DNA from: Ruania alkalisoli
GTDB lineage: Bacteria > Actinomycetota > Actinomycetes > Actinomycetales > Beutenbergiaceae
Reading direction: 5' to 3'
DNA length: 64,000 nt
NCBI RefSeq assembly: GCF_014960965.1
Contig: NZ_CP063169.1
Location: forward strand, 2,513,581 to 2,577,580
The translations under genes and the position numbers were made by a program. Of this stretch, positions 1 to 64,000 are shown piece after piece; within the stretch, counting starts at the first letter, position 1, and each line of letters begins with the position of its first letter. The notes beneath the pieces are model-generated. The model had not been told where the DNA came from and did no database searches. It saw nothing but the letters and a program-made list of their open reading frames with translations.

Positions 1-1
1 C

Positions 2-430
2 GAGGGTCTGGTGCTGTTGCACGAGAACGAGAAGGAGATCTACGGCGACATCCCCTCCCGCTGTCACGACATCGTCACGACCGTCGACAACGACCACCTG
101 CGTCTGGCCTGGGATGCGGCGAACTTCGTCCAGTGCGGCGTGCGCCCGTTCACCGACGGCTATGCGTTGCTGCGCCCGCACACCGCCTACGTCCAGATCA
201 AGGACGCGCTGCTCGCCGACGGCACGGTCGTCCCCGCCGGTCAGGGAGACGGTGAGGTGGCCGAGACCATGCGCGCCCTGGCGGCCGATGGCTTCGACGG
301 CTTCTTCTCCCTCGAACCGCACCTGAGCGCAGTGGGAACGTTCGGCGGTTTCTCCGGGCCGGAGCTGTTCACCGAGGCGCACCGCGCGTTCAGGTCCTTG
401 TTGGACGCCGAGGGCATCGCCTACGCGTGA
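2..430 (+). CDS. Sugar phosphate isomerase/epimerase, 3' part
   Basis: This is the C-terminal part of a xylose-isomerase-like TIM-barrel protein; the reading frame is open to the left edge, so the start lies outside the window. The segment LLHENEKEIYGD near the left end carries a glutamate of the kind that binds the metal in this family, and DAANFVQCGVRPF followed by VQIKDA fits later barrel strands. Such enzymes isomerise or epimerise sugars or their keto acids in the cytoplasm. Its stop overlaps the GTG start of the next gene (GTGA), so the two are probably translated together and serve one sugar or polyol pathway. The substrate cannot be told from the fragment. Confidence 0.8.
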   Translation, partial: EGLVLLHENEKEIYGDIPSRCHDIVTTVDNDHLRLAWDAANFVQCGVRPFTDGYALLRPHTAYVQIKDALLADGTVVPAGQGDGEVAETMRALAADGFDGFFSLEPHLSAVGTFGGFSGPELFTEAHRAFRSLLDAEGIAYA

Positions 431-1497
431 GCACACGAGCACACCCGACAATGGGCACCGTGACGCCTTCCGGTACTCCTCAGCCCACGGCCGCCATCGT
501 CGGCTGCGGCGACATCTCCTCCCTGCACGCCGAGGCCCTGACCGCCCTGCAGATCCCCGTGGTCGGGGTGTGTGACGTCTCCCCCGACCGGGCGCAGGCG
601 CTCGCGCAACGTCTGGGCACCCGGGCATACACCTCAGCGCAGGACCTGCTCGCACAAGCCTGCCCGAGTGTGGTGCACGTCTGCACCCCGCACGCCGAGC
701 ATGTGCCTGTGGCCCTGGAGGCCCTCGACGGCGGAGCGCACCTGTTGCTGGAGAAGCCCGTTGCCGAGTCGGTCCCCCAGGCGCAACGCCTGGTCGAGGC
801 CGCCGATGCGGCCCAGCGCCGTGGCGTGCGCTCGGGCGTGGTGTACCAGAACCGGTACAACCCGCCGAACCGGCGCCTGTACGAACTGATCTCCTCCGGA
901 GCGCTCGGCGCAGTGCACGGGGCGAGAGCCGCCGTCAGCTGGCATCGCACACCCGAGTACTACGCAGCCAGGCCATGGCGGGGAATCTGGTCCCAGGCCG
1001 GCGGCGGGGTGCTGATGAACCAGGCGATCCACACTCTGGACCTGTTGCTGTGGCTGCTCGGCCCAGCCACGTCTGTCACCGGCCACGCAGCCACGCACCT
1101 GCTGGGTGAGGCGATCGAGGTGGAGGACACCGCCGAGATGCTGCTCACCCACGCCGGTGGCGTGCGGTCGGTCCTTCACGCCACGAATGCCTACCCGCTG
1201 AACGCCCCGGTCACGCTGGAGGTACATGCCGAGTTGGGCTCCGCCGTCATGGCCGGAGATCTGACCGTGCAGTGGAACGACGGACGCAGCGAGAGCGTCT
1301 CGGCCCAGGGCGCCGGTACTGGACGCAGCTACTGGGGAGACTCCCACCGGCTGCTCATCGAGGACTTCTACGCCCGGCTGGGCGATCCTGACCCGTTCTG
1401 GATCGGGATCGAGGACGGCGCCGCGACCGTGGCCGCCATCGCGCAGGTGTACGACGCGTCCCCTGATCTGCGGGGCCGGGGAACGATCTCAGGGTGA
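427..1497 (+). CDS. Gfo/Idh/MocA family oxidoreductase
   Basis: NAD(P)-dependent sugar or polyol dehydrogenase-like protein of 356 residues. The N-terminal Rossmann fold shows AIVGCGDISSLHAEAL, followed by the family's EKP signature (LLEKPVAESV), whose lysine is catalytic in many members. The C-terminal alpha/beta domain includes GGGVLMNQAIHTLDLLLWLLG, with the usual histidine and aspartate. The GTG at 427 overlaps the preceding stop and is the simplest start; an ATG at 451 (MGTVTPSG) is an alternative that loses only eight residues. It is coupled to the upstream isomerase, which points to a catabolic pair, but the substrate is not evident. Confidence 0.85.
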   Translation: MSTRAHPTMGTVTPSGTPQPTAAIVGCGDISSLHAEALTALQIPVVGVCDVSPDRAQALAQRLGTRAYTSAQDLLAQACPSVVHVCTPHAEHVPVALEALDGGAHLLLEKPVAESVPQAQRLVEAADAAQRRGVRSGVVYQNRYNPPNRRLYELISSGALGAVHGARAAVSWHRTPEYYAARPWRGIWSQAGGGVLMNQAIHTLDLLLWLLGPATSVTGHAATHLLGEAIEVEDTAEMLLTHAGGVRSVLHATNAYPLNAPVTLEVHAELGSAVMAGDLTVQWNDGRSESVSAQGAGTGRSYWGDSHRLLIEDFYARLGDPDPFWIGIEDGAATVAAIAQVYDASPDLRGRGTISG

Positions 1498-1573
1498 GAC
1501 GGGCCAGCACCCTCGCCGGCGACCTGGCACGATCGGCACCGAGCCCGCAACCATCGACAAAGGATCGCAACAG

Positions 1574-3007
1574 ATGACCTCTTCCGCTCACGTCGGCGTC
1601 GTCGGCCTGGCCGTCATGGGACGCAACCTCGCCCGGAACTTCGCCAACAACGGCTACACGGTGGCGGTGTACAACCGCACCCAGGCACGTACTGACGACA
1701 TGATCGCCGCGCATGGCAGCGAGGGCGCCTTCGTGCCTGCGACCTCCGTGGAGGAGTTCGTCGCCAGCCTGGAGCGGCCTCGCCGGATCGTCATCATGGT
1801 GCAGGCCGGTGCCGGCACCGACGCCACCATCGAGTCACTGCTCCCCCACTTGGAGGAGGGCGACATCGTGGTTGACGGCGGCAACGCGCACTACGAGGAC
1901 ACCCGCCGCCGGGAGGAGGCGCTGCGCGAGAAGGGGCTGCACTTCTTCGGCGTCGGGATCTCCGGTGGTGAGGAGGGTGCCCTGAACGGGCCCTCGATCA
2001 TGCCCGGTGGCTCGAAGGAGGGCTACGAGGCGATCGGCCCGCTGCTGGAGACCATCGCCGCCGACTACGACGGCACCCCGTGTTGCACCTACATCGGCCC
2101 CGATGGCGCCGGTCACTTCGTGAAGATGGTGCACAACGGCATCGAGTACGCCGATATGGAGTTCATCGCCGAGGCCTACGACGTGCTGCGTTCGGCCGGT
2201 CTGACGGTGCCCGAGATCTCTGACGCCTTCCGCGAGTGGAACACCGGGGATCTGGACTCCTACCTGATCGAGATCACCTCCGAGGTGCTCGACCAGACTG
2301 ACGCCGCCACCGGCAAGGCGCTGGTGGACGTGATCGCCGACTCCGCTGGCCAGAAGGGCACCGGGCGGTGGACGGTGCAGATCGCCCTTGAGCTGGGCGT
2401 GCCGGTGAACACGATCGCCGAGTCGGTCTTCGCCCGCTCGGTCTCCGGTCACCTGGACTTGCGTGCCGCCGGCCGTGAGCACCTGAGCGGCCCTGCCCAC
2501 TCGTTCACCCCGGAGGACAAGGCCGCGCTGATCGAGGACGTGCGGCAGGCGCTGTGGAGCGCGAAGGTGGTGGCCTACGCGCAGGGGCTGCACTTGATCC
2601 GGTCTGCGAGCGAGCAGTACGGCTGGGACATTGATGTCGCGGGTGTGGCCACCATCTGGCGGGCCGGCTGCATCATCCGCGCCCGCCTGCTGGAGCGGAT
2701 CCGCTCCGAGTACGCTGCCGGTCAGCTGCCGACACTGCTCGCCGCCCCGAGCATTGCCGCCGGACTCGCGGACGCCTCCGACGGTACCCGCCGCGTACTG
2801 GCCACGGCCTTCGGGGCCGGCGTACCGGTGCCAGGGTTCGCGGCCGCGGTCTCCTACTACGACGCCGTCCGCGCCGAGCGCTTGCCGGCGGCCCTGATCC
2901 AGGGGCAGCGGGACTTCTTCGGTGCCCACACCTATCAGCGGGTGGACACCGAGGGCACCTTCCACACCGAGTGGTCCGCCGACCGCTCCGAGACCAAGCT
3001 GGACTGA
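1574..3007 (+). CDS. gnd: 6-phosphogluconate dehydrogenase, decarboxylating
   Basis: Oxidises 6-phosphogluconate to ribulose 5-phosphate and CO2 with reduction of NADP(H) in the oxidative pentose phosphate pathway. The 477-residue length is that of the long bacterial/eukaryotic-type enzyme. The N-terminal coenzyme domain has VGLAVMGRNLARN, the substrate region has GGNAHYEDTRRR and GISGGEEGA, and HFVKMVHNGIEY places the catalytic lysine at residue 184, as in the classical enzyme. AAAGGA lies about nine bases upstream of the ATG. A zwf gene near 60 kb encodes the preceding oxidative step but is not linked. The gene stands 76 bp behind the oxidoreductase and 3 bp before larE. Confidence 0.96.
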   Translation: MTSSAHVGVVGLAVMGRNLARNFANNGYTVAVYNRTQARTDDMIAAHGSEGAFVPATSVEEFVASLERPRRIVIMVQAGAGTDATIESLLPHLEEGDIVVDGGNAHYEDTRRREEALREKGLHFFGVGISGGEEGALNGPSIMPGGSKEGYEAIGPLLETIAADYDGTPCCTYIGPDGAGHFVKMVHNGIEYADMEFIAEAYDVLRSAGLTVPEISDAFREWNTGDLDSYLIEITSEVLDQTDAATGKALVDVIADSAGQKGTGRWTVQIALELGVPVNTIAESVFARSVSGHLDLRAAGREHLSGPAHSFTPEDKAALIEDVRQALWSAKVVAYAQGLHLIRSASEQYGWDIDVAGVATIWRAGCIIRARLLERIRSEYAAGQLPTLLAAPSIAAGLADASDGTRRVLATAFGAGVPVPGFAAAVSYYDAVRAERLPAALIQGQRDFFGAHTYQRVDTEGTFHTEWSADRSETKLD

Positions 3008-3010
3008 GGC

Positions 3011-3946
3011 ATGACCGCTCCAGGAACCACCCCGACGGCGGAAGGCACGAGCGGCGCCTCGGCGGCGTCAGCGGCGTTCGCCGACGCCGTCGCGGGTGGG
3101 CACCTGGATGCGGATGCACTCGAGGTGGCCGACCACGTCCGTGCCGGCGTCCGGGGTCAAGGCCCCCTCGGGGTGGCCTACTCCGGCGGCGTCGACTCGG
3201 CGACGTTGCTGGCCCTGGCCGTGCACGAGCTGGGGCCGGGGCAGGTGGTGGCGGTGCTCGGGGTCTCCCCCAGCCTGGCCGCCGAGGAACGGCTCGCGGC
3301 GCACGACGTCGCCGGGCACATCGGCGCCCGGGTGATTGAGGTCCATACCCGCGAGGGCGAGAATCCCGCGTACCAACGCAATGGCCTGGACCGCTGTTTC
3401 CACTGCAAGGACGAGCTGTTCAGCAAGATCTCCGACGAGGTGGTCACCGCACACGGGCTCGGCGCCGTGGCCTACGGGGAGAACGCCGACGACGCCACTC
3501 GCCCCGACCGGCCGGGCTCGCAGGCCGCGACGAATCACCGGATCCTGCGCCCGCTCGCCGACGCGGGCGCCACGAAGGCGCAGGTGCGAGCAATCGCGCG
3601 GGCCTTCGCCTTGCCCTGTGCGGACAAGCCCGCTGCCCCGTGCCTGGCTTCCCGCATCCCGCATCATCAGAGTGTCACGCCCGAGAAGTTGCGCCAGGTG
3701 GAGCAGTTCGAGGCCGGTCTTCGTGCGCTCGGATTCAGCGACTCGCGGGTGCGTCACCATGGCGAGGTCGCACGGATCGAACTCGTGGAGGCCGAGCTCG
3801 AACGAGCCTGGGCCCCTGACATGCGCAACGAGGTCCACCGGCTGGCGCGGGAGTGCGGATTCGCATTCGCGGCCGTGGACGTGCGCGGCCTGCAATCCGG
3901 TGCGTTCTCGCTCACCCTGCTCGGCGCGGAGCACGCGGCATCGTGA
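3011..3946 (+). CDS. larE: ATP-dependent sacrificial sulfur transferase LarE
   Basis: Cytoplasmic PP-loop protein of 311 residues that donates sulfur to form the thiocarboxylates of the nickel-pincer nucleotide cofactor used by lactate racemase and related enzymes. The ATP-binding loop SGGVDSATLLALA is at about residues 57-69. Cysteines occur in RCFHCKDE and in PCLASRIPHH; the latter corresponds to the region of the sacrificial cysteine in known LarE proteins. The start lies only 3 bp after gnd. The stop overlaps the GTG of larB (GTGA), so the two are translationally coupled. No larC or larA is visible in the window. Confidence 0.9.
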   Translation: MTAPGTTPTAEGTSGASAASAAFADAVAGGHLDADALEVADHVRAGVRGQGPLGVAYSGGVDSATLLALAVHELGPGQVVAVLGVSPSLAAEERLAAHDVAGHIGARVIEVHTREGENPAYQRNGLDRCFHCKDELFSKISDEVVTAHGLGAVAYGENADDATRPDRPGSQAATNHRILRPLADAGATKAQVRAIARAFALPCADKPAAPCLASRIPHHQSVTPEKLRQVEQFEAGLRALGFSDSRVRHHGEVARIELVEAELERAWAPDMRNEVHRLARECGFAFAAVDVRGLQSGAFSLTLLGAEHAAS

Positions 3947-4716
3947 GTACGGACCCTTCGCAACCACCGTCACCAGCAGTCCCCGCCTCACTGGCCGCCG
4001 TCTCCGCGTTCGCGGACCTGGACGAGGACCGGATGACGCGCCGCGGCTACCCCGAGGCCGTGTACTGCGCCGGGAAGACCCCGGACCAGGTGCACGCCAT
4101 CGCTGCCCGCATCGGAGCCGGCGCGAGGGCCGCCAGCGATATTCAGGGGGGAGCCACCACACTCTTCACCCGGGCGGACCGCGACCACGCTGCGTCCGTG
4201 CTGGCCGCGCTTCCCGATGCCGCCGACCACTGCGATGCCGGCCTGCTGGCATGGCCACCGCACCCACCCGACCCGACCGGTGGCACGGTGCTGGTGGTCA
4301 CGGCCGGAACGTCCGATCTGGCGGTCGCACGCGAAGCAGAGCTCAGTGCGGCCTACCTGGGACGACGCACTCACCTCATCGCCGACGTCGGGGTCGCGGG
4401 TCTGCACCGGATCCTGGCGAGACTGCCCGAGCTCCGGGCCGCCGACGTGATCGTCGTGGCAGCCGGCATGGACGGCGCCCTGCCCAGCGTCGTGGCCGGG
4501 CTCGTGGAGGTGCCCGTGGTGGCTCTGCCGACATCAGTAGGCTACGGGGCCGCCTTCGACGGCCTTGCACCGCTGCTGACCATGCTCAACGCATGCGCTC
4601 CTGGCGTGGCAGTCGTCAATATCGACAACGGTTACGGGGCCGGCCATCTGGCCGCACAGATCGCCCGTCACCCGCGACCCGGAGCCACCGACTCTTCGGC
4701 GATCCACAGCCCGTGA
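3943..4716 (+). CDS. larB: Nickel pincer cofactor biosynthesis protein LarB
   Basis: A 257-residue protein with the PurE-like (AIR carboxylase) fold that carboxylates and hydrolyses nicotinic acid adenine dinucleotide, the first step of nickel-pincer cofactor synthesis. Supporting stretches are VYCAGKTPDQVHAI near the N-terminus, VVTAGTSDLAVAREAE, DVIVVAAGMDGALPSVVAG and ALPTSVGYGAAF, all typical of LarB. I place the start at the GTG overlapping the larE stop; a longer in-frame reading from 3853 would lie almost entirely inside larE. With larE it supplies two of the three cofactor enzymes; LarC, the nickel inserter, is missing from the neighbourhood. Confidence 0.9.
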   Translation: MSTDPSQPPSPAVPASLAAVSAFADLDEDRMTRRGYPEAVYCAGKTPDQVHAIAARIGAGARAASDIQGGATTLFTRADRDHAASVLAALPDAADHCDAGLLAWPPHPPDPTGGTVLVVTAGTSDLAVAREAELSAAYLGRRTHLIADVGVAGLHRILARLPELRAADVIVVAAGMDGALPSVVAGLVEVPVVALPTSVGYGAAFDGLAPLLTMLNACAPGVAVVNIDNGYGAGHLAAQIARHPRPGATDSSAIHSP

Positions 4717-4749
4717 CGAGCGAGGGCTCGCACCACGTGCACAACCCGC

Positions 4750-4780
4750 TAGAATCTCCCGCATCCCTGCACCGTGCAGG
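4750..4780 (+). promoter_or_regulatory. Putative promoter and palindrome ahead of the CNNM genes
   Basis: TAGAAT at 4750-4755 is a good -10 hexamer; no convincing -35 is present at the right distance. A transcript would begin near 4762. The first transcribed bases would contain the palindrome CCTGCACCGTGCAGG (4766-4780; 7-bp arms around one base), which could be an operator or a short RNA hairpin. This is inferred from sequence alone. Confidence 0.35.
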
Positions 4781-4791
4781 GCTCAGACAGG

Positions 4792-4962
4792 ATGGAGACC
4801 ATGGCCGCCACCGGCGACTATGACAGTACCGGCTCTTCCACGACGGACTCAGCAGCGGAGTCCGACTCATTGGAGGGTCATAGACCCTGGCCCAGCGGCG
4901 TTCTGACGCCCGGGCATCCCGCTTCCTCTCGCACGAACCACCTTGAGCAGGTGCACCCGTGA
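4792..4962 (+). CDS. Possible leader ORF upstream of CNNM gene pair
   Basis: Short reading frame of 56 codons from ATG 4792 (or 53 from ATG 4801) whose TGA overlaps the GTG start of the first CNNM gene, the arrangement expected for translational coupling. It begins about 30 bases after the predicted transcription start. The peptide is rich in Asp, Glu, Ser and Thr in its first half and Pro in its second half. About three quarters of third codon positions are G or C, somewhat below the neighbouring genes, and no strong ribosome binding site is seen. It resembles no family I recognise. It could instead be untranslated leader RNA. Confidence 0.3.
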   Translation: METMAATGDYDSTGSSTTDSAAESDSLEGHRPWPSGVLTPGHPASSRTNHLEQVHP

Positions 4963-6407
4963 CCGAGATCCTCTTCCTCATCCTGGCAATGGCGCTGGTG
5001 GCGGCATGCGGCGCATTCGTCGCGGCCGAATTCGCCTTCGTCACCGTCAACCGGGCCCAGGTGGAGGCCGACGCCGCCGCCGGTGATCGCGGCGCCACCC
5101 GGGTGCTGGGTGCCCTGCGCACCCTCTCCACCCAGCTGTCCGGCGCTCAGCTGGGAATCACCGTCACCAATCTGGGGATCGGCTACCTGGCGGAACCGTC
5201 CATCGCACGGCTCCTGCAGGGACCGCTGGCCGCCGCCGGCCTCAGTGACACGGCGACCCGGTCGGTCTCGCTGACCATTGCGATGCTGCTCGCGACCGCG
5301 GTGACCATGATCGTCGGGGAGTTGATCCCGAAGAACCTCGCGATTGCGCAACCACTGCGCACCGCCAAGGCGGTCGTGCGTTTCCAGCACGGATTCACCT
5401 GGGTCAACACCTGGCCGATCCGATTCTTCAATGGCACCGCCAACCGGATCCTGCGCCTGATGGGTATCGAACCTCAAGAGGAACTGGCTTCGGCCCGGTC
5501 TGCCGAGGAACTCTCGGCACTCGTGCGGCACTCCGCTCGCGAAGGAGTGCTGCCCGAGGACACCGCCGAGCTGGTCGAGCGCTCGCTCGCCTTCGGCGAC
5601 CGGCGCGCGCGCGATGCGATGACCCCCCTCTCGCAGGTCGTCAGTCTGCGCCCGGACGACTCGCTGACCGATCTGATCTCCGCTGCCAAGGCGTCGGGGC
5701 ACTCCCGCTTCCCGGTGATCGAGATGCTCCAGGACAACGGGCACACCGATTCCCGCGTGGTCGGCTTGGCTCACGTGCGCGGCGCCCTCTCCGTGCCGTT
5801 CGAGCGTCGTGACGACGTTCCTGTCTCCCAGGTCCTGACCGAAGCGACCCTCGTGCCTGACTCCCTCGAACTTGACACGCTGATGGACGATCTCCGCGAC
5901 GGAGGGCTGCAGATGGCCGTCCTGATCGACGAGTTCGGCTCCCCCGCCGGCCTGGTCACTCTGGAGGACCTCGTCGAGGAGATCGTCGGCGAGGTCCGCG
6001 ACGAGCACGACGAGGACGAACCTGAGCCCGTGGCTGAGGACGATGGGTCCTGGACCATCCCGGGGCTCATGCGGGTCGACGAGGTCAGCGAGCTGATCGA
6101 CGCCGTCCTGCCCGAGGACGAGGCCTATGACACGGTCGGTGGCCTGCTCGCTGATGAGCTGGAACGCTTGCCCGAACCCGGTGACCAGATCGAGCTGACG
6201 GTCGACCGTGACGAAGATCCCGGCCGGGTGCAGGTGCACTTCGAAGTGGTCAGCCTGGACGGGCATCGGGTGGAGCGGGTGCGCGTCACCCTGACGCCGA
6301 TCGATCCGGACGCGGAGGACGCCGATCCCGGCACCGAAGAATCGGTGTCGGCCGAGGGAGGCCGACATGCGGATCAGCGGTCCGAGCAGTCAGGAGTGGA
6401 CCGATGA
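4959..6407 (+). CDS. CNNM/CorC family membrane protein (hemolysin family)
   Basis: Membrane protein of 482 residues of the CNNM family, members of which take part in magnesium or cobalt export. Order: DUF21/CNNM transmembrane domain (residues 1 to about 200; first helix ILFLILAMALVAACGAFVAAEF, conserved GELIPKN), a CBS-domain pair (about 215-340, with the DEFGSPAGLVTLEDLVEEIVGEV block) and a C-terminal CorC_HlyC domain (about 350-440; WTIPGLMRVDEV). The GTG start overlaps the stop of the small upstream ORF. The gene overlaps a second, shorter CNNM gene by ATGA, so the two proteins probably form a hetero-oligomer. Confidence 0.92.
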   Translation: MTEILFLILAMALVAACGAFVAAEFAFVTVNRAQVEADAAAGDRGATRVLGALRTLSTQLSGAQLGITVTNLGIGYLAEPSIARLLQGPLAAAGLSDTATRSVSLTIAMLLATAVTMIVGELIPKNLAIAQPLRTAKAVVRFQHGFTWVNTWPIRFFNGTANRILRLMGIEPQEELASARSAEELSALVRHSAREGVLPEDTAELVERSLAFGDRRARDAMTPLSQVVSLRPDDSLTDLISAAKASGHSRFPVIEMLQDNGHTDSRVVGLAHVRGALSVPFERRDDVPVSQVLTEATLVPDSLELDTLMDDLRDGGLQMAVLIDEFGSPAGLVTLEDLVEEIVGEVRDEHDEDEPEPVAEDDGSWTIPGLMRVDEVSELIDAVLPEDEAYDTVGGLLADELERLPEPGDQIELTVDRDEDPGRVQVHFEVVSLDGHRVERVRVTLTPIDPDAEDADPGTEESVSAEGGRHADQRSEQSGVDR

Positions 6408-7492
6408 GCGACGGCGCGACAATCGTTCTGACGGTGGTGTTGCTGGCCCTCAACGCATTCTTCGTGGGCTCCGAGTTCGCCCTCGTCTCCGCACGCCGGA
6501 CCAAAATCGAACCGGCGGCGAAGGAGGGTAAGCGGGTTGCCCGCATCACCCTGTGGGCGATGGAGCGGGTCTCGCTGATGATGGCCGGCGCCCAGCTGGG
6601 CATCACCATCTGCTCGCTGCTGCTGCTGCAGGTCAGCGAACCTGTCATCGCCCATGCCATCGAAGGGCCGCTGCTGGGGATCGGTGTGGGCGAGGCGCTC
6701 GTGCACCCGATCGCGTTCGCGGTGGCCTTCGCACTCATCACCTTCCTGCACGTGGTGCTGGGCGAGATGGTGCCGAAGAACATCGCCCTCGCCGGGCCCG
6801 AACGCACCGCGATGGTGCTGGGTCCGATGCTGGCCGGGCTGGTGCGGGTGCTCTATCCGATGCTCTGGCTGCTGAACCAGATCGCCAATCTCGCGCTGCG
6901 ACTGATGCGGGTCGAACCCAAGGACGAGGTGGCGAGCGCGTTCACCCGGGACGAGGTGGCCGGCCTGGTCGCGGAATCGCGCAGCGGCGGCCTGCTCGAG
7001 CTCAACGACGAACGCCTCCTGATGGGGGCATTACAGTTCGCCGATCGTCAGGTCTCCAGCGTGCTGCTGCCGGTGCACACCGTGCGCACGATGCCCGAGG
7101 GCATCACCCCGGCTGGCGCCGAGGCCGTCTCCGCCGAGGGCTTCTCCCGCTTCCCGGTCAAGCGCGCCGACGGCAGCCTCGCCGGGTACGTCCACATCAA
7201 GGATCTGCTGGAGACCGACCCGCTACGCCGGGACCGGCCGATCGAACCAGCCTCGATCCGGACGATGCCCGTGGTGGCCGCCTCCGACTCGCTGCGCACC
7301 GCGCTGGTGACCATGCAGTCCGGCGGTGCGCATCTGGCTGAGGTACGGGACGGGCAGACCACTCTCGGTGTCGTCGCTCTGGAGGATGTGCTCGAAGAAC
7401 TGGTGGGTGTGATCCGGGACGACTCCCGGCGCCCGGCGGTCGTTCGACATCAAGGCGCACGACCTGGAATGCGCCAGCCGCGTCAGGCCTGA
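6404..7492 (+). CDS. CNNM domain-containing protein, short form
   Basis: Second CNNM-family membrane protein of 362 residues. It has the DUF21 transmembrane domain (TIVLTVVLLALNAFFVGSEFAL at the N-terminus, conserved GEMVPKNIALAG) and a CBS pair ending with VALEDVLEELVGVI, but stops there and lacks the C-terminal CorC_HlyC domain present in its upstream partner. The ATG overlaps the previous stop (ATGA). Paired long and short CNNM genes are common in actinomycetes and suggest a mixed complex in the cytoplasmic membrane. The gene ends 2 bp from the convergent VKOR-family gene. Confidence 0.9.
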   Translation: MSDGATIVLTVVLLALNAFFVGSEFALVSARRTKIEPAAKEGKRVARITLWAMERVSLMMAGAQLGITICSLLLLQVSEPVIAHAIEGPLLGIGVGEALVHPIAFAVAFALITFLHVVLGEMVPKNIALAGPERTAMVLGPMLAGLVRVLYPMLWLLNQIANLALRLMRVEPKDEVASAFTRDEVAGLVAESRSGGLLELNDERLLMGALQFADRQVSSVLLPVHTVRTMPEGITPAGAEAVSAEGFSRFPVKRADGSLAGYVHIKDLLETDPLRRDRPIEPASIRTMPVVAASDSLRTALVTMQSGGAHLAEVRDGQTTLGVVALEDVLEELVGVIRDDSRRPAVVRHQGARPGMRQPRQA

Positions 7493-7494
7493 CG

Positions 7495-8220
7495 TCAGAA
7501 CACCACCAGCCAGGCCTCTCCGAGGCCGAAAGCGGCAGCCGCGATCACGGCCAGGTACCAAATCACCGTCAGCAGCCAGCGATTCGGCACCACGAAGTCG
7601 CGGACTCCGTCCGGGACGGGCAGCGCCCCGTTCTGCATGGAGCGCGCCACGGTGTGCACGAAGAACGGGATCACCACGAGCCAGACCACCAGGCAGTAGG
7701 GGCACAGAGCCCCGATCTGGGTGATGGCCTGGTACTGCAGCCAGGTGACGAAGCCGATCCCGAAGGTAGCGCCGGCAAGGAGACCGCGCCAGTACCACCG
7801 CGGAAGACGGGCGCGGCCGAGCAGCATCATGCCCGTGGCCAGCACAACGGGGAAGGCAGCCATCCCGATGATGGTGTTGGGGATCCCGAACGCGCTCGAC
7901 TGCCAGCTGCCGAGGAACATCCCGCAGCCGATCAACGGGTTCAGGTCGCAGGCCGGCACGTAGTTCGGGTCAGCGGTGATGCGCAGGTAGTCGAGCATGA
8001 GCTCGATCGCGGCCAGCAGACCCAGCACCCCGGTGATCACCGCGAGAACCGCATACTCACGTCCCGAACCACCCGCGGCCACGTGCGGATCCACAGCTTC
8101 GGCCGCCTGACCGTCCTCCATCGGTGACTCGTCCTCCACCGACGAGTCGTGCTGGTCCTGCTCGTCGTCTGCGCTCCGCTCGGCGGAGTTCTGCGTGCTC
8201 ACTCCCCCAGTATGTGCCAT
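7495..8220 (-). CDS. Vitamin K epoxide reductase family protein
   Basis: Membrane thiol oxidoreductase of 241 residues. VKOR-family proteins reoxidise disulfide-forming partners in the cell envelope using quinone. After an acidic N-terminal tail of about 55 residues there are four or five membrane helices. The loop cysteines are C91 and C99 (ACDLNPLIGCG) and the active-site pair is C173/C176 (LCPYC). Frame continuity allows a longer reading to 8523, but the extra residues are arginine-rich out-of-frame-looking sequence inside the preceding gene, so I use ATG 8220, 5 bp after the phosphoesterase. No DsbA-like partner is adjacent. Confidence 0.88.
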   Translation of the reverse strand: MAHTGGVSTQNSAERSADDEQDQHDSSVEDESPMEDGQAAEAVDPHVAAGGSGREYAVLAVITGVLGLLAAIELMLDYLRITADPNYVPACDLNPLIGCGMFLGSWQSSAFGIPNTIIGMAAFPVVLATGMMLLGRARLPRWYWRGLLAGATFGIGFVTWLQYQAITQIGALCPYCLVVWLVVIPFFVHTVARSMQNGALPVPDGVRDFVVPNRWLLTVIWYLAVIAAAAFGLGEAWLVVF

Positions 8221-8225
8221 CACCC

Positions 8226-10019
8226 TCACTCCTGGTCGACGGTGACGTCCGCATACTCCGGCGGTAGCTCGGGCCACGCACGCCACTCGGAAATCTCGGC
8301 ACTGGTGTCGGTCCCGATCGTCAGCAGCCGGTAATGGGTCACCAGCCCGGTGTCGGTGTCGAATCGCAGCACCGTCATCACCGCGGGGTTGTTGAGCGGG
8401 CCGATCGTGGGCGTTCCGTGCCCGGCACCGGCCGAGCTGGCGGAGAGGTACTGCACCCCCCAGCCGAGTGGGCGCGGACCGACCTGGCGATGCAGATGGC
8501 CGGCGATCGTTGCTGCCGCACATCCCGCCTCGGCCGCCTGCCGGCCCGCATACGGGCTGTGCACGAGCAGCACATCGATGCCCTGGCCCTGCTCAGCGAG
8601 GTCGCAGGCGGTCCGAGCGAGCCGGTTCCCCATCGCATTGATGGTCTCCTCGCGTTGCGGCCTGGTCGGGGCGCCGAGGGAGGTCAGTGTGGGGTCGGTG
8701 TCGCCGAGGATCCGCAGGCCCGCGACCTCGACGGCGTCACCCTGCAGTGCGATCCAGCCGTTCGCCTCCTCCTGCGCCGTGGTGGTGCGGGAGTCGTGGT
8801 TGCCATCGGCCACCACAACCGGGACTCCTTCCGGTATCCCGGCTGCGAAGGCGTTGACGCAGTACGACTCCACGGACGTGCCACCCATGACGGTGTCGCC
8901 GGCATTGAGCACCACGTCCGATTCCGAGGCGGTCACCGCTGCACCGATGACGTCGGCCATCCCGATGTTGCAGTGCAGGTCGCTCACCAGCAGCGCCGTG
9001 GTCACGGCGGACTCGTCCGCGGGTTCCGGGGTGGCTGCCTCAGACTCGGCGCTCGAGGGCTCACCGTCGCCAGGATCGGCGATCTCGGGCGTGGGCTCTC
9101 CTGGGTCGTCCTGGCCGTCCGTGTCGTCGGAACTGTCAGAACTGTCTGTGCTGTCTGTGCTTTCTGTGCTTTCTGTGCTTTCTGTGCTTTCTGTGCTGTC
9201 TGGGCTCGCCACGTCGACCGGGTCGGGTGCCAGCGGGTGCGGGTCGGCTGCATAGGCCGCGAGCAGATTCTCCCGCGCCGCGGCGTAGAAGCTGGTGTTG
9301 TCATCGATCGCCTCGACGACGTACGTACCGTAGTGGTCCACCAGCGTGGCGAGCCGACCGGTGATGCGCGCGTCTTCGAGCGGCGTCCCGGCGAGGATCG
9401 TCGAGGTGCGGCCCACTCCGCCGGAGGTACGCGTCAGCTCGATCACTGGTACGGACACCAGGACCGCGGTGAGAGTCACGCTCAGCGCCGGCACTCCCGT
9501 CCGTGACCAGGCGCTGCGCACGGCCTCGCGCAGCACTCCGTGCGCAGCGAGCCGGCCCAGCGCCACCGTCACCAGCAGCACGCTCAAGAACAACACCGAG
9601 CGTCCGACGGCGTCCGTCACCAGGCCTTGGACGGCGTCATCGATCGCGGCCTCAGGATTGGCGAGGAACTGGGTATAGCTCTCGAGGTCGGCTGTCAGTC
9701 CCGCCACCGGGCTCGTACCCGGGGCTGTCAGTTCAGCAGGGATCTCCTTGACGATGACGTCCGCACCGAGGTTCAGCGGCAGGGGTGAGTCGATGATCAG
9801 CGCGCCGAGCGGCCCCATGTCCACCCGGACCTCGCCGTTGAGGCGCACCGAGTACTGCGCGGCGTGAGGGCCGAGTGAACCGGTGTAGGTCGCGGTGAGT
9901 ACTCCGAGGAGCACGCTGACCAAGCCAGCGACGAGGACGGCTATCGAGGCGCGGATGGTGCGGCGGGTCATAGGACGCAGCCGGTGCCACCATCCGGTGC
10001 GCTGGTCGGGCTCGGTCAC
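8226..10019 (-). CDS. Membrane-anchored metallophosphoesterase
   Basis: Calcineurin-like phosphoesterase of 597 residues. A hydrophobic helix at about residues 22-46 and further hydrophobic segments near 140-210 indicate membrane anchoring. A low-complexity linker of Ser, Thr, Glu and Asp (about 280-330, EST repeats) leads to the catalytic domain with SDLHCN, NAGDTVMGG, DGNHDS and AGHLHRQ, the metal-binding motifs of the family. The substrate is unknown. Its ATG overlaps the stop of the upstream lipoprotein gene and the VKOR gene follows by 5 bp, so all three probably form an envelope-directed operon. Confidence 0.88.
   Translation of the reverse strand: MTEPDQRTGWWHRLRPMTRRTIRASIAVLVAGLVSVLLGVLTATYTGSLGPHAAQYSVRLNGEVRVDMGPLGALIIDSPLPLNLGADVIVKEIPAELTAPGTSPVAGLTADLESYTQFLANPEAAIDDAVQGLVTDAVGRSVLFLSVLLVTVALGRLAAHGVLREAVRSAWSRTGVPALSVTLTAVLVSVPVIELTRTSGGVGRTSTILAGTPLEDARITGRLATLVDHYGTYVVEAIDDNTSFYAAARENLLAAYAADPHPLAPDPVDVASPDSTESTESTESTESTDSTDSSDSSDDTDGQDDPGEPTPEIADPGDGEPSSAESEAATPEPADESAVTTALLVSDLHCNIGMADVIGAAVTASESDVVLNAGDTVMGGTSVESYCVNAFAAGIPEGVPVVVADGNHDSRTTTAQEEANGWIALQGDAVEVAGLRILGDTDPTLTSLGAPTRPQREETINAMGNRLARTACDLAEQGQGIDVLLVHSPYAGRQAAEAGCAAATIAGHLHRQVGPRPLGWGVQYLSASSAGAGHGTPTIGPLNNPAVMTVLRFDTDTGLVTHYRLLTIGTDTSAEISEWRAWPELPPEYADVTVDQE
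9144..9200. repeat. In-frame 9-bp tandem repeats (EST codons)
   Basis: A run of about six 9-bp units (TGTGCTTTC on the plus strand, with two variant units) encodes the repeated Glu-Ser-Thr of the phosphoesterase linker. Because units are 9 bp, slippage would change linker length without breaking the frame. Confidence 0.8.
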
Positions 10020-11641
10020 TGGTAGCTCACGAACTCCGGCATGGGTTCCACGGCCATCACCTCGGCCGAGTTCATGCGCGGGTCGTCTTCGTCATAGAAC
10101 ACCTTCCACCCCCAGTGGATCCCAGCAGGTGCACCGGCGCGCACACTCTGCCAGGTGTCCTGCTTCTGCTCCGGCGTGCCGAATCCGTCAGCATGGATGA
10201 CGATCTCCACCTCCGGCCGGGACGTGACCAGCTCGGACCGGTCGGTCACCATGCTGGTGCGGAACTGATGGATCATCACGATCTTCTGCGGCAGGCGCTG
10301 CTCACGGACGTAGTCGGCCACGTAGCTGATCACGTCGTTCACCTCGGCCGCGGAGACCGACCCGATACGCTCCCCCGGCAGTTCATCATCGGTGATGCGC
10401 CACTCCGGATCGAGTGCGATACCCACGTGCGGGTAGGCAAGCAGCTCCGCATACTGCTGGACCTGCTCCAGGAAGGTCGCCCGTCCCGGCTGGAAGTCCA
10501 GCACCACGTACTGACCGGACTCGGCGGCTGCCTCGACCAGCGGCACGAATCCCTCAGCGGGCCACTCCTGCGAGTAGTTCCCGTCGCCTCCCGCGGCCAC
10601 AGTCGCCACGGTGACGATGATCTCCAACGTCGGGACCACGACGTCCTCGGTGTGCGCCTGGTAGGCGGTGGCGAGCTGCGCCGCCCGGTCAATCGTCTCC
10701 GAGGTTCCCTGCTCCCCGAGAGCGCCGAGCACCTCGGTGTGCGGACTCCCGTACAGCCCCACGTACCGGGCGCTCTCGAAGGCGAGTTGGCCGCCACCGG
10801 GCAGCTGTGTGCCCGAGAGCGCCGTCTCGGCCTGCCACTGGAACGTCTCCGGATCCCCGAAGCTGGTACCCAGTCCGACGATGGCCTCTGTCTCACCGAC
10901 GTCGGCCAGCTCCGCCGCCGAGGCCCGCGGATCACCTTCGAGGACGGTGACCGTGGCACCGGCCGCTCGTGCGGTGCCTACGGCCGCTAGCTGTTCGGGT
11001 GCGCCGTCGGCAAGCAGTTGAATCCCCTCGACGGGCTCACCCGTGAGCAGCGCGGGCATGTGCCCCGACGGATCGGCAACCCCGGCGGGACCTGACACCA
11101 CGGCACCTCGCGCCAGATCGGCGAGTGAGTGGACATCAGCGCCGCTCCCCGCGGGAGCGTCGGTGACATCGATACCGAGCAGGTCGCCGGCCGCGCTCGT
11201 CTCGGCAGGAACTGGTTGGACGTTCATGCTCGTCAGGTCGAGGCCGGTGAGGTCGACCTCGCCGACGGGCAGCAGTGTCGTGGCGGACAGCCGGAGCAGT
11301 TCCTCGCCGACACCGGGGTTGTCTTCGCCCGTGAGGAGGACCGGCGCTCCCAGCGCGACCGCAAGCGAGGCGGCCCGCGCGATCGCGGGCTCGTCACCGG
11401 CCGGGGCGAGCAGCACTGCCTGTGCGACGGTGAACAGCTCTCGACTGGCGGTCAGGGCCAGCGGAACGGCTTCATCGCCGGTGACCAGTGTGCTCGCGCT
11501 CCCGGGCAGCTGGGCAACGGCAGCGGGCTGTGGATCCGGCGGAGGTGAACTGGGACCGGAGTCGATCTCCATCGAGCCGGTACACCCGGCCAGAGCGGCA
11601 GCGAGAGCCGTGCTCGCGACCACGGCGGCAAGTCTGCGCAA
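10016..11641 (-). CDS. Lipoprotein of unknown function
   Basis: Predicted lipoprotein of 541 residues starting at TTG (GGGGGGAA just upstream). The signal RRLAAVVASTALAAALAGC ends in a lipobox with Cys19. After a proline-rich spacer the N-terminal half alternates hydrophobic strands and glycines in a way that recalls cell-wall-binding repeat 2 proteins (AGDEPAIARAASLAVALGAPVLL, ATTLLPVGEVDL). The C-terminal half (about 330-541) contains HVGIALDPEWRI, KIVMIHQFRTSM and PAGIHWGWKVFYDED, a TIM-barrel-like pattern seen in uncharacterised actinobacterial proteins. I cannot assign an activity. It overlaps the metallophosphoesterase gene by ATGA, suggesting a joint role at the cell surface. Confidence 0.7.
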   Translation of the reverse strand: MRRLAAVVASTALAAALAGCTGSMEIDSGPSSPPPDPQPAAVAQLPGSASTLVTGDEAVPLALTASRELFTVAQAVLLAPAGDEPAIARAASLAVALGAPVLLTGEDNPGVGEELLRLSATTLLPVGEVDLTGLDLTSMNVQPVPAETSAAGDLLGIDVTDAPAGSGADVHSLADLARGAVVSGPAGVADPSGHMPALLTGEPVEGIQLLADGAPEQLAAVGTARAAGATVTVLEGDPRASAAELADVGETEAIVGLGTSFGDPETFQWQAETALSGTQLPGGGQLAFESARYVGLYGSPHTEVLGALGEQGTSETIDRAAQLATAYQAHTEDVVVPTLEIIVTVATVAAGGDGNYSQEWPAEGFVPLVEAAAESGQYVVLDFQPGRATFLEQVQQYAELLAYPHVGIALDPEWRITDDELPGERIGSVSAAEVNDVISYVADYVREQRLPQKIVMIHQFRTSMVTDRSELVTSRPEVEIVIHADGFGTPEQKQDTWQSVRAGAPAGIHWGWKVFYDEDDPRMNSAEVMAVEPMPEFVSYQ

Positions 11642-11836
11642 CAGTTCCCCCCGGCATGGGTCAAGGTCCGCCCGTGGCGGCGCGAACCACAGACAGTCTA
11701 CGTCGTCGCGACTGTAGCTCAGGTGCCGGCGGCCGAGCGGCGCGGCAGCCGGGCGGTCAGGACGGGTGGAAGCGACATCTCGTGGCTATCGTTCGGTCCA
11801 TCCGGTCGACGTCCTGACCACCGCCCGTTTCCCGCA

Positions 11837-11861
11837 GATGACACGGGCCCGGGCTGTCATC
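11837..11861 (-). terminator. Hairpin at the end of the GH116 gene
   Basis: GATGACA and TGTCATC form a 7-bp stem around an 11-base GC-rich loop, overlapping the GH116 stop codon. No U-rich tail follows. The remaining 215 bp between GH116 and the lipoprotein gene (11642-11856) shows no other gene or clear signal. Confidence 0.4.
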
Positions 11862-14460
11862 CAGACGTCCCGGCGCGCAGACGGCGTTCCTCTCCTGCCT
11901 GCAGCCGCACCGGTCCGTAGGTGCTCACGCCGTCCGGGGTGGTCAGCTCGAGCCCGGCCACCTCCACCGAGCCGTGACGGCACTCCAGGTACGGGCCGTC
12001 GTCGGTGTTCAGCAGGCTGCCCCATCCGGTGTCGAGCAGCACCGGCCAGGCGCCTCCTGGTGGTGGGAGGCTGATTCGCAGGACTCCCGTGGCAGCGTTC
12101 CACCGCTGCCCGGTACGGGCCTCGAGCACGCTCCAGCCTGACAGGGCGCGCACATAGTGGTCGCCGCACTCCACCTGGTTGTACGGGTTGCGCCGGCGTC
12201 CGTCGTAGCGGGACCACAGGCCGGTCAGGATCTGCTCGGCCTCGTCCTGCATCCCCTCCATCAGGCAGTGCGCTGCCACCTGTTGCTCCACTCCGGTCCA
12301 CACCTCGTCGGCGTACCGGGTGGGGACCTCCGGGCGCCCGCCGTGGGGCCAGGTGCACACCACCAGACCGGTTTCGTCACCGTCGGCGAACACGCGATAC
12401 GGGTGAGTGAATCCGGTGAAGTCGGTGCGCAGGTTGTGGCGGACCACGGCCTGCAGCGCTGTGCGCACGTGCTCCGCCGGCAGCAGGTAGCCCAGCTCGA
12501 GCGTGTGCGCCCACCACTGTCCGAAGAGCTGATCCGCCAGACATCCCTCGCCCCACTGGAACTCGCGTGGGTCACCATCCTCGAGCACCTGCCGGTAGTA
12601 CTCGCCGGTGAACAGCATCTCGTCGTAGGCGGCCGAAGAATGCTCGAAAGTACTCCGCCAGTGCGCGGCCGCGTCCGTGTCACGCTCCAATCGCGCCAGT
12701 TCCTCCGCGGCGCGCAACGCCGCGAGCCACAGGCTCCCCATGAAGGGGTTCAGTCCTGCCAGATCGATGTCATGGGTCGAGGGCTGGATGCCGTGCAGCA
12801 CGCCGGTGCCCTCAGGGTCCCACCGGCCCGCGACATAGCGCATCACCTGTTCCACGTTGGGGCGGTACCGGGCCAGCCACGCCGCACCCGCACCCGTGCG
12901 AACCTCCCGGTAGGTCTTCAGCACCGTGCCCAGCATCCCGTCCAAGGCCGGCTCGTCCGGGCCGCCGATCGAGCGATCCCAGAGCTGACCGAGCGAAGTC
13001 GGCAGGATCAACCGGTGCGGGATCGACCCGTCCGGTGCCTGCAGCACGTCGAAATCGGTCTCGCGCATGTCCCGCTCCAGCTCCGGGAACAGCTTCGCCA
13101 GGCCTTGTTCGTAGGTGAACACGTGCGTGCAGTTCAGCGGGCAGGAGCCACCCACATCCCCGGACCACATCGTGGTCGACTCCCCCTGCACGCCCTCGAA
13201 GCCATAGAGCCGCCCGTCGGCGGTGCGGAAGAAGCTCGGGCTACGAATCACTGCCGACAGCGCGGCAAGGTGCTCGATCGCCTGCTCACCGAGCGAGCTC
13301 TCAGTGAGCGTCCGGATCCAGGTGGCCGTGTCCCGGTGCAGCGGTTCCCACTGCTCGGCGACCGTGTCGAGCACGTCCAGGGCGTCGGCGAACTGATTCG
13401 TGTAGTGGTTGCCGATGAAGTACCGGCTGGCGCCCCACTCCGGCCGGATGCCGCCGAACTGGGTGAAGTTGACGTAGCGGTTCGGCAGGTGCCAGGTGAG
13501 CGCGAGCCGCAGCTGCGTGCTCTGCCCGGGCTCGAGATGGAAAGGAACGGCGAGTCCCCCGTTCCAGGTGCTTCCCTCCGGGCTCAGGCCCGCGGCCGAC
13601 CAGGTGCCCGTGGGCTGCGGGTCCGCCATCGAGGCCGGCATGTGCGCCCAGTCACGGGGACCGAACGGCTGCCTGCTGCCGAGGAAGGCGAGGAACTGGT
13701 CCGCACTGGTGAAGGCAGGCAGGGCCGTGGTGCCGGGGGTGTCCGCAGCAAGCACCACCTGCCCGGCGCCGTGGTGGTCAGGGGCCAGGGTGTGGTTGTC
13801 CATCACCAGGGCCGTCCAGTCCCGACGGCGGTCGGTACGGTTGGTATTGCCGCCGTACCCGGGCGCTCGGACGCCGTCGGGAGGGAGGGCGCCATCGGCG
13901 CCCAGCAGATTCTGCATGGCTGCCCCGAACCACCCGTGGCTGGACACCTCGGAGCGGTTCGTGATCCGCACGGTGAACAGCGCAGCCGGCAGCGAGCTAC
14001 GGGCGGTGTCCAACGGCACCAGCGGGGTCATCGCCTCCAGGCTCACCGTCACCGGCAGGGCGTCATCGTGATAGTCGATCCTCCCCGCCGGGTAGATGCC
14101 ACGGAAGGTGGTGCCCTGCACGCCGCGGTGCCGGGTGAGCAGCTCACGCTGCCAGGTGGGCACGTGATCGTCGTTGACCATCGGGGTGCGGGTCTGCTCC
14201 GGCGGGGCCGGAGGTGCCTGCAGCACCCGGATCTCGTTCGACGGCGGTTCCCACTGGGCCACCCGGAGCGCGAACATCGCCCCGGGGAGCTCGCCCCGGT
14301 GGTTGCCGAGGTGGTGCAGCTGCCACTGCTTCAGCGCCCCGTCGGCACCGAGCGCCAGATTCCCTGTGCCGATGCCACCGAGCGGGAGGGCCACGTGGCG
14401 GCCGGCAGCGTGGGCGATCGATCGGGCGGACTCAGGAACGAGCGGGATGTCGGTACCCAT
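11857..14460 (-). CDS. GH116 family glycoside hydrolase
   Basis: Large enzyme of 867 residues with a GH116 N-terminal beta-sandwich (GLPLGGIGTGNLALGADG-type start at about residues 25-45) and a C-terminal (alpha/alpha)6 domain (former DUF608) with RLYGFEGVQGESTTMWSGDVGG, LNCTHVFTYEQGLAKLFPELER and NPFMGSLWLAALRAAEELA, the catalytic-domain signatures. GH116 includes beta-glucosidases, beta-xylosidases and the exo-beta-D-arabinofuranosidase of D-arabinan degraders. No signal peptide is seen, so it probably works in the cytoplasm on imported oligosaccharides. The ATG follows the permease stop directly; it is the last gene of the LacI-controlled operon. D-arabinan as substrate is inferred from GH172 and GH183-like neighbours. 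Confidence 0.88.
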   Translation of the reverse strand: MGTDIPLVPESARSIAHAAGRHVALPLGGIGTGNLALGADGALKQWQLHHLGNHRGELPGAMFALRVAQWEPPSNEIRVLQAPPAPPEQTRTPMVNDDHVPTWQRELLTRHRGVQGTTFRGIYPAGRIDYHDDALPVTVSLEAMTPLVPLDTARSSLPAALFTVRITNRSEVSSHGWFGAAMQNLLGADGALPPDGVRAPGYGGNTNRTDRRRDWTALVMDNHTLAPDHHGAGQVVLAADTPGTTALPAFTSADQFLAFLGSRQPFGPRDWAHMPASMADPQPTGTWSAAGLSPEGSTWNGGLAVPFHLEPGQSTQLRLALTWHLPNRYVNFTQFGGIRPEWGASRYFIGNHYTNQFADALDVLDTVAEQWEPLHRDTATWIRTLTESSLGEQAIEHLAALSAVIRSPSFFRTADGRLYGFEGVQGESTTMWSGDVGGSCPLNCTHVFTYEQGLAKLFPELERDMRETDFDVLQAPDGSIPHRLILPTSLGQLWDRSIGGPDEPALDGMLGTVLKTYREVRTGAGAAWLARYRPNVEQVMRYVAGRWDPEGTGVLHGIQPSTHDIDLAGLNPFMGSLWLAALRAAEELARLERDTDAAAHWRSTFEHSSAAYDEMLFTGEYYRQVLEDGDPREFQWGEGCLADQLFGQWWAHTLELGYLLPAEHVRTALQAVVRHNLRTDFTGFTHPYRVFADGDETGLVVCTWPHGGRPEVPTRYADEVWTGVEQQVAAHCLMEGMQDEAEQILTGLWSRYDGRRRNPYNQVECGDHYVRALSGWSVLEARTGQRWNAATGVLRISLPPPGGAWPVLLDTGWGSLLNTDDGPYLECRHGSVEVAGLELTTPDGVSTYGPVRLQAGEERRLRAGTSG

Positions 14461-15384
14461 CTACTTGATCCCCGAGATCCGGATCCCGGAGATGATGTAA
14501 CGCTGGAAGATCAGGAACAGCACGATCACCGGGGTGGCGGCCAAGGTGGATCCTGCGAGCAGCAACCCGTACTCGACCCGCCGTTCGGAGCGGAAGGTGG
14601 CCAGGTACTGCTGGATCTGGGTGAGTGGCGAGTCCGGTTCGGTGATCGTCAGGATCGGCCACACGTAGGCATTCCAGAACACCAGGAACGAGGTGATGCC
14701 CACCACCACGAACACGGGTTTGGACATCGGCAGGAAGATGTGGGTGAAGATCTTCCACCGCCCGGCGCCGTCGATCAGTGCTGCCTCCTCCAACGAGGTG
14801 GGGATGCCGAGATAGAACTGGCGGATGAAGAACACGTGCACCGCCGAGGCCGCTCCCGGTACGAGCAGCACCCAGAACGTGTTCAGCATCCCCATCCGGG
14901 TCACCACGATGTAGGAGGTGATCAGGATCGCCATCTGCGGGATGAACATGGTCATCAGCACGACCGGCCACAGCACGTTCTTGAAGGCGAAGTCCAGGCG
15001 CGCGAAGGCGTACGCGGCCATCGAGTTCACCGCGAGGGTGAGCGTGGAGAACGCGACTGCCCCGGCGAAGGAGACCGCGAGCGCCCGGGTGAAACCGGGA
15101 TCGGCGAGGATCTGCGCGTAGTTCTCCGGCATCCACACGTCCGGGAAGAACTGGAACGGTGAGGTGACCACCTCGTTGCGGGCCTTGAACCCGGAGATCG
15201 CCATCCAGGCCAGCGGGAACAGTGCCGTCAGGATGACGGCAGCCGAGAGCAGGTACCGCAGCACGAAAGAGGCAGGCCCTCCGGAACGGGACGAGGGGCG
15301 GTACCAGCTGCGCTGGGCGAGTGGTGCACCTGTGGCAGGGCCGCCGTCGGGAGCTGGTGCTGTCTGGGTGGGGAGCGCGGCCAT
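14461..15384 (-). CDS. Carbohydrate ABC transporter permease (MalG type)
   Basis: Inner-membrane permease of 307 residues with six predicted helices and the EAA loop (PTSLEEAALIDGAGRWKIFTHIFLP, about residues 192-216) that docks on the ATPase. It matches the MalG/CUT1 group in length and order. The start ATG overlaps the stop of the partner permease by one base. With the second permease and the binding protein it forms a CUT1 sugar importer; no dedicated ATPase gene is present, which is normal in actinobacteria, where one MsiK-type ATPase serves several importers. Confidence 0.94.
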   Translation of the reverse strand: MAALPTQTAPAPDGGPATGAPLAQRSWYRPSSRSGGPASFVLRYLLSAAVILTALFPLAWMAISGFKARNEVVTSPFQFFPDVWMPENYAQILADPGFTRALAVSFAGAVAFSTLTLAVNSMAAYAFARLDFAFKNVLWPVVLMTMFIPQMAILITSYIVVTRMGMLNTFWVLLVPGAASAVHVFFIRQFYLGIPTSLEEAALIDGAGRWKIFTHIFLPMSKPVFVVVGITSFLVFWNAYVWPILTITEPDSPLTQIQQYLATFRSERRVEYGLLLAGSTLAATPVIVLFLIFQRYIISGIRISGIK

Positions 15385-16322
15385 CAGCCGTCCACCGCCT
15401 TCTCGGAGTTGATGAGCTTGAAGATCACCAGGCTGATCCCGCCGAGCACGAGGAAGAGCAGCAGTGCGGCGGCGATCGGGTAGCCCAGGTACAGGTCGTT
15501 GGTGAACTTCTGGAAGATGAGCAGGTTCGGCAGCAGGGTGGACTGGGTGGGTCCGCCCTGGGTCATCACCAGGGGCAGCTCATACTGCTGGATGGTGGCC
15601 ACGAAGGTGGTGACCAGCACGTACAGCAGGATGTTCTTCATCAGCGGGATGGTGATGAAGAAGGTGCGTTGGAACCAGTTGGCGCCCTCCATCTCGGCGG
15701 CCTCGTAGTAACTCTCGGGGATGTCGAGGAGACCGGCGAGCATGATCAGCGATGCCAGTCCCAGGCCGATCCAGATCGCGGGGATCGAGATCGCCAGCAG
15801 GGCGGTCTGGGCACTGCCGATCCACGGGATGTCCGAGCCGCCGAGGGAGCTGATGACGAAATTCACCAGCCCTTGCCGGTACTCGAAGATGAGGACGAAT
15901 ACGATGGAGGCGATCACGAACGAGATGACCGCGGGGATGTAGATGCTCACCTTGAGCACGGTCGCCATTCGGGCGCTCATCGTCTTCACCAGGTTGGCGA
16001 AGATGAACGCGATGAGCATGATCGCCGGCACGGTGATGGCCGAGAACAGCAGGCCGCGGCCGATGGAGTCCCAGAACACCGGGTCGGCGAGCACGATGCG
16101 GAAGTTGCGCAGCCCTACGAAGATCGAGTCCTCGTAGAAGCTCCATTGGTAGAAGCTGACCACCCAGGCGTAGACCAACGGCCAGATCACGAAGATGCTG
16201 AGCAGGATCACCGCCGGGGCGAGCATCGCGAACGCGATCTTGTTGTCCTTGTGCTTGGGCCGTCGCCGGTTCGCCGTGGTCGGCGCCCGTCGCGGGACGG
16301 GTGTCTCGGTCGTCAGTGTCAT
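15384..16322 (-). CDS. Sugar ABC transporter permease (MalF type)
   Basis: Permease of 312 residues, the MalF-type partner. Six hydrophobic segments begin with FAMLAPAVILLSIFVIWPLVY; the EAA loop is DIPESYYEAAEMEGANWFQRTFFITIP. The start is placed at ATG 16322, preceded by GAGGAGG seven bases upstream; an open frame continuing to 16457 runs into the binding-protein gene and is not protein-like. It lies between the solute-binding protein and the second permease and completes the membrane pore of the importer for the sugar released by the surface glycosidase. Confidence 0.94.
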   Translation of the reverse strand: MTLTTETPVPRRAPTTANRRRPKHKDNKIAFAMLAPAVILLSIFVIWPLVYAWVVSFYQWSFYEDSIFVGLRNFRIVLADPVFWDSIGRGLLFSAITVPAIMLIAFIFANLVKTMSARMATVLKVSIYIPAVISFVIASIVFVLIFEYRQGLVNFVISSLGGSDIPWIGSAQTALLAISIPAIWIGLGLASLIMLAGLLDIPESYYEAAEMEGANWFQRTFFITIPLMKNILLYVLVTTFVATIQQYELPLVMTQGGPTQSTLLPNLLIFQKFTNDLYLGYPIAAALLLFLVLGGISLVIFKLINSEKAVDG

Positions 16323-16380
16323 GCCACCGCCTCCTCGCGATGGTGGTCGGGTGCCGCCGCGACGGCACCCGACCAGGGAG

Positions 16381-17724
16381 TCAGGATCCGGTGCCCGCCA
16401 GCTCGGAGTTGGCGATCTCGGTGGCGATCTTGTCGTTCGCTGTGGCCAGCGCCTCATCGACCGGGGTGCCCTGCATCGCCGCCTCGATTGCTTCGCCCAT
16501 CGCCAGGGAGACGTTCCACGGGTAGGCAGGCTCCTGCTGAGCGAACGGAACGATGTCCGCTTGGATCGTGGCGTTCCATGGGTTCACCGAGTCCACGTCG
16601 GGGAGCTCGTTGATCGCGTCCGCCACTGACTGGCGCGGCGAGACCTTCGAGAACACCGTGGCCTCGAAGAACGGCACCACGTTCGCGGTGTCACCGCCGA
16701 GGGACCACTCGATGAAGTCGGCTGCCTCCTCGGACACCTCGCTGTTGCCGTCGACCACCCAGGTCCAGCCGCCGAGGGTGGCGGTGGTCTCCCCCGGTTC
16801 GCCGCTGAAGCTGGGCATCGCTGCCACCTCGGTGACCTCGGCAATTTCGGGGTAGTCGGCCAGTAGCTGACTGGCCGCCCACGAACCGTTCGCCATCATC
16901 GCGAACTCGCCCTCGCCGTAGGGTGTGGCGTCGGCGTACCCGATGCCATCACCTGGAGGCAGCGCACCGGAGTCGAACAGATCCTGGTACGCCTGCAACA
17001 GCGGGGCGAAGTCCTCGTTCGCAGCCGGCTCGGACCAGTCTTCGCTGATCGGCAGGTGGCCGGCGACGTTCCACTGGTAACCCCAGGTGGACCAGGACAT
17101 GTCCACCGAGGTCTGTGCGAGCCGCATGCCGAACACCTGGTCGTCGGTGAGCTGCTCGGCGTAGTCGATGAGCTCCTCCCACGAGGTCGGGGGGCCGTCC
17201 AGACCGGCTTCGTCGAAGAGGTCGGTGCGGTAGTACAGCACCGCCGAGGGCTCCACCAGCATCGGATAGGCGTAGCGTTCGCCGTCGGAGGAGACCGATT
17301 CCAGCACGTTCTCCTGCACGTCACCCCAGGCGTCCTCACTGATCAGGTCCGTCAGCGGGACGATCTGGCTGGTGCGTGCGGCGTCGCGGATGTCGCCGTA
17401 GTTCATCGTGCGCACGTCAGGTGCGTTCCCGGCTGCCTGCGCGGCGGTCATCCGCTGCTCCCAGGCGTCGCCGGGAACCACAGTGAGGGCAACGTGCACT
17501 TCGTCCTGGGAGGCGTTGTAGGCATCGACGACGCCCTCGTACCACTCGTTCTCCTCGTCGGTGAACTGGGTCTGCCAGAACGTCACTTCGGTGGCGCCCT
17601 CGGGCACGTCCTCGCCACCTCCGGCATTGTCGGGGCCGTCGGGCGTTCCTGAGCATGCAGCCAGTGCGAGACCGGCCGCGACCACGGCGGCCAGGCCGCC
17701 GGCCATTCTTCGGGTGGTTCGCAT
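16381..17724 (-). CDS. Extracellular sugar-binding lipoprotein of ABC importer
   Basis: Family 1 solute-binding protein of 447 residues. The lipoprotein signal is RRMAGGLAAVVAAGLALAAC with Cys at about residue 23, followed by a Gly/Asp-rich tether and VTFWQTQFTDEENEWYEGVVDAYN, typical of the first strand and helix of CUT1 binding proteins. ATG 17724 has AAGGAGG six bases upstream; the longer open frame is discarded. It would capture oligosaccharides at the cell surface and deliver them to the two permeases downstream. The ligand is probably an arabinofuranosyl oligosaccharide, judging only from the neighbouring hydrolases. Confidence 0.93.
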   Translation of the reverse strand: MRTTRRMAGGLAAVVAAGLALAACSGTPDGPDNAGGGEDVPEGATEVTFWQTQFTDEENEWYEGVVDAYNASQDEVHVALTVVPGDAWEQRMTAAQAAGNAPDVRTMNYGDIRDAARTSQIVPLTDLISEDAWGDVQENVLESVSSDGERYAYPMLVEPSAVLYYRTDLFDEAGLDGPPTSWEELIDYAEQLTDDQVFGMRLAQTSVDMSWSTWGYQWNVAGHLPISEDWSEPAANEDFAPLLQAYQDLFDSGALPPGDGIGYADATPYGEGEFAMMANGSWAASQLLADYPEIAEVTEVAAMPSFSGEPGETTATLGGWTWVVDGNSEVSEEAADFIEWSLGGDTANVVPFFEATVFSKVSPRQSVADAINELPDVDSVNPWNATIQADIVPFAQQEPAYPWNVSLAMGEAIEAAMQGTPVDEALATANDKIATEIANSELAGTGS

Positions 17725-17743
17725 CTCATCCTCCTTGATGGGT

Positions 17744-17759
17744 GACTCGTCGATGAGTC
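17744..17759 (-). promoter_or_regulatory. Inverted repeat ahead of the binding-protein gene
   Basis: GACTC-gtcgat-GAGTC lies in the short gap between the DUF4185 lipoprotein gene and the binding-protein gene. Such stems often stabilise the binding-protein part of an operon mRNA; it could also be an operator. No test is possible from sequence. Confidence 0.3.
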
Positions 17760-17765
17760 GGGTGG

Positions 17766-18935
17766 TTATTGAGTGACCAGATCGGCGCTGTACCAGAAGA
17801 CGTTGTAGGGGCCCCACAGGGACAGCGAGAAGTAGAGCGTTCCGCCGTCGTCGCTGACGTACCGCGGATTGAGGTAAGGGCTGTACAGACCGGGATTCTC
17901 AGCCTGGGTACTGATCGTGTGCGGCTGGCTCCACGGGCCCCACGGGGTGAGTCCCTCGAAGAGCACCGCATCCTCGTTCTGCAGCGTGCTCATCAGCCAT
18001 CGGTCCAGCTCAGGGTGATACATCACGGAGATCTCGCCGATGGGTGCCTCGACGATCGTCTCCGCCTCGCTCATCTCCGGCGACCAGCGAGGTGCGCCGT
18101 CGCCGTCAGTACCCGCGAAGTACTCGTAGGCGCTGAGGTCCTCGACGGCATCGGTCGTGGCGGGAACTTTCATCAGCTGCACCCCACCGAACCTCCCGGC
18201 GGGGATCGACCAGAGGTAGAGATAGTCTTCGCCGTTCTCGGCCACGTGGACTGCGGAGACCTGCACGAAGCCGGAGTCCCCCGGCCACTGCGGATCGTCC
18301 AGGGTCTCCCACGTGGCGCCGTCGTCGGTGGATCTGGCGAGCCCAGCGTGGTTGGCGTCCCACTGCCCGGCCTCGCCCCAGTAGTTCACCGACATGTACT
18401 GCAGGTAGAGAACATCCTCGACGACGAACCCGTGGGTGGGGATCTTCGTCACCTCTCCCTCACCGTTGTTGGCATCGTGCTCGCCGGGGATCACCTCGAG
18501 CGCCAGTCCGACGTCGTCCCTCGCCCAGTCCTCGAAGGTGATCCCGTCGGTGGGGTCGTCGTCGGTGGTCCAGGCCAGCGCGTTCGAGCGCCAGTTGCCA
18601 CCGCCACCACCGAAGGCGTCCGGTTCGCGGGTGCCGAAGGTGTCGCCGAAGACGACGTAGGTGCGTTCGCCGTCGTTGATCATGGACCCGAGGTCGGTGC
18701 CTGCCACGGCGACCGCCTCGGTGTCGTTGATCGCCGAGTCGGGCCCGGTGAGCTGGGCGACCTGGGTGAGGTTCTCGATACCCGTGATCAGGAACTCCCC
18801 ATCGGCCGGGGTCCCCGACGGCACAGCGGGTGTGCCGGGGGCATCCTCGCCCGGGCCCGGCGTACAGGCGGTCACCATCAGCGCGACCACAGTGAGAACG
18901 ACGGCACGGAATCTCGCATGACGGTCCCCTCTCAT
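17766..18935 (-). CDS. DUF4185 (GH183-type) lipoprotein, putative endo-D-arabinanase
   Basis: Predicted surface lipoprotein of 389 residues: FRAVVLTVVALMVTAC gives a lipobox near residue 24. The mature part has the DUF4185 beta-propeller pattern: TDLGSMINDGERTYVVFGDTFG, then WRSNALAWTTDDD, then FLYLW-type strands and TPWGPWSQPH. The aspartates in TDLG and FGDTF lie about 17 residues apart and are the likely catalytic pair of this family (from memory). DUF4185 proteins of family GH183 are endo-acting D-arabinofuranases cutting the arabinan of arabinogalactan and lipoarabinomannan. ATG 18935 overlaps the GH172 stop (ATGA). An activity other than on D-arabinan cannot be excluded. Confidence 0.8.
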   Translation of the reverse strand: MRGDRHARFRAVVLTVVALMVTACTPGPGEDAPGTPAVPSGTPADGEFLITGIENLTQVAQLTGPDSAINDTEAVAVAGTDLGSMINDGERTYVVFGDTFGTREPDAFGGGGGNWRSNALAWTTDDDPTDGITFEDWARDDVGLALEVIPGEHDANNGEGEVTKIPTHGFVVEDVLYLQYMSVNYWGEAGQWDANHAGLARSTDDGATWETLDDPQWPGDSGFVQVSAVHVAENGEDYLYLWSIPAGRFGGVQLMKVPATTDAVEDLSAYEYFAGTDGDGAPRWSPEMSEAETIVEAPIGEISVMYHPELDRWLMSTLQNEDAVLFEGLTPWGPWSQPHTISTQAENPGLYSPYLNPRYVSDDGGTLYFSLSLWGPYNVFWYSADLVTQ

Positions 18936-20020
18936 CCCAGCCTCGGCAACCGTTCGGCGACCGGTGGAAGCTGCAGATGGGCGGCCGGCTGGGCCTGGTA
19001 CCAATAGGCGGTCGAGGAGAGGTCGTCACTGCGCCGGTTGTCGTGACCGTGCTCGATGGTGACGCGGATCGACTCCCGGAACGTGACCGGGTCCTCGATG
19101 TGGAAGCGGTACAACGAGATCTGCCCGGACCAGTTCTCCCCACCGGGCAACGTGATCCCGTGATAGAGCGAACTGTAGGTCTGGGACGGGCACCATGCGG
19201 TATTGAAGTAGTCCTCGGTGCCGGTACCGTGCAGGCTCGGTGGCCACGACTCGCCGTCGACGAAGATCATGTCGTCACCCTCGCCGTACCAGTTCCACTC
19301 GCTCGTGTGGCGTAGGTTCGTCACGTTCAGCACGCAGCCGACGAAGTGGCCTCGTCCGGTCGTCTCCAGGATCGTGTAGTTGCCAGCGCCGCCGATGTTC
19401 TCGCCACCGAACAGGTGCTCAGCGTTGCTGCGGCCTTCTTCGGAGGTGCCGTCGGTGGGGTTCTCCCGGTTCCAGCTCGCGTGAAACCGGCCGAGCCCTT
19501 CCTCGAGCTCGTCGAAGGCGTCGTAGTCGATGTAGTAGTAGAAGAAGACGTCCTGCTCGCACTCGCTGGTGATCTCCAGCCGGGCTCCGTCGGCGAACGG
19601 CATCTGGAAGAACGAGTTCAGGCCCTTGCCATCCTCCGGACTCATCTGCAGCGGCAAGGACGCGAAGTTCACGGTGCGCGCATGGCCGACGCCGAAGAAG
19701 TCGCCGAGCGGCACCAGCACGCTCGGTGTATCGGCGCCGTCCCAGAAGATCCGCAGGACGAGCTTGCGCAGATGGTCCCGGTCCTTGGAGTCGGGTCCAT
19801 CTCCCGCTGCTGGCGCCACGGTGATCCAGATGTGGTTGATCGACCCGGCACCGGTGATCTCCGCCAGGGTACGGGTCTCGCCGGAACGGACCGTGAGGCG
19901 ATCGTCGTTGCCGCCGGTCTGGTCCCAGCTGGACACGCGCAACCGGCGATGCTCACGCAGCCGGGGCAGGTCCCGCAGGCTCGATCCATAGCTGCCGTAG
20001 CGGACGGGATTGGTACTCAT
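18932..20020 (-). CDS. DUF2961 / GH172 glycoside hydrolase
   Basis: Protein of 362 residues with two linked jelly-roll halves typical of GH172. The region WYGEGDDMIFVDGE followed by HGTGTEDYFNTAW contains the family's catalytic glutamates, here E247 (nucleophile position) and E269 (acid/base position). GH172 includes alpha-D-fructofuranosidase/difructose-dianhydride enzymes and exo-alpha-D-arabinofuranosidases. The start ATG 20020 has GGAGAGG upstream; a longer open frame to 20221 crosses the operator and is rejected. No signal peptide, so it acts inside the cell. It is first in the operon, just downstream of a perfect LacI operator, and overlaps the DUF4185 gene. Confidence 0.9.
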   Translation of the reverse strand: MSTNPVRYGSYGSSLRDLPRLREHRRLRVSSWDQTGGNDDRLTVRSGETRTLAEITGAGSINHIWITVAPAAGDGPDSKDRDHLRKLVLRIFWDGADTPSVLVPLGDFFGVGHARTVNFASLPLQMSPEDGKGLNSFFQMPFADGARLEITSECEQDVFFYYYIDYDAFDELEEGLGRFHASWNRENPTDGTSEEGRSNAEHLFGGENIGGAGNYTILETTGRGHFVGCVLNVTNLRHTSEWNWYGEGDDMIFVDGESWPPSLHGTGTEDYFNTAWCPSQTYSSLYHGITLPGGENWSGQISLYRFHIEDPVTFRESIRVTIEHGHDNRRSDDLSSTAYWYQAQPAAHLQLPPVAERLPRLG

Positions 20021-20075
20021 GCGATCCTCTCCGTCGAGTCTCGTCCGTGGAACGACCGAGTCGGCCCTCCGTGCG

Positions 20076-20089
20076 AGTAAACGTTTACT
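20076..20089. promoter_or_regulatory. LacI-family operator
   Basis: AGTAAACGTTTACT is a perfect 14-bp palindrome with the central CG step favoured by LacI-type regulators. It lies 56 bp before the GH172 start and just after the end of the lacI-type gene, in the right place to repress the whole glycosidase-transporter operon. Confidence 0.8.
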
Positions 20090-20144
20090 GAGATCGAGGA
20101 TCGCACTCCCGTCCCGGCCTGTCAATGGATCGCGACGATCGAGC

Positions 20145-21161
20145 TCAGAGACGCTGGGTCGTGGTACCGCGGACGAGGAGTTCAGGTTCCAAGAGCAAGT
20201 GGACCGGCGCGACATCGTCATGAATCGCTCGCACGTTCAGCCGTTCGGCAGCCCGGGTCCCCATCTCGTCGACGGGCTGGGCGACGAGTGTGACAGCCGG
20301 ATGCACCAGCTGAGTCCAGGTGTCATCATCCACACCCACCAGGGAGATGTCTTCCGGAAGGCGGAATCCGGAGCGCTGGATTCCGCGATAGGCACCCGCG
20401 GTCAGCGGTCCATTCATGGCCACGACAGCATCGGGCGGCTTCGGCCCGCTCACGGCCGCCAGCACCGCGTCCTCGGCGTCGGCCATCCGAAGATCGGTGC
20501 GGACCATCCGTTCGTGCTCGAACACCACCCCTGCCTCGGCCAGCGCATGCCGCACACCGTCCAGCCGGTCCTCGGTGGTGCTCACACCTGAAGGTCCGGC
20601 AAGGCAGAGGATATCCCTGTGGCCGAGGGCGAGCAGGTGCTCCACCGCCAGCCGGCCGACCCGCTCATTGTCCAACAGGATCGAGTCGCCAGCGAAGTCG
20701 TGAACCCGGCGATCGACGACGACTGTGGGAATTCCTGCTGCCAGCAAGGGGGCCAGGTCGGACTGCTCTTCGGAGGTCACAGAGACCACCACGCCCGACA
20801 TCCGTTGAGCAATCGCAGCGTCGAGATATCCTCTCTCGCGCTCAAGTTGCTCGTCGGTGTTGCAGAGCATGACCGAGTGACCGGACCTGACCGCCACATG
20901 CTCGACGGCCGTAACCAACGAGGTGAAGAACGGGTTCTTCACATCCGAGACGATCGCAGCCCACACGTCGGCGCGCTGGCGCCGCAGCGCACGGCCGTTC
21001 GAGTTCGGCACGTAGCGGGCTGCCCGGGCGGCCACGCGCACACGTTCGGCGAGCACGGGGTCCACGGTGCTCGATCCGTTGAGTACCCGGGAGACGGTCG
21101 CGATGGATACACCGGCGGCAGCTGCGACATCGGTGATCCTGACGGGGCGATCGCTGCTCAT
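20145..21161 (-). CDS. LacI family transcriptional regulator
   Basis: Regulator of 338 residues with an N-terminal helix-turn-helix (VRITDVAAAAGVSIATVSRVLNG, about residues 6-28) and hinge, then a periplasmic-binding-protein-like effector domain (ADVWAAIVSDVKNPFFTSLV; LVGVDDDTWTQLVHP). ATG 21161 overlaps the stop of the upstream beta-propeller gene; a GTG one codon earlier is also possible. The perfect operator at 20076-20089 lies between this gene and the GH172 operon, so it most likely represses that operon until a sugar released from the substrate binds. Confidence 0.93.
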   Translation of the reverse strand: MSSDRPVRITDVAAAAGVSIATVSRVLNGSSTVDPVLAERVRVAARAARYVPNSNGRALRRQRADVWAAIVSDVKNPFFTSLVTAVEHVAVRSGHSVMLCNTDEQLERERGYLDAAIAQRMSGVVVSVTSEEQSDLAPLLAAGIPTVVVDRRVHDFAGDSILLDNERVGRLAVEHLLALGHRDILCLAGPSGVSTTEDRLDGVRHALAEAGVVFEHERMVRTDLRMADAEDAVLAAVSGPKPPDAVVAMNGPLTAGAYRGIQRSGFRLPEDISLVGVDDDTWTQLVHPAVTLVAQPVDEMGTRAAERLNVRAIHDDVAPVHLLLEPELLVRGTTTQRL

Positions 21162-22921
21162 CACCGGATGCTCCCACAGGTGCTCGCGGACGGAGCTTCG
21201 TCGGGGGCGAGCACCGCCAGCTCGGCCACGGCCGTGTAGCCGCCCCAGCCGCCCGCCGGACCGGCGATCCGGACACCCGTGGTCTCCCGGGGCGAGAAGG
21301 TGAACTCATACGTGCGTCGACCGGTGGCAGCCTCCGAGCACGGATAGGGCGGGGACACCACAGCATCGGCCACCCGCTCCCATCCCCTGGCGGTACGCAC
21401 CTCCACCACCGGGGTAGACGCGAACCACCCGGAGCCATGATCCATCGGGCCACTGGTGAGCACGACCCGGTCGCACCGCACGGTGATCGGCCAGGTGTAG
21501 CCCCACGCGTCGCTCTCGCGGACAAGACCGTTCCACGAGTCCTCAGCTCGGTCGACGCGCCCGTCACGGAGCACGTCCAGCCTCCCGTCACGGCAGCTGG
21601 ACACCACCGGGTAGGCGTCCGGCCGATGCGCGAGGTTCTCCCCCGACGTGCCTACGGCGGGCACGAGCGGGTCGGGCATCGGGTCCAGACGCAGCGGCCG
21701 CAGCGAGAAGTGATAGGCCGACCCTCCATAGGTGGAAGCGCCGACGAACCAGTTCGACTGCACCCACGCCATCCGCCCATCCTCGCTGAGGAACTTGCTT
21801 GGGATAGTGGTCGCGTAGCCGCCGTGCCGCGGCTGGGACCACAGGGGCCCTCGCCACGGGAACGGTCCGAAGTCGTGACTGAGCGCATGCTTCCACGGAC
21901 CCCAAGGGGTGGGCGACTCGTAGAGCTCGAACGTGAACTCGGTCCAGGAGGAATACAGGAACCGCCGTAGGCCCGGGTTGTAGACAATGGAGCCCTGCGC
22001 GATGCGAGTACCGCGAATCGGTGCCGGGGCTCCGGGCAATGGCCGGGCCGTTCCCACCCGGCGGGTGTCGGTGAGCACGGGGACGGCATCCTCGAGGGCT
22101 GCCGTCCACGCCGGACCCGACGTGCCGTGGCCGGAACAGAACTGCCACGAGGTGCGGTCCTGGATCGACCCGATCGGCACTCGCGCGAGATACAGGTCCA
22201 CCGGGTCCGGCACGGCGGCCGAATAGGACGTGCGCCAGTTGTGGTCGATGCCGTAGGCATAGACAAACTTCGACGGGTCCTCGTCGGTGTGCGGAACGAG
22301 CGTTCGGAGCACTGTCACGTGCCGTGCGGACTGTCCGAAGTCGAGGAACATCACTGTGGTGAATCGTCCAGTGAACATGGGCGCCGGGCCAGACGGCCCG
22401 AGATGCCAGGTCCGGCCGTAGTCATCGGAACGGACTATCCCGGCCGCTGGTGCTTCGTTGAACGTGTCTGGCCCAGTCCCTGCGCGCAGATCCTGGACGG
22501 CGAGATACAACTCGTCGCGCCCGTCTGCGTTGCCATCGACTGCCACCATTCCCGTCGGCTTGCTGTTGTAGCGGGAGGGATCGGTCCACACCGGCGAGAC
22601 GTCACGTTCAGCGGCCAGCCGTCTTATCACCACACCGGTGGCGGGGTCACCGTCGATCCTGCACACCACGATATCGCCGAAACTGGCCGTGCCACTGCCG
22701 TCATCGACGCCCACCCCATCCCCGCACGCGGAGTACAGCGCGCCGTCATCTGCCCAGGCAGTGGGCCACAGGTCCCCGTCCGAGTCCGATGTGACCGTGG
22801 CCGCCTCGGCAATACTCGCGACGGCAAAGGCGTGAGATTCCTCAGGAGCGAGCCTCAGCGTGCCGGGTTCCTCACCGCCGGTATCCACTCCCGGAATCGC
22901 CGGCACCGCGGCGTCAGCCAT
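21161..22921 (-). CDS. Beta-propeller protein with C-terminal discoidin-like domain, DUF4185-related
   Basis: Protein of 586 residues of uncertain function. The first ~410 residues look like a five-bladed beta-propeller: LWPTAWADDGALYSACGDG, a later YNPGLRRFLYSSW strand and ESPTPWGPWKHA, which resembles TPWGPW in the neighbouring DUF4185 lipoprotein. The last ~150 residues (GRLDVLRDG to TAVAELAVLAP) have the spacing of a discoidin/CBM32-like beta-sandwich. No signal peptide is visible from ATG 22921. It may be a second GH183-type or a GH43-like enzyme for arabinan, acting inside the cell unless the start is wrong. It is coupled to the lacI-type gene downstream. Confidence 0.6.
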   Translation of the reverse strand: MADAAVPAIPGVDTGGEEPGTLRLAPEESHAFAVASIAEAATVTSDSDGDLWPTAWADDGALYSACGDGVGVDDGSGTASFGDIVVCRIDGDPATGVVIRRLAAERDVSPVWTDPSRYNSKPTGMVAVDGNADGRDELYLAVQDLRAGTGPDTFNEAPAAGIVRSDDYGRTWHLGPSGPAPMFTGRFTTVMFLDFGQSARHVTVLRTLVPHTDEDPSKFVYAYGIDHNWRTSYSAAVPDPVDLYLARVPIGSIQDRTSWQFCSGHGTSGPAWTAALEDAVPVLTDTRRVGTARPLPGAPAPIRGTRIAQGSIVYNPGLRRFLYSSWTEFTFELYESPTPWGPWKHALSHDFGPFPWRGPLWSQPRHGGYATTIPSKFLSEDGRMAWVQSNWFVGASTYGGSAYHFSLRPLRLDPMPDPLVPAVGTSGENLAHRPDAYPVVSSCRDGRLDVLRDGRVDRAEDSWNGLVRESDAWGYTWPITVRCDRVVLTSGPMDHGSGWFASTPVVEVRTARGWERVADAVVSPPYPCSEAATGRRTYEFTFSPRETTGVRIAGPAGGWGGYTAVAELAVLAPDEAPSASTCGSIR

Positions 22922-22932
22922 GGCTCGTCGCC

Positions 22933-23658
22933 CTAATGTCCGGCGGCGTTGCCGTCGCCTCGGTTCCGTTCCTTCCCCGGCTCCGGAGTCTCAGAGGTCG
23001 CATGTTCGGCGTCGTGGGCCTCACCGACCGTGCGCGTCTCGCGCTCTCGGGCACGCTCGGCGGCTTCCCGTGCCACCTGGGTACGCGCCTCCTCGGCCGC
23101 TTCCTCACGCTGGCGCCGGGCGCGATCGGTCTCCTTGCTCTTGGCGACCGTGCCACGCAGCGCGCTGACCTCCTTGCGGGAGCGTCGCCACCGCAGGAGC
23201 AGCAGGATGAGCACGGCGGCGACAACTGCCGATCCGAGCGCCCCGGCGTACATGGCGCCGGTGAACGAGGGGGCTCCGATCTGCATGTCCACCTTGGCGT
23301 CCAGCGCGGCGGTCGTACTCGCCACGTCGATCGCGATGGTCAGGACGAGCGGCAAGGTCAACAGCAAGGCGACGCCGCCGATGATGAGGCGGGTGCGCCA
23401 CGGACGATGCCACCGCACAGCGATGACGCCGATCGCGACGGGAACGAGGGTGAAGACGGCACCGCAGAGCAAGCCCACGAGCACACCCGCACTCGCCACT
23501 CCCCCGACCCACCCGGTCACGGCGGCCGCCCACCAGCCCGGCAGGAGCGCACTGCCAAGCACGAACAGCACGATCGCGAGCAGAACGGCGCCGCTGACCG
23601 TCGTGACGGTGCGGATCCACGCCGGTGGGGCTCCAGAGGCAGGCTTCGCTTCGCTCAT
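22933..23658 (-). CDS. Membrane protein of unknown function
   Basis: Protein of 241 residues with four hydrophobic helices (about 20-40, 50-85, 92-112 and 137-157) and a long, highly charged C-terminal tail (about 160-241) rich in Arg, Glu and Ala that is probably a helical cytoplasmic segment. No catalytic motif is seen and I recognise no family. It lies 11 bp upstream of the beta-propeller gene, so it could be transcribed with the carbohydrate locus, though nothing in it points to sugar metabolism. Confidence 0.65.
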   Translation of the reverse strand: MSEAKPASGAPPAWIRTVTTVSGAVLLAIVLFVLGSALLPGWWAAAVTGWVGGVASAGVLVGLLCGAVFTLVPVAIGVIAVRWHRPWRTRLIIGGVALLLTLPLVLTIAIDVASTTAALDAKVDMQIGAPSFTGAMYAGALGSAVVAAVLILLLLRWRRSRKEVSALRGTVAKSKETDRARRQREEAAEEARTQVAREAAERARERETRTVGEAHDAEHATSETPEPGKERNRGDGNAAGH

Positions 23659-23713
23659 GGTCCCATCCTGGCAGCAACTGCGCTTCGCGTCTCAAGGGAG
23701 GCCACCGTGGACC

Positions 23714-23768
23714 GGAATCGCTCGTCGATCTGGCTGTGGGTCGCGCGGACCCACAGCCAGATCGGCGA
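23714..23768. repeat. 24-bp dispersed repeat within a long hairpin (copy G)
   Basis: The repeat GGAATCGCTCGTCGATCTGG begins at 23714. Its right part is the left arm of a near-perfect inverted repeat: 16 paired bases (23727-23742 with 23748-23763) around a gcgcg loop, extended outward to 23722/23768 with one mismatch. It sits between the end of an ABC exporter gene and the start of the membrane-protein gene, both on the minus strand. It could terminate the exporter transcript, but no U-tract follows. The same core recurs at 38.8-40 and 59.4 kb. Confidence 0.85.
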
Positions 23769-23785
23769 AGTGGAGCAGCGGTGCT

Positions 23786-25606
23786 TCAGACCAGGGAGTC
23801 CTGCCACGCTTGGTGGAGGGCCGCGAAGCGCCCGGTACCTCCGATGAGGTCCTCGGGTGCACCATCCTCGACCACGCGCCCCTCGCTCATCACCAGTACC
23901 CGGTCGGCGATCGCCACTGTCGACAGCCGGTGGGCGATGATGATTGCCGTCCGGTCGGCCAGCAGCGTCTGCAACCCTCGCTGTACGAGTCGCTCACCGG
24001 GGATGTCCAGCGAGCTGGTCGCCTCGTCCAGGATGAGGACGGCAGGGTCGGCGAGGAACGCCCGGGCGAACGAGATCAGCTGCCGTTGCCCGGCACTGAC
24101 CCGGCCACCGCGCTTGTTGACGTCGGTGTCGTACCCCTCGGGCAGCGCGGTGATGAAATCGTGCGCACCGACCGCCCGGGCAGCCGCCTCAATCGCCGCA
24201 TCGTCGGCGTCGGGGCGCGCCAGGGCGATGTTGTCGCGGACCGTACCCGAGAACAGGTAGGCCTCCTGCGTCACCATCACCACAGCTCGCCGCAGATCCC
24301 GCATCGTCACCTCCCGCAGGTCCACGCCGTCGAGCAGCAGGCGGCCGCCGGTGACGTCGTAGAAACGAGACACCAGCTTCGCCACCGTCGACTTGCCGGC
24401 TCCGGTCTGCCCCACCAACGCCACCGTCTGCCCGGCCGGGACGTCCAGGTCCAGGTCGGGCAGCACGACGCTGTCTCGCCCGTAGCCGAAACGCACGTGC
24501 TCGAAGCGGAGGTGACCGGACGCCGTCGGGAGTGGAACGGGCCGTTCGGCCTGACGTACGGTCGGGACCTCCTCCAGGAGCCCGGAGATCTTCTCCAGGG
24601 CTGCCGCAGCGGACTGGAAGGAGTTGTAGAACATCGCCATCTGCCCGACCGGCTGGAAGAACCGCTTCGTGTAGAGCAGGGTCGCGATCAGCACACCCAC
24701 CTCAAGCTGACCGTCCAGCACCCGGAAGGCGCCGAACGCCATGGCTACCGCCACGGTGACATTGCCCGTGAGCTGCAGCGCCGGATCGTAGATGCCGTTC
24801 AGGCCCATCGTGCGCGCGTTGTTGTGCCGGTACTCCTCCGTGAGATCCGCGTAGGTCCGGTTGTTGGCGTCTTCCCGGCGGAAGGCGTGCACCGCCCGGA
24901 TCCCGGTCATCGTCTCGACGAAATTGACGATCAGCCGGGCCGAGGCCACACGCGAGATCCGGTACAACACCTGAGAACGCTTCTGGAACCAGCGGGTGAT
25001 CAGCCACACCGGGATCACGGCCACCAGCAGCACCAGACCTGCCTGCCAGTCCAGCAGGAACAGTGAGATGCCCACGAACATCATGTAGAGGAAGCCCGAG
25101 GCCAGCGAGGTGATACCCGAGTCGAGCAGTTCCTTGAGCGCGTCCAGGTCAGCGGTCTGCCGGGAGATGATGCGGCCCGAGGTGTAGGACTCGTGGAACT
25201 CCAGACTCAGCCGCTGCGTCTGACGGAACACGCGCTGACGCAGGTCCAGCAGGATCGACTGACTCACCCGAGCCGCGAGGCGGATGTACCCGGCGGTGGC
25301 CGCACCAGCCACCAGGGCAGTGACGACGTACATCGCGCCCGTCAGTACGGCCGGGCCCCAGGAACCGTCCTGGGCTGCGGGGATCCCGACGTCGATGGCG
25401 CGTGCGATCAGGGCCGGACCAGCGGCCTTGGCCGCCTGCGCAGCGACCACCAGGACGACCGTGACGATGAACAGCCGCTTGAGCGGGGAGAGCAGGCTGC
25501 CCAGCAGACGCAACGATCGGCGGCGCACGAGGCGGGAGTCGGCCCGATCGAGGTGGCTGTTCTCCTCGTCGGTGACCCCGCGCGGGGTCACCGGAACGGC
25601 GCGCAT
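23786..25606 (-). CDS. ABC exporter half-transporter, subunit 2
   Basis: ABC exporter of 606 residues: six-helix membrane domain (about 40-330) then the ATPase domain with GQTGAGKST (Walker A), VTQEAYLF (Q-loop), VSAGQRQL (signature with Ala replacing Gly), [12 protein letters not shown] (canonical Walker B glutamate) and IIAHRLST (H-loop). The partner encoded upstream has the complementary changes, so the pair should be a heterodimer with one catalytic and one degenerate ATP site, like BmrCD or TmrAB. It starts at the stop of the partner gene. The substrate (drug, lipid or peptide) is unknown. Confidence 0.93.
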
Positions 25607-27666
25607 CAGAACCCCACCTCGGCAGAGCGCGTGCTCGGCGGCACCGCCGCGTCCTCGGGACCGGCGCTGGTTGGATCGACGAGGCTGGAGATGACGAACC
25701 GGTAATGCTCGTGCGTGGCCAGCAGGTCGGTGTGAGTCCCGACCGCGCTGATACGCCCGTCCTGGAGCACGGCCACTCGGTCGGCGAGGGCCACCGTCGA
25801 CGGTCGGTGGGCCACCACAAGCGTCGTGGTTCCGGCCAGTTCCTGGCGCAGTTGCGCCGTCACGGCCTCCTCGGTGGCCACATCCAGCGCGGAGAGCGGG
25901 TCGTCGAGCACCAGCACGCGGGGCCGGGCCGCCACGGCACGGGCGAGCGCGAGCCGCTGCCGTTGTCCGCCTGAGAGGCTCAGGCCCTCCTCCCCGATGG
26001 TGGTGTCCACGCCGCGGGGAAGAGCATGGGCGAACTGGGCCTGCGCCACGGTGAGCGCACGCTGCAGGTCCTCCTCGCCGTCGTGGCCCTGCGGTGCGCC
26101 GAGGAGGACATTCTCGCGAACGGTCGCCGAGAACAGCGTGGAGTCCTCGAATGCGATCGAGACGATCTCACGCAGGTGGTGGCGCGAGTAGTCCCGCACG
26201 TCGACACCATCGATGCGCACGGCACCGGCGGTGACGTCGAACAGGCGGGGCACGAGCGAGATGAGGGTCGACTTGCCGGAGCCGGTCAGGCCGACGAGTG
26301 CCATCGTCTCCCCCGGGCGGATCTCGAGGTCGATCCCGTCGAGGACTTCTGTGCGTGGACGTTCGCGGGGCCGGTCCGGGTCTCGCCAGGCCTGGTCCGG
26401 TGTCGGCTCATCCGGGTAGGAGAAGTGGACCCCGTCGAACTGAACCTGCCCGCGCACCTCGTCCGGTCGCCGGGGGTGCTCAGGGTCGGCGACCGTGTTC
26501 GGGCTGTCGAGCACCTCGAAGTAGCGGTCGACGGCCGTCTTGGCGTACAGGGTCATCGAGACCAGGTGCCCCAGTTGTTCGACCGGTCCGGCCACCACGA
26601 CGGCCGTGGCGAAGAACGCGACCAGGTCACCGACGCTGATCTGCCCTTCGATGGCCAGCCACACACCGGCGAGCAGGCACAACCCCAGCATCACCTCCGA
26701 GATCGCGGTGATGGCGAAGGTGAAGGCGCCCAGGGTGCGAGCCTTGTTCATCTCGGTTCGGCGCAGCTGGTCGGCCTGCACGGAGAAGTTCTGGTACGCC
26801 TCGCGGCCGCGCCCGAACGCCTTGAGGACCCGGATCCCGTGGACCGATTCCTCCACCGTGGTGGCGAGGTCACCGGCCTGGTCCTGGCTGAGCCGGGAGA
26901 TGCGCCGGAAGCGGGAGGAGAACCGGTAGGAGAACCAGATCACCGGCAGGGCACCGGCCAGGTAGGCAATGCCGAGCCAGCCCCCGCCGTGGACCATCAG
27001 CCCGATACCGACGGCGATCGTGGTTGTGTTGACGACGAGCATCACCAGGCCGAAGGACAACCAGCGTCGCAGCATGCCCAGGTCCGACATCGAGCGGGAG
27101 AGCAGCTGCCCACCGGGCCACTGGTCATGGAACGCGCTCGGCAGATCCTGCAGGTGGCGGAACAGGGCGAGCCTCATGCTCGCCTCCACCTTGGTTCCCG
27201 GGATGAGGATGAAGGCACGGCGGGCGGCGATCAGCCCCGCCTCCAGCATGCCGAGGCCCAGGACCAGGGCGATCGCCTGCCAGATGCCGGTGCGGTCGGA
27301 GCTTCCGACGGCACCCATGAGCGGGCCGTCGACGGCCCAGCGCAGGGCCTGCGGGATACCGAGGGCACACAGGCTCGCACCCAACGCGCAGAGCATCCCG
27401 GCGACGAAACGCGGGATGGCCGGCCGGAAGAACGGATAGAGCCGGGCGAGCGTCGCCACGACTGCGGTGCTCGGTGGCAGCGCACTCGGCGCCATCGGAG
27501 TGGAACCGGGGCGGGCGGAAGACGAGGCGGCTGCCGTGGCGCCTACCGCGGAATCCGCGGTCTCGGTGGCCGTGTGGCCGGCCGAGCGGGAAGGCGAGTC
27601 GGTCGAGGTGTCGGTCCTGTTGGTGGATGGGTCGGTGCGTTGCCGGCCGGGATGGTCAGACGGCAT
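25606..27666 (-). CDS. ABC exporter half-transporter, subunit 1
   Basis: ABC exporter partner of 686 residues with a variable Ala/Ser/Thr-rich N-terminus, membrane domain (about 75-370) and ATPase domain: GLTGSGKST (Walker A), IAFEDSTLF (Q-loop glutamine replaced by Glu), [10 protein letters not shown] (canonical signature), [12 protein letters not shown] (Walker B with Asp in place of the catalytic Glu) and VVAHRPST. Its own Walker B and the partner's altered signature would together form the degenerate ATP site. An insertion of about 20 residues ([19 protein letters not shown]) precedes the Walker A strand. ATG 27666 is chosen; GAGGAGG is 12 bases upstream, and a GTG at 27756 is possible. 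Confidence 0.9.
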
Positions 27667-27839
27667 GAGCGGAGTGGGCCTCCTCGAGGTCGTCGTCGAG
27701 CGCCCGGCATCGGCCGCGTCAGCCTGTACCTGTACCCGTGAGCGCCGGTCCCCCACCTCGGAGAACGCTGTCCATCCTACTCCTGGGTTCAGCCGAGCAG
27801 GCGGAGCAACGCCAGGACGGCGACGGTGGGCTCACCACC

Positions 27840-27859
27840 GCGCCTCAGGCGGGAGGCGC
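27840..27859 (-). terminator. Hairpin after the Ku gene
   Basis: GCGCCTC and GAGGCGC pair as a 7-bp stem around aggcgg, 8 bp beyond the Ku stop codon. A G-run precedes it on the transcribed strand and there is no U-tract, so termination is uncertain. The rest of 27667-27866 shows nothing else. Confidence 0.4.
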
Positions 27860-27866
27860 CCCCCCC

Positions 27867-28769
27867 CTAGGCGCTCTTGGACCGCCGTCGGGATGCGCGC
27901 ACAGGCTTGCTCGGCTCGCCGGAACCGGAATCCTCGTCAGCCTCGTCGGTCTCTGCGGCACCGTCAGCACTGTCGGCATCGCCTTGCTTCCCACGCGAAC
28001 CGCGGCTCGCCTCGACACTGCGCCGGAGGGCCTCCATCAGGTCGAGCACCTCACCCGACTCCTCCTCCACGGTCTCCTCAGCCGTGTACCCCTCACCCTT
28101 CTCGAGTTTCGCGTCAATGAGCGAGCGGAGCTGGATCTGGTACTCGTCCTCATGTTCGGCGGGTACGAAGTCCTTCTCATAGGCGGCCACCAGCGCCGCC
28201 GACATCTCGAGCTCCCTGGCGCTGACCTTCACGTCGCTCTCCAGCGACTCGAACTCGGGGGCCCGGACCTCGTCTGCCCACAGCAGGGTCTGCAGCATCA
28301 GCACCTCGCCGCGCACGCGCAGGGCCGCGAGCCGCGTCTTCTGACGCAGTGTGAAGGAGACGATGGCGGTGCGATCGGATTCCTCGAGTGTGCGACGCAG
28401 CAGCACGTAGGACTTCGCCGAGTTGGAGCTGGGCGCGAGGTAGTAGGACGAGTCGAGCATGACCGGCTCGACCTGGTCGGAAGGGACGAACTCCAGCACA
28501 TCGATCTCGCGGCTACGTTCGGCCGGCAGGGTCGCGACGTCCTCGTCGGTGAGAATCACGGTCTGCTCATCATCGACGTACGCCTTGTCGATGTGTTCAT
28601 ACGGCACGATCTCACCGCATTGCTCGCACTTGCGCTGGTAGCGGATGCGTCCGCCGTCAGCGTCGTGAACCTGGTGCAGCTTGACGTCGTGACTCTCAGT
28701 GGCGCTGTAGACCGAGACAGGGACGTTGACCAGCCCGAAGGTGACCGACCCCTTCCAGATCGCCCTCAT
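27867..28769 (-). CDS. ku: Non-homologous end joining protein Ku
   Basis: Bacterial Ku of 300 residues, which binds DNA double-strand ends as a ring-shaped homodimer and recruits LigD. The start MRAIWKGSVTFGLVNVPVSVYSAT is the family hallmark; ATG 28769 has AAGGAG five bases upstream. The beta-barrel ring region includes GRIRYQRKCEQCGEIVPYEHI, and AYYLAP-like segment SSYYLAPSSNSAKSYVLLR follows. The C-terminal tail (about 255-300) is mixed acidic and then basic (KPVRASRRRSK), as in actinobacterial Ku proteins where basic tails contact DNA. It is divergent from ligD, 89 bp apart. Confidence 0.96.
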   Translation of the reverse strand: MRAIWKGSVTFGLVNVPVSVYSATESHDVKLHQVHDADGGRIRYQRKCEQCGEIVPYEHIDKAYVDDEQTVILTDEDVATLPAERSREIDVLEFVPSDQVEPVMLDSSYYLAPSSNSAKSYVLLRRTLEESDRTAIVSFTLRQKTRLAALRVRGEVLMLQTLLWADEVRAPEFESLESDVKVSARELEMSAALVAAYEKDFVPAEHEDEYQIQLRSLIDAKLEKGEGYTAEETVEEESGEVLDLMEALRRSVEASRGSRGKQGDADSADGAAETDEADEDSGSGEPSKPVRASRRRSKSA

Positions 28770-28858
28770 GCTCGCTCCTTCCGTTCCCACACCAGTACAC
28801 ACGCCCCAGCCGCTGCCCGCGAGCCCGGAGTGCCCTCGTGCCACCGTAGGAGACCTCG

Positions 28859-31459
28859 ATGCGTCACGATAGCCCCATGGCCCGCACCGAGACGATCGCC
28901 CAGGTCGACGGGCGCCGCCTGCGCCTGACCAACCTCGGCAAGGTCCTCTACCCGGCCACCGGCACCACCAAGGCGGAGGTGATCGGGTACTACTCCGAGA
29001 TCGCTGCGGTGATGGTCCCGCACTGCGCGGGCCGGCCCGCGACGCGCAAACGGTGGGTCAACGGGGTCGGCACCGCTGCCGACCCCGGTCAGGTGTTCTT
29101 CACCAAGAACCTCGACTCGGGGACGCCGGACTGGGTGGCACGGGCGGATCTGGCCCACTCCGATCACACCAATACCTACCCGCTGGTCAACGATCGCGCG
29201 ACCTTGGTGTGGCTGGCGCAGATGGCCGCACTGGAGATTCACGTGCCCCAGTGGCGCTTCGACTCCACCGGCCGGCCCCGCCATCCGGACCGGATCGTGT
29301 TTGACCTCGACCCGGGGCCGGGCGTCTCCCTTCCGGAGGTGGCCGAGGTGGCGCGGTGGATCCGCGATGTGCTCGCCGGTCTGGGATGGGACTGTGTGCC
29401 CGTCACCAGCGGCTCGAAGGGTATTCACCTGTATGCCCCGCTGGACGGCGGTCACGATGCCGAGCAGATCCGGGGGCTGGCCCGCGAGCTCGCGGTGAGC
29501 CTGGAGGCGGACCATCCGGACGTCGTCACTGCGCAGATGGCGAAGGTGGCCCGGCCGGGCAAGGTGTTCATCGACTGGAGTCAGAACCACCCGAACAAGA
29601 CCACGGTGGCGCCCTACTCGCTGCGGGGGCGTGAGCACCCGACAGTCGCTGTGCCACGCACCTGGACCGAGCTCGAGGACCCCGGGTTGCGGCAGCTGGA
29701 GATGACCCAGGTGCTTGAGCGGGTCGCCGGCCAGACCGGTGACTTCGCTGACCCGATGGCAGCGCTCGAGCGTCGTGCACATGCGATGGGGACAACCGGC
29801 ACGAGCGACATCGCAGGAGATGCGCTCACCAGTTACCGCGCCATGCGCGACCCGGCCCGTACGCCCGAACCGGTACCCGATGTCTCACCACTGCCCGATG
29901 GAGAGCGGGTGTTCGTCATCCAGGAACACCACGCCAGCCGTCTGCACTGGGACCTGCGGCTGGCCGATGATGGCGTGCTGGTCAGCTGGGCGGTTCCGAA
30001 GGGGATGCCGACGGACCCGACGCGGCAGCATTTGGCGGTCCAGACCGAGGACCACCCGATGGAGTACCTGACCTTCTCGGGCACGATCCCGCGCGGCGAG
30101 TACGGCGCTGGGGAGATGACCATCTGGGACACCGGGACCTACGAGGTGCTCAAGTGGCGCGTGGGCGCTGAGCTGATCGTTGCCCTCACGGGGTTGCCGG
30201 ACGGTGGACTGGCCTCCAGCACCGGGCAGACGTCGACCTTCGCCCTGATCCACACCGGCTCCCGGGCCGAGACGCCCGAGGAGAAGCGGCACTGGCTCCT
30301 GCACCTGATGACCGGCCGGACGCACGCTGGCCGGTCGGAGGATCCGGCCGGGCGCGCCGCTGTACCTCTCGCTGCCGGGATCTCGACGCCGGACACAGGG
30401 CCGGACTCAGGGCCGGGCGCTCGGTCGCGCGCTCTGCCCACCCCGGTGCGACGCGCACCGCCTGTAACCACGCGTGCTGGCGACCGGGCGCCGGAGGGCA
30501 GACCTCCGGCACCCATGCTCGCCTCCCCGGGCTCCCCTGCCGACGTCGGTCCCGACTGGGCGATGGAGATGAAATGGGATGGGCAGCGATGTATCGCGCG
30601 CGTAGCGGGCGGGACCGTGCGGCTGTGGGCTCGCAGCGGCCGGGACATCACTGCCTCCTACCCGGAGCTGGCCGAGCTCGCCGACGCCGTCAAGGGTGAT
30701 GCCGTGCTGGACGGTGAGGTCGTCGCGCTCACCAAGGACGGCAGGCCGTCCTTCGAACTCCTCCAACCGCGGATGCAGGTCTCCCGGGAGTCGGAGGCAC
30801 GATCGCTCGCCGCCCGTCGGCCGGTGCACCTGATGCTCTTCGACGTGCTCGAGGTGGCCGGGGTGCCCGTGACCGACGAGCCGTACCGGCGCCGCCGGGA
30901 GATCCTCTCCGATCAGGTGCGGCCAAGCACTCGGATTCAGGTACCTCCGGCCTTCGAAGGCGATCTGGACGCGGCGATGAAGGCCAGCCGCACCTGGGGC
31001 CTGGAAGGCGTCGTGGCCAAGCGACCCGAGGGGCGGTACCTGCCGGGGCGCCGCTCGAGCGGGTGGGTCAAGCTCAAGCACACCGAGTCCGTGGAGGTGG
31101 TCGTGGGCGGATGGCGCCCCGGTCAGGGCGGGCGGGCAGGTTCCGTCGGAGGTCTGCTGCTCGGAGTGCCGACGGCGGAGGGCGGCTGGCGCTATGTGGG
31201 CCGGGTGGGCACGGGCTTCAGTGAGAAGGAGACGCGGGCGTGGGTGGAGCGGTTTGCTCCCCTGGAGATCAGTGAGCCACCGTTCGACGACGTCCCCGCA
31301 CCCGATGCCCGCGGGGCGCACTGGCTGCGCCCGGAGCAGGTGGCCGAGGTGGAGTTCGGCGAGTGGTCGCGTGCCGGGCGGCTGCGCCATCCCCGGTGGC
31401 GAGGGTGGCGTTCCGATCTCAGCGTCGCCGATCTGCGTGCCCCCGACGGCGAGCGCTGA
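28859..31459 (+). CDS. ligD: Multifunctional ATP-dependent DNA ligase LigD
   Basis: End-joining enzyme of 866 residues with all three activities in the mycobacterial order. Residues about 10-300 are the primase/polymerase domain (VFDLDPGPG metal motif at about 149-157; TSGSKGIHLY). Residues about 345-480 are the 3'-phosphoesterase (HHASRLHWDLRL). Residues about 555-866 are the ligase with nucleophile K572 in EMKWDGQRC and DGEVVALT. AGGAGA lies five bases upstream of ATG 28859; an ATG six codons later (MARTET) is the alternative. A proline/alanine-rich linker separates the phosphoesterase and ligase domains. Confidence 0.96.
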   Translation: MRHDSPMARTETIAQVDGRRLRLTNLGKVLYPATGTTKAEVIGYYSEIAAVMVPHCAGRPATRKRWVNGVGTAADPGQVFFTKNLDSGTPDWVARADLAHSDHTNTYPLVNDRATLVWLAQMAALEIHVPQWRFDSTGRPRHPDRIVFDLDPGPGVSLPEVAEVARWIRDVLAGLGWDCVPVTSGSKGIHLYAPLDGGHDAEQIRGLARELAVSLEADHPDVVTAQMAKVARPGKVFIDWSQNHPNKTTVAPYSLRGREHPTVAVPRTWTELEDPGLRQLEMTQVLERVAGQTGDFADPMAALERRAHAMGTTGTSDIAGDALTSYRAMRDPARTPEPVPDVSPLPDGERVFVIQEHHASRLHWDLRLADDGVLVSWAVPKGMPTDPTRQHLAVQTEDHPMEYLTFSGTIPRGEYGAGEMTIWDTGTYEVLKWRVGAELIVALTGLPDGGLASSTGQTSTFALIHTGSRAETPEEKRHWLLHLMTGRTHAGRSEDPAGRAAVPLAAGISTPDTGPDSGPGARSRALPTPVRRAPPVTTRAGDRAPEGRPPAPMLASPGSPADVGPDWAMEMKWDGQRCIARVAGGTVRLWARSGRDITASYPELAELADAVKGDAVLDGEVVALTKDGRPSFELLQPRMQVSRESEARSLAARRPVHLMLFDVLEVAGVPVTDEPYRRRREILSDQVRPSTRIQVPPAFEGDLDAAMKASRTWGLEGVVAKRPEGRYLPGRRSSGWVKLKHTESVEVVVGGWRPGQGGRAGSVGGLLLGVPTAEGGWRYVGRVGTGFSEKETRAWVERFAPLEISEPPFDDVPAPDARGAHWLRPEQVAEVEFGEWSRAGRLRHPRWRGWRSDLSVADLRAPDGER

Positions 31460-31483
31460 CGTACTCGGCGTCTGAGCCCGAAA

Positions 31484-31507
31484 CGCCGAGCAACTCAGCG
31501 CTCGGCG
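31484..31507. terminator. Hairpin between ligD and MFS genes
   Basis: CGCCGAGC and GCTCGGCG form an 8-bp perfect stem with an 8-base loop between the two convergent genes. It could act for both strands; no clear U-tract is seen. Confidence 0.5.
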
Positions 31508-31520
31508 GGAAGGGAGTGGA

Positions 31521-32984
31521 TCAGGCGACGTGTGCCAGACCCGAGCGTGGCTCGAAGTCCAACCGCACACCCGGCGCGTGCCAGCGTCCGGCGTGCAGAT
31601 CCGCACGACGCAGCACGGGCCGCAGGTGGCCGCGGCGGGCGAGGATGATTCCCACCACCACAGCACCGAGGAGTGGACCGGCAGCACAGGCGGCCAGTCC
31701 CCAGTGGGCGCCGCCAAGCTCGATGACCGCGCCGATGATGAGACCGGAGGCGGCTTGCGCTCCCATGTTGATGAGCACGTACAGAGAGAGCACCCGGCCA
31801 CGCATTGCCGGGTCAGCATTGGTCTGCACCATCGTGTTGCTGCGGGTGAGGTACAGCAGGCAGGTCATGCCCATCAAGTACAGCACCACGAGGAACAGCC
31901 ACACACTTCCGACCGCGGCTGCCACCAGCTGCAACAAGCCGAGAACGACCGCACCGAGCACCAAGGTACGGAGGCGCAGCCGCCGCGCACGCCCGGCGAG
32001 CATCGCACCCGTGATTGCCCCGAGCGCGAGGGTGGAGGTCAGGAGCCCGTAGCCACTCGCGCCGATCTGAACCACCTCGTCGGCGTAGGCGGCAAGCACA
32101 GTCGCCATATTGACCCCGGTGAGCGCCACGAACCCGACGAGAACGCAGGTCCACAGGATCTCGGGCCGGTGCCGCACGTGCTGCAGCCCGGCACGCAACT
32201 GCCCCTTCGCACGGGGTACCCGAGGTGCCGGGTACATCTGCGAACGGCGCATCGAGAAGATGAACCAGGCAGCCACGCCGCAGGCGATCGAGTTCGCGAT
32301 GAACGCCCAGCCATTGCCGACCAGGGCGATCAGGCCGGCAGCGAAGGCCGGACCGATGAGGGCTCCCAGCTGGAACACTGAGGTGTTGAGGCTGATCGCG
32401 CGGCGCAGGTGCTCCGGACCGGCGATCTCATGCAGGAATGCTTGACGCGCGGGGTTGTCCACGACGATTGTCATGCCGCCGGCGAACGCGGCCAGCAACA
32501 CGTGCCACACCTGGACCACGCCGATCACCGTGAGCACACCGAGCACCAGGGTGAACAACCCGAACAGAGACTGGGTGATCGTGAGAATTCGGCGCCGGTC
32601 GTACCGGTCGGCCAGCACCCCGCCGAAGAGACCGAAGAGCAGCATCGGGGCGAACTGGAGGGCCACGGTGAGGCCGACCAGGGCGGCTGAGCCGCTGAGC
32701 TCGAGCACCAGCCAGTCCTGCACCACGCGGGCCGCCCAACCGCATGTGCTTGTCAGGGCCATGGAACCGACGTAGAAGCGGTAGTTGCGCACCCGCAGGG
32801 CAGCGAGCACGGACGACGGCTTGCGACCGGGCCGCACCCGATGCGGCTCGGATTGCCGAGGCGTCTCGGCAGGTTCGCACTGGCGGGTCCGGGCCGTCCG
32901 CGGGTCGAGCACGTTGGCGGCGTCGGTGGGGCTGGCGGAGTCGGCGGGTGGGGTGGCTGTCGGGGCTGAGTGAGCCGAGCGCAC
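31521..32984 (-). CDS. MFS transporter, exporter of the MFS_3/EntS type
   Basis: Major facilitator protein of 487 residues with an N-terminal hydrophilic tail of about 65 residues, then twelve hydrophobic segments starting at NYRFYVGSMALTSTCGWAARVVQDWLVLELSG. The motif GVLADRYDRRRIL between helices 2 and 3 is the MFS signature A. The group exports siderophores, drugs or amino-acid-like compounds. I prefer the GTG at 32984, which has GAGGAA six bases upstream, over an ATG at 33074 with no ribosome site. It is divergent from a LysR gene, with an ATTG-N7-CAAT site between, so that regulator probably controls it. Confidence 0.88.
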   Translation of the reverse strand: MRSAHSAPTATPPADSASPTDAANVLDPRTARTRQCEPAETPRQSEPHRVRPGRKPSSVLAALRVRNYRFYVGSMALTSTCGWAARVVQDWLVLELSGSAALVGLTVALQFAPMLLFGLFGGVLADRYDRRRILTITQSLFGLFTLVLGVLTVIGVVQVWHVLLAAFAGGMTIVVDNPARQAFLHEIAGPEHLRRAISLNTSVFQLGALIGPAFAAGLIALVGNGWAFIANSIACGVAAWFIFSMRRSQMYPAPRVPRAKGQLRAGLQHVRHRPEILWTCVLVGFVALTGVNMATVLAAYADEVVQIGASGYGLLTSTLALGAITGAMLAGRARRLRLRTLVLGAVVLGLLQLVAAAVGSVWLFLVVLYLMGMTCLLYLTRSNTMVQTNADPAMRGRVLSLYVLINMGAQAASGLIIGAVIELGGAHWGLAACAAGPLLGAVVVGIILARRGHLRPVLRRADLHAGRWHAPGVRLDFEPRSGLAHVA

Positions 32985-33103
32985 GGAAAGTTCCTCGAGA
33001 ACGAAGGGTGTGAGCAGGTCAGGTCTCGCCCAGATCAGGGCGACCAGTTCTACGGTACGGAGAGCCGCCGTCATTAATCCAACGCATACGGCCTATAAGA
33101 GCC

Positions 33104-33118
33104 ATTGCGCTGATCAAT
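33104..33118. promoter_or_regulatory. LysR-type binding site
   Basis: ATTG-cgctgat-CAAT is a T-N11-A inverted repeat, the classic LysR box, in the divergent region between the MFS gene and the LysR gene. It sits 48 bp before the LysR start. Confidence 0.6.
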
Positions 33119-33165
33119 AGCCGGTCCTATCGTGGTCAGATCGTTGACCAATCGAGAAGGTCCCC

Positions 33166-34005
33166 TTGTTCGAACCCGCCCAGCTCCGCACGTTCCTCAC
33201 TCTGAGCGAGACGCTCAGCTTCACCCGCACCGCACAGCGTCTCGGGATCAGCCAACCCACGGTCAGTCAACACGTCGCACGCCTGGAGAAGGCGGCGAAC
33301 CGGCGACTCGTCCTGCGGGACACCCACGAGGTCTCATTGACCGACAACGGACACGCGATGGCCGGCTTCGCAAGAACCATCCTGGCCGCGCACGATCAGG
33401 CGACCGCATACTTCACAGGGTCGGCGATGACCGGGCGACTGCGATTCGGCGCCGCCGACGACCTCGCCCTGACCCAACTGCCCCGCATCCTGCGGGAGTT
33501 CCGCCAGCTGCACCCCAAGATCACGATGGAACTCACCGTGGCGCAGTCACTGGTCCTCCACCGGCGGTTGCTGGCCGGGCACCTGGACCTGGTGTTCATC
33601 AAGCAGCTCCCCGACGAGACCACAGGACGGCTGGTCCGCCGGGACCGGCTCGCCTGGGTGGGGCTCGAGAGCACCGCCCTCGACGCCGGGGACATCGTGC
33701 CCCTGATCACCTACCCGAACCCGAGTCCATCCCGGAACACCGCGACCGGCGTGCTCGAGCGAGCCGGTCGCACCTGGCGGGTCACATGCACCACCCGCGA
33801 GATCCACGGGGTGCTCGCGGCAGTGCGGGCGGGGCTGGGCGTGACCGTGATGGCGCAGAGTCTCGTCCCTGCGGACCTGGTGATCATGCCCGCCTCGTCC
33901 GGGCTGCCCGAACTCGGGGATATCGATATGACACTGGTGGACAACCCACGCGCTGCACGCGAACCAGTGGAGGCGCTCAGTTCAGCGATCCTCGGCCGCC
34001 ACTGA
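33166..34005 (+). CDS. LysR family transcriptional regulator
   Basis: Regulator of 279 residues with an N-terminal winged helix-turn-helix (FEPAQLRTFLTLSETLSFTRTAQRLGISQPTVSQHVARLE, the standard LysR start) and a periplasmic-binding-protein-like effector domain beginning near residue 88 (GRLRFGAADDLALTQLP). Translation begins at TTG 33166, with GAGAAGG six bases upstream. It is divergent from the MFS exporter and is likely its activator, responding to a compound that the exporter removes. The inducer is not evident. Confidence 0.92.
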   Translation: MFEPAQLRTFLTLSETLSFTRTAQRLGISQPTVSQHVARLEKAANRRLVLRDTHEVSLTDNGHAMAGFARTILAAHDQATAYFTGSAMTGRLRFGAADDLALTQLPRILREFRQLHPKITMELTVAQSLVLHRRLLAGHLDLVFIKQLPDETTGRLVRRDRLAWVGLESTALDAGDIVPLITYPNPSPSRNTATGVLERAGRTWRVTCTTREIHGVLAAVRAGLGVTVMAQSLVPADLVIMPASSGLPELGDIDMTLVDNPRAAREPVEALSSAILGRH

Positions 34006-34042
34006 TCGCTCGCGTCAGCAGGTCGCGACCGCTCAGTGCCGA

Positions 34043-34603
34043 TCAGTCGTCAGTGTCCTTCTCGCGTGCGGCGGCCACGGCCTCTCGCTCGTTGGCCGAC
34101 TGCACCACGTGATCGATCAGCAACCGGCCCAACACCAGGACGGCGAAGGCCAGCGCCCCGTACAGCACCAGGTCGCTGAGTCCGTAGAGCACGAGCCCGA
34201 AACCGCCGTAGCGCAGTTGGGAGAAATCGGCGATCGCCGAGAACATGCCAGTGAATGCGAGCCCGCCGGCGAGCAGGATCACGGCGACGAACGCCGTCTT
34301 GGCCGTGGAGCGGATCGTGGAACTCGCGAACGTGGTGTCGAACAGGCCCGGGCCCGAGGCGCGTGCCGTGTACCGCATCGGCGTCCCGGGCGCATCGGGT
34401 GTTCCAGGCGCACCGGGCGCACCGGGTCCTGGCTGTGGCTGTCCGTAGGCGGCCTGGGCACCGTCAGCTGGGTACCCGTAGTTGGGCTGAGCCCCTGCTG
34501 TTGAATACCCGTAGGCAGGTTGTCCGGGGGCATAGCCACCCTGACCCGCTTGACCGTACCCGTTGACCTGGTGACCGTATCCGTCCGGTGACTGCTGGCT
34601 CAT
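34043..34603 (-). CDS. Gly/Pro/Tyr-rich small membrane protein
   Basis: Protein of 186 residues. The first ~90 residues are low-complexity, rich in Gly, Tyr, Gln, Pro and Ala, with short repeats such as YGY and PGAPGAPG. They are followed by two hydrophobic helices (about 108-130 and 143-165) and a charged C-terminal tail. It weakly resembles DUF4282-type membrane proteins, whose function is unknown. ATG 34603 has GGGAGG six bases upstream; an open extension to 34633 is not needed. It is divergent from the SRPBCC gene. Confidence 0.7.
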   Translation of the reverse strand: MSQQSPDGYGHQVNGYGQAGQGGYAPGQPAYGYSTAGAQPNYGYPADGAQAAYGQPQPGPGAPGAPGTPDAPGTPMRYTARASGPGLFDTTFASSTIRSTAKTAFVAVILLAGGLAFTGMFSAIADFSQLRYGGFGLVLYGLSDLVLYGALAFAVLVLGRLLIDHVVQSANEREAVAAAREKDTDD

Positions 34604-34729
34604 CGCCGACCTCCCTCTGTCGTCGGCCCCCACCTTAGTGCGCCCTGCGCCCGGTACTGAGGTGAGCGCCCGCGGTGCGCTCCCGCTGGTGGGTCAGCAC
34701 GTCCGCTCACGATCGGAGAAGATGGAGGC

Positions 34730-35218
34730 ATGGATGCCACTGGATATCTCCGCGACGACGACGCCGGACTGGAGCTGGTGTTCGAGCGCGCACTGGACGA
34801 GCCGATCGATGACGTCTGGTCCTGCTTCGCCACGCCCGAGGGCACCGCCGCCTGGATCGGGACATGGTCAGGCGAGGACGTCACCGAGGGCAGCGTCGTC
34901 ACATTCACGATGAACGCCGAGGAGAGCGCCGAACCCGAGCAGGTCACCGTCATCGACTGCCAGGCGCCGCACAGGCTGCTGATCGAGCTGGCGAGCGAGG
35001 CCGGGACCTGGCGGCTACGCGTCGATCTGCAGGAAGTCGACGGTTGCACCCAGATCGTCTTCGCTCACCTGCTGGAGCAGGGCGAGGAGATCCGCACGAT
35101 CGGGCCCGGCTGGGACTACTACCTGGACCGTCTGGTCGCGGCCCGCACCGGTGCGCCCGCGCCGGACTGGTCCGACTACTGGCCGGCGCTGGCCGAGCAC
35201 TACCTCGAACTGGGCTGA
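34730..35218 (+). CDS. SRPBCC / AHSA1-like domain protein
   Basis: Small START-fold protein of 162 residues of the activator-of-Hsp90-ATPase (AHSA1)-like group. Typical segments are [31 protein letters not shown] at the N-terminus and [15 protein letters not shown] near the C-terminal helix. Such proteins bind small hydrophobic ligands in a deep cavity, but the role of bacterial members is mostly unknown. The gene's last 19 bases overlap the convergent PEP carboxykinase gene. Confidence 0.82.
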
Positions 35219-37125
35219 GCCGTCTGCGCTGCCAGCGCCGCTCGTAGCCGGGCCAGTTCCTCCCACAGCACCTTCGGCACCGCGGTGCCCATGCTCGTGA
35301 AGTAGTCAGCGATCCCGTCTGCCTCGCTCGTCCAGCCCGCTGCGTCGACGCGCAGCACCTCCCGCAGATCGGCCGGGTCGAGCTCGAGCCCGTCGAGGTT
35401 CAGCTCCTCCGGCTCAGGTAGGGTCCCGACGGCGCAGGCTCGCCCTGGCACCTGACCCTCACTCTGACGTAGCAACCAGTCGAGCACACGGATGTTCTCA
35501 GCGAACCCGGGCCAAAGGAACTGGCCGTCGGGTCCCTTGCGGAACCAGTTCACCGCGGCCACAGCCGGCGGCCGTGTCAGCGAGTCGCCAACCTGCAGCC
35601 AGTGAGCCCAGTAGTCGGCCATGTGGTAACCGCAGAAGGGAAGCATCGCGAAGGGGTCCCGTCGCAGCTCACCGACGGTGCCCTCTGCGGCGGCGGTGCG
35701 CTCCGAGGCGATGGTCGCGCCGTAGAACACCCCTTGATGCCAGTCCCGCGCGAGTGCGGCCAGGGGGACGTTGCTGGCGCGCCGACCCCCGAAGAGGATC
35801 AGGTCCACCGGCACTCCGTCGCCGTCTTCCCAGTCGGAGTCGATGAGCGGGCACTGCTCGGCTGCGACGGTGAAGCGGGCGTTGGGGTGGGCGGCCGTGC
35901 GGCCGGTCTCGGCGGCGATCTCCGGGGTCCACTCCTGTCCCTGCCAGTCGGTCAGGTGCGCCGGCGGCGAGTCGGTGAGTCCTTCCCACCAGACGTCGCC
36001 GTCGTCGGTGAGTGCGACGTTCGTGAAGATGACGTTCTGCGTCAGGGTGCGCACCGCCGTCGGGTTGGTCGACTCCCCGGTGCCGGGGGCGACGCCGAAG
36101 AACCCTGCCTCGGGGTTGATCGCCCACAGCCGCCCGTCCGTGCCGGGCCGCATCCAGACGATGTCGTCACCGAACGTGGAAACCGTCCACTCGGGCAGTA
36201 CCGATCGCAACATCGCAAGGTTGGTCTTGCCGCAGGCGGAGGGGAACGCGGCGGCCACGTGGTAGCGGCGGCCATCGGTGTGGGTGAGGCGGATCAGCAG
36301 CATGTGCTCGGCGAGCCAGCCTTCGTCGCGGGCGATAGCCGAGGCGATGCGCAGCGCGTAGCACTTCTTTCCCAGGAGCGCGTTCCCGCCGTAGCCAGAA
36401 CCGAAGGACCAGATCTCCCGGCCCTCGGGGAAGTGGGTGATGTACTTGGTCTCACTGCACGGCCAGGGCACGTCCTGGACCCGCGTGCCACCGGAGGTGA
36501 CCAGCGGCATCCCGACCGAGTGCACGGCAGGCACCCAGCGGGCTCCCGCGGCGATCTCCCTCATCGCGGGTGCCCCTATCCGGGTCATGATGCGCATGCT
36601 CGCGACGACGTAGGGCGAGTCGGTGATCTCGATCCCCACCTGGGAGAGGCGACCACCGACGGGACCCATCGAGAAGGGAACCACGTAGAGCGTGCGCCCG
36701 CGCATGCATCCGGTGAATACCTCATGCAGGGTGTTGCGCATCTGGGTCGGCTCGGCCCAGTTGTTCGTGGGTCCGGCGTCCTCCTCACGTGCCGAGCAGA
36801 TGAAGGTGGCCGACTCCGCACGGGCAACATCCCGCGGATCGGAGCGGGCGAGGAAACTGTCCGGGCGCAGATCCGGATTCAGCGGGACGAGTGTTCCAGC
36901 ATCGATCATCTGGCCGATCAGGCGGGCGTGCTCAGCGTCGGAACCGTTACACCAGACCACCGCATCGGGCTGTGTCAGCGCCGCGATATCGGCCACGAAC
37001 TGTTCGGCCGCACCGAGCCCGCGGGGCATGGACTCCCCCGCCTCTCGTCGCGGTGTCGGGAGCGCGGACTCGCCGACGGGACGGAGTGCGTGGGGAGACG
37101 GTCGGGCGTCCAGGGTGCTGGTCAT
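35200..37125 (-). CDS. pckG: Phosphoenolpyruvate carboxykinase (GTP)
   Basis: Converts oxaloacetate and GTP to phosphoenolpyruvate, CO2 and GDP, the first committed step of gluconeogenesis. The 641-residue length and the kinase loop [13 protein letters not shown] (about residues 294-306) mark the GTP-dependent family; other conserved segments are [19 protein letters not shown] and WKLGDxx-region equivalent [18 protein letters not shown] 37125 is preceded by GAGAGGAA at good spacing; a frame open to 37188 is rejected. It is divergent from a RamB/PrpR-like regulator, 116 bp apart, which suggests control by acetate or propionate metabolism. Confidence 0.96.
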
Positions 37126-37207
37126 GCTGTTCCTCTCATATCCGCTCGTTCGCGCCTGTATGGCTACTGTGTCGCGAGAATCGGCCAAAAGGTCGCATTC
37201 GGGCGAT

Positions 37208-37228
37208 GCAACTTTCGCTGTTCTTGCA
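37208..37228. promoter_or_regulatory. TGCAA/TTGCA inverted repeat in the pckG-regulator gap
   Basis: TGCAA at 37208-37212 and TTGCA at 37224-37228 form an inverted repeat. RamB/PrpR regulators recognise TTTGCAAA-like elements, so these half-sites are good candidates for autoregulation and pckG control. Confidence 0.45.
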
Positions 37229-37229
37229 C

Positions 37230-37235
37230 TATCGT
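37230..37235 (+). promoter_or_regulatory. Leaderless-type -10 element for the RamB/PrpR-like gene
   Basis: TATCGT ends six bases before the ATG at 37242, and no ribosome binding site is visible, which is the arrangement of leaderless actinobacterial genes. Confidence 0.45.
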
Positions 37236-37241
37236 CAAGTC

Positions 37242-38777
37242 ATGGCAGTTCGACGCAGTTCTTCCCAGGGCGAGGGCCGGGCGGCGATGCCTGGGCGAGC
37301 GAGGTCGCCGGAGGCACAGGGTCGTGATGACCGTTCCAGCGATGCCGGGCTCGACCCGCTGATGCTCGGCAAACGCATCCGCCATGCCCGCACCAGCGCC
37401 GGGCTCACCCTGGCTGAGCTCGCAGAGCGCTCCGGGTCAACCCCGAGCCAGCTCTCCCACATCGAGAACGGGCGCCGGGAGCCACGGCTGACGTTGCTCA
37501 CCGCGATCGCGACGGTGCTTGACGTGCCCACCTCCGATCTCCTCGATCCCGGTCCGCCGCCGGACCGCCGCGCCGAGCTGGAGATCGCTCTCGAGCATGC
37601 CCAGGCGGGATCCCTCTTCGCGCGTCTGGGGCTGCCGCACGTGCGAGCAAGCAAGTCGTTGTCACTGCCGGTGCTCGAACAGCTCGTGGGCCTGCACCAG
37701 GAGATCGCGCGCCGGGAGGCCCAGGCGATCGCCACCCCAGAAGAGGCCCGCAGAGCCCACACCGAGTTGCGTGAGTGGATGCGCGGGCGCGACAACTACC
37801 TGCCCGAGATCGAGGAGATCGGCGAGCAGACGGTGCGGGCGGCTGGGTACACGGTGGGTGCCCTGACGCACTCGACGGTGGCCCAGATGGCGCGCACCCT
37901 CGGCTTCGAGATCGTGCACACGCCCGACCTGCCGCACTCCACGCGGACGGTCACCGACCTCGAGAACGGTCGGATCTATCTACCGCCGGCGTCGATCCCG
38001 GGCGGTCACGGGCTCCGGTCACTCGCGCTGCAGGCAATCGCGCACCGGGTCCTTGGGCACACCCAGCCGGTGAGCTACGCAGACTTCCTGCGGCAGCGCC
38101 TGGAGATCACCTACTTCGCCGCGACCTGCCTGATTCCGCGTTCGGCGGCGCTGGAGCATCTGGAGCCGCGCAAACGCGGCAAGGACATCGCGATCGAGGA
38201 CTTCCGGGATGCGTTCGGGGTCACGCACGAGGCGGCGGCCATGCGATTCACGAACCTGGGCACCTCGCATCTGCAGATCCCGGTGCACTTTCTCCGGGTC
38301 GGCGAGGACGGCACCCTCGTGAAGGGGTACGAGAACGACGGCGTGGGACTTCCCGCGGATGTGACGGGTGCCATCGAGGGACAGTATGTGTGCCGGCACT
38401 GGGCGGCGCGCGCGGCCTTCGAACGGCGCATCCGGACCACCGAGTTCCACCAGTACACCGACACCCCGAACGGGACCTTCTGGTGCTCAACCCAGACCGG
38501 GAGCACCGAGTCCGGGGAGTTCTCCATCACCGTCGGCGTGCCGTTCGCTGAGGCCAAGTGGTTCCGGGGGCGCGAGACCCGCCGTCGGGCCGCCTCGACC
38601 TGCCCGGACGAGGCCTGTTGCCGGCGCCCGGACGCCGCGCTCACCGATCGCTGGAAGGAGGCCTCCTGGCCGAGCGCGGTCGCTCACTCCCAGGTATTCG
38701 CTCCGCTACCGGCTGGCCGGTTCCCCGGCGTGGATGACGCCGAGGTCTACGCGTTTCTGGAGGCCAACGCCCCCTAG
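37242..38777 (+). CDS. RamB/PrpR-type transcriptional regulator (XRE-ImmA/IrrE-DUF2083)
   Basis: Regulator of 511 residues. A XRE helix-turn-helix lies at about 46-105 (LGKRIRHARTSAGLTLAELAERSGSTPSQLSHIENG), a degenerate ImmA/IrrE-like region at about 210-310 (AIAHRVLGH in place of HExxH), and a C-terminal DUF2083 domain with clustered cysteines (CRHW, FWCSTQ, CPDEACCRR). In PrpR of Mycobacterium cysteines of this domain hold an iron-sulfur cluster. The family controls glyoxylate, methylcitrate and acetate genes and senses short-chain acyl-CoA. Position divergent from pckG fits a role in switching between glycolytic and gluconeogenic carbon. The start is chosen by the leaderless -10; a frame open from 36891 lies opposite pckG. 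Confidence 0.88.
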   Translation: MAVRRSSSQGEGRAAMPGRARSPEAQGRDDRSSDAGLDPLMLGKRIRHARTSAGLTLAELAERSGSTPSQLSHIENGRREPRLTLLTAIATVLDVPTSDLLDPGPPPDRRAELEIALEHAQAGSLFARLGLPHVRASKSLSLPVLEQLVGLHQEIARREAQAIATPEEARRAHTELREWMRGRDNYLPEIEEIGEQTVRAAGYTVGALTHSTVAQMARTLGFEIVHTPDLPHSTRTVTDLENGRIYLPPASIPGGHGLRSLALQAIAHRVLGHTQPVSYADFLRQRLEITYFAATCLIPRSAALEHLEPRKRGKDIAIEDFRDAFGVTHEAAAMRFTNLGTSHLQIPVHFLRVGEDGTLVKGYENDGVGLPADVTGAIEGQYVCRHWAARAAFERRIRTTEFHQYTDTPNGTFWCSTQTGSTESGEFSITVGVPFAEAKWFRGRETRRRAASTCPDEACCRRPDAALTDRWKEASWPSAVAHSQVFAPLPAGRFPGVDDAEVYAFLEANAP

Positions 38778-38778
38778 C

Positions 38779-38916
38779 GAAATCAATCGTCGATTTGGCT
38801 ACAGCCCCACCCGCCCGGCCGAAATCCCACGTCGATCTGGCTACTCCTCCCCGCCCCTGCCGGAATCAAACGTCGAACTGGCTACTCCGGGAGCAACCAA
38901 TTCGACGTTCAATTCC
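38779..38916. repeat. Four copies of the 24-bp repeat (A-D) upstream of the DUF559 gene
   Basis: Copies A (38779-38802), B (38821-38844) and C (38862-38885) run in the plus direction with 18 and 17-bp C-rich gaps; copy D (38893-38916) is inverted. The shared pattern is G(A/G)AATC, three variable bases, CGTCGA, then (T/A)(C/T)TGG(C/T)T(A/G)C. The array fills most of the 240 bp between the regulator gene and the DUF559 gene; nothing else is seen there. Confidence 0.9.
38891..38908 (+). repeat. 18-bp direct repeat, left copy
   Basis: GAGCAACCAATTCGACGT, identical to 39897-39914 immediately after the DUF559 stop codon. The two copies bound a unit of about 1 kb containing the whole DUF559 gene. 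Confidence 0.9.
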
Positions 38917-39017
38917 GGCAGAGGGGAGTCTCCACAGGCCACGCGCAATGTCGTCGTGTCCACAACCCGGTCGCACTCGCGATACACGTCTCCTGGCCGA
39001 GGAGGCATCGTCGCAGG

Positions 39018-39896
39018 GTGGACTTCGACCCCCGGCGCGCCTTCCCGGACACGCTCGGCACCTTCACGCCACCGATGGCGGCAGCGGCCGGAGTGAGTCG
39101 CGCGGTGCTTCGGTACAAACTCGCCACGGAGGAATGGGTTCGACTGTGCGGCAGTTCCATCGTTCGATGCGAGGATCGGGATTCAGTGCTGCACCGCGCG
39201 ATCGGGGCCGTGCTCACCTGGCCACAGGCGATCCTCTGCCTGCGCACCGCGGCACTCCTGCACGGCCTACCCGTGACAGACGACGGCGTCGCCCATGTAC
39301 TCATGCCGGACACACGCAAACCGCGACTCAACCTCAGACCAAGCACCTATCGTCACGGTCGCCAAGCGATCCGGCTGCATGGAGTACCCACCACCGACCT
39401 TCACACGACGATCGTCGACTGCCTGGCTCGCCTACCTGAGGACGAAGCATGGAGCCTGCTCGCCTGGGTCCGAACCCGCGAGCTGATCGGACCTGACGAC
39501 CTCAGCGAACGGATCCTGCATCGATTCGGCATGACAGGGGTGGTCCGGCTGCGGGAATTGGCGGAAGGTGCGGCGACAGGAGCGCTGAGCGTGGGTGAGC
39601 AGCGGCTGCATGAGGTGCTCCACGATGCCGGGATCACCGGGTGGCTGGCCGATGTCCCGATCCGGTTCGAGGGACGGATCCTCGCACGCGCGGACGTTCT
39701 CTTTCCTGACGCGCGGCTGGTGGTGGAGTTCGACGGCGAGCAGTACCACACGTCCGCCGGAGATGAGGAGCGCGATCGCCTGCTCCGCCGGGCGGGGTAC
39801 CGGGTGCTACACCTCACGTGGGAGGAGGTCACCGTCTTTCCCTGGAAGGTGGTTGCCGAGATCCGAGCTGCGCTGGCTGAGCGCCTGGCGTCCTGA
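39018..39896 (+). CDS. AbiEi-like/DUF559 endonuclease-domain protein
   Basis: Protein of 292 residues of a type common in actinomycetes. The N-terminal ~70 residues form a winged-helix region as in AbiEi antitoxins (GVSRAVLRYKLATEEWVRL). The C-terminal ~90 residues are a DUF559/Vsr-like fold with RADVLFPDARLVVEFDGEQYH and RDRLLRRAGYRVLHLTWEEV, giving the D, E and Q/H positions of a PD-(D/E)XK-type nuclease. Function is unproven; nicking or abortive-infection roles have been proposed for relatives. The GTG start has GAGGAGG about 12 bases upstream. No AbiEii-like toxin is adjacent. Six copies of a dispersed repeat flank it. Confidence 0.75.
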   Translation: MDFDPRRAFPDTLGTFTPPMAAAAGVSRAVLRYKLATEEWVRLCGSSIVRCEDRDSVLHRAIGAVLTWPQAILCLRTAALLHGLPVTDDGVAHVLMPDTRKPRLNLRPSTYRHGRQAIRLHGVPTTDLHTTIVDCLARLPEDEAWSLLAWVRTRELIGPDDLSERILHRFGMTGVVRLRELAEGAATGALSVGEQRLHEVLHDAGITGWLADVPIRFEGRILARADVLFPDARLVVEFDGEQYHTSAGDEERDRLLRRAGYRVLHLTWEEVTVFPWKVVAEIRAALAERLAS

Positions 39897-39914
39897 GAGC
39901 AACCAATTCGACGT
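39897..39914 (+). repeat. 18-bp direct repeat, right copy
   Basis: GAGCAACCAATTCGACGT directly abuts the DUF559 stop codon and repeats the sequence at 38891-38908 without a mismatch. Confidence 0.9.
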
Positions 39915-39965
39915 GTGATTCCGGTGGAGGGCGGGCGAGTTGTAGCCAGATCGACGTGTGATTTC
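39899..39965. repeat. Two inverted copies of the 24-bp repeat (E, F) downstream of the DUF559 gene
   Basis: Copies E (39899-39922) and F (39942-39965) read in the minus direction, opposite to A-C on the other side of the gene, and end 2 bp from the Rieske stop codon. F differs from B at a single position when compared in the same orientation. Confidence 0.9.
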
Positions 39966-39967
39966 GG

Positions 39968-40375
39968 TCAGGCGGTGACGACGTTGCCGTTCTCGATCGT
40001 GACGGCAACCTCGAGCAGCGGGTCCTCGGCGGGCCCATCGGTCGCCTCACCTGTGCTCTGGTCGAAGCGCGAACCGTGGCACGGGCAGTAAAGCTCACCG
40101 TCCTCGGGACGCACCGAACAGCCTTGATGGGTGCAGATCGCGGAGAACGCGTGCACCTGATCCTCCGCGGAGCGTACGACCATGATCTCCGCGCCATCCG
40201 CCGTCGTGACCGCTTTCGCCTCCCCCACGGCGACCTCGGTAAGCGATATCAACATCGTTCCGGCGCCCACCTCTCCGGGATCCGGTGCCGGCTGGGAGCA
40301 GGCCCCCAACGTCAGCGCAGCGACCCCGGATCCGGTAGCCATGAGGACCTGACGGCGGTTCACGCAGCAGCTCAT
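39968..40375 (-). CDS. Rieske (2Fe-2S) lipoprotein
   Basis: Exported Rieske protein of 135 residues. The N-terminus has an Arg-Arg pair (VNRRQVLMATGSGVAALTLGAC), combining a twin-arginine-like signal with a lipobox cysteine at residue 26. The cluster ligands are in CTHQGC (C81, H83) and CPCHGS (C97, H100), with C86 and C99 placed for the stabilising disulfide. It probably transfers electrons at the outer face of the membrane, but no partner oxidase or cytochrome lies nearby. ATG 40375 is chosen because the open frame beyond it runs through the TetR gene. Confidence 0.9.
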   Translation of the reverse strand: MSCCVNRRQVLMATGSGVAALTLGACSQPAPDPGEVGAGTMLISLTEVAVGEAKAVTTADGAEIMVVRSAEDQVHAFSAICTHQGCSVRPEDGELYCPCHGSRFDQSTGEATDGPAEDPLLEVAVTIENGNVVTA

Positions 40376-40439
40376 GGGCCCGACAGTACCCGAGCGCCGC
40401 CCATGCCGGCTGGGAGCATCGCCGGTGCCGAAGGGAGCA

Positions 40440-41042
40440 TCAGCTGCGGGCGCTGACTCCCTCGATCGCGGCCCGTACCGTCTGATCTGCCAGGTCGCGC
40501 AACTCGAGGTCCGAGCGACCACGCAACGGTCCCGCAATGGCGAGTTGGGCGAACCCGTGCACGGCCGCCCAGCAGGGCCATTCGGCCCCGAGGCGCGTCT
40601 GCGGGGTGAGGAGCCGGGCCTCGACCATCCCGTCGAGCGCCTCGGTGAGCAGAGCGAACGGGGGTGGCACCCGGGAAGGCGACCGGTCGCCGTCGCCAGG
40701 TTCGGTGAAGAACGCGGCGAACCAGCCCGGTTCGGCAAGCGCGAACTCGATGTAGCCCATCCCGACCGCGTAGAGCCGGTCCCAGGCGCGCCCCTCCTGC
40801 TCAGGCCATTGCCGCAGGATCGCCTCAGCCATGCGGTCGTGCACGGCGGACGAGACCGCTGCGAGCAGAGCGTTCCGGCTACCGAAGTGCCGGTAGGCGG
40901 CACTCGGCGTCACGCCGACCGCGCGTGTCGCTTCCCGCAGCGAGAGAGCCTCCGGCCCTCCGGTGCGGACCAGGGTGAGTCCGGCCTCCAGCAGCTCGGC
41001 GCGGAGGTTGCCGTGGTGATACGTCGCCACGTCCGCCGCCAT
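40440..41042 (-). CDS. TetR/AcrR family regulator
   Basis: Regulator of 200 residues with an N-terminal helix-turn-helix (LREATRAVGVTPSAAYRHFGSRNALLAAV, about 35-63) and a C-terminal ligand domain of the WHG type (FALAEPGWFAAFF). It is divergent from the DUF899 gene and faces a 21-bp near-perfect palindrome between the two starts, so it probably represses both. Confidence 0.92.
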   Translation of the reverse strand: MAADVATYHHGNLRAELLEAGLTLVRTGGPEALSLREATRAVGVTPSAAYRHFGSRNALLAAVSSAVHDRMAEAILRQWPEQEGRAWDRLYAVGMGYIEFALAEPGWFAAFFTEPGDGDRSPSRVPPPFALLTEALDGMVEARLLTPQTRLGAEWPCWAAVHGFAQLAIAGPLRGRSDLELRDLADQTVRAAIEGVSARS

Positions 41043-41074
41043 CTCTTGCCTCCCCTCGCCCGCATGTCTACAGT

Positions 41075-41095
41075 GTCAACATAGCCGATGTTCAC
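41075..41095. promoter_or_regulatory. TetR-type operator
   Basis: GTcAACAT-agccg-ATGTTcAC has 7 of 8 matched bases per arm and lies midway between the divergent starts. A second GATGTTCAC half-site follows directly (41096-41104), making a tandem of two 9-bp units (41087-41104). Confidence 0.7.
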
Positions 41096-41124
41096 GATGT
41101 TCACATCTGAGGGAGCTGAGAGTG

Positions 41125-41811
41125 ATGACCACGCACACCCGCCCGCCGATAGCGTCCTCGGACGAATGGCGCGCAGCACTCGCTGATCTGCGTGCGCGAG
41201 AGAAGGCGGCCACCCGCGAGCTCGATGCGATCGCGGCGCAGCGGAGGCGACTGCCGATGGTGAAGTTGCCCGAGTACACGCTGGACAGCGCCGACGGACC
41301 AGTCCGACTCGCTGACATCTTCGATGGAAAGTCCCAGCTGATCACCTATCACCACATGTGGAACCCGGGTGCCGAGTGGCAGTGCCCCGGCTGCACGGGG
41401 TTCACCTCACAATTCACCCGCCTGGAGTTCCTGGAGAGCTACGACGCGCGGTTCGTCATCGTCACCCAGGGCCCGATCGGGGAGGCGCTCACCTACGCCG
41501 AGAAGGTCGGCAACCGGATGACCTGGTATTCCACCGCCCAGAGCGACTTCGGCGCGGACATGGACGCTCCCTCCGGTGGCGGTTTCGCCGTCAACGTCTT
41601 CCTGCGCGACGGCGAGGACGTCTATCGCACCTGGCACACCAACGGGCGCGGCACTGAGCAGCTCACGCACACCTTCCCGCTCATCGATCTACTCCCCTAC
41701 GGACGGCAGGAGGAGTGGCAGGACTCCCCTGCCGGCTGGCCCCAGCGCCCCACCTACTCCGGCTGGCCCGGGTCGAAGGAGATCGCCGCAGCGTACGGGC
41801 TCCAGGGCTGA
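41125..41811 (+). CDS. DUF899 family thioredoxin-fold protein
   Basis: Protein of 228 residues of the DUF899 group, thioredoxin-like proteins of unknown function. Conserved segments are LPMVKLPEYTLDSADGPVRLADIFDGKSQLITYHHMW, the WQCPGCTGFTSQF cysteine motif (CPGC, residues about 90-95) and SDFGADMDAPSGGGFAVNVFLRDG. The CxxC motif suggests a redox role. ATG 41125 follows a GTG at 41122 by one codon. It is divergent from a TetR gene with an operator between, so it is probably inducible by a small molecule. Confidence 0.88.
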   Translation: MTTHTRPPIASSDEWRAALADLRAREKAATRELDAIAAQRRRLPMVKLPEYTLDSADGPVRLADIFDGKSQLITYHHMWNPGAEWQCPGCTGFTSQFTRLEFLESYDARFVIVTQGPIGEALTYAEKVGNRMTWYSTAQSDFGADMDAPSGGGFAVNVFLRDGEDVYRTWHTNGRGTEQLTHTFPLIDLLPYGRQEEWQDSPAGWPQRPTYSGWPGSKEIAAAYGLQG

Positions 41812-41961
41812 TCTACCTCGGCGGCCGCCTCGACCAAGGCAAGTCGTCCTGGGCGATCGTCGACGGCGGAGCGTGCGTTGCCCCGTTCTGTCGCCCCGAT
41901 CACGGAAGTGGCGACATAACGCGGCAACGCGTCGTGAGACCCGGTAGGTCGGAGGACGGTC

Positions 41962-42001
41962 GCCGTGGGCGCGCGGGCCCTCCTCCACACGCGCCCACGG
42001 C
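41962..42001. terminator. Strong hairpin between convergent genes
   Basis: GCCGTGGGCGCG pairs perfectly with CGCGCCCACGGC (12 bp, 16-base loop) between the DUF899 gene and the convergent ABC permease gene, consistent with a bidirectional terminator. The remaining bases of the 192-bp gap show nothing else. Confidence 0.65.
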
Positions 42002-42003
42002 AG

Positions 42004-44718
42004 TCAGGAGGCCGCGCGGCGGATGGCCGGCAGCCGGGATCGGGTGAACAGCCAGCCGCCGATGATCGCGAGGGCGGGCAGCGCAACGAGGAGCAACACG
42101 AGGTACTCCCACGGGACGACCGTCTCCCAATAGGTGCCTGTGTAGACGTCTCCTTGCTGCCACGTGGTGAAGACGAACCCGAGCGCAACGCCCGAGACCA
42201 CGCCGACGACTGTGCCGATCCCCGCGATCACGCCCGCCTGTGCGGCTGTCATCCGGCGACGCACCCGCGGACTGGCACCCACCGCCGCGAGGGTTGCCAG
42301 ATCGGGCCGCGAGTCCGCCAGTGCCAGTCCCACGCTCAGTGCAGTGGCCGCGATCGCTACCACCACCGCGGCTGCCACGAGCAGCAGGAGCGTGGAACTC
42401 ACATCTGGTCCGGACTGGTTCCCTTCCACAGCAAAGGTGACCCCCTCACCCATCTCGCTGAGCTGACGGTTCAGCCGATCGATGTCTCCTTGGCTGATCT
42501 CGGCCCCTGTGACGAGCGCGCCCACGACCTCCACGGAGACCGAGGGGCCCTCCGCCTCACCGTCGGGACCAGGCGCTTCGACGGCGATCTCCACGAACTG
42601 ATCAGCCACGTCGGGTGGGATCACCAGGGCGAACTCCGCCTTTCCCCAGTTGACCACGTGCGCCGGTACCGCGACCTCAGCACCGAACGTATCGGCGGCC
42701 TGGTCCATGAGCTGAAGACGAGCCTGGCCGTCCGCCCAGATGTCGTCCGGGCTGCTGACCAGGACTTCGCCCGCCGCCAGCGCCGCTGCTGCGGCGTCGG
42801 CACCTTCGAGGCCCATCAGCGATACGAGGCTGCCGTCATCGACCAGGACCCCGTCGGGCAAGCTGATGCCGGTGTACATGCTGGGGTCCGAACGACACCG
42901 ATCGTCGTCGGCGCCTGGCCAGACCTCCTGCCCGCCGGGACACGCGACGTCAGGATTCTCGATCGCCATGAGCCGGACAGATGTCTCCTGGGTGACGTCG
43001 CGGCGCAACTTCCGAACCGGGGTGACGGCGGCGTCCGGCAGCAATTCCGTCACGGCACCAGTTGCCTGGTCGAACTGCTCGGCACGGTCGCCCCCGGTGG
43101 TGTCACCGTGCAGACCGAGCACCCCGGTACCGTCTGCAGCCACCGGTCGCCACATTTGCCTCTCTGCCTCGGCACTGCTGGCCGTCCACACCAGCCCGGC
43201 GCTGGCCGCAGCCACGGCAACGAGGACCGCGGCCACGGCCGGCGCGGTGCGACTGCGGTTGCGGTGGGCATCCCGCAGGGCGAACCTGCCTGCGATGCCG
43301 AACCGCGGTGCGATCCTCGCCCCCACCCCCACGAGTGTTCCGGAGGCGACGATCAGCCCGATCTCGAACGTCACCACTCCCACCACAAGCAGGATCGTCC
43401 AGGACGTGATGGCACCGATGACCGCCGCCCCCATCCCGGCTGCTGCCAGCCCGAGCCAGATCCACCCTCTCCTCCGACGAGTCGGCGGAAACGCGCGACG
43501 GCCCGCCAGCACGGTCACCACATCGGCCCGGGACGCGGCACGCGCCGGGAGCCACGCCGCCGCAAGTCCGAGAAGCACCGCGATCACGCCGATCACCATC
43601 GGCTCCAGGACCGGAACCACCACGTTGGGAACCGGCTCGCCCGAGCGCTCCAGGATCTCGTACGCCGCGAGTGCGCAGCCTGTGCCGACCGCCACACCGA
43701 CCACCGCGGCGAGCACGCCCGCCACGACGCCGCCGGCGAGCACGATCCGGCGCAGATCACGCGGCTGGCCACCGGACGCTGCAATCAGAGCGAGCGTCCG
43801 AGCGCTGCGCTTGGCACCGACGGCGAACGCTGGTCCCACCAGCAGGACGACTTCCAGCAGACCGAGTGCGACGACCGCCAGCACTGCGCCTCCCACCCGC
43901 ATCGCGTTGTCCGCGGGAGGCTGGAATTGCCCACCGTAGACGTCCTCCGGCGGCGGTGGGTCGGTGAGGACTGCGCGGCTGATCGCCGTCACTCCGATCT
44001 CGTTCAGAGCCACGACATCAGCCCAGGTCACGGGTGCGTCGCCGGTGACGAACCAGGTTCGCGACCCGTATCCGTCCGGCAAGGTCCCCGGTCCGACCAC
44101 AACCCGAGGGCCGCGGTCTCCGATGCCCACCACCTCAACGTCGACCACGGACCCTTCGTAGGTCACCAATTCAATCGCATCACCGAGCGAAGCCGACAGC
44201 CGCTCAGCCACACCGGGACCGAGCAGAATCTCAGCCCGACCGGGCATGGCATCCCCGTCCACGTCTCCAACTAGCCCCGGCACTTGAGCAGCGTCCACCT
44301 CGACAGTTCCGACGCTGTCGACCAATACCTCGTCCGTGCGGAGGCCGGTGGCCGCCAGGAAGCCGACCACGACGCCGTCGCCGTCGGGGAGGGCAGCGAC
44401 CAGCTCTGCTTCCGTGAGCTCACCGAGATCAGGGCCGTCGGGGAAGCACACGCCGCCGCCGTTGATTTGCTGCTCGGTCGGTGCGCGAGCTCCGCGACAG
44501 GCCACCTCCAACTGCGCCTGGGCCTGTGTCCCCATGGCCGCCGTGATCTGCGTCTCGGCCGTCGGCCGGCTGGACTTGAGTGCACCGATCGCGAACGTCC
44601 CCGCCGCTACGGGCAGCATCATCAGCAACACCACGAGCACCGTGCGCCCCTTGTTCCGCCAGGCATCCCGACGCGCGATACGCAGCGCGGCCCGCCACCG
44701 CGCGACCCACGCCCCCAT
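42004..44718 (-). CDS. FtsX-like ABC transporter permease
   Basis: Large permease of 904 residues with the MacB/FtsX-type layout: an N-terminal helix ([19 protein letters not shown]), a long extracytoplasmic domain, three-helix FtsX-like domains near residues 260-400 and again at about 780-900, and an intermediate cluster of helices near 430-520. Such permeases export or extract lipids, antimicrobial peptides or lipoproteins with an ATPase partner. It starts at the stop of its ATPase gene. Control comes from the PadR gene at the head of the operon. Confidence 0.9.
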
Positions 44719-45458
44719 CAGGCGCCCCGGTGGCGGCCGGACTCGGCGAGCAACTGCTCGGGTTCGTCCGGTTCGGTGGCGTCGACGATCACACCATCGC
44801 GCAGGAACACGGTGCGATCCGCCCAGGCGGCGAACCGCGGCTCGTGCGTGACCAGCAGCCCCGCGGCGCCGGCGTCCACACGCGCGCGCAGCACCGTCAT
44901 CACCGCCTCACCCGTGGTCGAGTCCAGCGCTCCGGTCGGTTCGTCGGCCAGCACGAGCCTCCGTGGACCCACGAGCGCGCGGGCGATCGCCACCCGCTGC
45001 TGCTGCCCGCCGGACATCTCGTCCGGGAAGCGGTTGGCGAGCGGGCGCAGGTCCACCTGGTCAAGCGCTGCGAGCGCCTCGCGTCGTGCCTTACGGGCCC
45101 GGACGCCGTCGAGCTCACGCGGGAGGGAGACGTTTTCGGCCGCGGTGAGGGCGGGGATGAGGTTGAAGTCCTGGAACACGTACCCAATCCGCCGACGGCG
45201 CAGGCTCGCCCTGCCTTTGGCGTCCAGTTCCGAGATCACATCCCCCGCCAGGCGCACCGTCCCAGTGGTCGGGGTGTCAAGTCCGCCGGCCAGATGGAGC
45301 AGCGTGGACTTCCCGGATCCGGAGGGCCCCATGACGGCGACGAGTTCGCCCATCCGCACGGTCAGGTCCACCCCGTCGAGGGCCCGCACCTCTTGAGCAC
45401 CTTCGCCATGGATGCGGGTGACGGCGTCGAGCTGGAGCACGACCGGCCCGGCGCTCAT
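44718..45458 (-). CDS. ABC transporter ATP-binding protein (MacB/LolD type)
   Basis: ATPase of 246 residues with GPSGSGKST (Walker A), [17 protein letters not shown] (Q-loop), [15 protein letters not shown] (signature), [13 protein letters not shown] (Walker B, with the DEPTGALD form typical of the LolD/MacB group) and [13 protein letters not shown] (H-loop). ATG 45458 overlaps the stop of the PadR gene by ATGA; the frame is open further upstream but that part lies in padR. It powers the FtsX-like permease encoded next. Confidence 0.94.
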
Positions 45459-46117
45459 CGCGTGCTCCGTTCGCCAAGCGTGGGGCTGGGACTCGCGGCG
45501 CTCCTGGCACTCCCCCGCCCGCTCATAGACCCGGCAGAGCCGGCAGTGCCCGCAGTGCCCGCCGTCGGGCTCACGCTGGTCTGGAACGCGGAGGCACGCT
45601 CGGCCCTGGCCTCGATGTGGTCCAGCCACCGCAGTTCGGCCTCGGCGGCGAAGATGTGGTTGTCGAGCACGAGCGACCAGGCGAGTTCGTCAACCCTGCC
45701 GTCGGTGGTGGCGTCCGCCTTGAGCCGGGTGAGGTCGCGCAGTGATCGCATCGTCTCGGTGCGTTGGCGCTGCACGACGTCCCGCACGCGCACTCCCGGC
45801 GTGGTGACCGCGAGCGCGACCTTGATCACCAACTCGTCCCGCTCGGGTGTTCCGCGGCGAACCGGGGTGAGCCACCATCCCTCGGCCGCATCCCGGCCCG
45901 CCGCGGAGAGTACGAACCGTTCGATGGCCCCGTCCCCATCGGCATCGTCGGTCCGCTCGACCAACCCGTCCCGTTCGAGCCGCTGCAGCGTGGTGTACAC
46001 CTGCCCGATGTTCAGCGGCCACGTGCCGCCGGTGCGGCCTTCGAACTCCTTGCGCAGTTGCGCCACGCCCATCGGCTCCACGCTCAGGAGCGCGAGCAAC
46101 CCTTGCTTGACGGACAT
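45455..46117 (-). CDS. PadR family transcriptional regulator
   Basis: Regulator of 220 residues: N-terminal winged helix (VKQGLLALLSVEPMGVAQLRKEF and GQVYTTLQRLERDGLVER, residues 3-60) and a C-terminal helical dimerisation domain with an Ala/Gly/Ser-rich tail. GAGGGGG precedes the ATG. Two TTACCG(A/G)GTAA sites lie just upstream. PadR genes in front of MacB-type ABC pairs usually repress the operon and are relieved by the exported or toxic compound, so this is probably a stress- or antibiotic-inducible efflux operon. Confidence 0.92.
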   Translation of the reverse strand: MSVKQGLLALLSVEPMGVAQLRKEFEGRTGGTWPLNIGQVYTTLQRLERDGLVERTDDADGDGAIERFVLSAAGRDAAEGWWLTPVRRGTPERDELVIKVALAVTTPGVRVRDVVQRQRTETMRSLRDLTRLKADATTDGRVDELAWSLVLDNHIFAAEAELRWLDHIEARAERASAFQTSVSPTAGTAGTAGSAGSMSGRGSARSAASPSPTLGERSTR

Positions 46118-46132
46118 TCATCCCCCTCGGTC

Positions 46133-46164
46133 GGTTACCGAGTAACCTACCACTTACCGGGTAA
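46133..46164. promoter_or_regulatory. Twin PadR operators
   Basis: TTACCGAGTAA (46135-46145, inside the longer GGTTAC-cga-GTAACC) and TTACCGGGTAA (46154-46164) are matching 11-bp palindromes 19 bp apart, 18-47 bp before the PadR start, well placed for cooperative repression. Confidence 0.75.
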
Positions 46165-46269
46165 CCGGTGAGGAAGAGTGAGCGCAACCTCCATCGGCAC
46201 CCGGATCGACACGGATCCGTCGGTGTGCGGCACGATGCCGCCTCAGCCCACGAGTACGTGTCGTGAAGG

Positions 46270-47436
46270 TCAGCTACGCTCGGGGAACTTGCCCTCGTCC
46301 CGGATCCGGGCGTTCAGCTCGGCCAGGTACTCCGACTCGTCGAAGTCCAGCGGCACCTCACGACCTAACCACGCCGAGAGGTGGATCGCGTTGGCCAGCC
46401 GGACTCCATTCATGCCGTCCGAACCTGGCGCGAGGAGAGGTTCGCCGTCGAGAATGTGCGCGGCGAAGTTGCGGATCACTTCAGCGTGCTGCGATCCCCA
46501 GGCCGAGTCGAAGGTGATCGTCTCGGTCTGCTGCTTCTCGTCCAGGCGCAACTGTCCCTTGAACATCTTGCGCACGTTGTCGCCGCTCACGCTCTCGCTG
46601 ATGGCACGCTCGTCCTCGCTCAGCCGGGTGACCGTGGCGGTGGCCGAACCGTCGACGACGATCTTGCCCTTGTCGCCGAGGATCTCGAACCGGTCGGTGC
46701 CGATGAGGTCGTGGGTGGCGGTGATGAACACCCCGGTAGCGCCGTCGCCATAGTCGACGACAGCTGTCACCTCATCCTCGACGGCGATGTCCCGGCGGAA
46801 CCCGAAGGCCGCCTTCGCGAACACCGACTGCGGCACTCCGCAGATCCACTGCCACAGGTCGAGTTGGTGCGGGGCCTGGTTCACCAGCACCCCACCACCC
46901 TCGCCACCCCAGGTGGCCCGCCATGCACTCTGGTCGTAATAGCCCTGGGGTCGCCACCAGGTGGTGATGATCCAGTTCGACCGGCGGATCTTGCCGATCT
47001 CGCCGGCATCGACGATCTCCTTGATGCGCCGGTACAGCGGGTTGGTGCGCTGGTTGAACATGATCGCGAAGGTCTGCTCCGGCTTGGTGGCGGCGAACTC
47101 GTTCAGCTCACGTACCTGGGCCGTGTAGACCCCGGCCGGCTTCTCCACCAGCACGTGCAGGCCCGCATCCAGCGCCGCGATCGCGACCTCGGGGTGCAGG
47201 TAGTGCGGGATGGTCGTGATGACGGCATCGACCGCGCCGCTGCTCAGCACGCTCGGGTAGTCCTCGAAGAGCGCGACCCCCGTGTGCGCCTCCTCGGCAG
47301 CCGCGCGCCTGCCGGCGTCATGGTCGGCGACGGCACCGAGCGATGCTCCCGTGATCTCCCCCGCCGCCAGCATCCGGGCGTACACCGACCCCTGTGCGCC
47401 GTATCCGATGATTCCGATCCGGACTTCGCCCGTCAC
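46270..47436 (-). CDS. Gfo/Idh/MocA family oxidoreductase
   Basis: Sugar/polyol dehydrogenase-like protein of 388 residues. GIIGYGAQGSVYARML is the Rossmann motif, HVLVEKPAGVYTAQ the EKP motif, and GGGVLVNQAPHQLDLWQWICG the helix that carries catalytic Asp/His. It differs enough from the copy at 0.4 kb to be a separate subfamily. No catabolic neighbours are present, so the substrate is open. The 105 bp between its stop and the PadR operators holds no gene. Confidence 0.88.
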   Translation of the reverse strand: MTGEVRIGIIGYGAQGSVYARMLAAGEITGASLGAVADHDAGRRAAAEEAHTGVALFEDYPSVLSSGAVDAVITTIPHYLHPEVAIAALDAGLHVLVEKPAGVYTAQVRELNEFAATKPEQTFAIMFNQRTNPLYRRIKEIVDAGEIGKIRRSNWIITTWWRPQGYYDQSAWRATWGGEGGGVLVNQAPHQLDLWQWICGVPQSVFAKAAFGFRRDIAVEDEVTAVVDYGDGATGVFITATHDLIGTDRFEILGDKGKIVVDGSATATVTRLSEDERAISESVSGDNVRKMFKGQLRLDEKQQTETITFDSAWGSQHAEVIRNFAAHILDGEPLLAPGSDGMNGVRLANAIHLSAWLGREVPLDFDESEYLAELNARIRDEGKFPERS

Positions 47437-47575
47437 CTGATCTCCCTTGTTCGACTGCTTCGCAGCCTAGGATCCCCCGACGGCGTCCGGTCACCTGTTG
47501 CCGCTGGTTGCCGTGGCCGAGGGCCGGGTGGCGTTGCCCTCGTGCGCAGGTGGGTGCAGGTGCCAGGATGGCGTC

Positions 47576-48142
47576 ATGATCGTTGTGACCACGAACGAGA
47601 TCCCCGGGTACCGGATCGACGCTGTCATGGGCGAGGTGATGGGGCTGACCGTGCGGGCAGCCAACATCGGGCAGAACTTCGTCGCCAGCTTCCGCTCCAT
47701 CGGCGGTGGAGAGGTGACCGAGTACACCCAGCTCGTCTACGAGTCGCGCCAGGAGGTGATGAACCGGATGGTCTCCGAGGCACAGCGGCGCGGTGCGAAC
47801 GCCGTGATCGGGATGCGTTTCGACACCGGCGATATCGCGCAGTCGTTCTCGGAGGTGTGCGCCTACGGCACGGCCGTGTACGCCCTGCCGATCGGCGAGG
47901 ACGAGGAGGGGCACACGAAGCAGTCGGCGCAGATCGCTGCCCGAGGCGGAGTCGAGTCAGCCCCCACGGGGCAGGGCCCTTCGGTTTCGACGCCGCCGCC
48001 GGCCGCCGGATACGGAGCGCAGGCGCCTGTCGCACCCGCACCCACCTACGGCCAGCAGCCGCCGGGCCAGCAGAGCCCACCCGCGTACGGCCAGCAGCCG
48101 CCGCCTCCGCCATCACCGTACGGACAGAACCCCTACCAGTAG
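47576..48142 (+). CDS. YbjQ (UPF0145) family protein with P/Q-rich tail
   Basis: Protein of 188 residues. The first ~105 residues form a YbjQ/UPF0145 domain (VVTTNEIPGYRIDAVMGEVMGLTVRA, RRGANAVIGMRFDT), a pentameric fold of unknown function sometimes called heavy-metal-binding. The rest is a low-complexity tail of Pro, Gln, Gly and Tyr (YGQQPPGQQ repeats). ATG 47576 begins the domain exactly; the longer open frame from 47498 is not conserved in type. Confidence 0.85.
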   Translation: MIVVTTNEIPGYRIDAVMGEVMGLTVRAANIGQNFVASFRSIGGGEVTEYTQLVYESRQEVMNRMVSEAQRRGANAVIGMRFDTGDIAQSFSEVCAYGTAVYALPIGEDEEGHTKQSAQIAARGGVESAPTGQGPSVSTPPPAAGYGAQAPVAPAPTYGQQPPGQQSPPAYGQQPPPPPSPYGQNPYQ

Positions 48143-48195
48143 GCGTCGGCCGGCAAAGCTGCTGGCAGCCCTTGCCGGCACGGGCATGCGCTCCC

Positions 48196-49584
48196 TCAGT
48201 CGAGCTGCAGCAGCGCGTTCTCCACCAGCTCCGGCATCGCCGGGTGAATCCAGTACTGGCCGCGCGCGATCTCTCGCACGTCCTGCTCGAAGCTCATCGC
48301 CTGGATGAGTGGCTGGATCAGGGTGGGCGCCTGCGGGCCGATGATGTGGGCACCGAGCAACCGGCCGGTGCCCTTCTCCGCGACCAGCTTGGCAAACCCG
48401 GTGGTGTCCTCCATCGCCCAGCCGTAGGCGATATCGGCATACGCCTGCCGCGCCACGGAGATCTCGATCCCCTGCGCGAGCGCGTGCTTCTCCGTCATCC
48501 CCACAGATGCGACCTGCGGGGAGGAGAACACCGCGTGCGGGACGTACCGATGATCAGCAGCCTGCGGGCTCTCGGGGTGGAGCACATTGTGCTGGACGAT
48601 CCGGGCCTCGTGGTTGGCCACGTGCTTGAGAGCCCACGGGGAGCAGATGTCTCCGAGCGCCCACACACCGTCGACCGTGGTGCGCTGGTATTCATCGACG
48701 ACCAGCAGACCTGCCGGATTCATGGCCAGGCCACCCGCCGGGGCGTCAAGCAGGTCCGTGTTCGGCACCCGCCCCACGGCCAGCAGCAGCTCGCCCGTCT
48801 CCAGGGTGGTCTCGCCCTCCGGTCCGGCGAGCTCGAGCCGCAGGGCACTGCCGTGCTGATCGACCCGGCGCACCGTGGTGTTCAGCCGCACGTCCCATTT
48901 CAGGTCAGCCAGCTCGGTGAACCGTGCCGAGACCTCCTCGTCCTCGGCGCGCAGCAACGCACCGGACCGGTTGATCACGGTGACCGCAACCCCGAGCGAG
49001 GAGAAGACGTGCGCGAGCTCGGTCGCCACATACCCGCCTCCGACCACGGTGAGGTGCCGCGGAAGCTCCTCGAGTCGCATGATCGTGTCGGAGGTGTGGA
49101 ATGGGACGTCGGCGAGTCCGGGAATATTGGGAATGTACGGTCGACCACCCGCGGCGACCACCACCTGGTCGGCGGTCAGGGAGAGGGAAGGGCCGCCGTC
49201 GTTGGGCTCGATCTGCACCTGCCGCTCCGCTGTGAACCGTGCGGTGCCCTCGTAGAGGGTGACGTGTGCGTTGTCCGGGTGGGTCGTGCGGTAGTCCCGC
49301 CCGCCCGAGGCGATCGGGTCGATCCGCCCGAAGATCCGGTCCCGGATGTGGGGCCAGCGCACCTGGTCCAGCGTCTCGTCTACTCCCAGCCGGGACGAGG
49401 AGGCGGGTGTCGCTGCGACATCGGCCGTGTGCACGAACATCTTGGTCGGGATGCAGCCGACGTTCAGGCAGGTACCGCCGAAAACGCCGCGTTCGACGAT
49501 CGCCACCGACCGGTCGCGGAACTCCTCACTGAGGATCGAGTTGCCCGATCCGGTTCCGATCAGCAACAGATCGACATGCGGCAC
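48196..49584 (-). CDS. mtr: Mycothione reductase
   Basis: Flavoprotein disulfide reductase of 462 residues that keeps mycothiol reduced using NADPH. It has the FAD-binding start LLIGTGSGNSILSEE, the redox-active pair C39/C44 in GGTCLNVGCIPTKMF, the NAD(P)H-binding VVGGGYVATELAHVF, and the C-terminal IHPAMPELVENALL with the catalytic His-Glu. The N-terminal GTGSGN and VPHAVFSSPQVASVG segments place it closer to mycothione reductase than to lipoamide dehydrogenase. GTG 49584 has GGAAGGA seven bases upstream. It implies the organism makes mycothiol. Confidence 0.92.
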   Translation of the reverse strand: MPHVDLLLIGTGSGNSILSEEFRDRSVAIVERGVFGGTCLNVGCIPTKMFVHTADVAATPASSSRLGVDETLDQVRWPHIRDRIFGRIDPIASGGRDYRTTHPDNAHVTLYEGTARFTAERQVQIEPNDGGPSLSLTADQVVVAAGGRPYIPNIPGLADVPFHTSDTIMRLEELPRHLTVVGGGYVATELAHVFSSLGVAVTVINRSGALLRAEDEEVSARFTELADLKWDVRLNTTVRRVDQHGSALRLELAGPEGETTLETGELLLAVGRVPNTDLLDAPAGGLAMNPAGLLVVDEYQRTTVDGVWALGDICSPWALKHVANHEARIVQHNVLHPESPQAADHRYVPHAVFSSPQVASVGMTEKHALAQGIEISVARQAYADIAYGWAMEDTTGFAKLVAEKGTGRLLGAHIIGPQAPTLIQPLIQAMSFEQDVREIARGQYWIHPAMPELVENALLQLD

Positions 49585-49643
49585 GGCAGAGTCCTTCCAG
49601 TGAGTGAGCGGGATGGTCCCAGCCTATGGTCAGCGACCGGCCG

Positions 49644-50630
49644 TCAGTCACGGCGGCGGCCGGCGCGTGGCCGGATCCGCACGGGCGGAAGCGTCGGCGC
49701 TGGCAGCGCCGGTGCCGGATCCGCCGGGAGGTCGAACCGGGGATGTTCCGGACCGCCACTCTCGGCGCCGATCTCGGTCTGCCACGCGCTGCGGAACGCG
49801 ACGATCTCGTCGTGATCACGGCCCACGAAGTTCCACCACATCACGATCTCTTCACCGAACGGCGGGCCGCCGAAGACCACGACCCGTGCGCCCTCACCGC
49901 CAGCCGCGAGCACCAGCGATTCCTCGCGGGCTTCCCGGAATCCCAGGTGCCCGGCCGGCAGCGCCGTGCCGCCCATCGTGACCTCACCGGTGTCGACGAG
50001 CACCCCGAGCTCGAAGCCCGGCTGGTCCACCAGTACGCGGGCGCCCGGCTTGAGCCGAACCTCGGCTCCCAGCAGCTGCGTCGCAGTGGAGATCGGCGCC
50101 GAGTCCCCGAAGGCACTGCCGAGGAAGACTTGCGCCGCGTACCCCTCCCCGTGCACCACGGGAGGCTCGTACCGGGTGAAGCCGCGCTCGCCGAACCGCG
50201 CGTCCTCCGGGAGGGCGACCCACATCTGCACCCCGTGCAGCACCGTAGTCTCGGCCGTCGACCGCTCGGAGTGGCTGATCCCAGCACCGGCGGTCATCAG
50301 GCTCAACGCCCCCGGCCCGATGCGGGCCTCGTGCCCGGCGCTGTCGCGGTGCTCGATCTGCCCGGAGAACAACCAGCTGACCGTCGCCAGCCCGGTGTGC
50401 GGGTGGGGCGGTACGTCCATCCCGCCGGTGACCGAGACGTCATCGGGTCCGTAGTGATCGAGGAAGCACCACGCGCCGATCAGCGACAGCGCCCGCTGCG
50501 GCAGGGTGCGCCGCACGGTCATCGCACGCGGCCCACCGAGTGGCACATCTCGCGGTTCGAGCACCTGGATTCCTGGCCCTGACTGACCGGCGCAGACCAC
50601 TTCCTCCGGCCGTGCCTCGACGTTGCTCAT
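49644..50630 (-). CDS. Pirin family protein
   Basis: Bicupin protein of 328 residues. The N-terminal cupin carries HPHTGLATVSWLFSGQIEHRDS and MTAGAGISHSE, which supply the three histidines and the glutamate for the metal. Pirins are quercetinases or redox sensors; the cellular role here is unknown. Its ATG overlaps the DUF488 stop (ATGA), so the two are co-translated. The C-terminal end is proline-rich (APALPAPTLPPVRIRPR). Confidence 0.9.
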   Translation of the reverse strand: MSNVEARPEEVVCAGQSGPGIQVLEPRDVPLGGPRAMTVRRTLPQRALSLIGAWCFLDHYGPDDVSVTGGMDVPPHPHTGLATVSWLFSGQIEHRDSAGHEARIGPGALSLMTAGAGISHSERSTAETTVLHGVQMWVALPEDARFGERGFTRYEPPVVHGEGYAAQVFLGSAFGDSAPISTATQLLGAEVRLKPGARVLVDQPGFELGVLVDTGEVTMGGTALPAGHLGFREAREESLVLAAGGEGARVVVFGGPPFGEEIVMWWNFVGRDHDEIVAFRSAWQTEIGAESGGPEHPRFDLPADPAPALPAPTLPPVRIRPRAGRRRD

Positions 50631-51040
50631 GACTCCTCCGCCGGGGTGGGCGTGTTCCGCGGGGTCGCAGGTTCGGCGCCGCGCCGCAGCCGCACCGGTT
50701 CAGTCAGAATCTCAGCCAGCACGACGGCGTGGGACAACTCGGTCTCCCGGGTTGCCGTGACCAGGGTCACCTCGCCCTCGCGCTGCAGTCGTCGCAGCTG
50801 GTGCAGGCTCTGTGATGCCTCGCCCGAATCCAGCTCGCTGCGATAGCGCTCGGCGAACTCCGCGAACCGATCCGGTGAGTGGCCGTACCACCGGCGCAGT
50901 TCGTTGCTGGGTGCGACTTCTGGCAGCCAGGTGCCAGTGCGGGGGTCCTCACGCCTGAGACCACGCGGCCAGAGACGGTCCACCAGCACCCGCACCCCGT
51001 CGTCGGAGCCGACCGGGTCGTAGACGCGAGCGATACGCAT
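50627..51040 (-). CDS. DUF488 family protein
   Basis: Small cytoplasmic protein of 137 residues of the DUF488 family (MRIARVYDPVG then RVLVDRLWPRGLRRED and PSNELRRWYGHSP, all family hallmarks). Function is unknown, although members are often linked to redox or nucleic-acid-related genes. ATG 51040 begins at the conserved motif; the open frame extending to 51127 is ignored. Confidence 0.9.
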   Translation of the reverse strand: MRIARVYDPVGSDDGVRVLVDRLWPRGLRREDPRTGTWLPEVAPSNELRRWYGHSPDRFAEFAERYRSELDSGEASQSLHQLRRLQREGEVTLVTATRETELSHAVVLAEILTEPVRLRRGAEPATPRNTPTPAEES

Positions 51041-51186
51041 GCCCTCATTGTGCCCGCCGGCACCGACAGCCGCGCGCGAGGGCACCGGTTCTCGCCGATC
51101 GACCGCGAAATACCTGACGATGATCATTCATTAATGACCTCCCCGAATGCGGAAATTCTCCACTGTCGGCAATGCGCGAACGGGTC

Positions 51187-51192
51187 TATTCT
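51187..51192 (+). promoter_or_regulatory. Probable -10 element for the DUF1540 gene
   Basis: TATTCT lies 33 bp before the DUF1540 start in the AT-rich stretch between the divergent genes. The -35 region (TGTCGG at 51164-51169) is weak, so another sigma factor is possible. Confidence 0.35.
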
Positions 51193-51225
51193 TGAATCAC
51201 ATCGGCCCTATGGGAGGTATTTCGA

Positions 51226-51525
51226 ATGAGTACACTCGCAGATTTGCCCACCGTTGCCGAATGCTCGGTGGACGGCTGCTCCTACAACGACCACTCGCAC
51301 TGCCACGCCGCCGCGGTCACGATCGCCGGATCGCCCGGTGAGGCGCACTGCGCGACCTTCATCCCGCTCAGTTCCAAGGGCGGCCTCGACAAGGTCGTCT
51401 CGCACGTGGGCGCGTGCCAACGTTCGGATTGCTCACACAACTCGTCACTGGAATGCACCGCTTCGTCAGTACGCGTCGGCGCGGGAGCGGATGAGGCGGA
51501 CTGCCTCACGTATTCCCCGCGGTGA
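51226..51525 (+). CDS. DUF1540 cysteine-rich protein
   Basis: Protein of 99 residues containing two DUF1540 units with spaced cysteines: CSVDGCSYNDHSHCHAAAVTI (residues about 14-34) and CQRSDCSHNSSLECTASSVRV (about 64-84), each followed by an Asp/Gly/Ala segment with a further cysteine. The Cys/His pattern suggests metal binding. Some relatives occur in spore-formers and stress-related contexts, but the function is unknown. GGGAGG lies eight bases before the ATG. The stop overlaps a small downstream ORF. Confidence 0.85.
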   Translation: MSTLADLPTVAECSVDGCSYNDHSHCHAAAVTIAGSPGEAHCATFIPLSSKGGLDKVVSHVGACQRSDCSHNSSLECTASSVRVGAGADEADCLTYSPR

Positions 51526-51713
51526 CCGCGTCACCGTTGGAGCAGATTCATCGCTGGGTGACGGCCGGCGGCGGATACCGCACGCAGCTGGTGCGCGAAG
51601 GCATCGCCGTCGACCTCACCACGTGCGACGGCGGTGAGGCCGTGGAGACGGTGACGGTTCCACGCGCTGCTCACGAGCACCTGCGCAAGATCGTCCACCC
51701 CACGGGCGGCTGA
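51522..51713 (+). CDS. Hypothetical small protein
   Basis: Reading frame of 63 codons starting with GTG that overlaps the DUF1540 stop (GTGA). The sequence is mixed alpha/beta-like (LVREGIAVDLTTCDGGEAVETVTV) and not low-complexity, so it may be a real protein expressed with the DUF1540 gene. I recognise no family. The 110 bp after it hold no evident feature. Confidence 0.45.
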   Translation: MTASPLEQIHRWVTAGGGYRTQLVREGIAVDLTTCDGGEAVETVTVPRAAHEHLRKIVHPTGG

Positions 51714-51823
51714 CGGGTGGCTGATCCGGCGCCTGGTCGTCGAACCCGAGCGCCTGGCGCGTGCGCCGACGCACGCAGCCGATACATCCGGGCATGCGTG
51801 CTACCACCGACCTCACTCGAGGT

Positions 51824-53038
51824 TCACAGCAGCGCGCCCTCACGAACCACGACGTTGCCGCCCGCAACCACCAGCTCCCGGCGAGGTACCCTCACCAGCG
51901 CGTCCGGAACGTTCTCGGCATCCACGAGCACCACATCGGCCCGCGCACCGGGCACCAGATCACGCTCTTCTCGCCCGACGAAACCAGCCGCCCGAACGCC
52001 GGCCAACTCGGCCGCGTACCGAAGGTCCTCGTCTGTGCGCAAGCGGTGCAACCGGGCGAAGGCGAGCGCGATACGCAGCATGTCCCCGTCTCCGAACGGC
52101 GACCACAGATCGCGGATACCGTCCGTGCCCAGTCCGAGCGCGACGTCGAGATCGCGCATCTGCTGCCACGGCAACGGGGCCGAACCCACCGGCGCCACCG
52201 TCGTCCATGAGATCCCCAGCTCCGCCAGCTCGGCCAGCAGATCCGCCTGCCGTGCGGGCGCCAGGTCCCCGAGCGCGAAGCCGTGGGAGATGGTGACCTT
52301 CCCGTACAGCCCGCTGCGCCGCACCCGTTCGACGATCAAGTCGTACTGGAACCCACCCAGCTCACCACCATCGTGCAGGTGGATGTCGAGGCCCACTCCT
52401 CGGCGCTCGGCGATGTCGAACAGTCCGTCAAGCTGGGCGACCGGGTCCCGGTCGATCGTGCACGGGTCGATGCCCCCGATGCGATCGGCCCCCTCGGCCG
52501 CGGCCCGGTCCAGTAGCTCCATCACTCCAGGACGTCGGACCACACCGTCCTGCGGGAAGGCGACAACGTCGAGGTCGATCCCGCCACCGAGTTGCTCGGC
52601 CGCAACCCGAACGGTCTCGATCCCCCGCAGCCCCACGCCCAGGTCGACATCGACGTGGGTGCGCACCGCCGTCGTCCCGTGGCGCAGAAACTCCCGCAGC
52701 ACCGCCACCGTGCTCTCCACGTTGGGGATGCCCAGCTCCTCCCGCCGGGCGCGCTCGTGTTCGATGCGTCCCTGGGTGGTAGCCACGCCTCCGTAGGGCT
52801 GCCACGGCTGGCCCCACCAGCTCTTGTCCACATGAGCGTGGGCGTTGATGAAGCCCGGCAGCGCCAGCAGCCCCCGTCCGTCCACGACGGCGGAGCTCGC
52901 CTCGCCCGTTCCCGTCACCTCTCTCACCGGTGCACTCGTGCCCGTGGGCGCAACGTCGGTGATGCGATCACCGGCGATGGTCAGGTCAACGGATTCGCCA
53001 CCCCAGGGGCGGATGTTGCGCAGAAGAAGATCAGCCAC
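51824..53038 (-). CDS. Amidohydrolase, cytosine deaminase-like
   Basis: Metal-dependent hydrolase of 404 residues of the amidohydrolase superfamily. LLALPGFINAHAHVDKSWWG (HxH, about residues 54-73), LDIHLHDGGE (His ligand, about residue 222), TISHGFALG and ALGLGTDGIRDLWSP (Asp ligand) follow the cytosine deaminase order. The substrate may be an amide, hydantoin or nucleobase-like compound. The start GTG 53038 is preceded at the right distance by a -10-like TACCAT that overlaps a GntR operator, so the mRNA is probably leaderless. It is controlled by the GntR gene upstream. Confidence 0.88.
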   Translation of the reverse strand: MADLLLRNIRPWGGESVDLTIAGDRITDVAPTGTSAPVREVTGTGEASSAVVDGRGLLALPGFINAHAHVDKSWWGQPWQPYGGVATTQGRIEHERARREELGIPNVESTVAVLREFLRHGTTAVRTHVDVDLGVGLRGIETVRVAAEQLGGGIDLDVVAFPQDGVVRRPGVMELLDRAAAEGADRIGGIDPCTIDRDPVAQLDGLFDIAERRGVGLDIHLHDGGELGGFQYDLIVERVRRSGLYGKVTISHGFALGDLAPARQADLLAELAELGISWTTVAPVGSAPLPWQQMRDLDVALGLGTDGIRDLWSPFGDGDMLRIALAFARLHRLRTDEDLRYAAELAGVRAAGFVGREERDLVPGARADVVLVDAENVPDALVRVPRRELVVAGGNVVVREGALL

Positions 53039-53045
53039 CGAAGAA

Positions 53046-53055
53046 TGGTATACCA
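53046..53055. promoter_or_regulatory. GntR/FCD-type operator overlapping a leaderless promoter
   Basis: TGGTATACCA is a perfect palindrome of the TNGTNNNACNA type used by FCD-family GntR regulators, in the 26-bp gap between the GntR gene and the amidohydrolase. Its minus-strand end overlaps TACCAT, which lies six bases before the hydrolase GTG. Confidence 0.75.
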
Positions 53056-53064
53056 AACGTATTG

Positions 53065-53703
53065 CTACGGTACTCGCCCCAGCCGTGCACCACTCCACTC
53101 CCGGGACCGTCGCAGGTGCTCATCCGCGAGCGCCGCGACGCCCGCGACATCCCCCGCTGCCACAGCGCGCGCCAACCGATCATGTTCTAGCGCCACCTGA
53201 TCCACGTCGTCGTGCTGGCTCAGCAGCCACCGCATCCGGCTCCGCAACGTTCCCTCGAGCTCGCGCAGCAGGGAGTTACGAGCCAGCGATGTCACCACTT
53301 CGTGGAAATCTGCGGCCGCCCGCCGAGCACCCACGGCATCACCGGCGCGCGCTGCGGCAAGCTCGCGCTCCACCACTTCCTGCAGCTGCTGCACCCCAGC
53401 ACGGTCCCGGCGCTGAGCCGCCAATCGGAAGGTCAGCACCTCGAGGGCTTCACGCACCTCGGTGAGCTCGGCGACGTCGTCGGCAGTGAACTCACGCACC
53501 ACCGCCCACGAGCGAGGACGGGGCGTCACCAGGCCCTCGGCAGCAAGAACCTTCAGTGCGTCCCGCACCGGAACGCGGCTGACCTGCAGCTGCTCGGCCA
53601 CCTCTCGTTCAACCAGTCTGCTGCCGGGCGCCCGGATTCCGTCGATGATGTCATCGCGCAACTGGCGGGTCACCCGCACCGCCTCGGGCTCGAACTCGGC
53701 CAT
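53065..53703 (-). CDS. GntR family regulator, FCD subfamily
   Basis: Regulator of 212 residues with an N-terminal winged helix (LRDDIIDGIRAPGSRLVEREVAEQLQVSRVPVRDALKVLAAEGLV, about 13-58) and an all-helical FCD ligand domain with the expected Asp/His residues (ADFHEVVTSLARNSLL, ALEHDRLARAVAAGD). It most likely controls the amidohydrolase through the palindrome at 53046-53055, responding to an organic acid or hydrolase substrate. The 232 bp between it and the next gene contain nothing that I can identify except a probable divergent promoter region. Confidence 0.92.
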   Translation of the reverse strand: MAEFEPEAVRVTRQLRDDIIDGIRAPGSRLVEREVAEQLQVSRVPVRDALKVLAAEGLVTPRPRSWAVVREFTADDVAELTEVREALEVLTFRLAAQRRDRAGVQQLQEVVERELAAARAGDAVGARRAAADFHEVVTSLARNSLLRELEGTLRSRMRWLLSQHDDVDQVALEHDRLARAVAAGDVAGVAALADEHLRRSREWSGARLGRVP

Positions 53704-53935
53704 CGCGTCAGTCTAGGCACCGGCGCGGGCTGCCCGCGGGCTAGGCCCGTGACCGAACCGACACGGATGCGTCGCGCCGTGCACCACTATGCCCCGCGGT
53801 GCGCCATCCCGGTCGCCGTGGTCACGCGGACCTGCCAGTACCTCACTGGTCACCTGGACGTCCCCTGCTGGTCAACCGCCGTTCGCCTGACCTCCCTAGC
53901 CTGCGTGGGTCCCGTCCCCGAACCGAAGGTTCCCC

Positions 53936-56900
53936 GTGGCCCGCAGGCAAGCCCGACTAGTCGCCGCCCTCACCGCATGCACACTCGCCGCGTTCGGCGT
54001 CGCTACCCCCGCTACAGCAGCCGAGCGAGACGCGCTCTTCGTCTCCGAGGTGGTCCCGAACAACGCCGGCTACGACCACTTCGAGTGGTTCGAGCTGCAC
54101 AACCCCGGTACGTCCACCGTCGACGTGAACGATTACCAGCTTGCCTACATCTACGGCGACTCCCCCGACACCAGCGGCGATGCGCCACTCGCGCTCGAGG
54201 GTGAGACGCAGATCGCAGCCGGCGAGACGCTGGTGGTGTGGCTGCGGTACACGAACAGCTCCGGCACCGTGAACTCCTTCGACTACACCGACGCCGACTT
54301 CCGCGCACACACCGGGCTCGCCGACGACGCCCCACTCGCCCATGCCACCGGTCAGCCCGGCATGGCCAATGGCGGCGGCCGTGGCATCCGCGTGACCGGA
54401 GCGAGCGAGACCACCTGGTCCTACTACATCGACGGCCTCGGCAACGACGTGAGCGCGACGTTCCGGCTGCCCGCCACCACCGAGGAATCCTCCTACCCAG
54501 TGCTGGCATCGGGCGTGACCCCCACGCCGGGCAGCATCGAAGCCGAGCAGCTCGTGCCCGCCGACCCGCCACCGGGCCCGGACCCCGAACCGTCCCCGGA
54601 GCCGGACCCGGACCTCGTGACTGCCCCGCTGCAGATCACCGAGGTCACCCCGGATTCCAGCAACGTGGGCACGGCGGACGGATATGAGTTCATCGAGGTG
54701 TACAACGCCACCTCCGAACCGGTCGACTTCTCCGACTACGCCCTGACCTACCTGTACCCGCAGGACTTCACCACCAACACCAACGAGGCGCACTGGCCCA
54801 GCGTGCCTCGCGATGTGGTGATCGACCCGGCCGGCACCCTGGTGCTCTGGATCAAGAACGGCCAGAACGACGATCTCGGTGACGCCGAGTTCAACGCCCA
54901 CTACGGCTCCGCCCTCACCCTCGGTGAGGACCTGGTGGAGATCTACCAAGGCGGAATGGCCAACGGCTCCTCCCGTGGGCTGGCGATCCGGACGAACACC
55001 GGGTTCGACGTCAACCGGGCCTACTACAACATGACCGAGGCGGATGACACCTCACCCGACCAGGGCATCCGCTACGCGGTCTCCGAGGACCTGCAGCTGC
55101 AGACCCTGCTCGACACTGCCCCCGCCACACCCGGCCGCGTGCAGGCCGACCAGATCCCCGACGGGCTCATGGTGGTCCCCGAGGACATGACCGCGCCGGT
55201 GATCGAGGACCTCACCCCGGCAGAGATCGACCCCACGCAGGACTTCACCCTCGAGTTCGAGATCACTGACGATGTCCAGGTCCGCACTGCGACGCTGAGC
55301 CTGACCAACGACATCGATGTTGCTGCCGACGCACCACCGAGGGAGGTCAACCTCACCCACGCCGGAGACAACCTGTACCGGACCACCGTCTCGGCGGTGG
55401 ATCTGACCGGGAAGTCCTCCTACACCTACAGCCTCACCATCACCGACGGGACCAACAGCCAGACCACCGAGACCGTCCAGGTCCCGGTCGCCGGTGCTTC
55501 GACGGAACCGGTACGGCTGAACGTCACCGACGGGCAGTTCGTCTCCGGCACCACCAGCATCTCCGCCGCCGGCGAGGCCTACCCGCCCACGCTCGACCTG
55601 GCGATCGACGGCACGTCCGTGGACACCGAAGCCGGCCTAGAGCGGGCACCGCAGTTCGTGTTCGAGGTCTCCCAGACCGACTTCTACTTCCGCAACGGTG
55701 TCCGCATCGGTGAGGACGTGCTGTACATCTTCGACGAGGGCACCTACGCCAACACGGTGACCATGTCCACCCCGGTACCGCTGGAGTACGTGACCCAGGG
55801 CGAGGACCTGACCGTCAGCATCTGGGCCGGCACCAAGGCCGCGCCGGAGATCGACCCCGACGAGAACAATGACGACTTCGTCATCTCCGGGATGCGGCTG
55901 CTGCTGCCGGACGGACGCACCTTGACCCCGGACGGCTACGACGACCCGAGCCAGACGATCGCGATGGGCGACTCCAGCGGCAAGCTCGACTTCTACGACT
56001 CAGTCTTCACGCTCCCCGATGACGCCTACACCGCACTGGCCCACACCTGGGATACGACTGCTGTGGCTGACGGCGAGTACGAGGTGAGTGCGACCGATGG
56101 CGAGCACCAGGCGAGTGCCACGGTGGTGGTGGACAACACCGCGCCGGAGGTGACGCCGTCGGTAGCCGACGGGCAGACCTATCAGGGCGAGATCGTCCTG
56201 GACGCCGAGATCAGCGACGGCTCCGGATCCGGTGTGGAGACGGTGACCGCCACTCTCGACGGCTCCGGCATCGAACTGCCGCACACCACGTCCTCGATCG
56301 ACCTCGCCACGGGCGAGCACGAACTGGTCATCACTGCCGCCGACAGCCTCGGCAACACGACCGAATCGGTCACCGTATTTGCGGTGCCCGACGAGTTCCC
56401 AGGTGCGGCCGCGACCGGACCCACCGACGGTGCCGAAGTGCAGCCGGGCGATGTGACCCTGACCGCGTCGGTCTCCGACCCGACCGGCGACCCGCTGGAT
56501 GTGGAGTTCCGGCAGGGCTACCGCTACGAACTGGGCGACGAAGAGATCACCACCACGCAGGGCACCACCCAGGACGCGGCCGCCCTGGAGCGCGAGGGCA
56601 GTGTGCTCACGGCCGCGGACCTGACAACTGACGCCGGTCTGGCGCCGGTGACCTCCGGCTCCGCCTTCCCGTTCACGCAGTTCGAGGTGCAGGTGCCTGC
56701 CGAGGCGGGCGCCGGTGCGGACGTCCGCCTGGCCTGGGAGGGCACGGCGGACGCCGAAGCGCAGGTGATCCTGTACGCCCTGGCCGCCGACGGCGGAGCC
56801 TGGGTCGAGGTGGACCGTCACCTGACCACGGCCGATGGTGAGCAGTTCAGCCTGGGCGGAACGGTCGCCGTCGGTGATCATGCTGCCGGCGGTGAGGTGA

Positions 56901-58384
56901 CGGTGCTGGTCCAGCACTCCGAGGGCTTCGCCGGAGCCGACCAGAGCCCGCGGGAGGACCTCGACCCCCACCACCCGGACGACACCCCGCGCAGCGAGTA
57001 CGACTTCACAATCGGCTGGGAGTCGGACACGCAGTACTACAACGAGGAGTTCTACGACCACCAGGTGGCCATCCACGACTACCTGCTGGAGCGCCGCGAG
57101 GAGCTCAACCTCCAGTACGTGATCCACACCGGCGACATCGTCGACGACTTCGACCAGCCCTACCAGTGGGAGAACGCCGACCCGCAGTACGCACGGTTCG
57201 ACGAAGCCGGGCTCCCCTACGGGGTGCTCGCCGGTAACCACGACGTGGGCAACCAACTCGCCGACTACAGCCAGTACTCGGCATGGTTCGGAGCCGACCG
57301 CTACGAGGGCAACCCCTGGTACGGCGAGTCCTTCCAGGACAACCGCGGCCACTACGACCTCATCAGCGCCGGCGGGATCGACTTCCTGATGCTGTACATG
57401 GGATGGGACCCGGGCGACGATGACATCGCGTGGATGAACGAGGTTCTCGCCGCTCACCCCGAGCGGGTGGCGATCGTGAACCTGCACGAGTTCATGCTCA
57501 CCACCGGTGGTCTCGGACCGATCCCGCAACGGATCATGGACGAGGTGGTGGCTACCAATCCGAACGTGCGGATGGTCACCTCCGGCCACTACCACGATGC
57601 CTTCCTCCGGGTGGACGGCTTCGACGACGACGGCGACGGCGTCGAGGACCGGCTGGTGCATTCGATGCTGTTCGACTATCAGGGTCTGCCCGAGGGCGGC
57701 CTGGGCTACCTGCGCCTGCTCCACTTCGACAATGAGTCCGAGCAGATGATGGTGCGCACGTTCAGCCCCTCCGAGAACCGGTACAACTCCGACGAGCCGA
57801 GCCTGCTTGGACCCGCGGAAGACCCGTACGTCTACCAGGACTTCTCGATCTCCTACGCCGATCTGCGGATCACTGCGCAGGACCGGGAGCTCGTGACGGA
57901 CTCCTTCACGGCCGAGGTGCTCGGCGAGACGGTGATCGCCACGTTCGAGGATGTTGCCACGGGGATGTCCGGTGCAGGCTCAGCGGACGGGCAGCGATCG
58001 CTGGCCCGGATGCCGGTGCCGAACCCGGATGGATCCGTCACTCTCTCGGCGATCTGGACCCTGACCGAGCCGGGCGAGTACGGCTGGTTCGTGCAGTCGG
58101 CCGACCCGAACGGTGCCGTCACCACTTCGGAGGTGATGACCTTCGTGGTCGCCGGTGCCGGGACCGGTGGATCCGACGCTGGTTCGGACGGTGGATCCGA
58201 TGGGGCGGGACCGGACGGTGCGGGCTCCGACGATGCAGGCGGCGGGTCTGACGGTTCCGGATCCGGCGGGGATCTCGCCGACACTGGTTCCGACGGACTG
58301 CTGGCCCTGGTCCTCGGCGCCGGGCTCATGCTGCTGCTCGGTGCGGCGCTGCGGGTGCGCAAGGCTCGCCCGACCGGGCGCTGA
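53936..58384 (+). CDS. Secreted, wall-anchored metallophosphoesterase with lamin-tail domains
   Basis: Modular surface protein of 1482 residues. Signal peptide: AALTACTLAAFGVATPATAAE (cleavage near residue 30). Two lamin-tail (LTD) domains follow at about 30-200 and 230-405, separated by a Pro-Glu-Asp linker, then Ig-like/beta-sandwich modules (about 420-900). The calcineurin-like phosphoesterase spans about 1025-1260 with HTGDIVDD, AGNHDVG and TSGHYHDA. A Gly/Ser/Asp-rich stretch precedes the sorting signal LADTG (about residue 1447), a hydrophobic helix and a basic end, as for class E sortase. LTD plus phosphoesterase proteins may degrade extracellular nucleotides or nucleic acids. GTG 53936 has GAAGG six bases upstream. 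Confidence 0.88.
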   Translation: MARRQARLVAALTACTLAAFGVATPATAAERDALFVSEVVPNNAGYDHFEWFELHNPGTSTVDVNDYQLAYIYGDSPDTSGDAPLALEGETQIAAGETLVVWLRYTNSSGTVNSFDYTDADFRAHTGLADDAPLAHATGQPGMANGGGRGIRVTGASETTWSYYIDGLGNDVSATFRLPATTEESSYPVLASGVTPTPGSIEAEQLVPADPPPGPDPEPSPEPDPDLVTAPLQITEVTPDSSNVGTADGYEFIEVYNATSEPVDFSDYALTYLYPQDFTTNTNEAHWPSVPRDVVIDPAGTLVLWIKNGQNDDLGDAEFNAHYGSALTLGEDLVEIYQGGMANGSSRGLAIRTNTGFDVNRAYYNMTEADDTSPDQGIRYAVSEDLQLQTLLDTAPATPGRVQADQIPDGLMVVPEDMTAPVIEDLTPAEIDPTQDFTLEFEITDDVQVRTATLSLTNDIDVAADAPPREVNLTHAGDNLYRTTVSAVDLTGKSSYTYSLTITDGTNSQTTETVQVPVAGASTEPVRLNVTDGQFVSGTTSISAAGEAYPPTLDLAIDGTSVDTEAGLERAPQFVFEVSQTDFYFRNGVRIGEDVLYIFDEGTYANTVTMSTPVPLEYVTQGEDLTVSIWAGTKAAPEIDPDENNDDFVISGMRLLLPDGRTLTPDGYDDPSQTIAMGDSSGKLDFYDSVFTLPDDAYTALAHTWDTTAVADGEYEVSATDGEHQASATVVVDNTAPEVTPSVADGQTYQGEIVLDAEISDGSGSGVETVTATLDGSGIELPHTTSSIDLATGEHELVITAADSLGNTTESVTVFAVPDEFPGAAATGPTDGAEVQPGDVTLTASVSDPTGDPLDVEFRQGYRYELGDEEITTTQGTTQDAAALEREGSVLTAADLTTDAGLAPVTSGSAFPFTQFEVQVPAEAGAGADVRLAWEGTADAEAQVILYALAADGGAWVEVDRHLTTADGEQFSLGGTVAVGDHAAGGEVTVLVQHSEGFAGADQSPREDLDPHHPDDTPRSEYDFTIGWESDTQYYNEEFYDHQVAIHDYLLERREELNLQYVIHTGDIVDDFDQPYQWENADPQYARFDEAGLPYGVLAGNHDVGNQLADYSQYSAWFGADRYEGNPWYGESFQDNRGHYDLISAGGIDFLMLYMGWDPGDDDIAWMNEVLAAHPERVAIVNLHEFMLTTGGLGPIPQRIMDEVVATNPNVRMVTSGHYHDAFLRVDGFDDDGDGVEDRLVHSMLFDYQGLPEGGLGYLRLLHFDNESEQMMVRTFSPSENRYNSDEPSLLGPAEDPYVYQDFSISYADLRITAQDRELVTDSFTAEVLGETVIATFEDVATGMSGAGSADGQRSLARMPVPNPDGSVTLSAIWTLTEPGEYGWFVQSADPNGAVTTSEVMTFVVAGAGTGGSDAGSDGGSDGAGPDGAGSDDAGGGSDGSGSGGDLADTGSDGLLALVLGAGLMLLLGAALRVRKARPTGR

Positions 58385-58403
58385 CCAGGCAATGACCGGA
58401 CGG

Positions 58404-58465
58404 AACTGACGGCGCTGGGGAAGTCCGTGCCAAATGTGGCACGGAGTGGCCCTGGCCCGTCAGTT
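58404..58465. terminator. Nested hairpin between convergent genes
   Basis: Inner stem TCCGTGCCA/TGGCACGGA (9 bp, loop aatg, 58424-58445) sits inside an outer stem AACTGACGG/CCGTCAGTT (9 bp, 58404-58412 with 58457-58465). The outer arm covers the exonuclease III stop codon. Its place between convergent genes suggests bidirectional termination; the plus-strand side ends in TTTCG. Confidence 0.7.
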
Positions 58466-59380
58466 TCGTCCCGCGGCGTAGTCGACAACGACCGGCGCGT
58501 GATCGCTGAGCCGCACCCCGCGATAGTCACGGTCCACCTCGGCGGTCACTGCCCGGCGGGCGAGACCGGGCGTCGCCAGGTGGTAGTCGATCCGCCAACC
58601 CGTATCCCGCTCGTATGCCCCGCCCAGCCAACTCCACCAGGAGTACGGACCCTCGGCGTGCGGATACAGGCGACGGACCACGTCCACCAACGTACGAGGG
58701 CTCAGCTGGCGGTCGAGCCAGTCTCGCTCCTCCGGCAGGAAGCCCTCCGCCTGCTGGGAGCGCCGCCAGTTCGCCACGTCCAGGCGAGTGTGGGCGATGT
58801 TGAGATCACCGGTGAGGAGGAACTCCCGGCCGCGGGCTCGAGCGGCCTTGCGCGATCGGGCAAGTTGACGGGCGAAGGCGTCCAGGAAGTGCATCTTGCG
58901 CTCGTACTTGGCACCGCCGTCGGGAGCCTCCCGCATCCGGCCGGCCAGTTGCAAATGCGCCGGGAGCCCGCCCTTGGGCAGGTAGAGCGTAGCCACGGTG
59001 AACGGCTCGTCGGCGAGGTCGACCTCGAGATAACGACCCTCGGCGGCGTACCGCGCGATACCCCGGGCCAGGGTGCCGTGACCGCCGCCCGCCGCCCAGG
59101 AACGCCCAGCGTCCGGGGCATGGACCAGCACCTCAGCGCCCCAGGTACGGACGGCAGCCGGAGCTCTCCGGGTGAGGATCGCGACACCGTTGCGCCCCGG
59201 AATGCCGCCAGGATCATAGGTGGCGTGATAGTCCCCGAAGGCGCCCTCAGGCAGATCCCCGACGGCGCAGCGCACCTCCTGCAGGGTGAGCACGTCGCAG
59301 TCCCGGGAGACCATCCACTCCCCGAAGCCGCGCCGGTGGGTGGCACGAATGCCGTTGATGTTGACCGAGGCGATACGCAC
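58460..59380 (-). CDS. xth: Exodeoxyribonuclease III / AP endonuclease
   Basis: DNA-repair nuclease of 306 residues that cuts at abasic sites and removes 3' blocks. The motifs RIASVNINGIRATHRRG, LTLQEVR, LLTGDLNIAHTRLDVANW, YSWWSWLGGAYERDTGWRIDYHLA and LSDHAPVV cover the catalytic Asn, Glu, Asp-Asn and Asp-His set. A few extra residues separate SWW motifs as in actinobacterial enzymes. The next gene upstream on the same strand is zwf, separated by a repeat cluster. Confidence 0.94.
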   Translation of the reverse strand: MRIASVNINGIRATHRRGFGEWMVSRDCDVLTLQEVRCAVGDLPEGAFGDYHATYDPGGIPGRNGVAILTRRAPAAVRTWGAEVLVHAPDAGRSWAAGGGHGTLARGIARYAAEGRYLEVDLADEPFTVATLYLPKGGLPAHLQLAGRMREAPDGGAKYERKMHFLDAFARQLARSRKAARARGREFLLTGDLNIAHTRLDVANWRRSQQAEGFLPEERDWLDRQLSPRTLVDVVRRLYPHAEGPYSWWSWLGGAYERDTGWRIDYHLATPGLARRAVTAEVDRDYRGVRLSDHAPVVVDYAAGRN

Positions 59381-59409
59381 GGCCCCCAGGGTACGCAGTC
59401 CCCCTCCCT

Positions 59410-59484
59410 GAAATCGCTCGTCGATCTGGCGACCAGATCGACGAGCGATTTCGGGAGGGGGGCGCCAGATCGACGAGCGATTTC
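59410..59484. repeat. Three copies of the 20-bp repeat core (H1-H3) forming a hairpin
   Basis: H1 (59410-59429, plus) and H2 (59433-59452, minus) form a perfect 20-bp inverted repeat around cga, with G/C-rich flanks (CCCCTCC and GGGAGGGG) lengthening the stem. H3 (59465-59484) repeats H2 exactly 12 bp further on. The core is GAAATCGCTCGTCGATCTGG, the same sequence as at 23714 and close to copies A-F near 39 kb. It lies between zwf and xth and could work as a terminator for zwf. Confidence 0.9.
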
Positions 59485-59524
59485 AGGGGGACGGGGTGGC
59501 GACCCGTCCAGTCCGGTGGGCGCG

Positions 59525-60958
59525 CTACTCCAGAGCGGCGCCCCAGGAGGACGGGACAGCCGTGCCGGCCGAGTACTCCTCCATCGGCACCTCTCCCCCG
59601 GCCCAGGCGGCGAGCACGTCATCGCAGATGCGCCAGCACTCTTCGGCCGCATCGCCACGGACGGTGAGCATCGGGTCGCCGTCGAGGATCCCGGCGAGCA
59701 CTTCACCGTAGGCCTCCAGCTCGGCCTCACGCAGCGTGGTCGCGAACACGCTCTGCTCGAGCGCGAGCGGGTCGGAGGTGGTGTTGGTGGTGATCCGCAG
59801 CTCCATCACGTCCGGGCTGAGCCCGATGACCAACCGGTCCTTCGGATCTGGACCGTGCAACCCGTCCGGCAGGTGCCGCACGTCGGCGAAGGTGATCACC
59901 ACATGCTTACGCGTGACCCCGAGCGCCTTGCCCGAGCGCAACGTGATGGGCACACCCGCCCACCGGGGATTGGCCACCTCGACCGTGAGCTGAGCGAGGG
60001 TCTCGGTCTCGCGCCCGGGAACCACCCCCTCCTCGTCGACGTAGGCCGGCACCTGCCGTTCGCCAACCGTCCCGGCCGTGTACCGCGCCCGCCGGCTCGC
60101 TGCCGCGGGGCTTCCGCCCCACAACCGGGTCGCCCGCAGCACCGCGGCTGTCGCGTCCCGCAAGTCCCGGTCGGTGATCCGCGCCGGCGGTTCCATCGTC
60201 ACCAGCGCCAGCACCTGCAGCAGGTGAGACTGGATCATGTCCCGCAACGCACCCGCATGGTCGTAGTACCCCGCCCGGCCCTCCAGGGCGAGCGACTCGT
60301 CGTAGGCGATCTCGATGGACTCGATGTGCTCTGCGCTCCACACCGCCTGGAACAGCCGGTTCGCGAATCGCAGCGCGATCAGGTCCAGCACTGTGGACTT
60401 GCCGAGGAAGTGGTCCACGCGGTGCACCTGCTGCTCCGGCACGAGCGTGGCGACCAGCTCGTTCAGATTCCGGGCGCTCGCCTCATTGCGTCCGAACGGC
60501 TTCTCCATCGCCAGATGCGTGCGCTCGGGCAACTCCACCTCCTGCAGTGCCTCGCACACCTTCTCCGTGACCGCGGGCGGGAGGGCGAAGTACAGCACGA
60601 GGTGACCTGCGCCGTCGGGCGTGGCCGGGTGGGCGCGGCGCCCACCGGTACGCGCCCCGACAGCGCACCCCGCGGCCTGACCGAGCACCGTGCGCAACGC
60701 CTCCGGATCGGTGACATCGGCGCGAACGTACGCGGCGCCGTCGGCGATCCTGCGAGCCACGGGCGCCGGTGCACCCCCGGCGGTCAGGGTGCGCTCGAGC
60801 ACCTCACCGAACGCGGCATCGCTCATCTCCACCCGGTCCGAGCCCACGATCCGCAGCTCTCGGTCCGGTTCACGCTCGAGCAAGGACCCGATCCCCGGCA
60901 ACAGTAGACGTCCGGTCAGATCCCCGGAGGCGCCGAGGATGACGAGGGTGCAGCTCAA
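59525..60958 (-). CDS. zwf: Glucose-6-phosphate dehydrogenase
   Basis: First enzyme of the oxidative pentose phosphate pathway, 477 residues. LVILGASGDLTGRLLLPG is the nucleotide-binding start and RVDHFLGKSTVLDLIALRFANRLFQAVWS carries the catalytic His-Lys region; DMIQSHLLQVLALVTMEPP follows as expected. It has an unusually Ala/Gly-rich second strand region compared with the main cellular enzyme and may be a second copy. Its ATG overlaps the stop of the GH15 gene, so glucose released by GH15 may feed it through glucokinase. Confidence 0.93.
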   Translation of the reverse strand: MSCTLVILGASGDLTGRLLLPGIGSLLEREPDRELRIVGSDRVEMSDAAFGEVLERTLTAGGAPAPVARRIADGAAYVRADVTDPEALRTVLGQAAGCAVGARTGGRRAHPATPDGAGHLVLYFALPPAVTEKVCEALQEVELPERTHLAMEKPFGRNEASARNLNELVATLVPEQQVHRVDHFLGKSTVLDLIALRFANRLFQAVWSAEHIESIEIAYDESLALEGRAGYYDHAGALRDMIQSHLLQVLALVTMEPPARITDRDLRDATAAVLRATRLWGGSPAAASRRARYTAGTVGERQVPAYVDEEGVVPGRETETLAQLTVEVANPRWAGVPITLRSGKALGVTRKHVVITFADVRHLPDGLHGPDPKDRLVIGLSPDVMELRITTNTTSDPLALEQSVFATTLREAELEAYGEVLAGILDGDPMLTVRGDAAEECWRICDDVLAAWAGGEVPMEEYSAGTAVPSSWGAALE

Positions 60959-62751
60959 CGAGGGCTCCGATCGGTGGGGGCGACGTCTTCGAGGGCATCG
61001 GCGGCGCGCACGAGCGCCAGGTGCGAGAAGGCCTGCGGGAAGTTTCCCATCTGCCGCTGACCGTCCGGGTCATACTCCTCGGCGAGCAGCCCCAGATCGG
61101 TCCCGCAGTCGACGAGCCGATCCATCAGCGCGGTCGCCTCCTCGACCCGGCCGCTGAAGGCATACTGCTCGACCAGCCAGAACGAGCACGCCAGGAACGG
61201 GTACTCGTCGCCGCTCAACCCGTCAGTACCGTTGGTGCGGTAGCGCAGCAGCAGCCCATCGTGCATGAGCTCGACCTCCATCTGCGCCACCGACATCAGC
61301 ATCCGCGGATCGTCGTAGGGAACGAACCCGGTCTGCGGGATCTGCAGCAGCGAGGCGTCGACCTCATCGGTGTCATAGTGCTGCACGAACCCGCCGGTCA
61401 CCGGATGCACGCCACGGGTCAGGATCTCGGTGCGCAGTTCCTCGCGCAGCCGAGCCCACTCCTCCACCGGCCCGGGGAGCCCGAAGTCGGAGACCGCCCG
61501 CACACCCCGGTCCAGCGCCGCCCACACCATCACCCGGGAGTGGGTGAAGTAGTGCGGATCGCCGCGCATCTCCCACAGGCCCTGGTCCTTGCGATCGACG
61601 TGCCGGGCGGCGAAATCGATCATCGCCCGCTGCAGCGACCAGGAGAACTCGTCCTCGTCCACACCTGCACGCCGCAGCTTGTCCAGTGCGATGATCACCT
61701 CACCGACGACGTCCGCCTGGAACTGCGCGACGGCACCGTTGCCGATGCGCACCGGCCGGGAGTCGAGGTGGCCGGGCAGGTGGTCAAGAATGCGTTCGGG
61801 GAGCTGGCGCTCACCGGCGATGCCGTACATGATCTGCAGATCGTCGGGGTCTCCGGCCACGGCCCGCAGCAGCCAGTCGCGCCAGTGGTGGGCGATTCCG
61901 GTGCGCCCGTGTGCGAGCAACGCCTCCAGCGTGAGGGCGGAATCGCGCAGCCAGCAGTACCGGTAGTCCCAGTTGCGCTCGCCGCCCGGGTCCTCCGGCA
62001 GGGAGGTGGTGGGCGCCGCCACGATGCCACCGGTCTCCACGTGGGTCAGCGCCCGCAGCACCAGCAACGAGCGTTCGACGGCGCCCGACCAGTGCCCGTG
62101 CACGCTCGCCTTGCCAACCCACTCCCGCCAGTAGGTACGCGTCTCCTCCAGTGCCGCAGGCACGTCCAGCGGGTCTGGTTCGGGCCGGTAGGAGGCCGAC
62201 CAGGTCAGATCCCACACCGCCTCCTCCCCCTCGGTCAGGGTGAAGGACCCTTCGTGACGGCGACCGGCCGCCGTCAGAGCAGGCCCGCGGAGCAGGTAGG
62301 CGTCCGGGCCGGCGATCGCGACCAGTGTCACACCCTCGTCGCCCTGCCCCTCTCCCTCTCGCCGTACCCACGGCAACGAGGCGGCGTACTCGGGCCGCAG
62401 CCGCAGGTCGTGCACGATCGTCACCTCGCCGGCGGTGCATCGAACCGAACGCACGATATCGGCCCGGTCACCGTCGATCGGCATGAATTCGACGATCTCG
62501 CACTCCCCCGTGGGAGTGGACCATGAGCTGCGGAGCACGAAGGTGCCCGGTTCGTAGGACCGCCCGGTGAGCGTGCCCTGCGAGGGTGCCATCAGCCAGC
62601 GGCCATGATCGGGCGTGCCGAGGATGGCGGCGAACACCGAGTCGGAGTCAAAACGCGGCAGGCAGAGCCAGTCGATACTGCCGTCGGTGGAGGTCAGAGC
62701 TACGGTGTGCAGGTCAGCCAGGAGTGCGTAGTCACCGATCGAAGAGCTCAC
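60955..62751 (-). CDS. Glycoside hydrolase family 15 (glucoamylase/trehalase type)
   Basis: Cytoplasmic GH15 enzyme of 598 residues. The N-terminal beta-sandwich begins SSSIGDYALLADLHTVALTSTDGSIDWLCLPRFDS, a signature of actinobacterial GH15 proteins. The (alpha/alpha)6 domain has GERNWDYRYCWLRDSALTLEAL and NEDGxx-equivalent GLWEMRGDPHYFTHSRVMVWAALDRG, with a catalytic glutamate in the latter. Relatives include trehalases of mycobacteria and glucoamylases; the substrate is undecided. No signal peptide is present. I use GTG 62751 at the family's usual start; GTG 62784 is an alternative. It overlaps zwf by four bases. Confidence 0.9.
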   Translation of the reverse strand: MSSSIGDYALLADLHTVALTSTDGSIDWLCLPRFDSDSVFAAILGTPDHGRWLMAPSQGTLTGRSYEPGTFVLRSSWSTPTGECEIVEFMPIDGDRADIVRSVRCTAGEVTIVHDLRLRPEYAASLPWVRREGEGQGDEGVTLVAIAGPDAYLLRGPALTAAGRRHEGSFTLTEGEEAVWDLTWSASYRPEPDPLDVPAALEETRTYWREWVGKASVHGHWSGAVERSLLVLRALTHVETGGIVAAPTTSLPEDPGGERNWDYRYCWLRDSALTLEALLAHGRTGIAHHWRDWLLRAVAGDPDDLQIMYGIAGERQLPERILDHLPGHLDSRPVRIGNGAVAQFQADVVGEVIIALDKLRRAGVDEDEFSWSLQRAMIDFAARHVDRKDQGLWEMRGDPHYFTHSRVMVWAALDRGVRAVSDFGLPGPVEEWARLREELRTEILTRGVHPVTGGFVQHYDTDEVDASLLQIPQTGFVPYDDPRMLMSVAQMEVELMHDGLLLRYRTNGTDGLSGDEYPFLACSFWLVEQYAFSGRVEEATALMDRLVDCGTDLGLLAEEYDPDGQRQMGNFPQAFSHLALVRAADALEDVAPTDRSPR

Positions 62752-62810
62752 CCGTCCAGACAACCATGCCCGCGCGGCCACCACAATCGGTTGGCGCCCA
62801 CGGGGTCCGA

Positions 62811-63227
62811 TCAGTCCAGGCCGGAGAGCCGGAAGATCGGAAACACGCGACCCTCAGAGGTCTTCTCGTACTCGGCGAATCCGGGCGAGAGGGCTTTGAA
62901 CCGCTCCCACATGGCCGCTCGCGCGGGCTCCTCGAGCTCGCTGACTGCGGCGGTCAGAGTGCGGATCGGCTCGCCCGGCACCTCGATCTGCACATGCTGG
63001 GCGCGGCGCAAGCCGTACACCCAGGCCGGATGCTTCGGGGCGCCCGCAGCCGAGGCCACGACGTGCCAGCCGTTGTCCAGGTGGATCGAGGCCAGCGGCC
63101 GCACCCGCTCGGTTCCGTCCTTCTTCGGCACGTGCACGAGCACGAGTGACGTGCCGAATCGCATTGGCTCGTTGACCTCGCCGTTGTTGGCCCGGAAGGT
63201 GTCGATGATCTGCTGGTTGAAGTCCAT
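62811..63227 (-). CDS. Nitroreductase-fold deazaflavin (F420)-dependent protein
   Basis: Protein of 138 residues of the DDN/DUF385 group (FNQQIIDTFRANNGEVNE, LVLVHVPKKDGTERVRPLASIHLDNGWHVVASAAGAPKHPAWVYGLRRAQHVQIE). The split beta-barrel of this family binds F420 and reduces quinones or other electrophiles. No F420 biosynthesis gene is in the window. ATG 63227 is placed at the conserved N-terminus; the longer open frame to 63296 overlaps the divergent M23 gene. Confidence 0.9.
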   Translation of the reverse strand: MDFNQQIIDTFRANNGEVNEPMRFGTSLVLVHVPKKDGTERVRPLASIHLDNGWHVVASAAGAPKHPAWVYGLRRAQHVQIEVPGEPIRTLTAAVSELEEPARAAMWERFKALSPGFAEYEKTSEGRVFPIFRLSGLD

Positions 63228-63286
63228 GGTCAGCGCAACGGCGGGTGCCGGCCGGACATTCCTCCCGGCCGGGTAGCGTCTGCTTC

Positions 63287-64000
63287 GTGCCCTCACGCGA
63301 TGCCCTGCACGATGCGATCATCGTCGACTTCCCGTTGCGCGGATCCGGCTGGACCGCGGTGACGACGCCCGCCGAACGTATCCCCAGCCACGGCACCGAT
63401 CTGCTGGGCCAGCGGTTCGCCTACGACTTCGTCCAGGTGGACCACCGTCCGGGCTTCCACGCTCATCCGGCGCCTACCTGGCGGATGCTGCTCAGCGGCG
63501 CGCCGACCCGGGAGTTCTACGGCTGGGGGCAGCCGATCCACGCGCCGTGCGACGCCGAGGTGATCCGGGTGGTCGATGGCGTGCGCGAGCGTGGCTGGGT
63601 GCATCCTGCCCGCGAGGCGGCCCGCACCATGCACACCGCCGCGACTTTCCGGCCGGAGAGCGTGGCCCAGATGGCGGCGGTGCTCGGCAACCATGTGATC
63701 CTGCGGGCCGCCGACCACCGCGGCGGTCCCGTGTTCGTCGGTCTGGGGCATCTGCAGCGGCACAGTGCGCAGGTGCGGTCCGGTCAGCGGGTGCGGGCAG
63801 GTGAGTTCGTGGGCCGTGTGGGGCACAGCGGCAACTCCACGATGCCGCACCTGCACCTGCAGCTGATGGACTCGGCTGACCTACGGGTGGCTCGCGGTCT
63901 GCCGTGTGCGTTCGCCTCCTATGACGTGGTGGAACGGCCCGAGGAGGGGCGCACGATCATCACACCCGTCACTGATGGGATCCCGAAGCGGTTCGAACGG
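63287..64000 (+). CDS. M23 family metallopeptidase, 5' part
   Basis: First 238 codons of a gene that runs off the right edge. It begins with GTG 63287 (VPSRDALHDAIIVDFPLRGSG); no ATG is available in frame. SHGTDLLGQRFAYDFVQVD supplies the first zinc ligands and STMPHLHLQLMD the HxH motif of LytM/M23 peptidases, with GRVGHSGNS between. No signal peptide or membrane anchor is seen at the N-terminus, which is unusual for a peptidoglycan hydrolase; it may be a cytoplasmic or non-cell-wall member. Confidence 0.82.
   Translation, partial: MPSRDALHDAIIVDFPLRGSGWTAVTTPAERIPSHGTDLLGQRFAYDFVQVDHRPGFHAHPAPTWRMLLSGAPTREFYGWGQPIHAPCDAEVIRVVDGVRERGWVHPAREAARTMHTAATFRPESVAQMAAVLGNHVILRAADHRGGPVFVGLGHLQRHSAQVRSGQRVRAGEFVGRVGHSGNSTMPHLHLQLMDSADLRVARGLPCAFASYDVVERPEEGRTIITPVTDGIPKRFER

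Follow-up and report, generated by a model that had tools for sequence, protein, structure and literature searches.

Two papers of 2023 identified genes for enzymes that cut D-arabinan, an unusual sugar polymer of mycobacterial cell walls; enzymes with this activity are sought as tools for that wall. In Microbacterium arabinogalactanolyticum, a locus (MIAR_33170-33320) combines GH183, GH172 and GH116 enzymes with a CUT1 importer whose binding protein is of the SBP_bac_8 type, and PUL42 of Dysgonomonas gadei (DgGH172a-c, DgGH4185a/b) combines DUF2961 and DUF4185 enzymes (PMC10509167 and PMC10115798, respectively). The functional residues of the GH183 enzyme EndoMA1 have been described, and the exchange E243Q almost abolished its activity (PMC10509167). 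Moreover, the sugar preference of GH172 has been explained by Gly299 in alphaFFase1 (fructofuranoside) versus Asn253 in ExoMA1 (arabinofuranoside), and an Arg/His pair separates the GH116 enzyme ExoMA2 from the beta-glucosidase TxGH116 (PMC10509167). DgGH172c is active on pNP-alpha-D-Araf, arabinogalactan and LAM (PMC10115798). A literature search for Ruania together with arabinan returned a sole match, on pectin-degrading compost microbes.

D-arabinan loci of this kind have thus been described since 2023, and the locus reported here draws on members of these enzyme families that have been studied less. It lies in the single-contig, 4.45-Mb genome of Ruania (Ruaniaceae, Actinomycetota), within a stretch of 64 kb that was analysed as a whole and is referred to as the window. 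With a probability of roughly 0.83, as judged from sequence comparison, the operon lets Ruania eat mycobacterial-type D-arabinan (alpha-D-Araf, beta-D-Araf ends) made by other bacteria. Homology, residues, tree and context lend good support to cutting of D-arabinan, import and finishing in the cytoplasm, as proposed in an initial annotation of this DNA. The genes, residues, clades and co-occurrence are established directly by the analysis; the substrate, the direction of flow, the regulation and the catabolic route are deduced. The GH183 lipoprotein would cut the polymer into oligosaccharides at the cell surface, in line with its homology and conserved active site, and the binding lipoprotein and two permeases would import these with the help of an ATPase encoded elsewhere. 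In the cytoplasm, GH172 would remove alpha-D-Araf and GH116 beta-D-Araf from the non-reducing ends, and the D-arabinose released would probably be passed into metabolism by a FucI-family isomerase whose gene lies 1.1 Mb from the locus.

Each of the eight genes corresponds to an open reading frame of the minus strand between 11857 and 22921; the coordinates and gene calls of the initial annotation were right, and Pfam recognised the expected domains. Transcription runs from D4185b through LacI and a gap to GH172, GH183, the binding protein, permease 1, permease 2 and GH116. D4185b (21161..22921) is a DUF4185-like protein of 586 aa, by eye without signal peptide, with a C-terminal all-strand domain and a DUF4185 match barely above the cut-off (39.8 versus 39.5 bits). 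It is followed by a LacI-family regulator of 339 aa (20145..21164; Pfam LacI and Peripla_BP) and a gap of 124 bases. GH172 (18932..20020; 362 aa, by eye without signal peptide; DUF2961, 3.4e-85) has its best start position at 20020, downstream of the LacI stop; with this start, the catalytic glutamates are exactly the E247 and E269 named earlier. The GH183 gene (17766..18935), encoding a predicted endo-D-arabinanase of 389 aa (DUF4185, 3.6e-83), and the gene of the solute-binding protein (16381..17724; SBP_bac_1/SBP_bac_8, PF13416 at 2e-24) both specify lipoproteins, their lipoboxes (VTAC in GH183) being assigned by eye on the basis of the lipobox rule. The importer is completed by permease 1 (15384..16322; MalF/UgpA-like, start set at the MTLTTET methionine) and permease 2 (14461..15384; MalG/UgpE-like), both with a BPD_transp_1 domain, and the last gene encodes GH116 (11857..14460), a predicted exo-beta-D-arabinofuranosidase of 867 aa, by eye without signal peptide (N-terminal domain 8.6e-45, catalytic domain 1.2e-39). 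The six genes from GH172 through GH116 are read as one operon, because GH172 and GH183 share an ATGA overlap, the two permease genes overlap as well, and GH116 starts directly after permease 2. Immediately downstream of GH116, at 10016-11641 of the window, lies a lipoprotein-like gene of 541 aa without Pfam match, which occupies the same place in several relatives (L123-L126, L131); in the nearest relative a sulfatase-family gene (L130:12629-14092) comes right after GH116, where the window has another gene.

The gap between LacI and GH172 contains a perfect 14-base palindrome, AGTAAACGTTTACT (20076..20089, no strand), 55 bases upstream of the GH172 start codon, which is a predicted LacI operator. 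Its GTAAACGTTTAC core occurs a single time in the 64-kb window, and the palindrome is found again upstream of GH172 in the two nearest genomes (L130, L131); the remaining 20 of 22 related loci that were compared, a set in which some genomes are represented twice, lack the core AAACGTTT. LacI would repress the operon via this palindrome until a sugar signal appears.

Among solved structures, the GH183 lipoprotein matched only EndoMA1 (wild type and D51N; 1.4e-53, phmmer at E <= 0.1). By alignment, its D81, D98, R248 and E301 correspond to D33, D51, R198 and E243 of EndoMA1; W138, L292 and Y293 are kept as well, P141 is replaced by Ala, and the equivalents of D33, D51 and E243 are all present in 20 of 20 GH183 rows, EndoMA1 included. 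GH183 kin in Microbacteriaceae-type loci are 55-63% identical and adjoin the binding protein in L138-L140, in which the binding proteins are 38-44% and the second permeases 60-66% identical to those of the window. In L139, GH116 is followed by a counterpart of ExoMA1 (91%), a D4185b protein, a counterpart of EndoMA1 (75%), the importer and a window-type GH183; this order parallels the MIAR numbering except that EndoMA2 was unrecognised. From gene order alone (locus numbers and L139) we infer that MIAR_33320 is the counterpart of the window GH183, and MIAR_33220 that of D4185b; neither of these two MIAR proteins could be expressed in soluble form (PMC10509167). In three genomes of the same genus (L127-L129) the arabinan locus is arranged differently: GH116 is followed downstream by a GH183 frame of some 700 aa, and a GH172 of the ExoMA1 type is present. 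L127 and L128 carry an additional GH172 in the Ala state, and L127 also encodes a large protein assigned to GH20 by Pfam, which has homologues in L164 and L184.

For GH116 the best solved relative is ExoMA2 (34% identity; 2.4e-108, phmmer), followed by beta-glucosidases at about 3e-27. In a multiple alignment the window protein keeps the nucleophile, the acid/base and the Arg483/His446 pair, its E422, H446, R483 and D564 being equivalent to E431, H446, R483 and D557 of ExoMA2. The first phmmer alignment had placed a Ser over the nucleophilic Glu; this apparent loss was rejected when the multiple alignment with intermediates revealed Glu422 followed by the nine extra residues that are inserted in window-type GH116 proteins. 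In a quick tree of 93 rows, for which SH-aLRT was the only support calculated, the window type and the ExoMA2 type are separated by a deep branch (100% SH-aLRT). All 93 rows display the four-residue match, having been selected in part by a scan pattern that contained the His, and 42 of them lack GH172 and GH183 in the locus at thresholds of 60, 55 and 30% identity or come from a locus cut short. The match agrees with a beta-D-arabinofuranosidase and is, because of this wide occurrence, a weak discriminator, so that context weighs more. GH116 proteins of the broad clade of the window (33-34%) were also encountered in Lokiarchaeota contigs (L229-L232), with no arabinan genes seen nearby.

This context was assessed in a sample of 396 genomes drawn from the order, in which GH116 and GH183 (E <= 1e-20) were detected in 27 and 25 genomes, respectively. 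Since all 25 genomes with GH183 are among the 27 with GH116, the association of the two is not due to chance. In 22 of the 25 the two genes share a contig and are no more than about 15 kb apart, and in the remaining three, all drafts (G084, G091 and G206), they are on different contigs. GH172 of the window type (at least 73% identity) was found in 15 of the 396 genomes, 14 of which have both GH116 and GH183, and one (G043) neither; D4185b (E <= 1e-6) was found in 19 of the 396, 17 of them with GH116. Among the named loci retrieved via GH116 (best 80 of 413), 37 have GH183 or GH172 in the flanks fetched, and many of the remaining ones belong to Kribbella, Jiangella, Chloroflexota and Lokiarchaeota; GH116 of such breadth is therefore also found outside arabinan loci.

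The GH172 of the window is 44% identical to BACUNI_00161, 43% to DgGH172c, 42% to alphaFFase1 and 33% to ExoMA1, and in phmmer score BACUNI_00161 ranks best and alphaFFase1 second, both above ExoMA1. At the position of alphaFFase1 Gly299 it has Cys277, and the same Cys is found in DgGH172c, BACUNI_00161 and 24 of 24 deduplicated rows for which the window protein was the best match. The residue states at this position are strongly sorted along a tree of 84 rows: the 27 Cys rows lie on one side of a branch (95/93); 6 Gly rows (100/99) include alphaFFase1 and the second GH172 of the host; 7 Ser rows group together (100/96); 4 Ala rows occupy two places; and the 38 Asn rows, ExoMA1 included, stand together with 2 Asp rows nested. 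The tree comparison proposed in the initial annotation accordingly placed the window GH172 outside both the alphaFFase1-type (Gly) and the ExoMA1 (Asn) clade, and within the Cys clade with DgGH172c (95/93), with which it shares the two catalytic glutamates and the Cys state. Because the tree program warns of long branches, and the branch of the Bacteroidota pair is very long, this clade is not beyond doubt and kinship with DgGH172c is likely rather than certain. In the GH116 set, 49 rows come from arabinan loci: 13 with the Cys type only, 27 with the ExoMA1 type only, 8 with both and 1 with neither; the two types appear to substitute for one another. Occultella loci carry both types, the window locus the Cys type only. 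The second GH172 of the host genome (L146:9659-11014, at 4.21 Mb), with an alphaFFase1-type Gly and a different LacI/permease neighbourhood, is a probable alpha-fructofuranosidase. A weak GH172 match at 4.235 Mb comprises only 25 residues matching ExoMA1-type GH172.

The initial annotation had named fructan-type specificity of GH172 as the main alternative, which would make the enzyme an alpha-D-fructofuranosidase and the locus one for fructan or difructose anhydride. Its 42% identity to alphaFFase1, second in phmmer score to BACUNI_00161 alone, favours such a role, and the Cys state is compatible with fructofuranosidase activity, because alphaFFase1 also cuts alpha-D-Araf and the excerpts of PMC10509167 contain no report either way on fructofuranosidase activity of DgGH172c. 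The alternative is nevertheless very improbable in view of the Cys instead of Gly299, the separate supported clade, the distinct Gly-type GH172 at 4.21 Mb and the presence of both GH183 and GH116 in 14 of the 15 genomes with window-type GH172. We know of no place for GH183 or GH116 in the breakdown of fructans.

Recycling or remodelling of the cell's own wall arabinan, which the initial annotation offered beside feeding, has a parallel in mycobacteria, for whose GH183 enzymes a role in their own walls has been proposed (PMC10115798). Of these two proposals feeding was retained as probable and recycling was not: the single-contig host genome yielded no hit for PF04602, the EmbABC family of arabinosyltransferases and the only family searched for, with Corynebacterium glutamicum positive among 14 control genomes. 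Because of this result, Ruania is probably not a producer of mycobacterial-type arabinan and lives on what other organisms make; the LacI-controlled importer operon likewise suggests a feeding layout, and recycling is regarded as the least probable reading of all. The same chemistry might also serve another source, i.e., non-mycobacterial glycans with alpha-D-Araf in pili, LPS or other wall polymers, and among the genes of the locus none was recognised that targets the galactan or mannan of mycobacterial polymers. This source is considered unlikely, since a GH116 for beta-D-Araf ends best fits the beta-ended arabinan of AG/LAM (PMC10509167). Feeding on the mycobacterial-type polymer thus remains the preferred reading.

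For the second DUF4185 protein, D4185b, phmmer detected no solved relative (E <= 1). Its AlphaFold model (mean pLDDT 79.7, pTM 0.84, 12 sequences) has the GH183 fold according to Foldseek, which ranked EndoMA1 (8hhv, 8ic1) first and second, at 3.6e-19 for the best, with 16% identity and an rmsd of 13.6, and Mycobacterium tuberculosis AraH2 (8an0) 17th. The column of EndoMA1 D51 holds D68 in 12 of 12 members (MAFFT), and R198 aligns with R230 in a profile alignment; a loss of this Arg, suggested when MAFFT placed the invariant Trp229 there, was rejected and the residue is taken as kept. The equivalent of D33 is probably the invariant D50, matched by eye only through a DL...W.DDG motif, in a region where MAFFT has a gap and before the profile alignment starts. 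The position of Glu243 is occupied by Gln in 12 of 12 members (Q309 in the window) versus Glu in the 20 GH183 rows. Because fold, Asp and Arg are shared but Glu243 is replaced, D4185b is kin of GH183 and, at most, a putative endo-D-arabinanase. It would act on imported oligosaccharides or bind them, the least certain role of all. Some relatives have, by eye, a lipobox start (L139, L141, L145 and one of two in L142), and those in L139 and L141 are of about 400 aa, without the C-terminal domain. A third DUF4185 match in the host, at 3.05 Mb and below the cut-off, has no tblastn match (1e-3) to either DUF4185 protein of the window.

The locus had been called complete, which proved too strong, as its genes include neither an arabinose isomerase nor a kinase nor an importer ATPase. 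A single FucI-family match was detected in the host genome, at 3.62 Mb and 1.1 Mb from the locus (L147:7340-8989). Its identity to the 19 best matches listed is 66-82%, and almost all of these belong to D-arabinan loci; among the matches listed, such FucI-bearing loci occur in Isoptericola, Agromyces, Microbacterium, Nonomuraea and others, and locus L227 has 56%. This protein is the probable D-arabinose isomerase of Ruania. The gene adjoins another LacI gene. The best FGGY kinase encoded by the host reaches only 34% identity with the type found in such loci.

A PfkB kinase and an SIS protein are present instead in 9 of 24 genomes of the family, beside a window-type GH172 in eight and beside another GH172 in one (G295). 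The PfkB protein matches the ribokinase model at 5e-82, below the cut-off, and the SIS protein the KpsF/GutQ model at 5e-58, just below it. The pair was found in none of the 8 genomes of the window's genus and has no close counterpart in the host genome. PfkB and KpsF-like SIS genes were seen inside D-arabinan loci in place of FucI/FGGY in L123:10262-11877, L133:2151-3931, L204 and others. At 50% identity thresholds, 37 named arabinan loci comprise 17 with FucI/FGGY, 10 with SIS/PfkB, 10 with neither and none with both, and of 36 tree rows with a module, 24 have FucI/FGGY and 12 SIS/PfkB, again without any row that has both, and 5 changes were counted along the GH116 tree; a sign test on the two modules was set aside as circular, as rows with neither had been dropped, and the counts alone were used. 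That the modules never occur together, in the 37 loci or the 36 rows, points to two interchangeable D-arabinose routes. In the putative kinase-first route the ribokinase-like PfkB enzyme would make D-arabinose 5-phosphate, which the KpsF-like isomerase, working in reverse, would convert into D-ribulose 5-phosphate. KpsF-like arabinose-5-phosphate isomerases are otherwise known from Kdo synthesis. A D-ribulose locus of Citrobacter rodentium has a KpsF-like isomerase beside a D-ribulokinase (excerpts of PMC12307932). Cellulomonas sp. 73-145, named as carrying a D-arabinan cluster (PMC10509167), has a locus of the SIS/PfkB type (L204). For the joint proposal that actinomycete D-arabinan loci, those of Ruaniaceae included, draw on two interchangeable pairs, the known isomerase-first one (FucI-family isomerase, FGGY kinase) and an apparently unrecognised kinase-first one, and that D4185b founds a GH183 branch (Glu243 to Gln) with altered action on imported oligosaccharides, the odds seem about even.

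Compared with the known systems, the window shares with the M. arabinogalactanolyticum locus an exported endo-enzyme, exo-enzymes without signal sequence, and a GH183 that adjoins the binding protein (PMC10509167). The comparison with Microbacterium drawn in the initial annotation therefore stands for the enzyme families, not for simple counterparts: M. arabinogalactanolyticum has several GH183 enzymes and an ExoMA1-type GH172 (Asn253) (PMC10509167), whereas the window has one standard GH183 and a GH172 of the Cys clade; ExoMA2 and the window GH116 belong to different deep clades; and the window locus differs further in having no isomerase or kinase and in having the 586-aa DUF4185-like protein without signal peptide, with Gln for Glu. 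The D. gadei PUL42 resembles the window in DgGH172c, which has the Cys state and belongs to the same clade, but is a Bacteroidota system, its GH172 being 43% identical and on a very long branch. The alphaFFase1 of Bifidobacterium dentium (7v1v) is likewise a GH172 with both catalytic glutamates, and differs in having Gly299 versus Cys277 and in its clade. The locus thus represents an actinomycete set largely outside the characterised examples, with a Cys-clade GH172, the second GH116 clade and a binding-protein-adjacent GH183, and its enzymes would test which residues set specificity; the kinase-first D-arabinose pathway suggested for its relatives could be tested by one assay. Finally, D4185b has the fold, the Arg and one catalytic Asp (D51), and probably also the second (D33, matched by eye only), of EndoMA1 (8hhv, 8ic1) and AraH2 (8an0), but differs from them in the Gln that replaces Glu243, in its low identity (16%) and in the lack of a signal peptide, and would show what a relative of GH183 does without the essential Glu.
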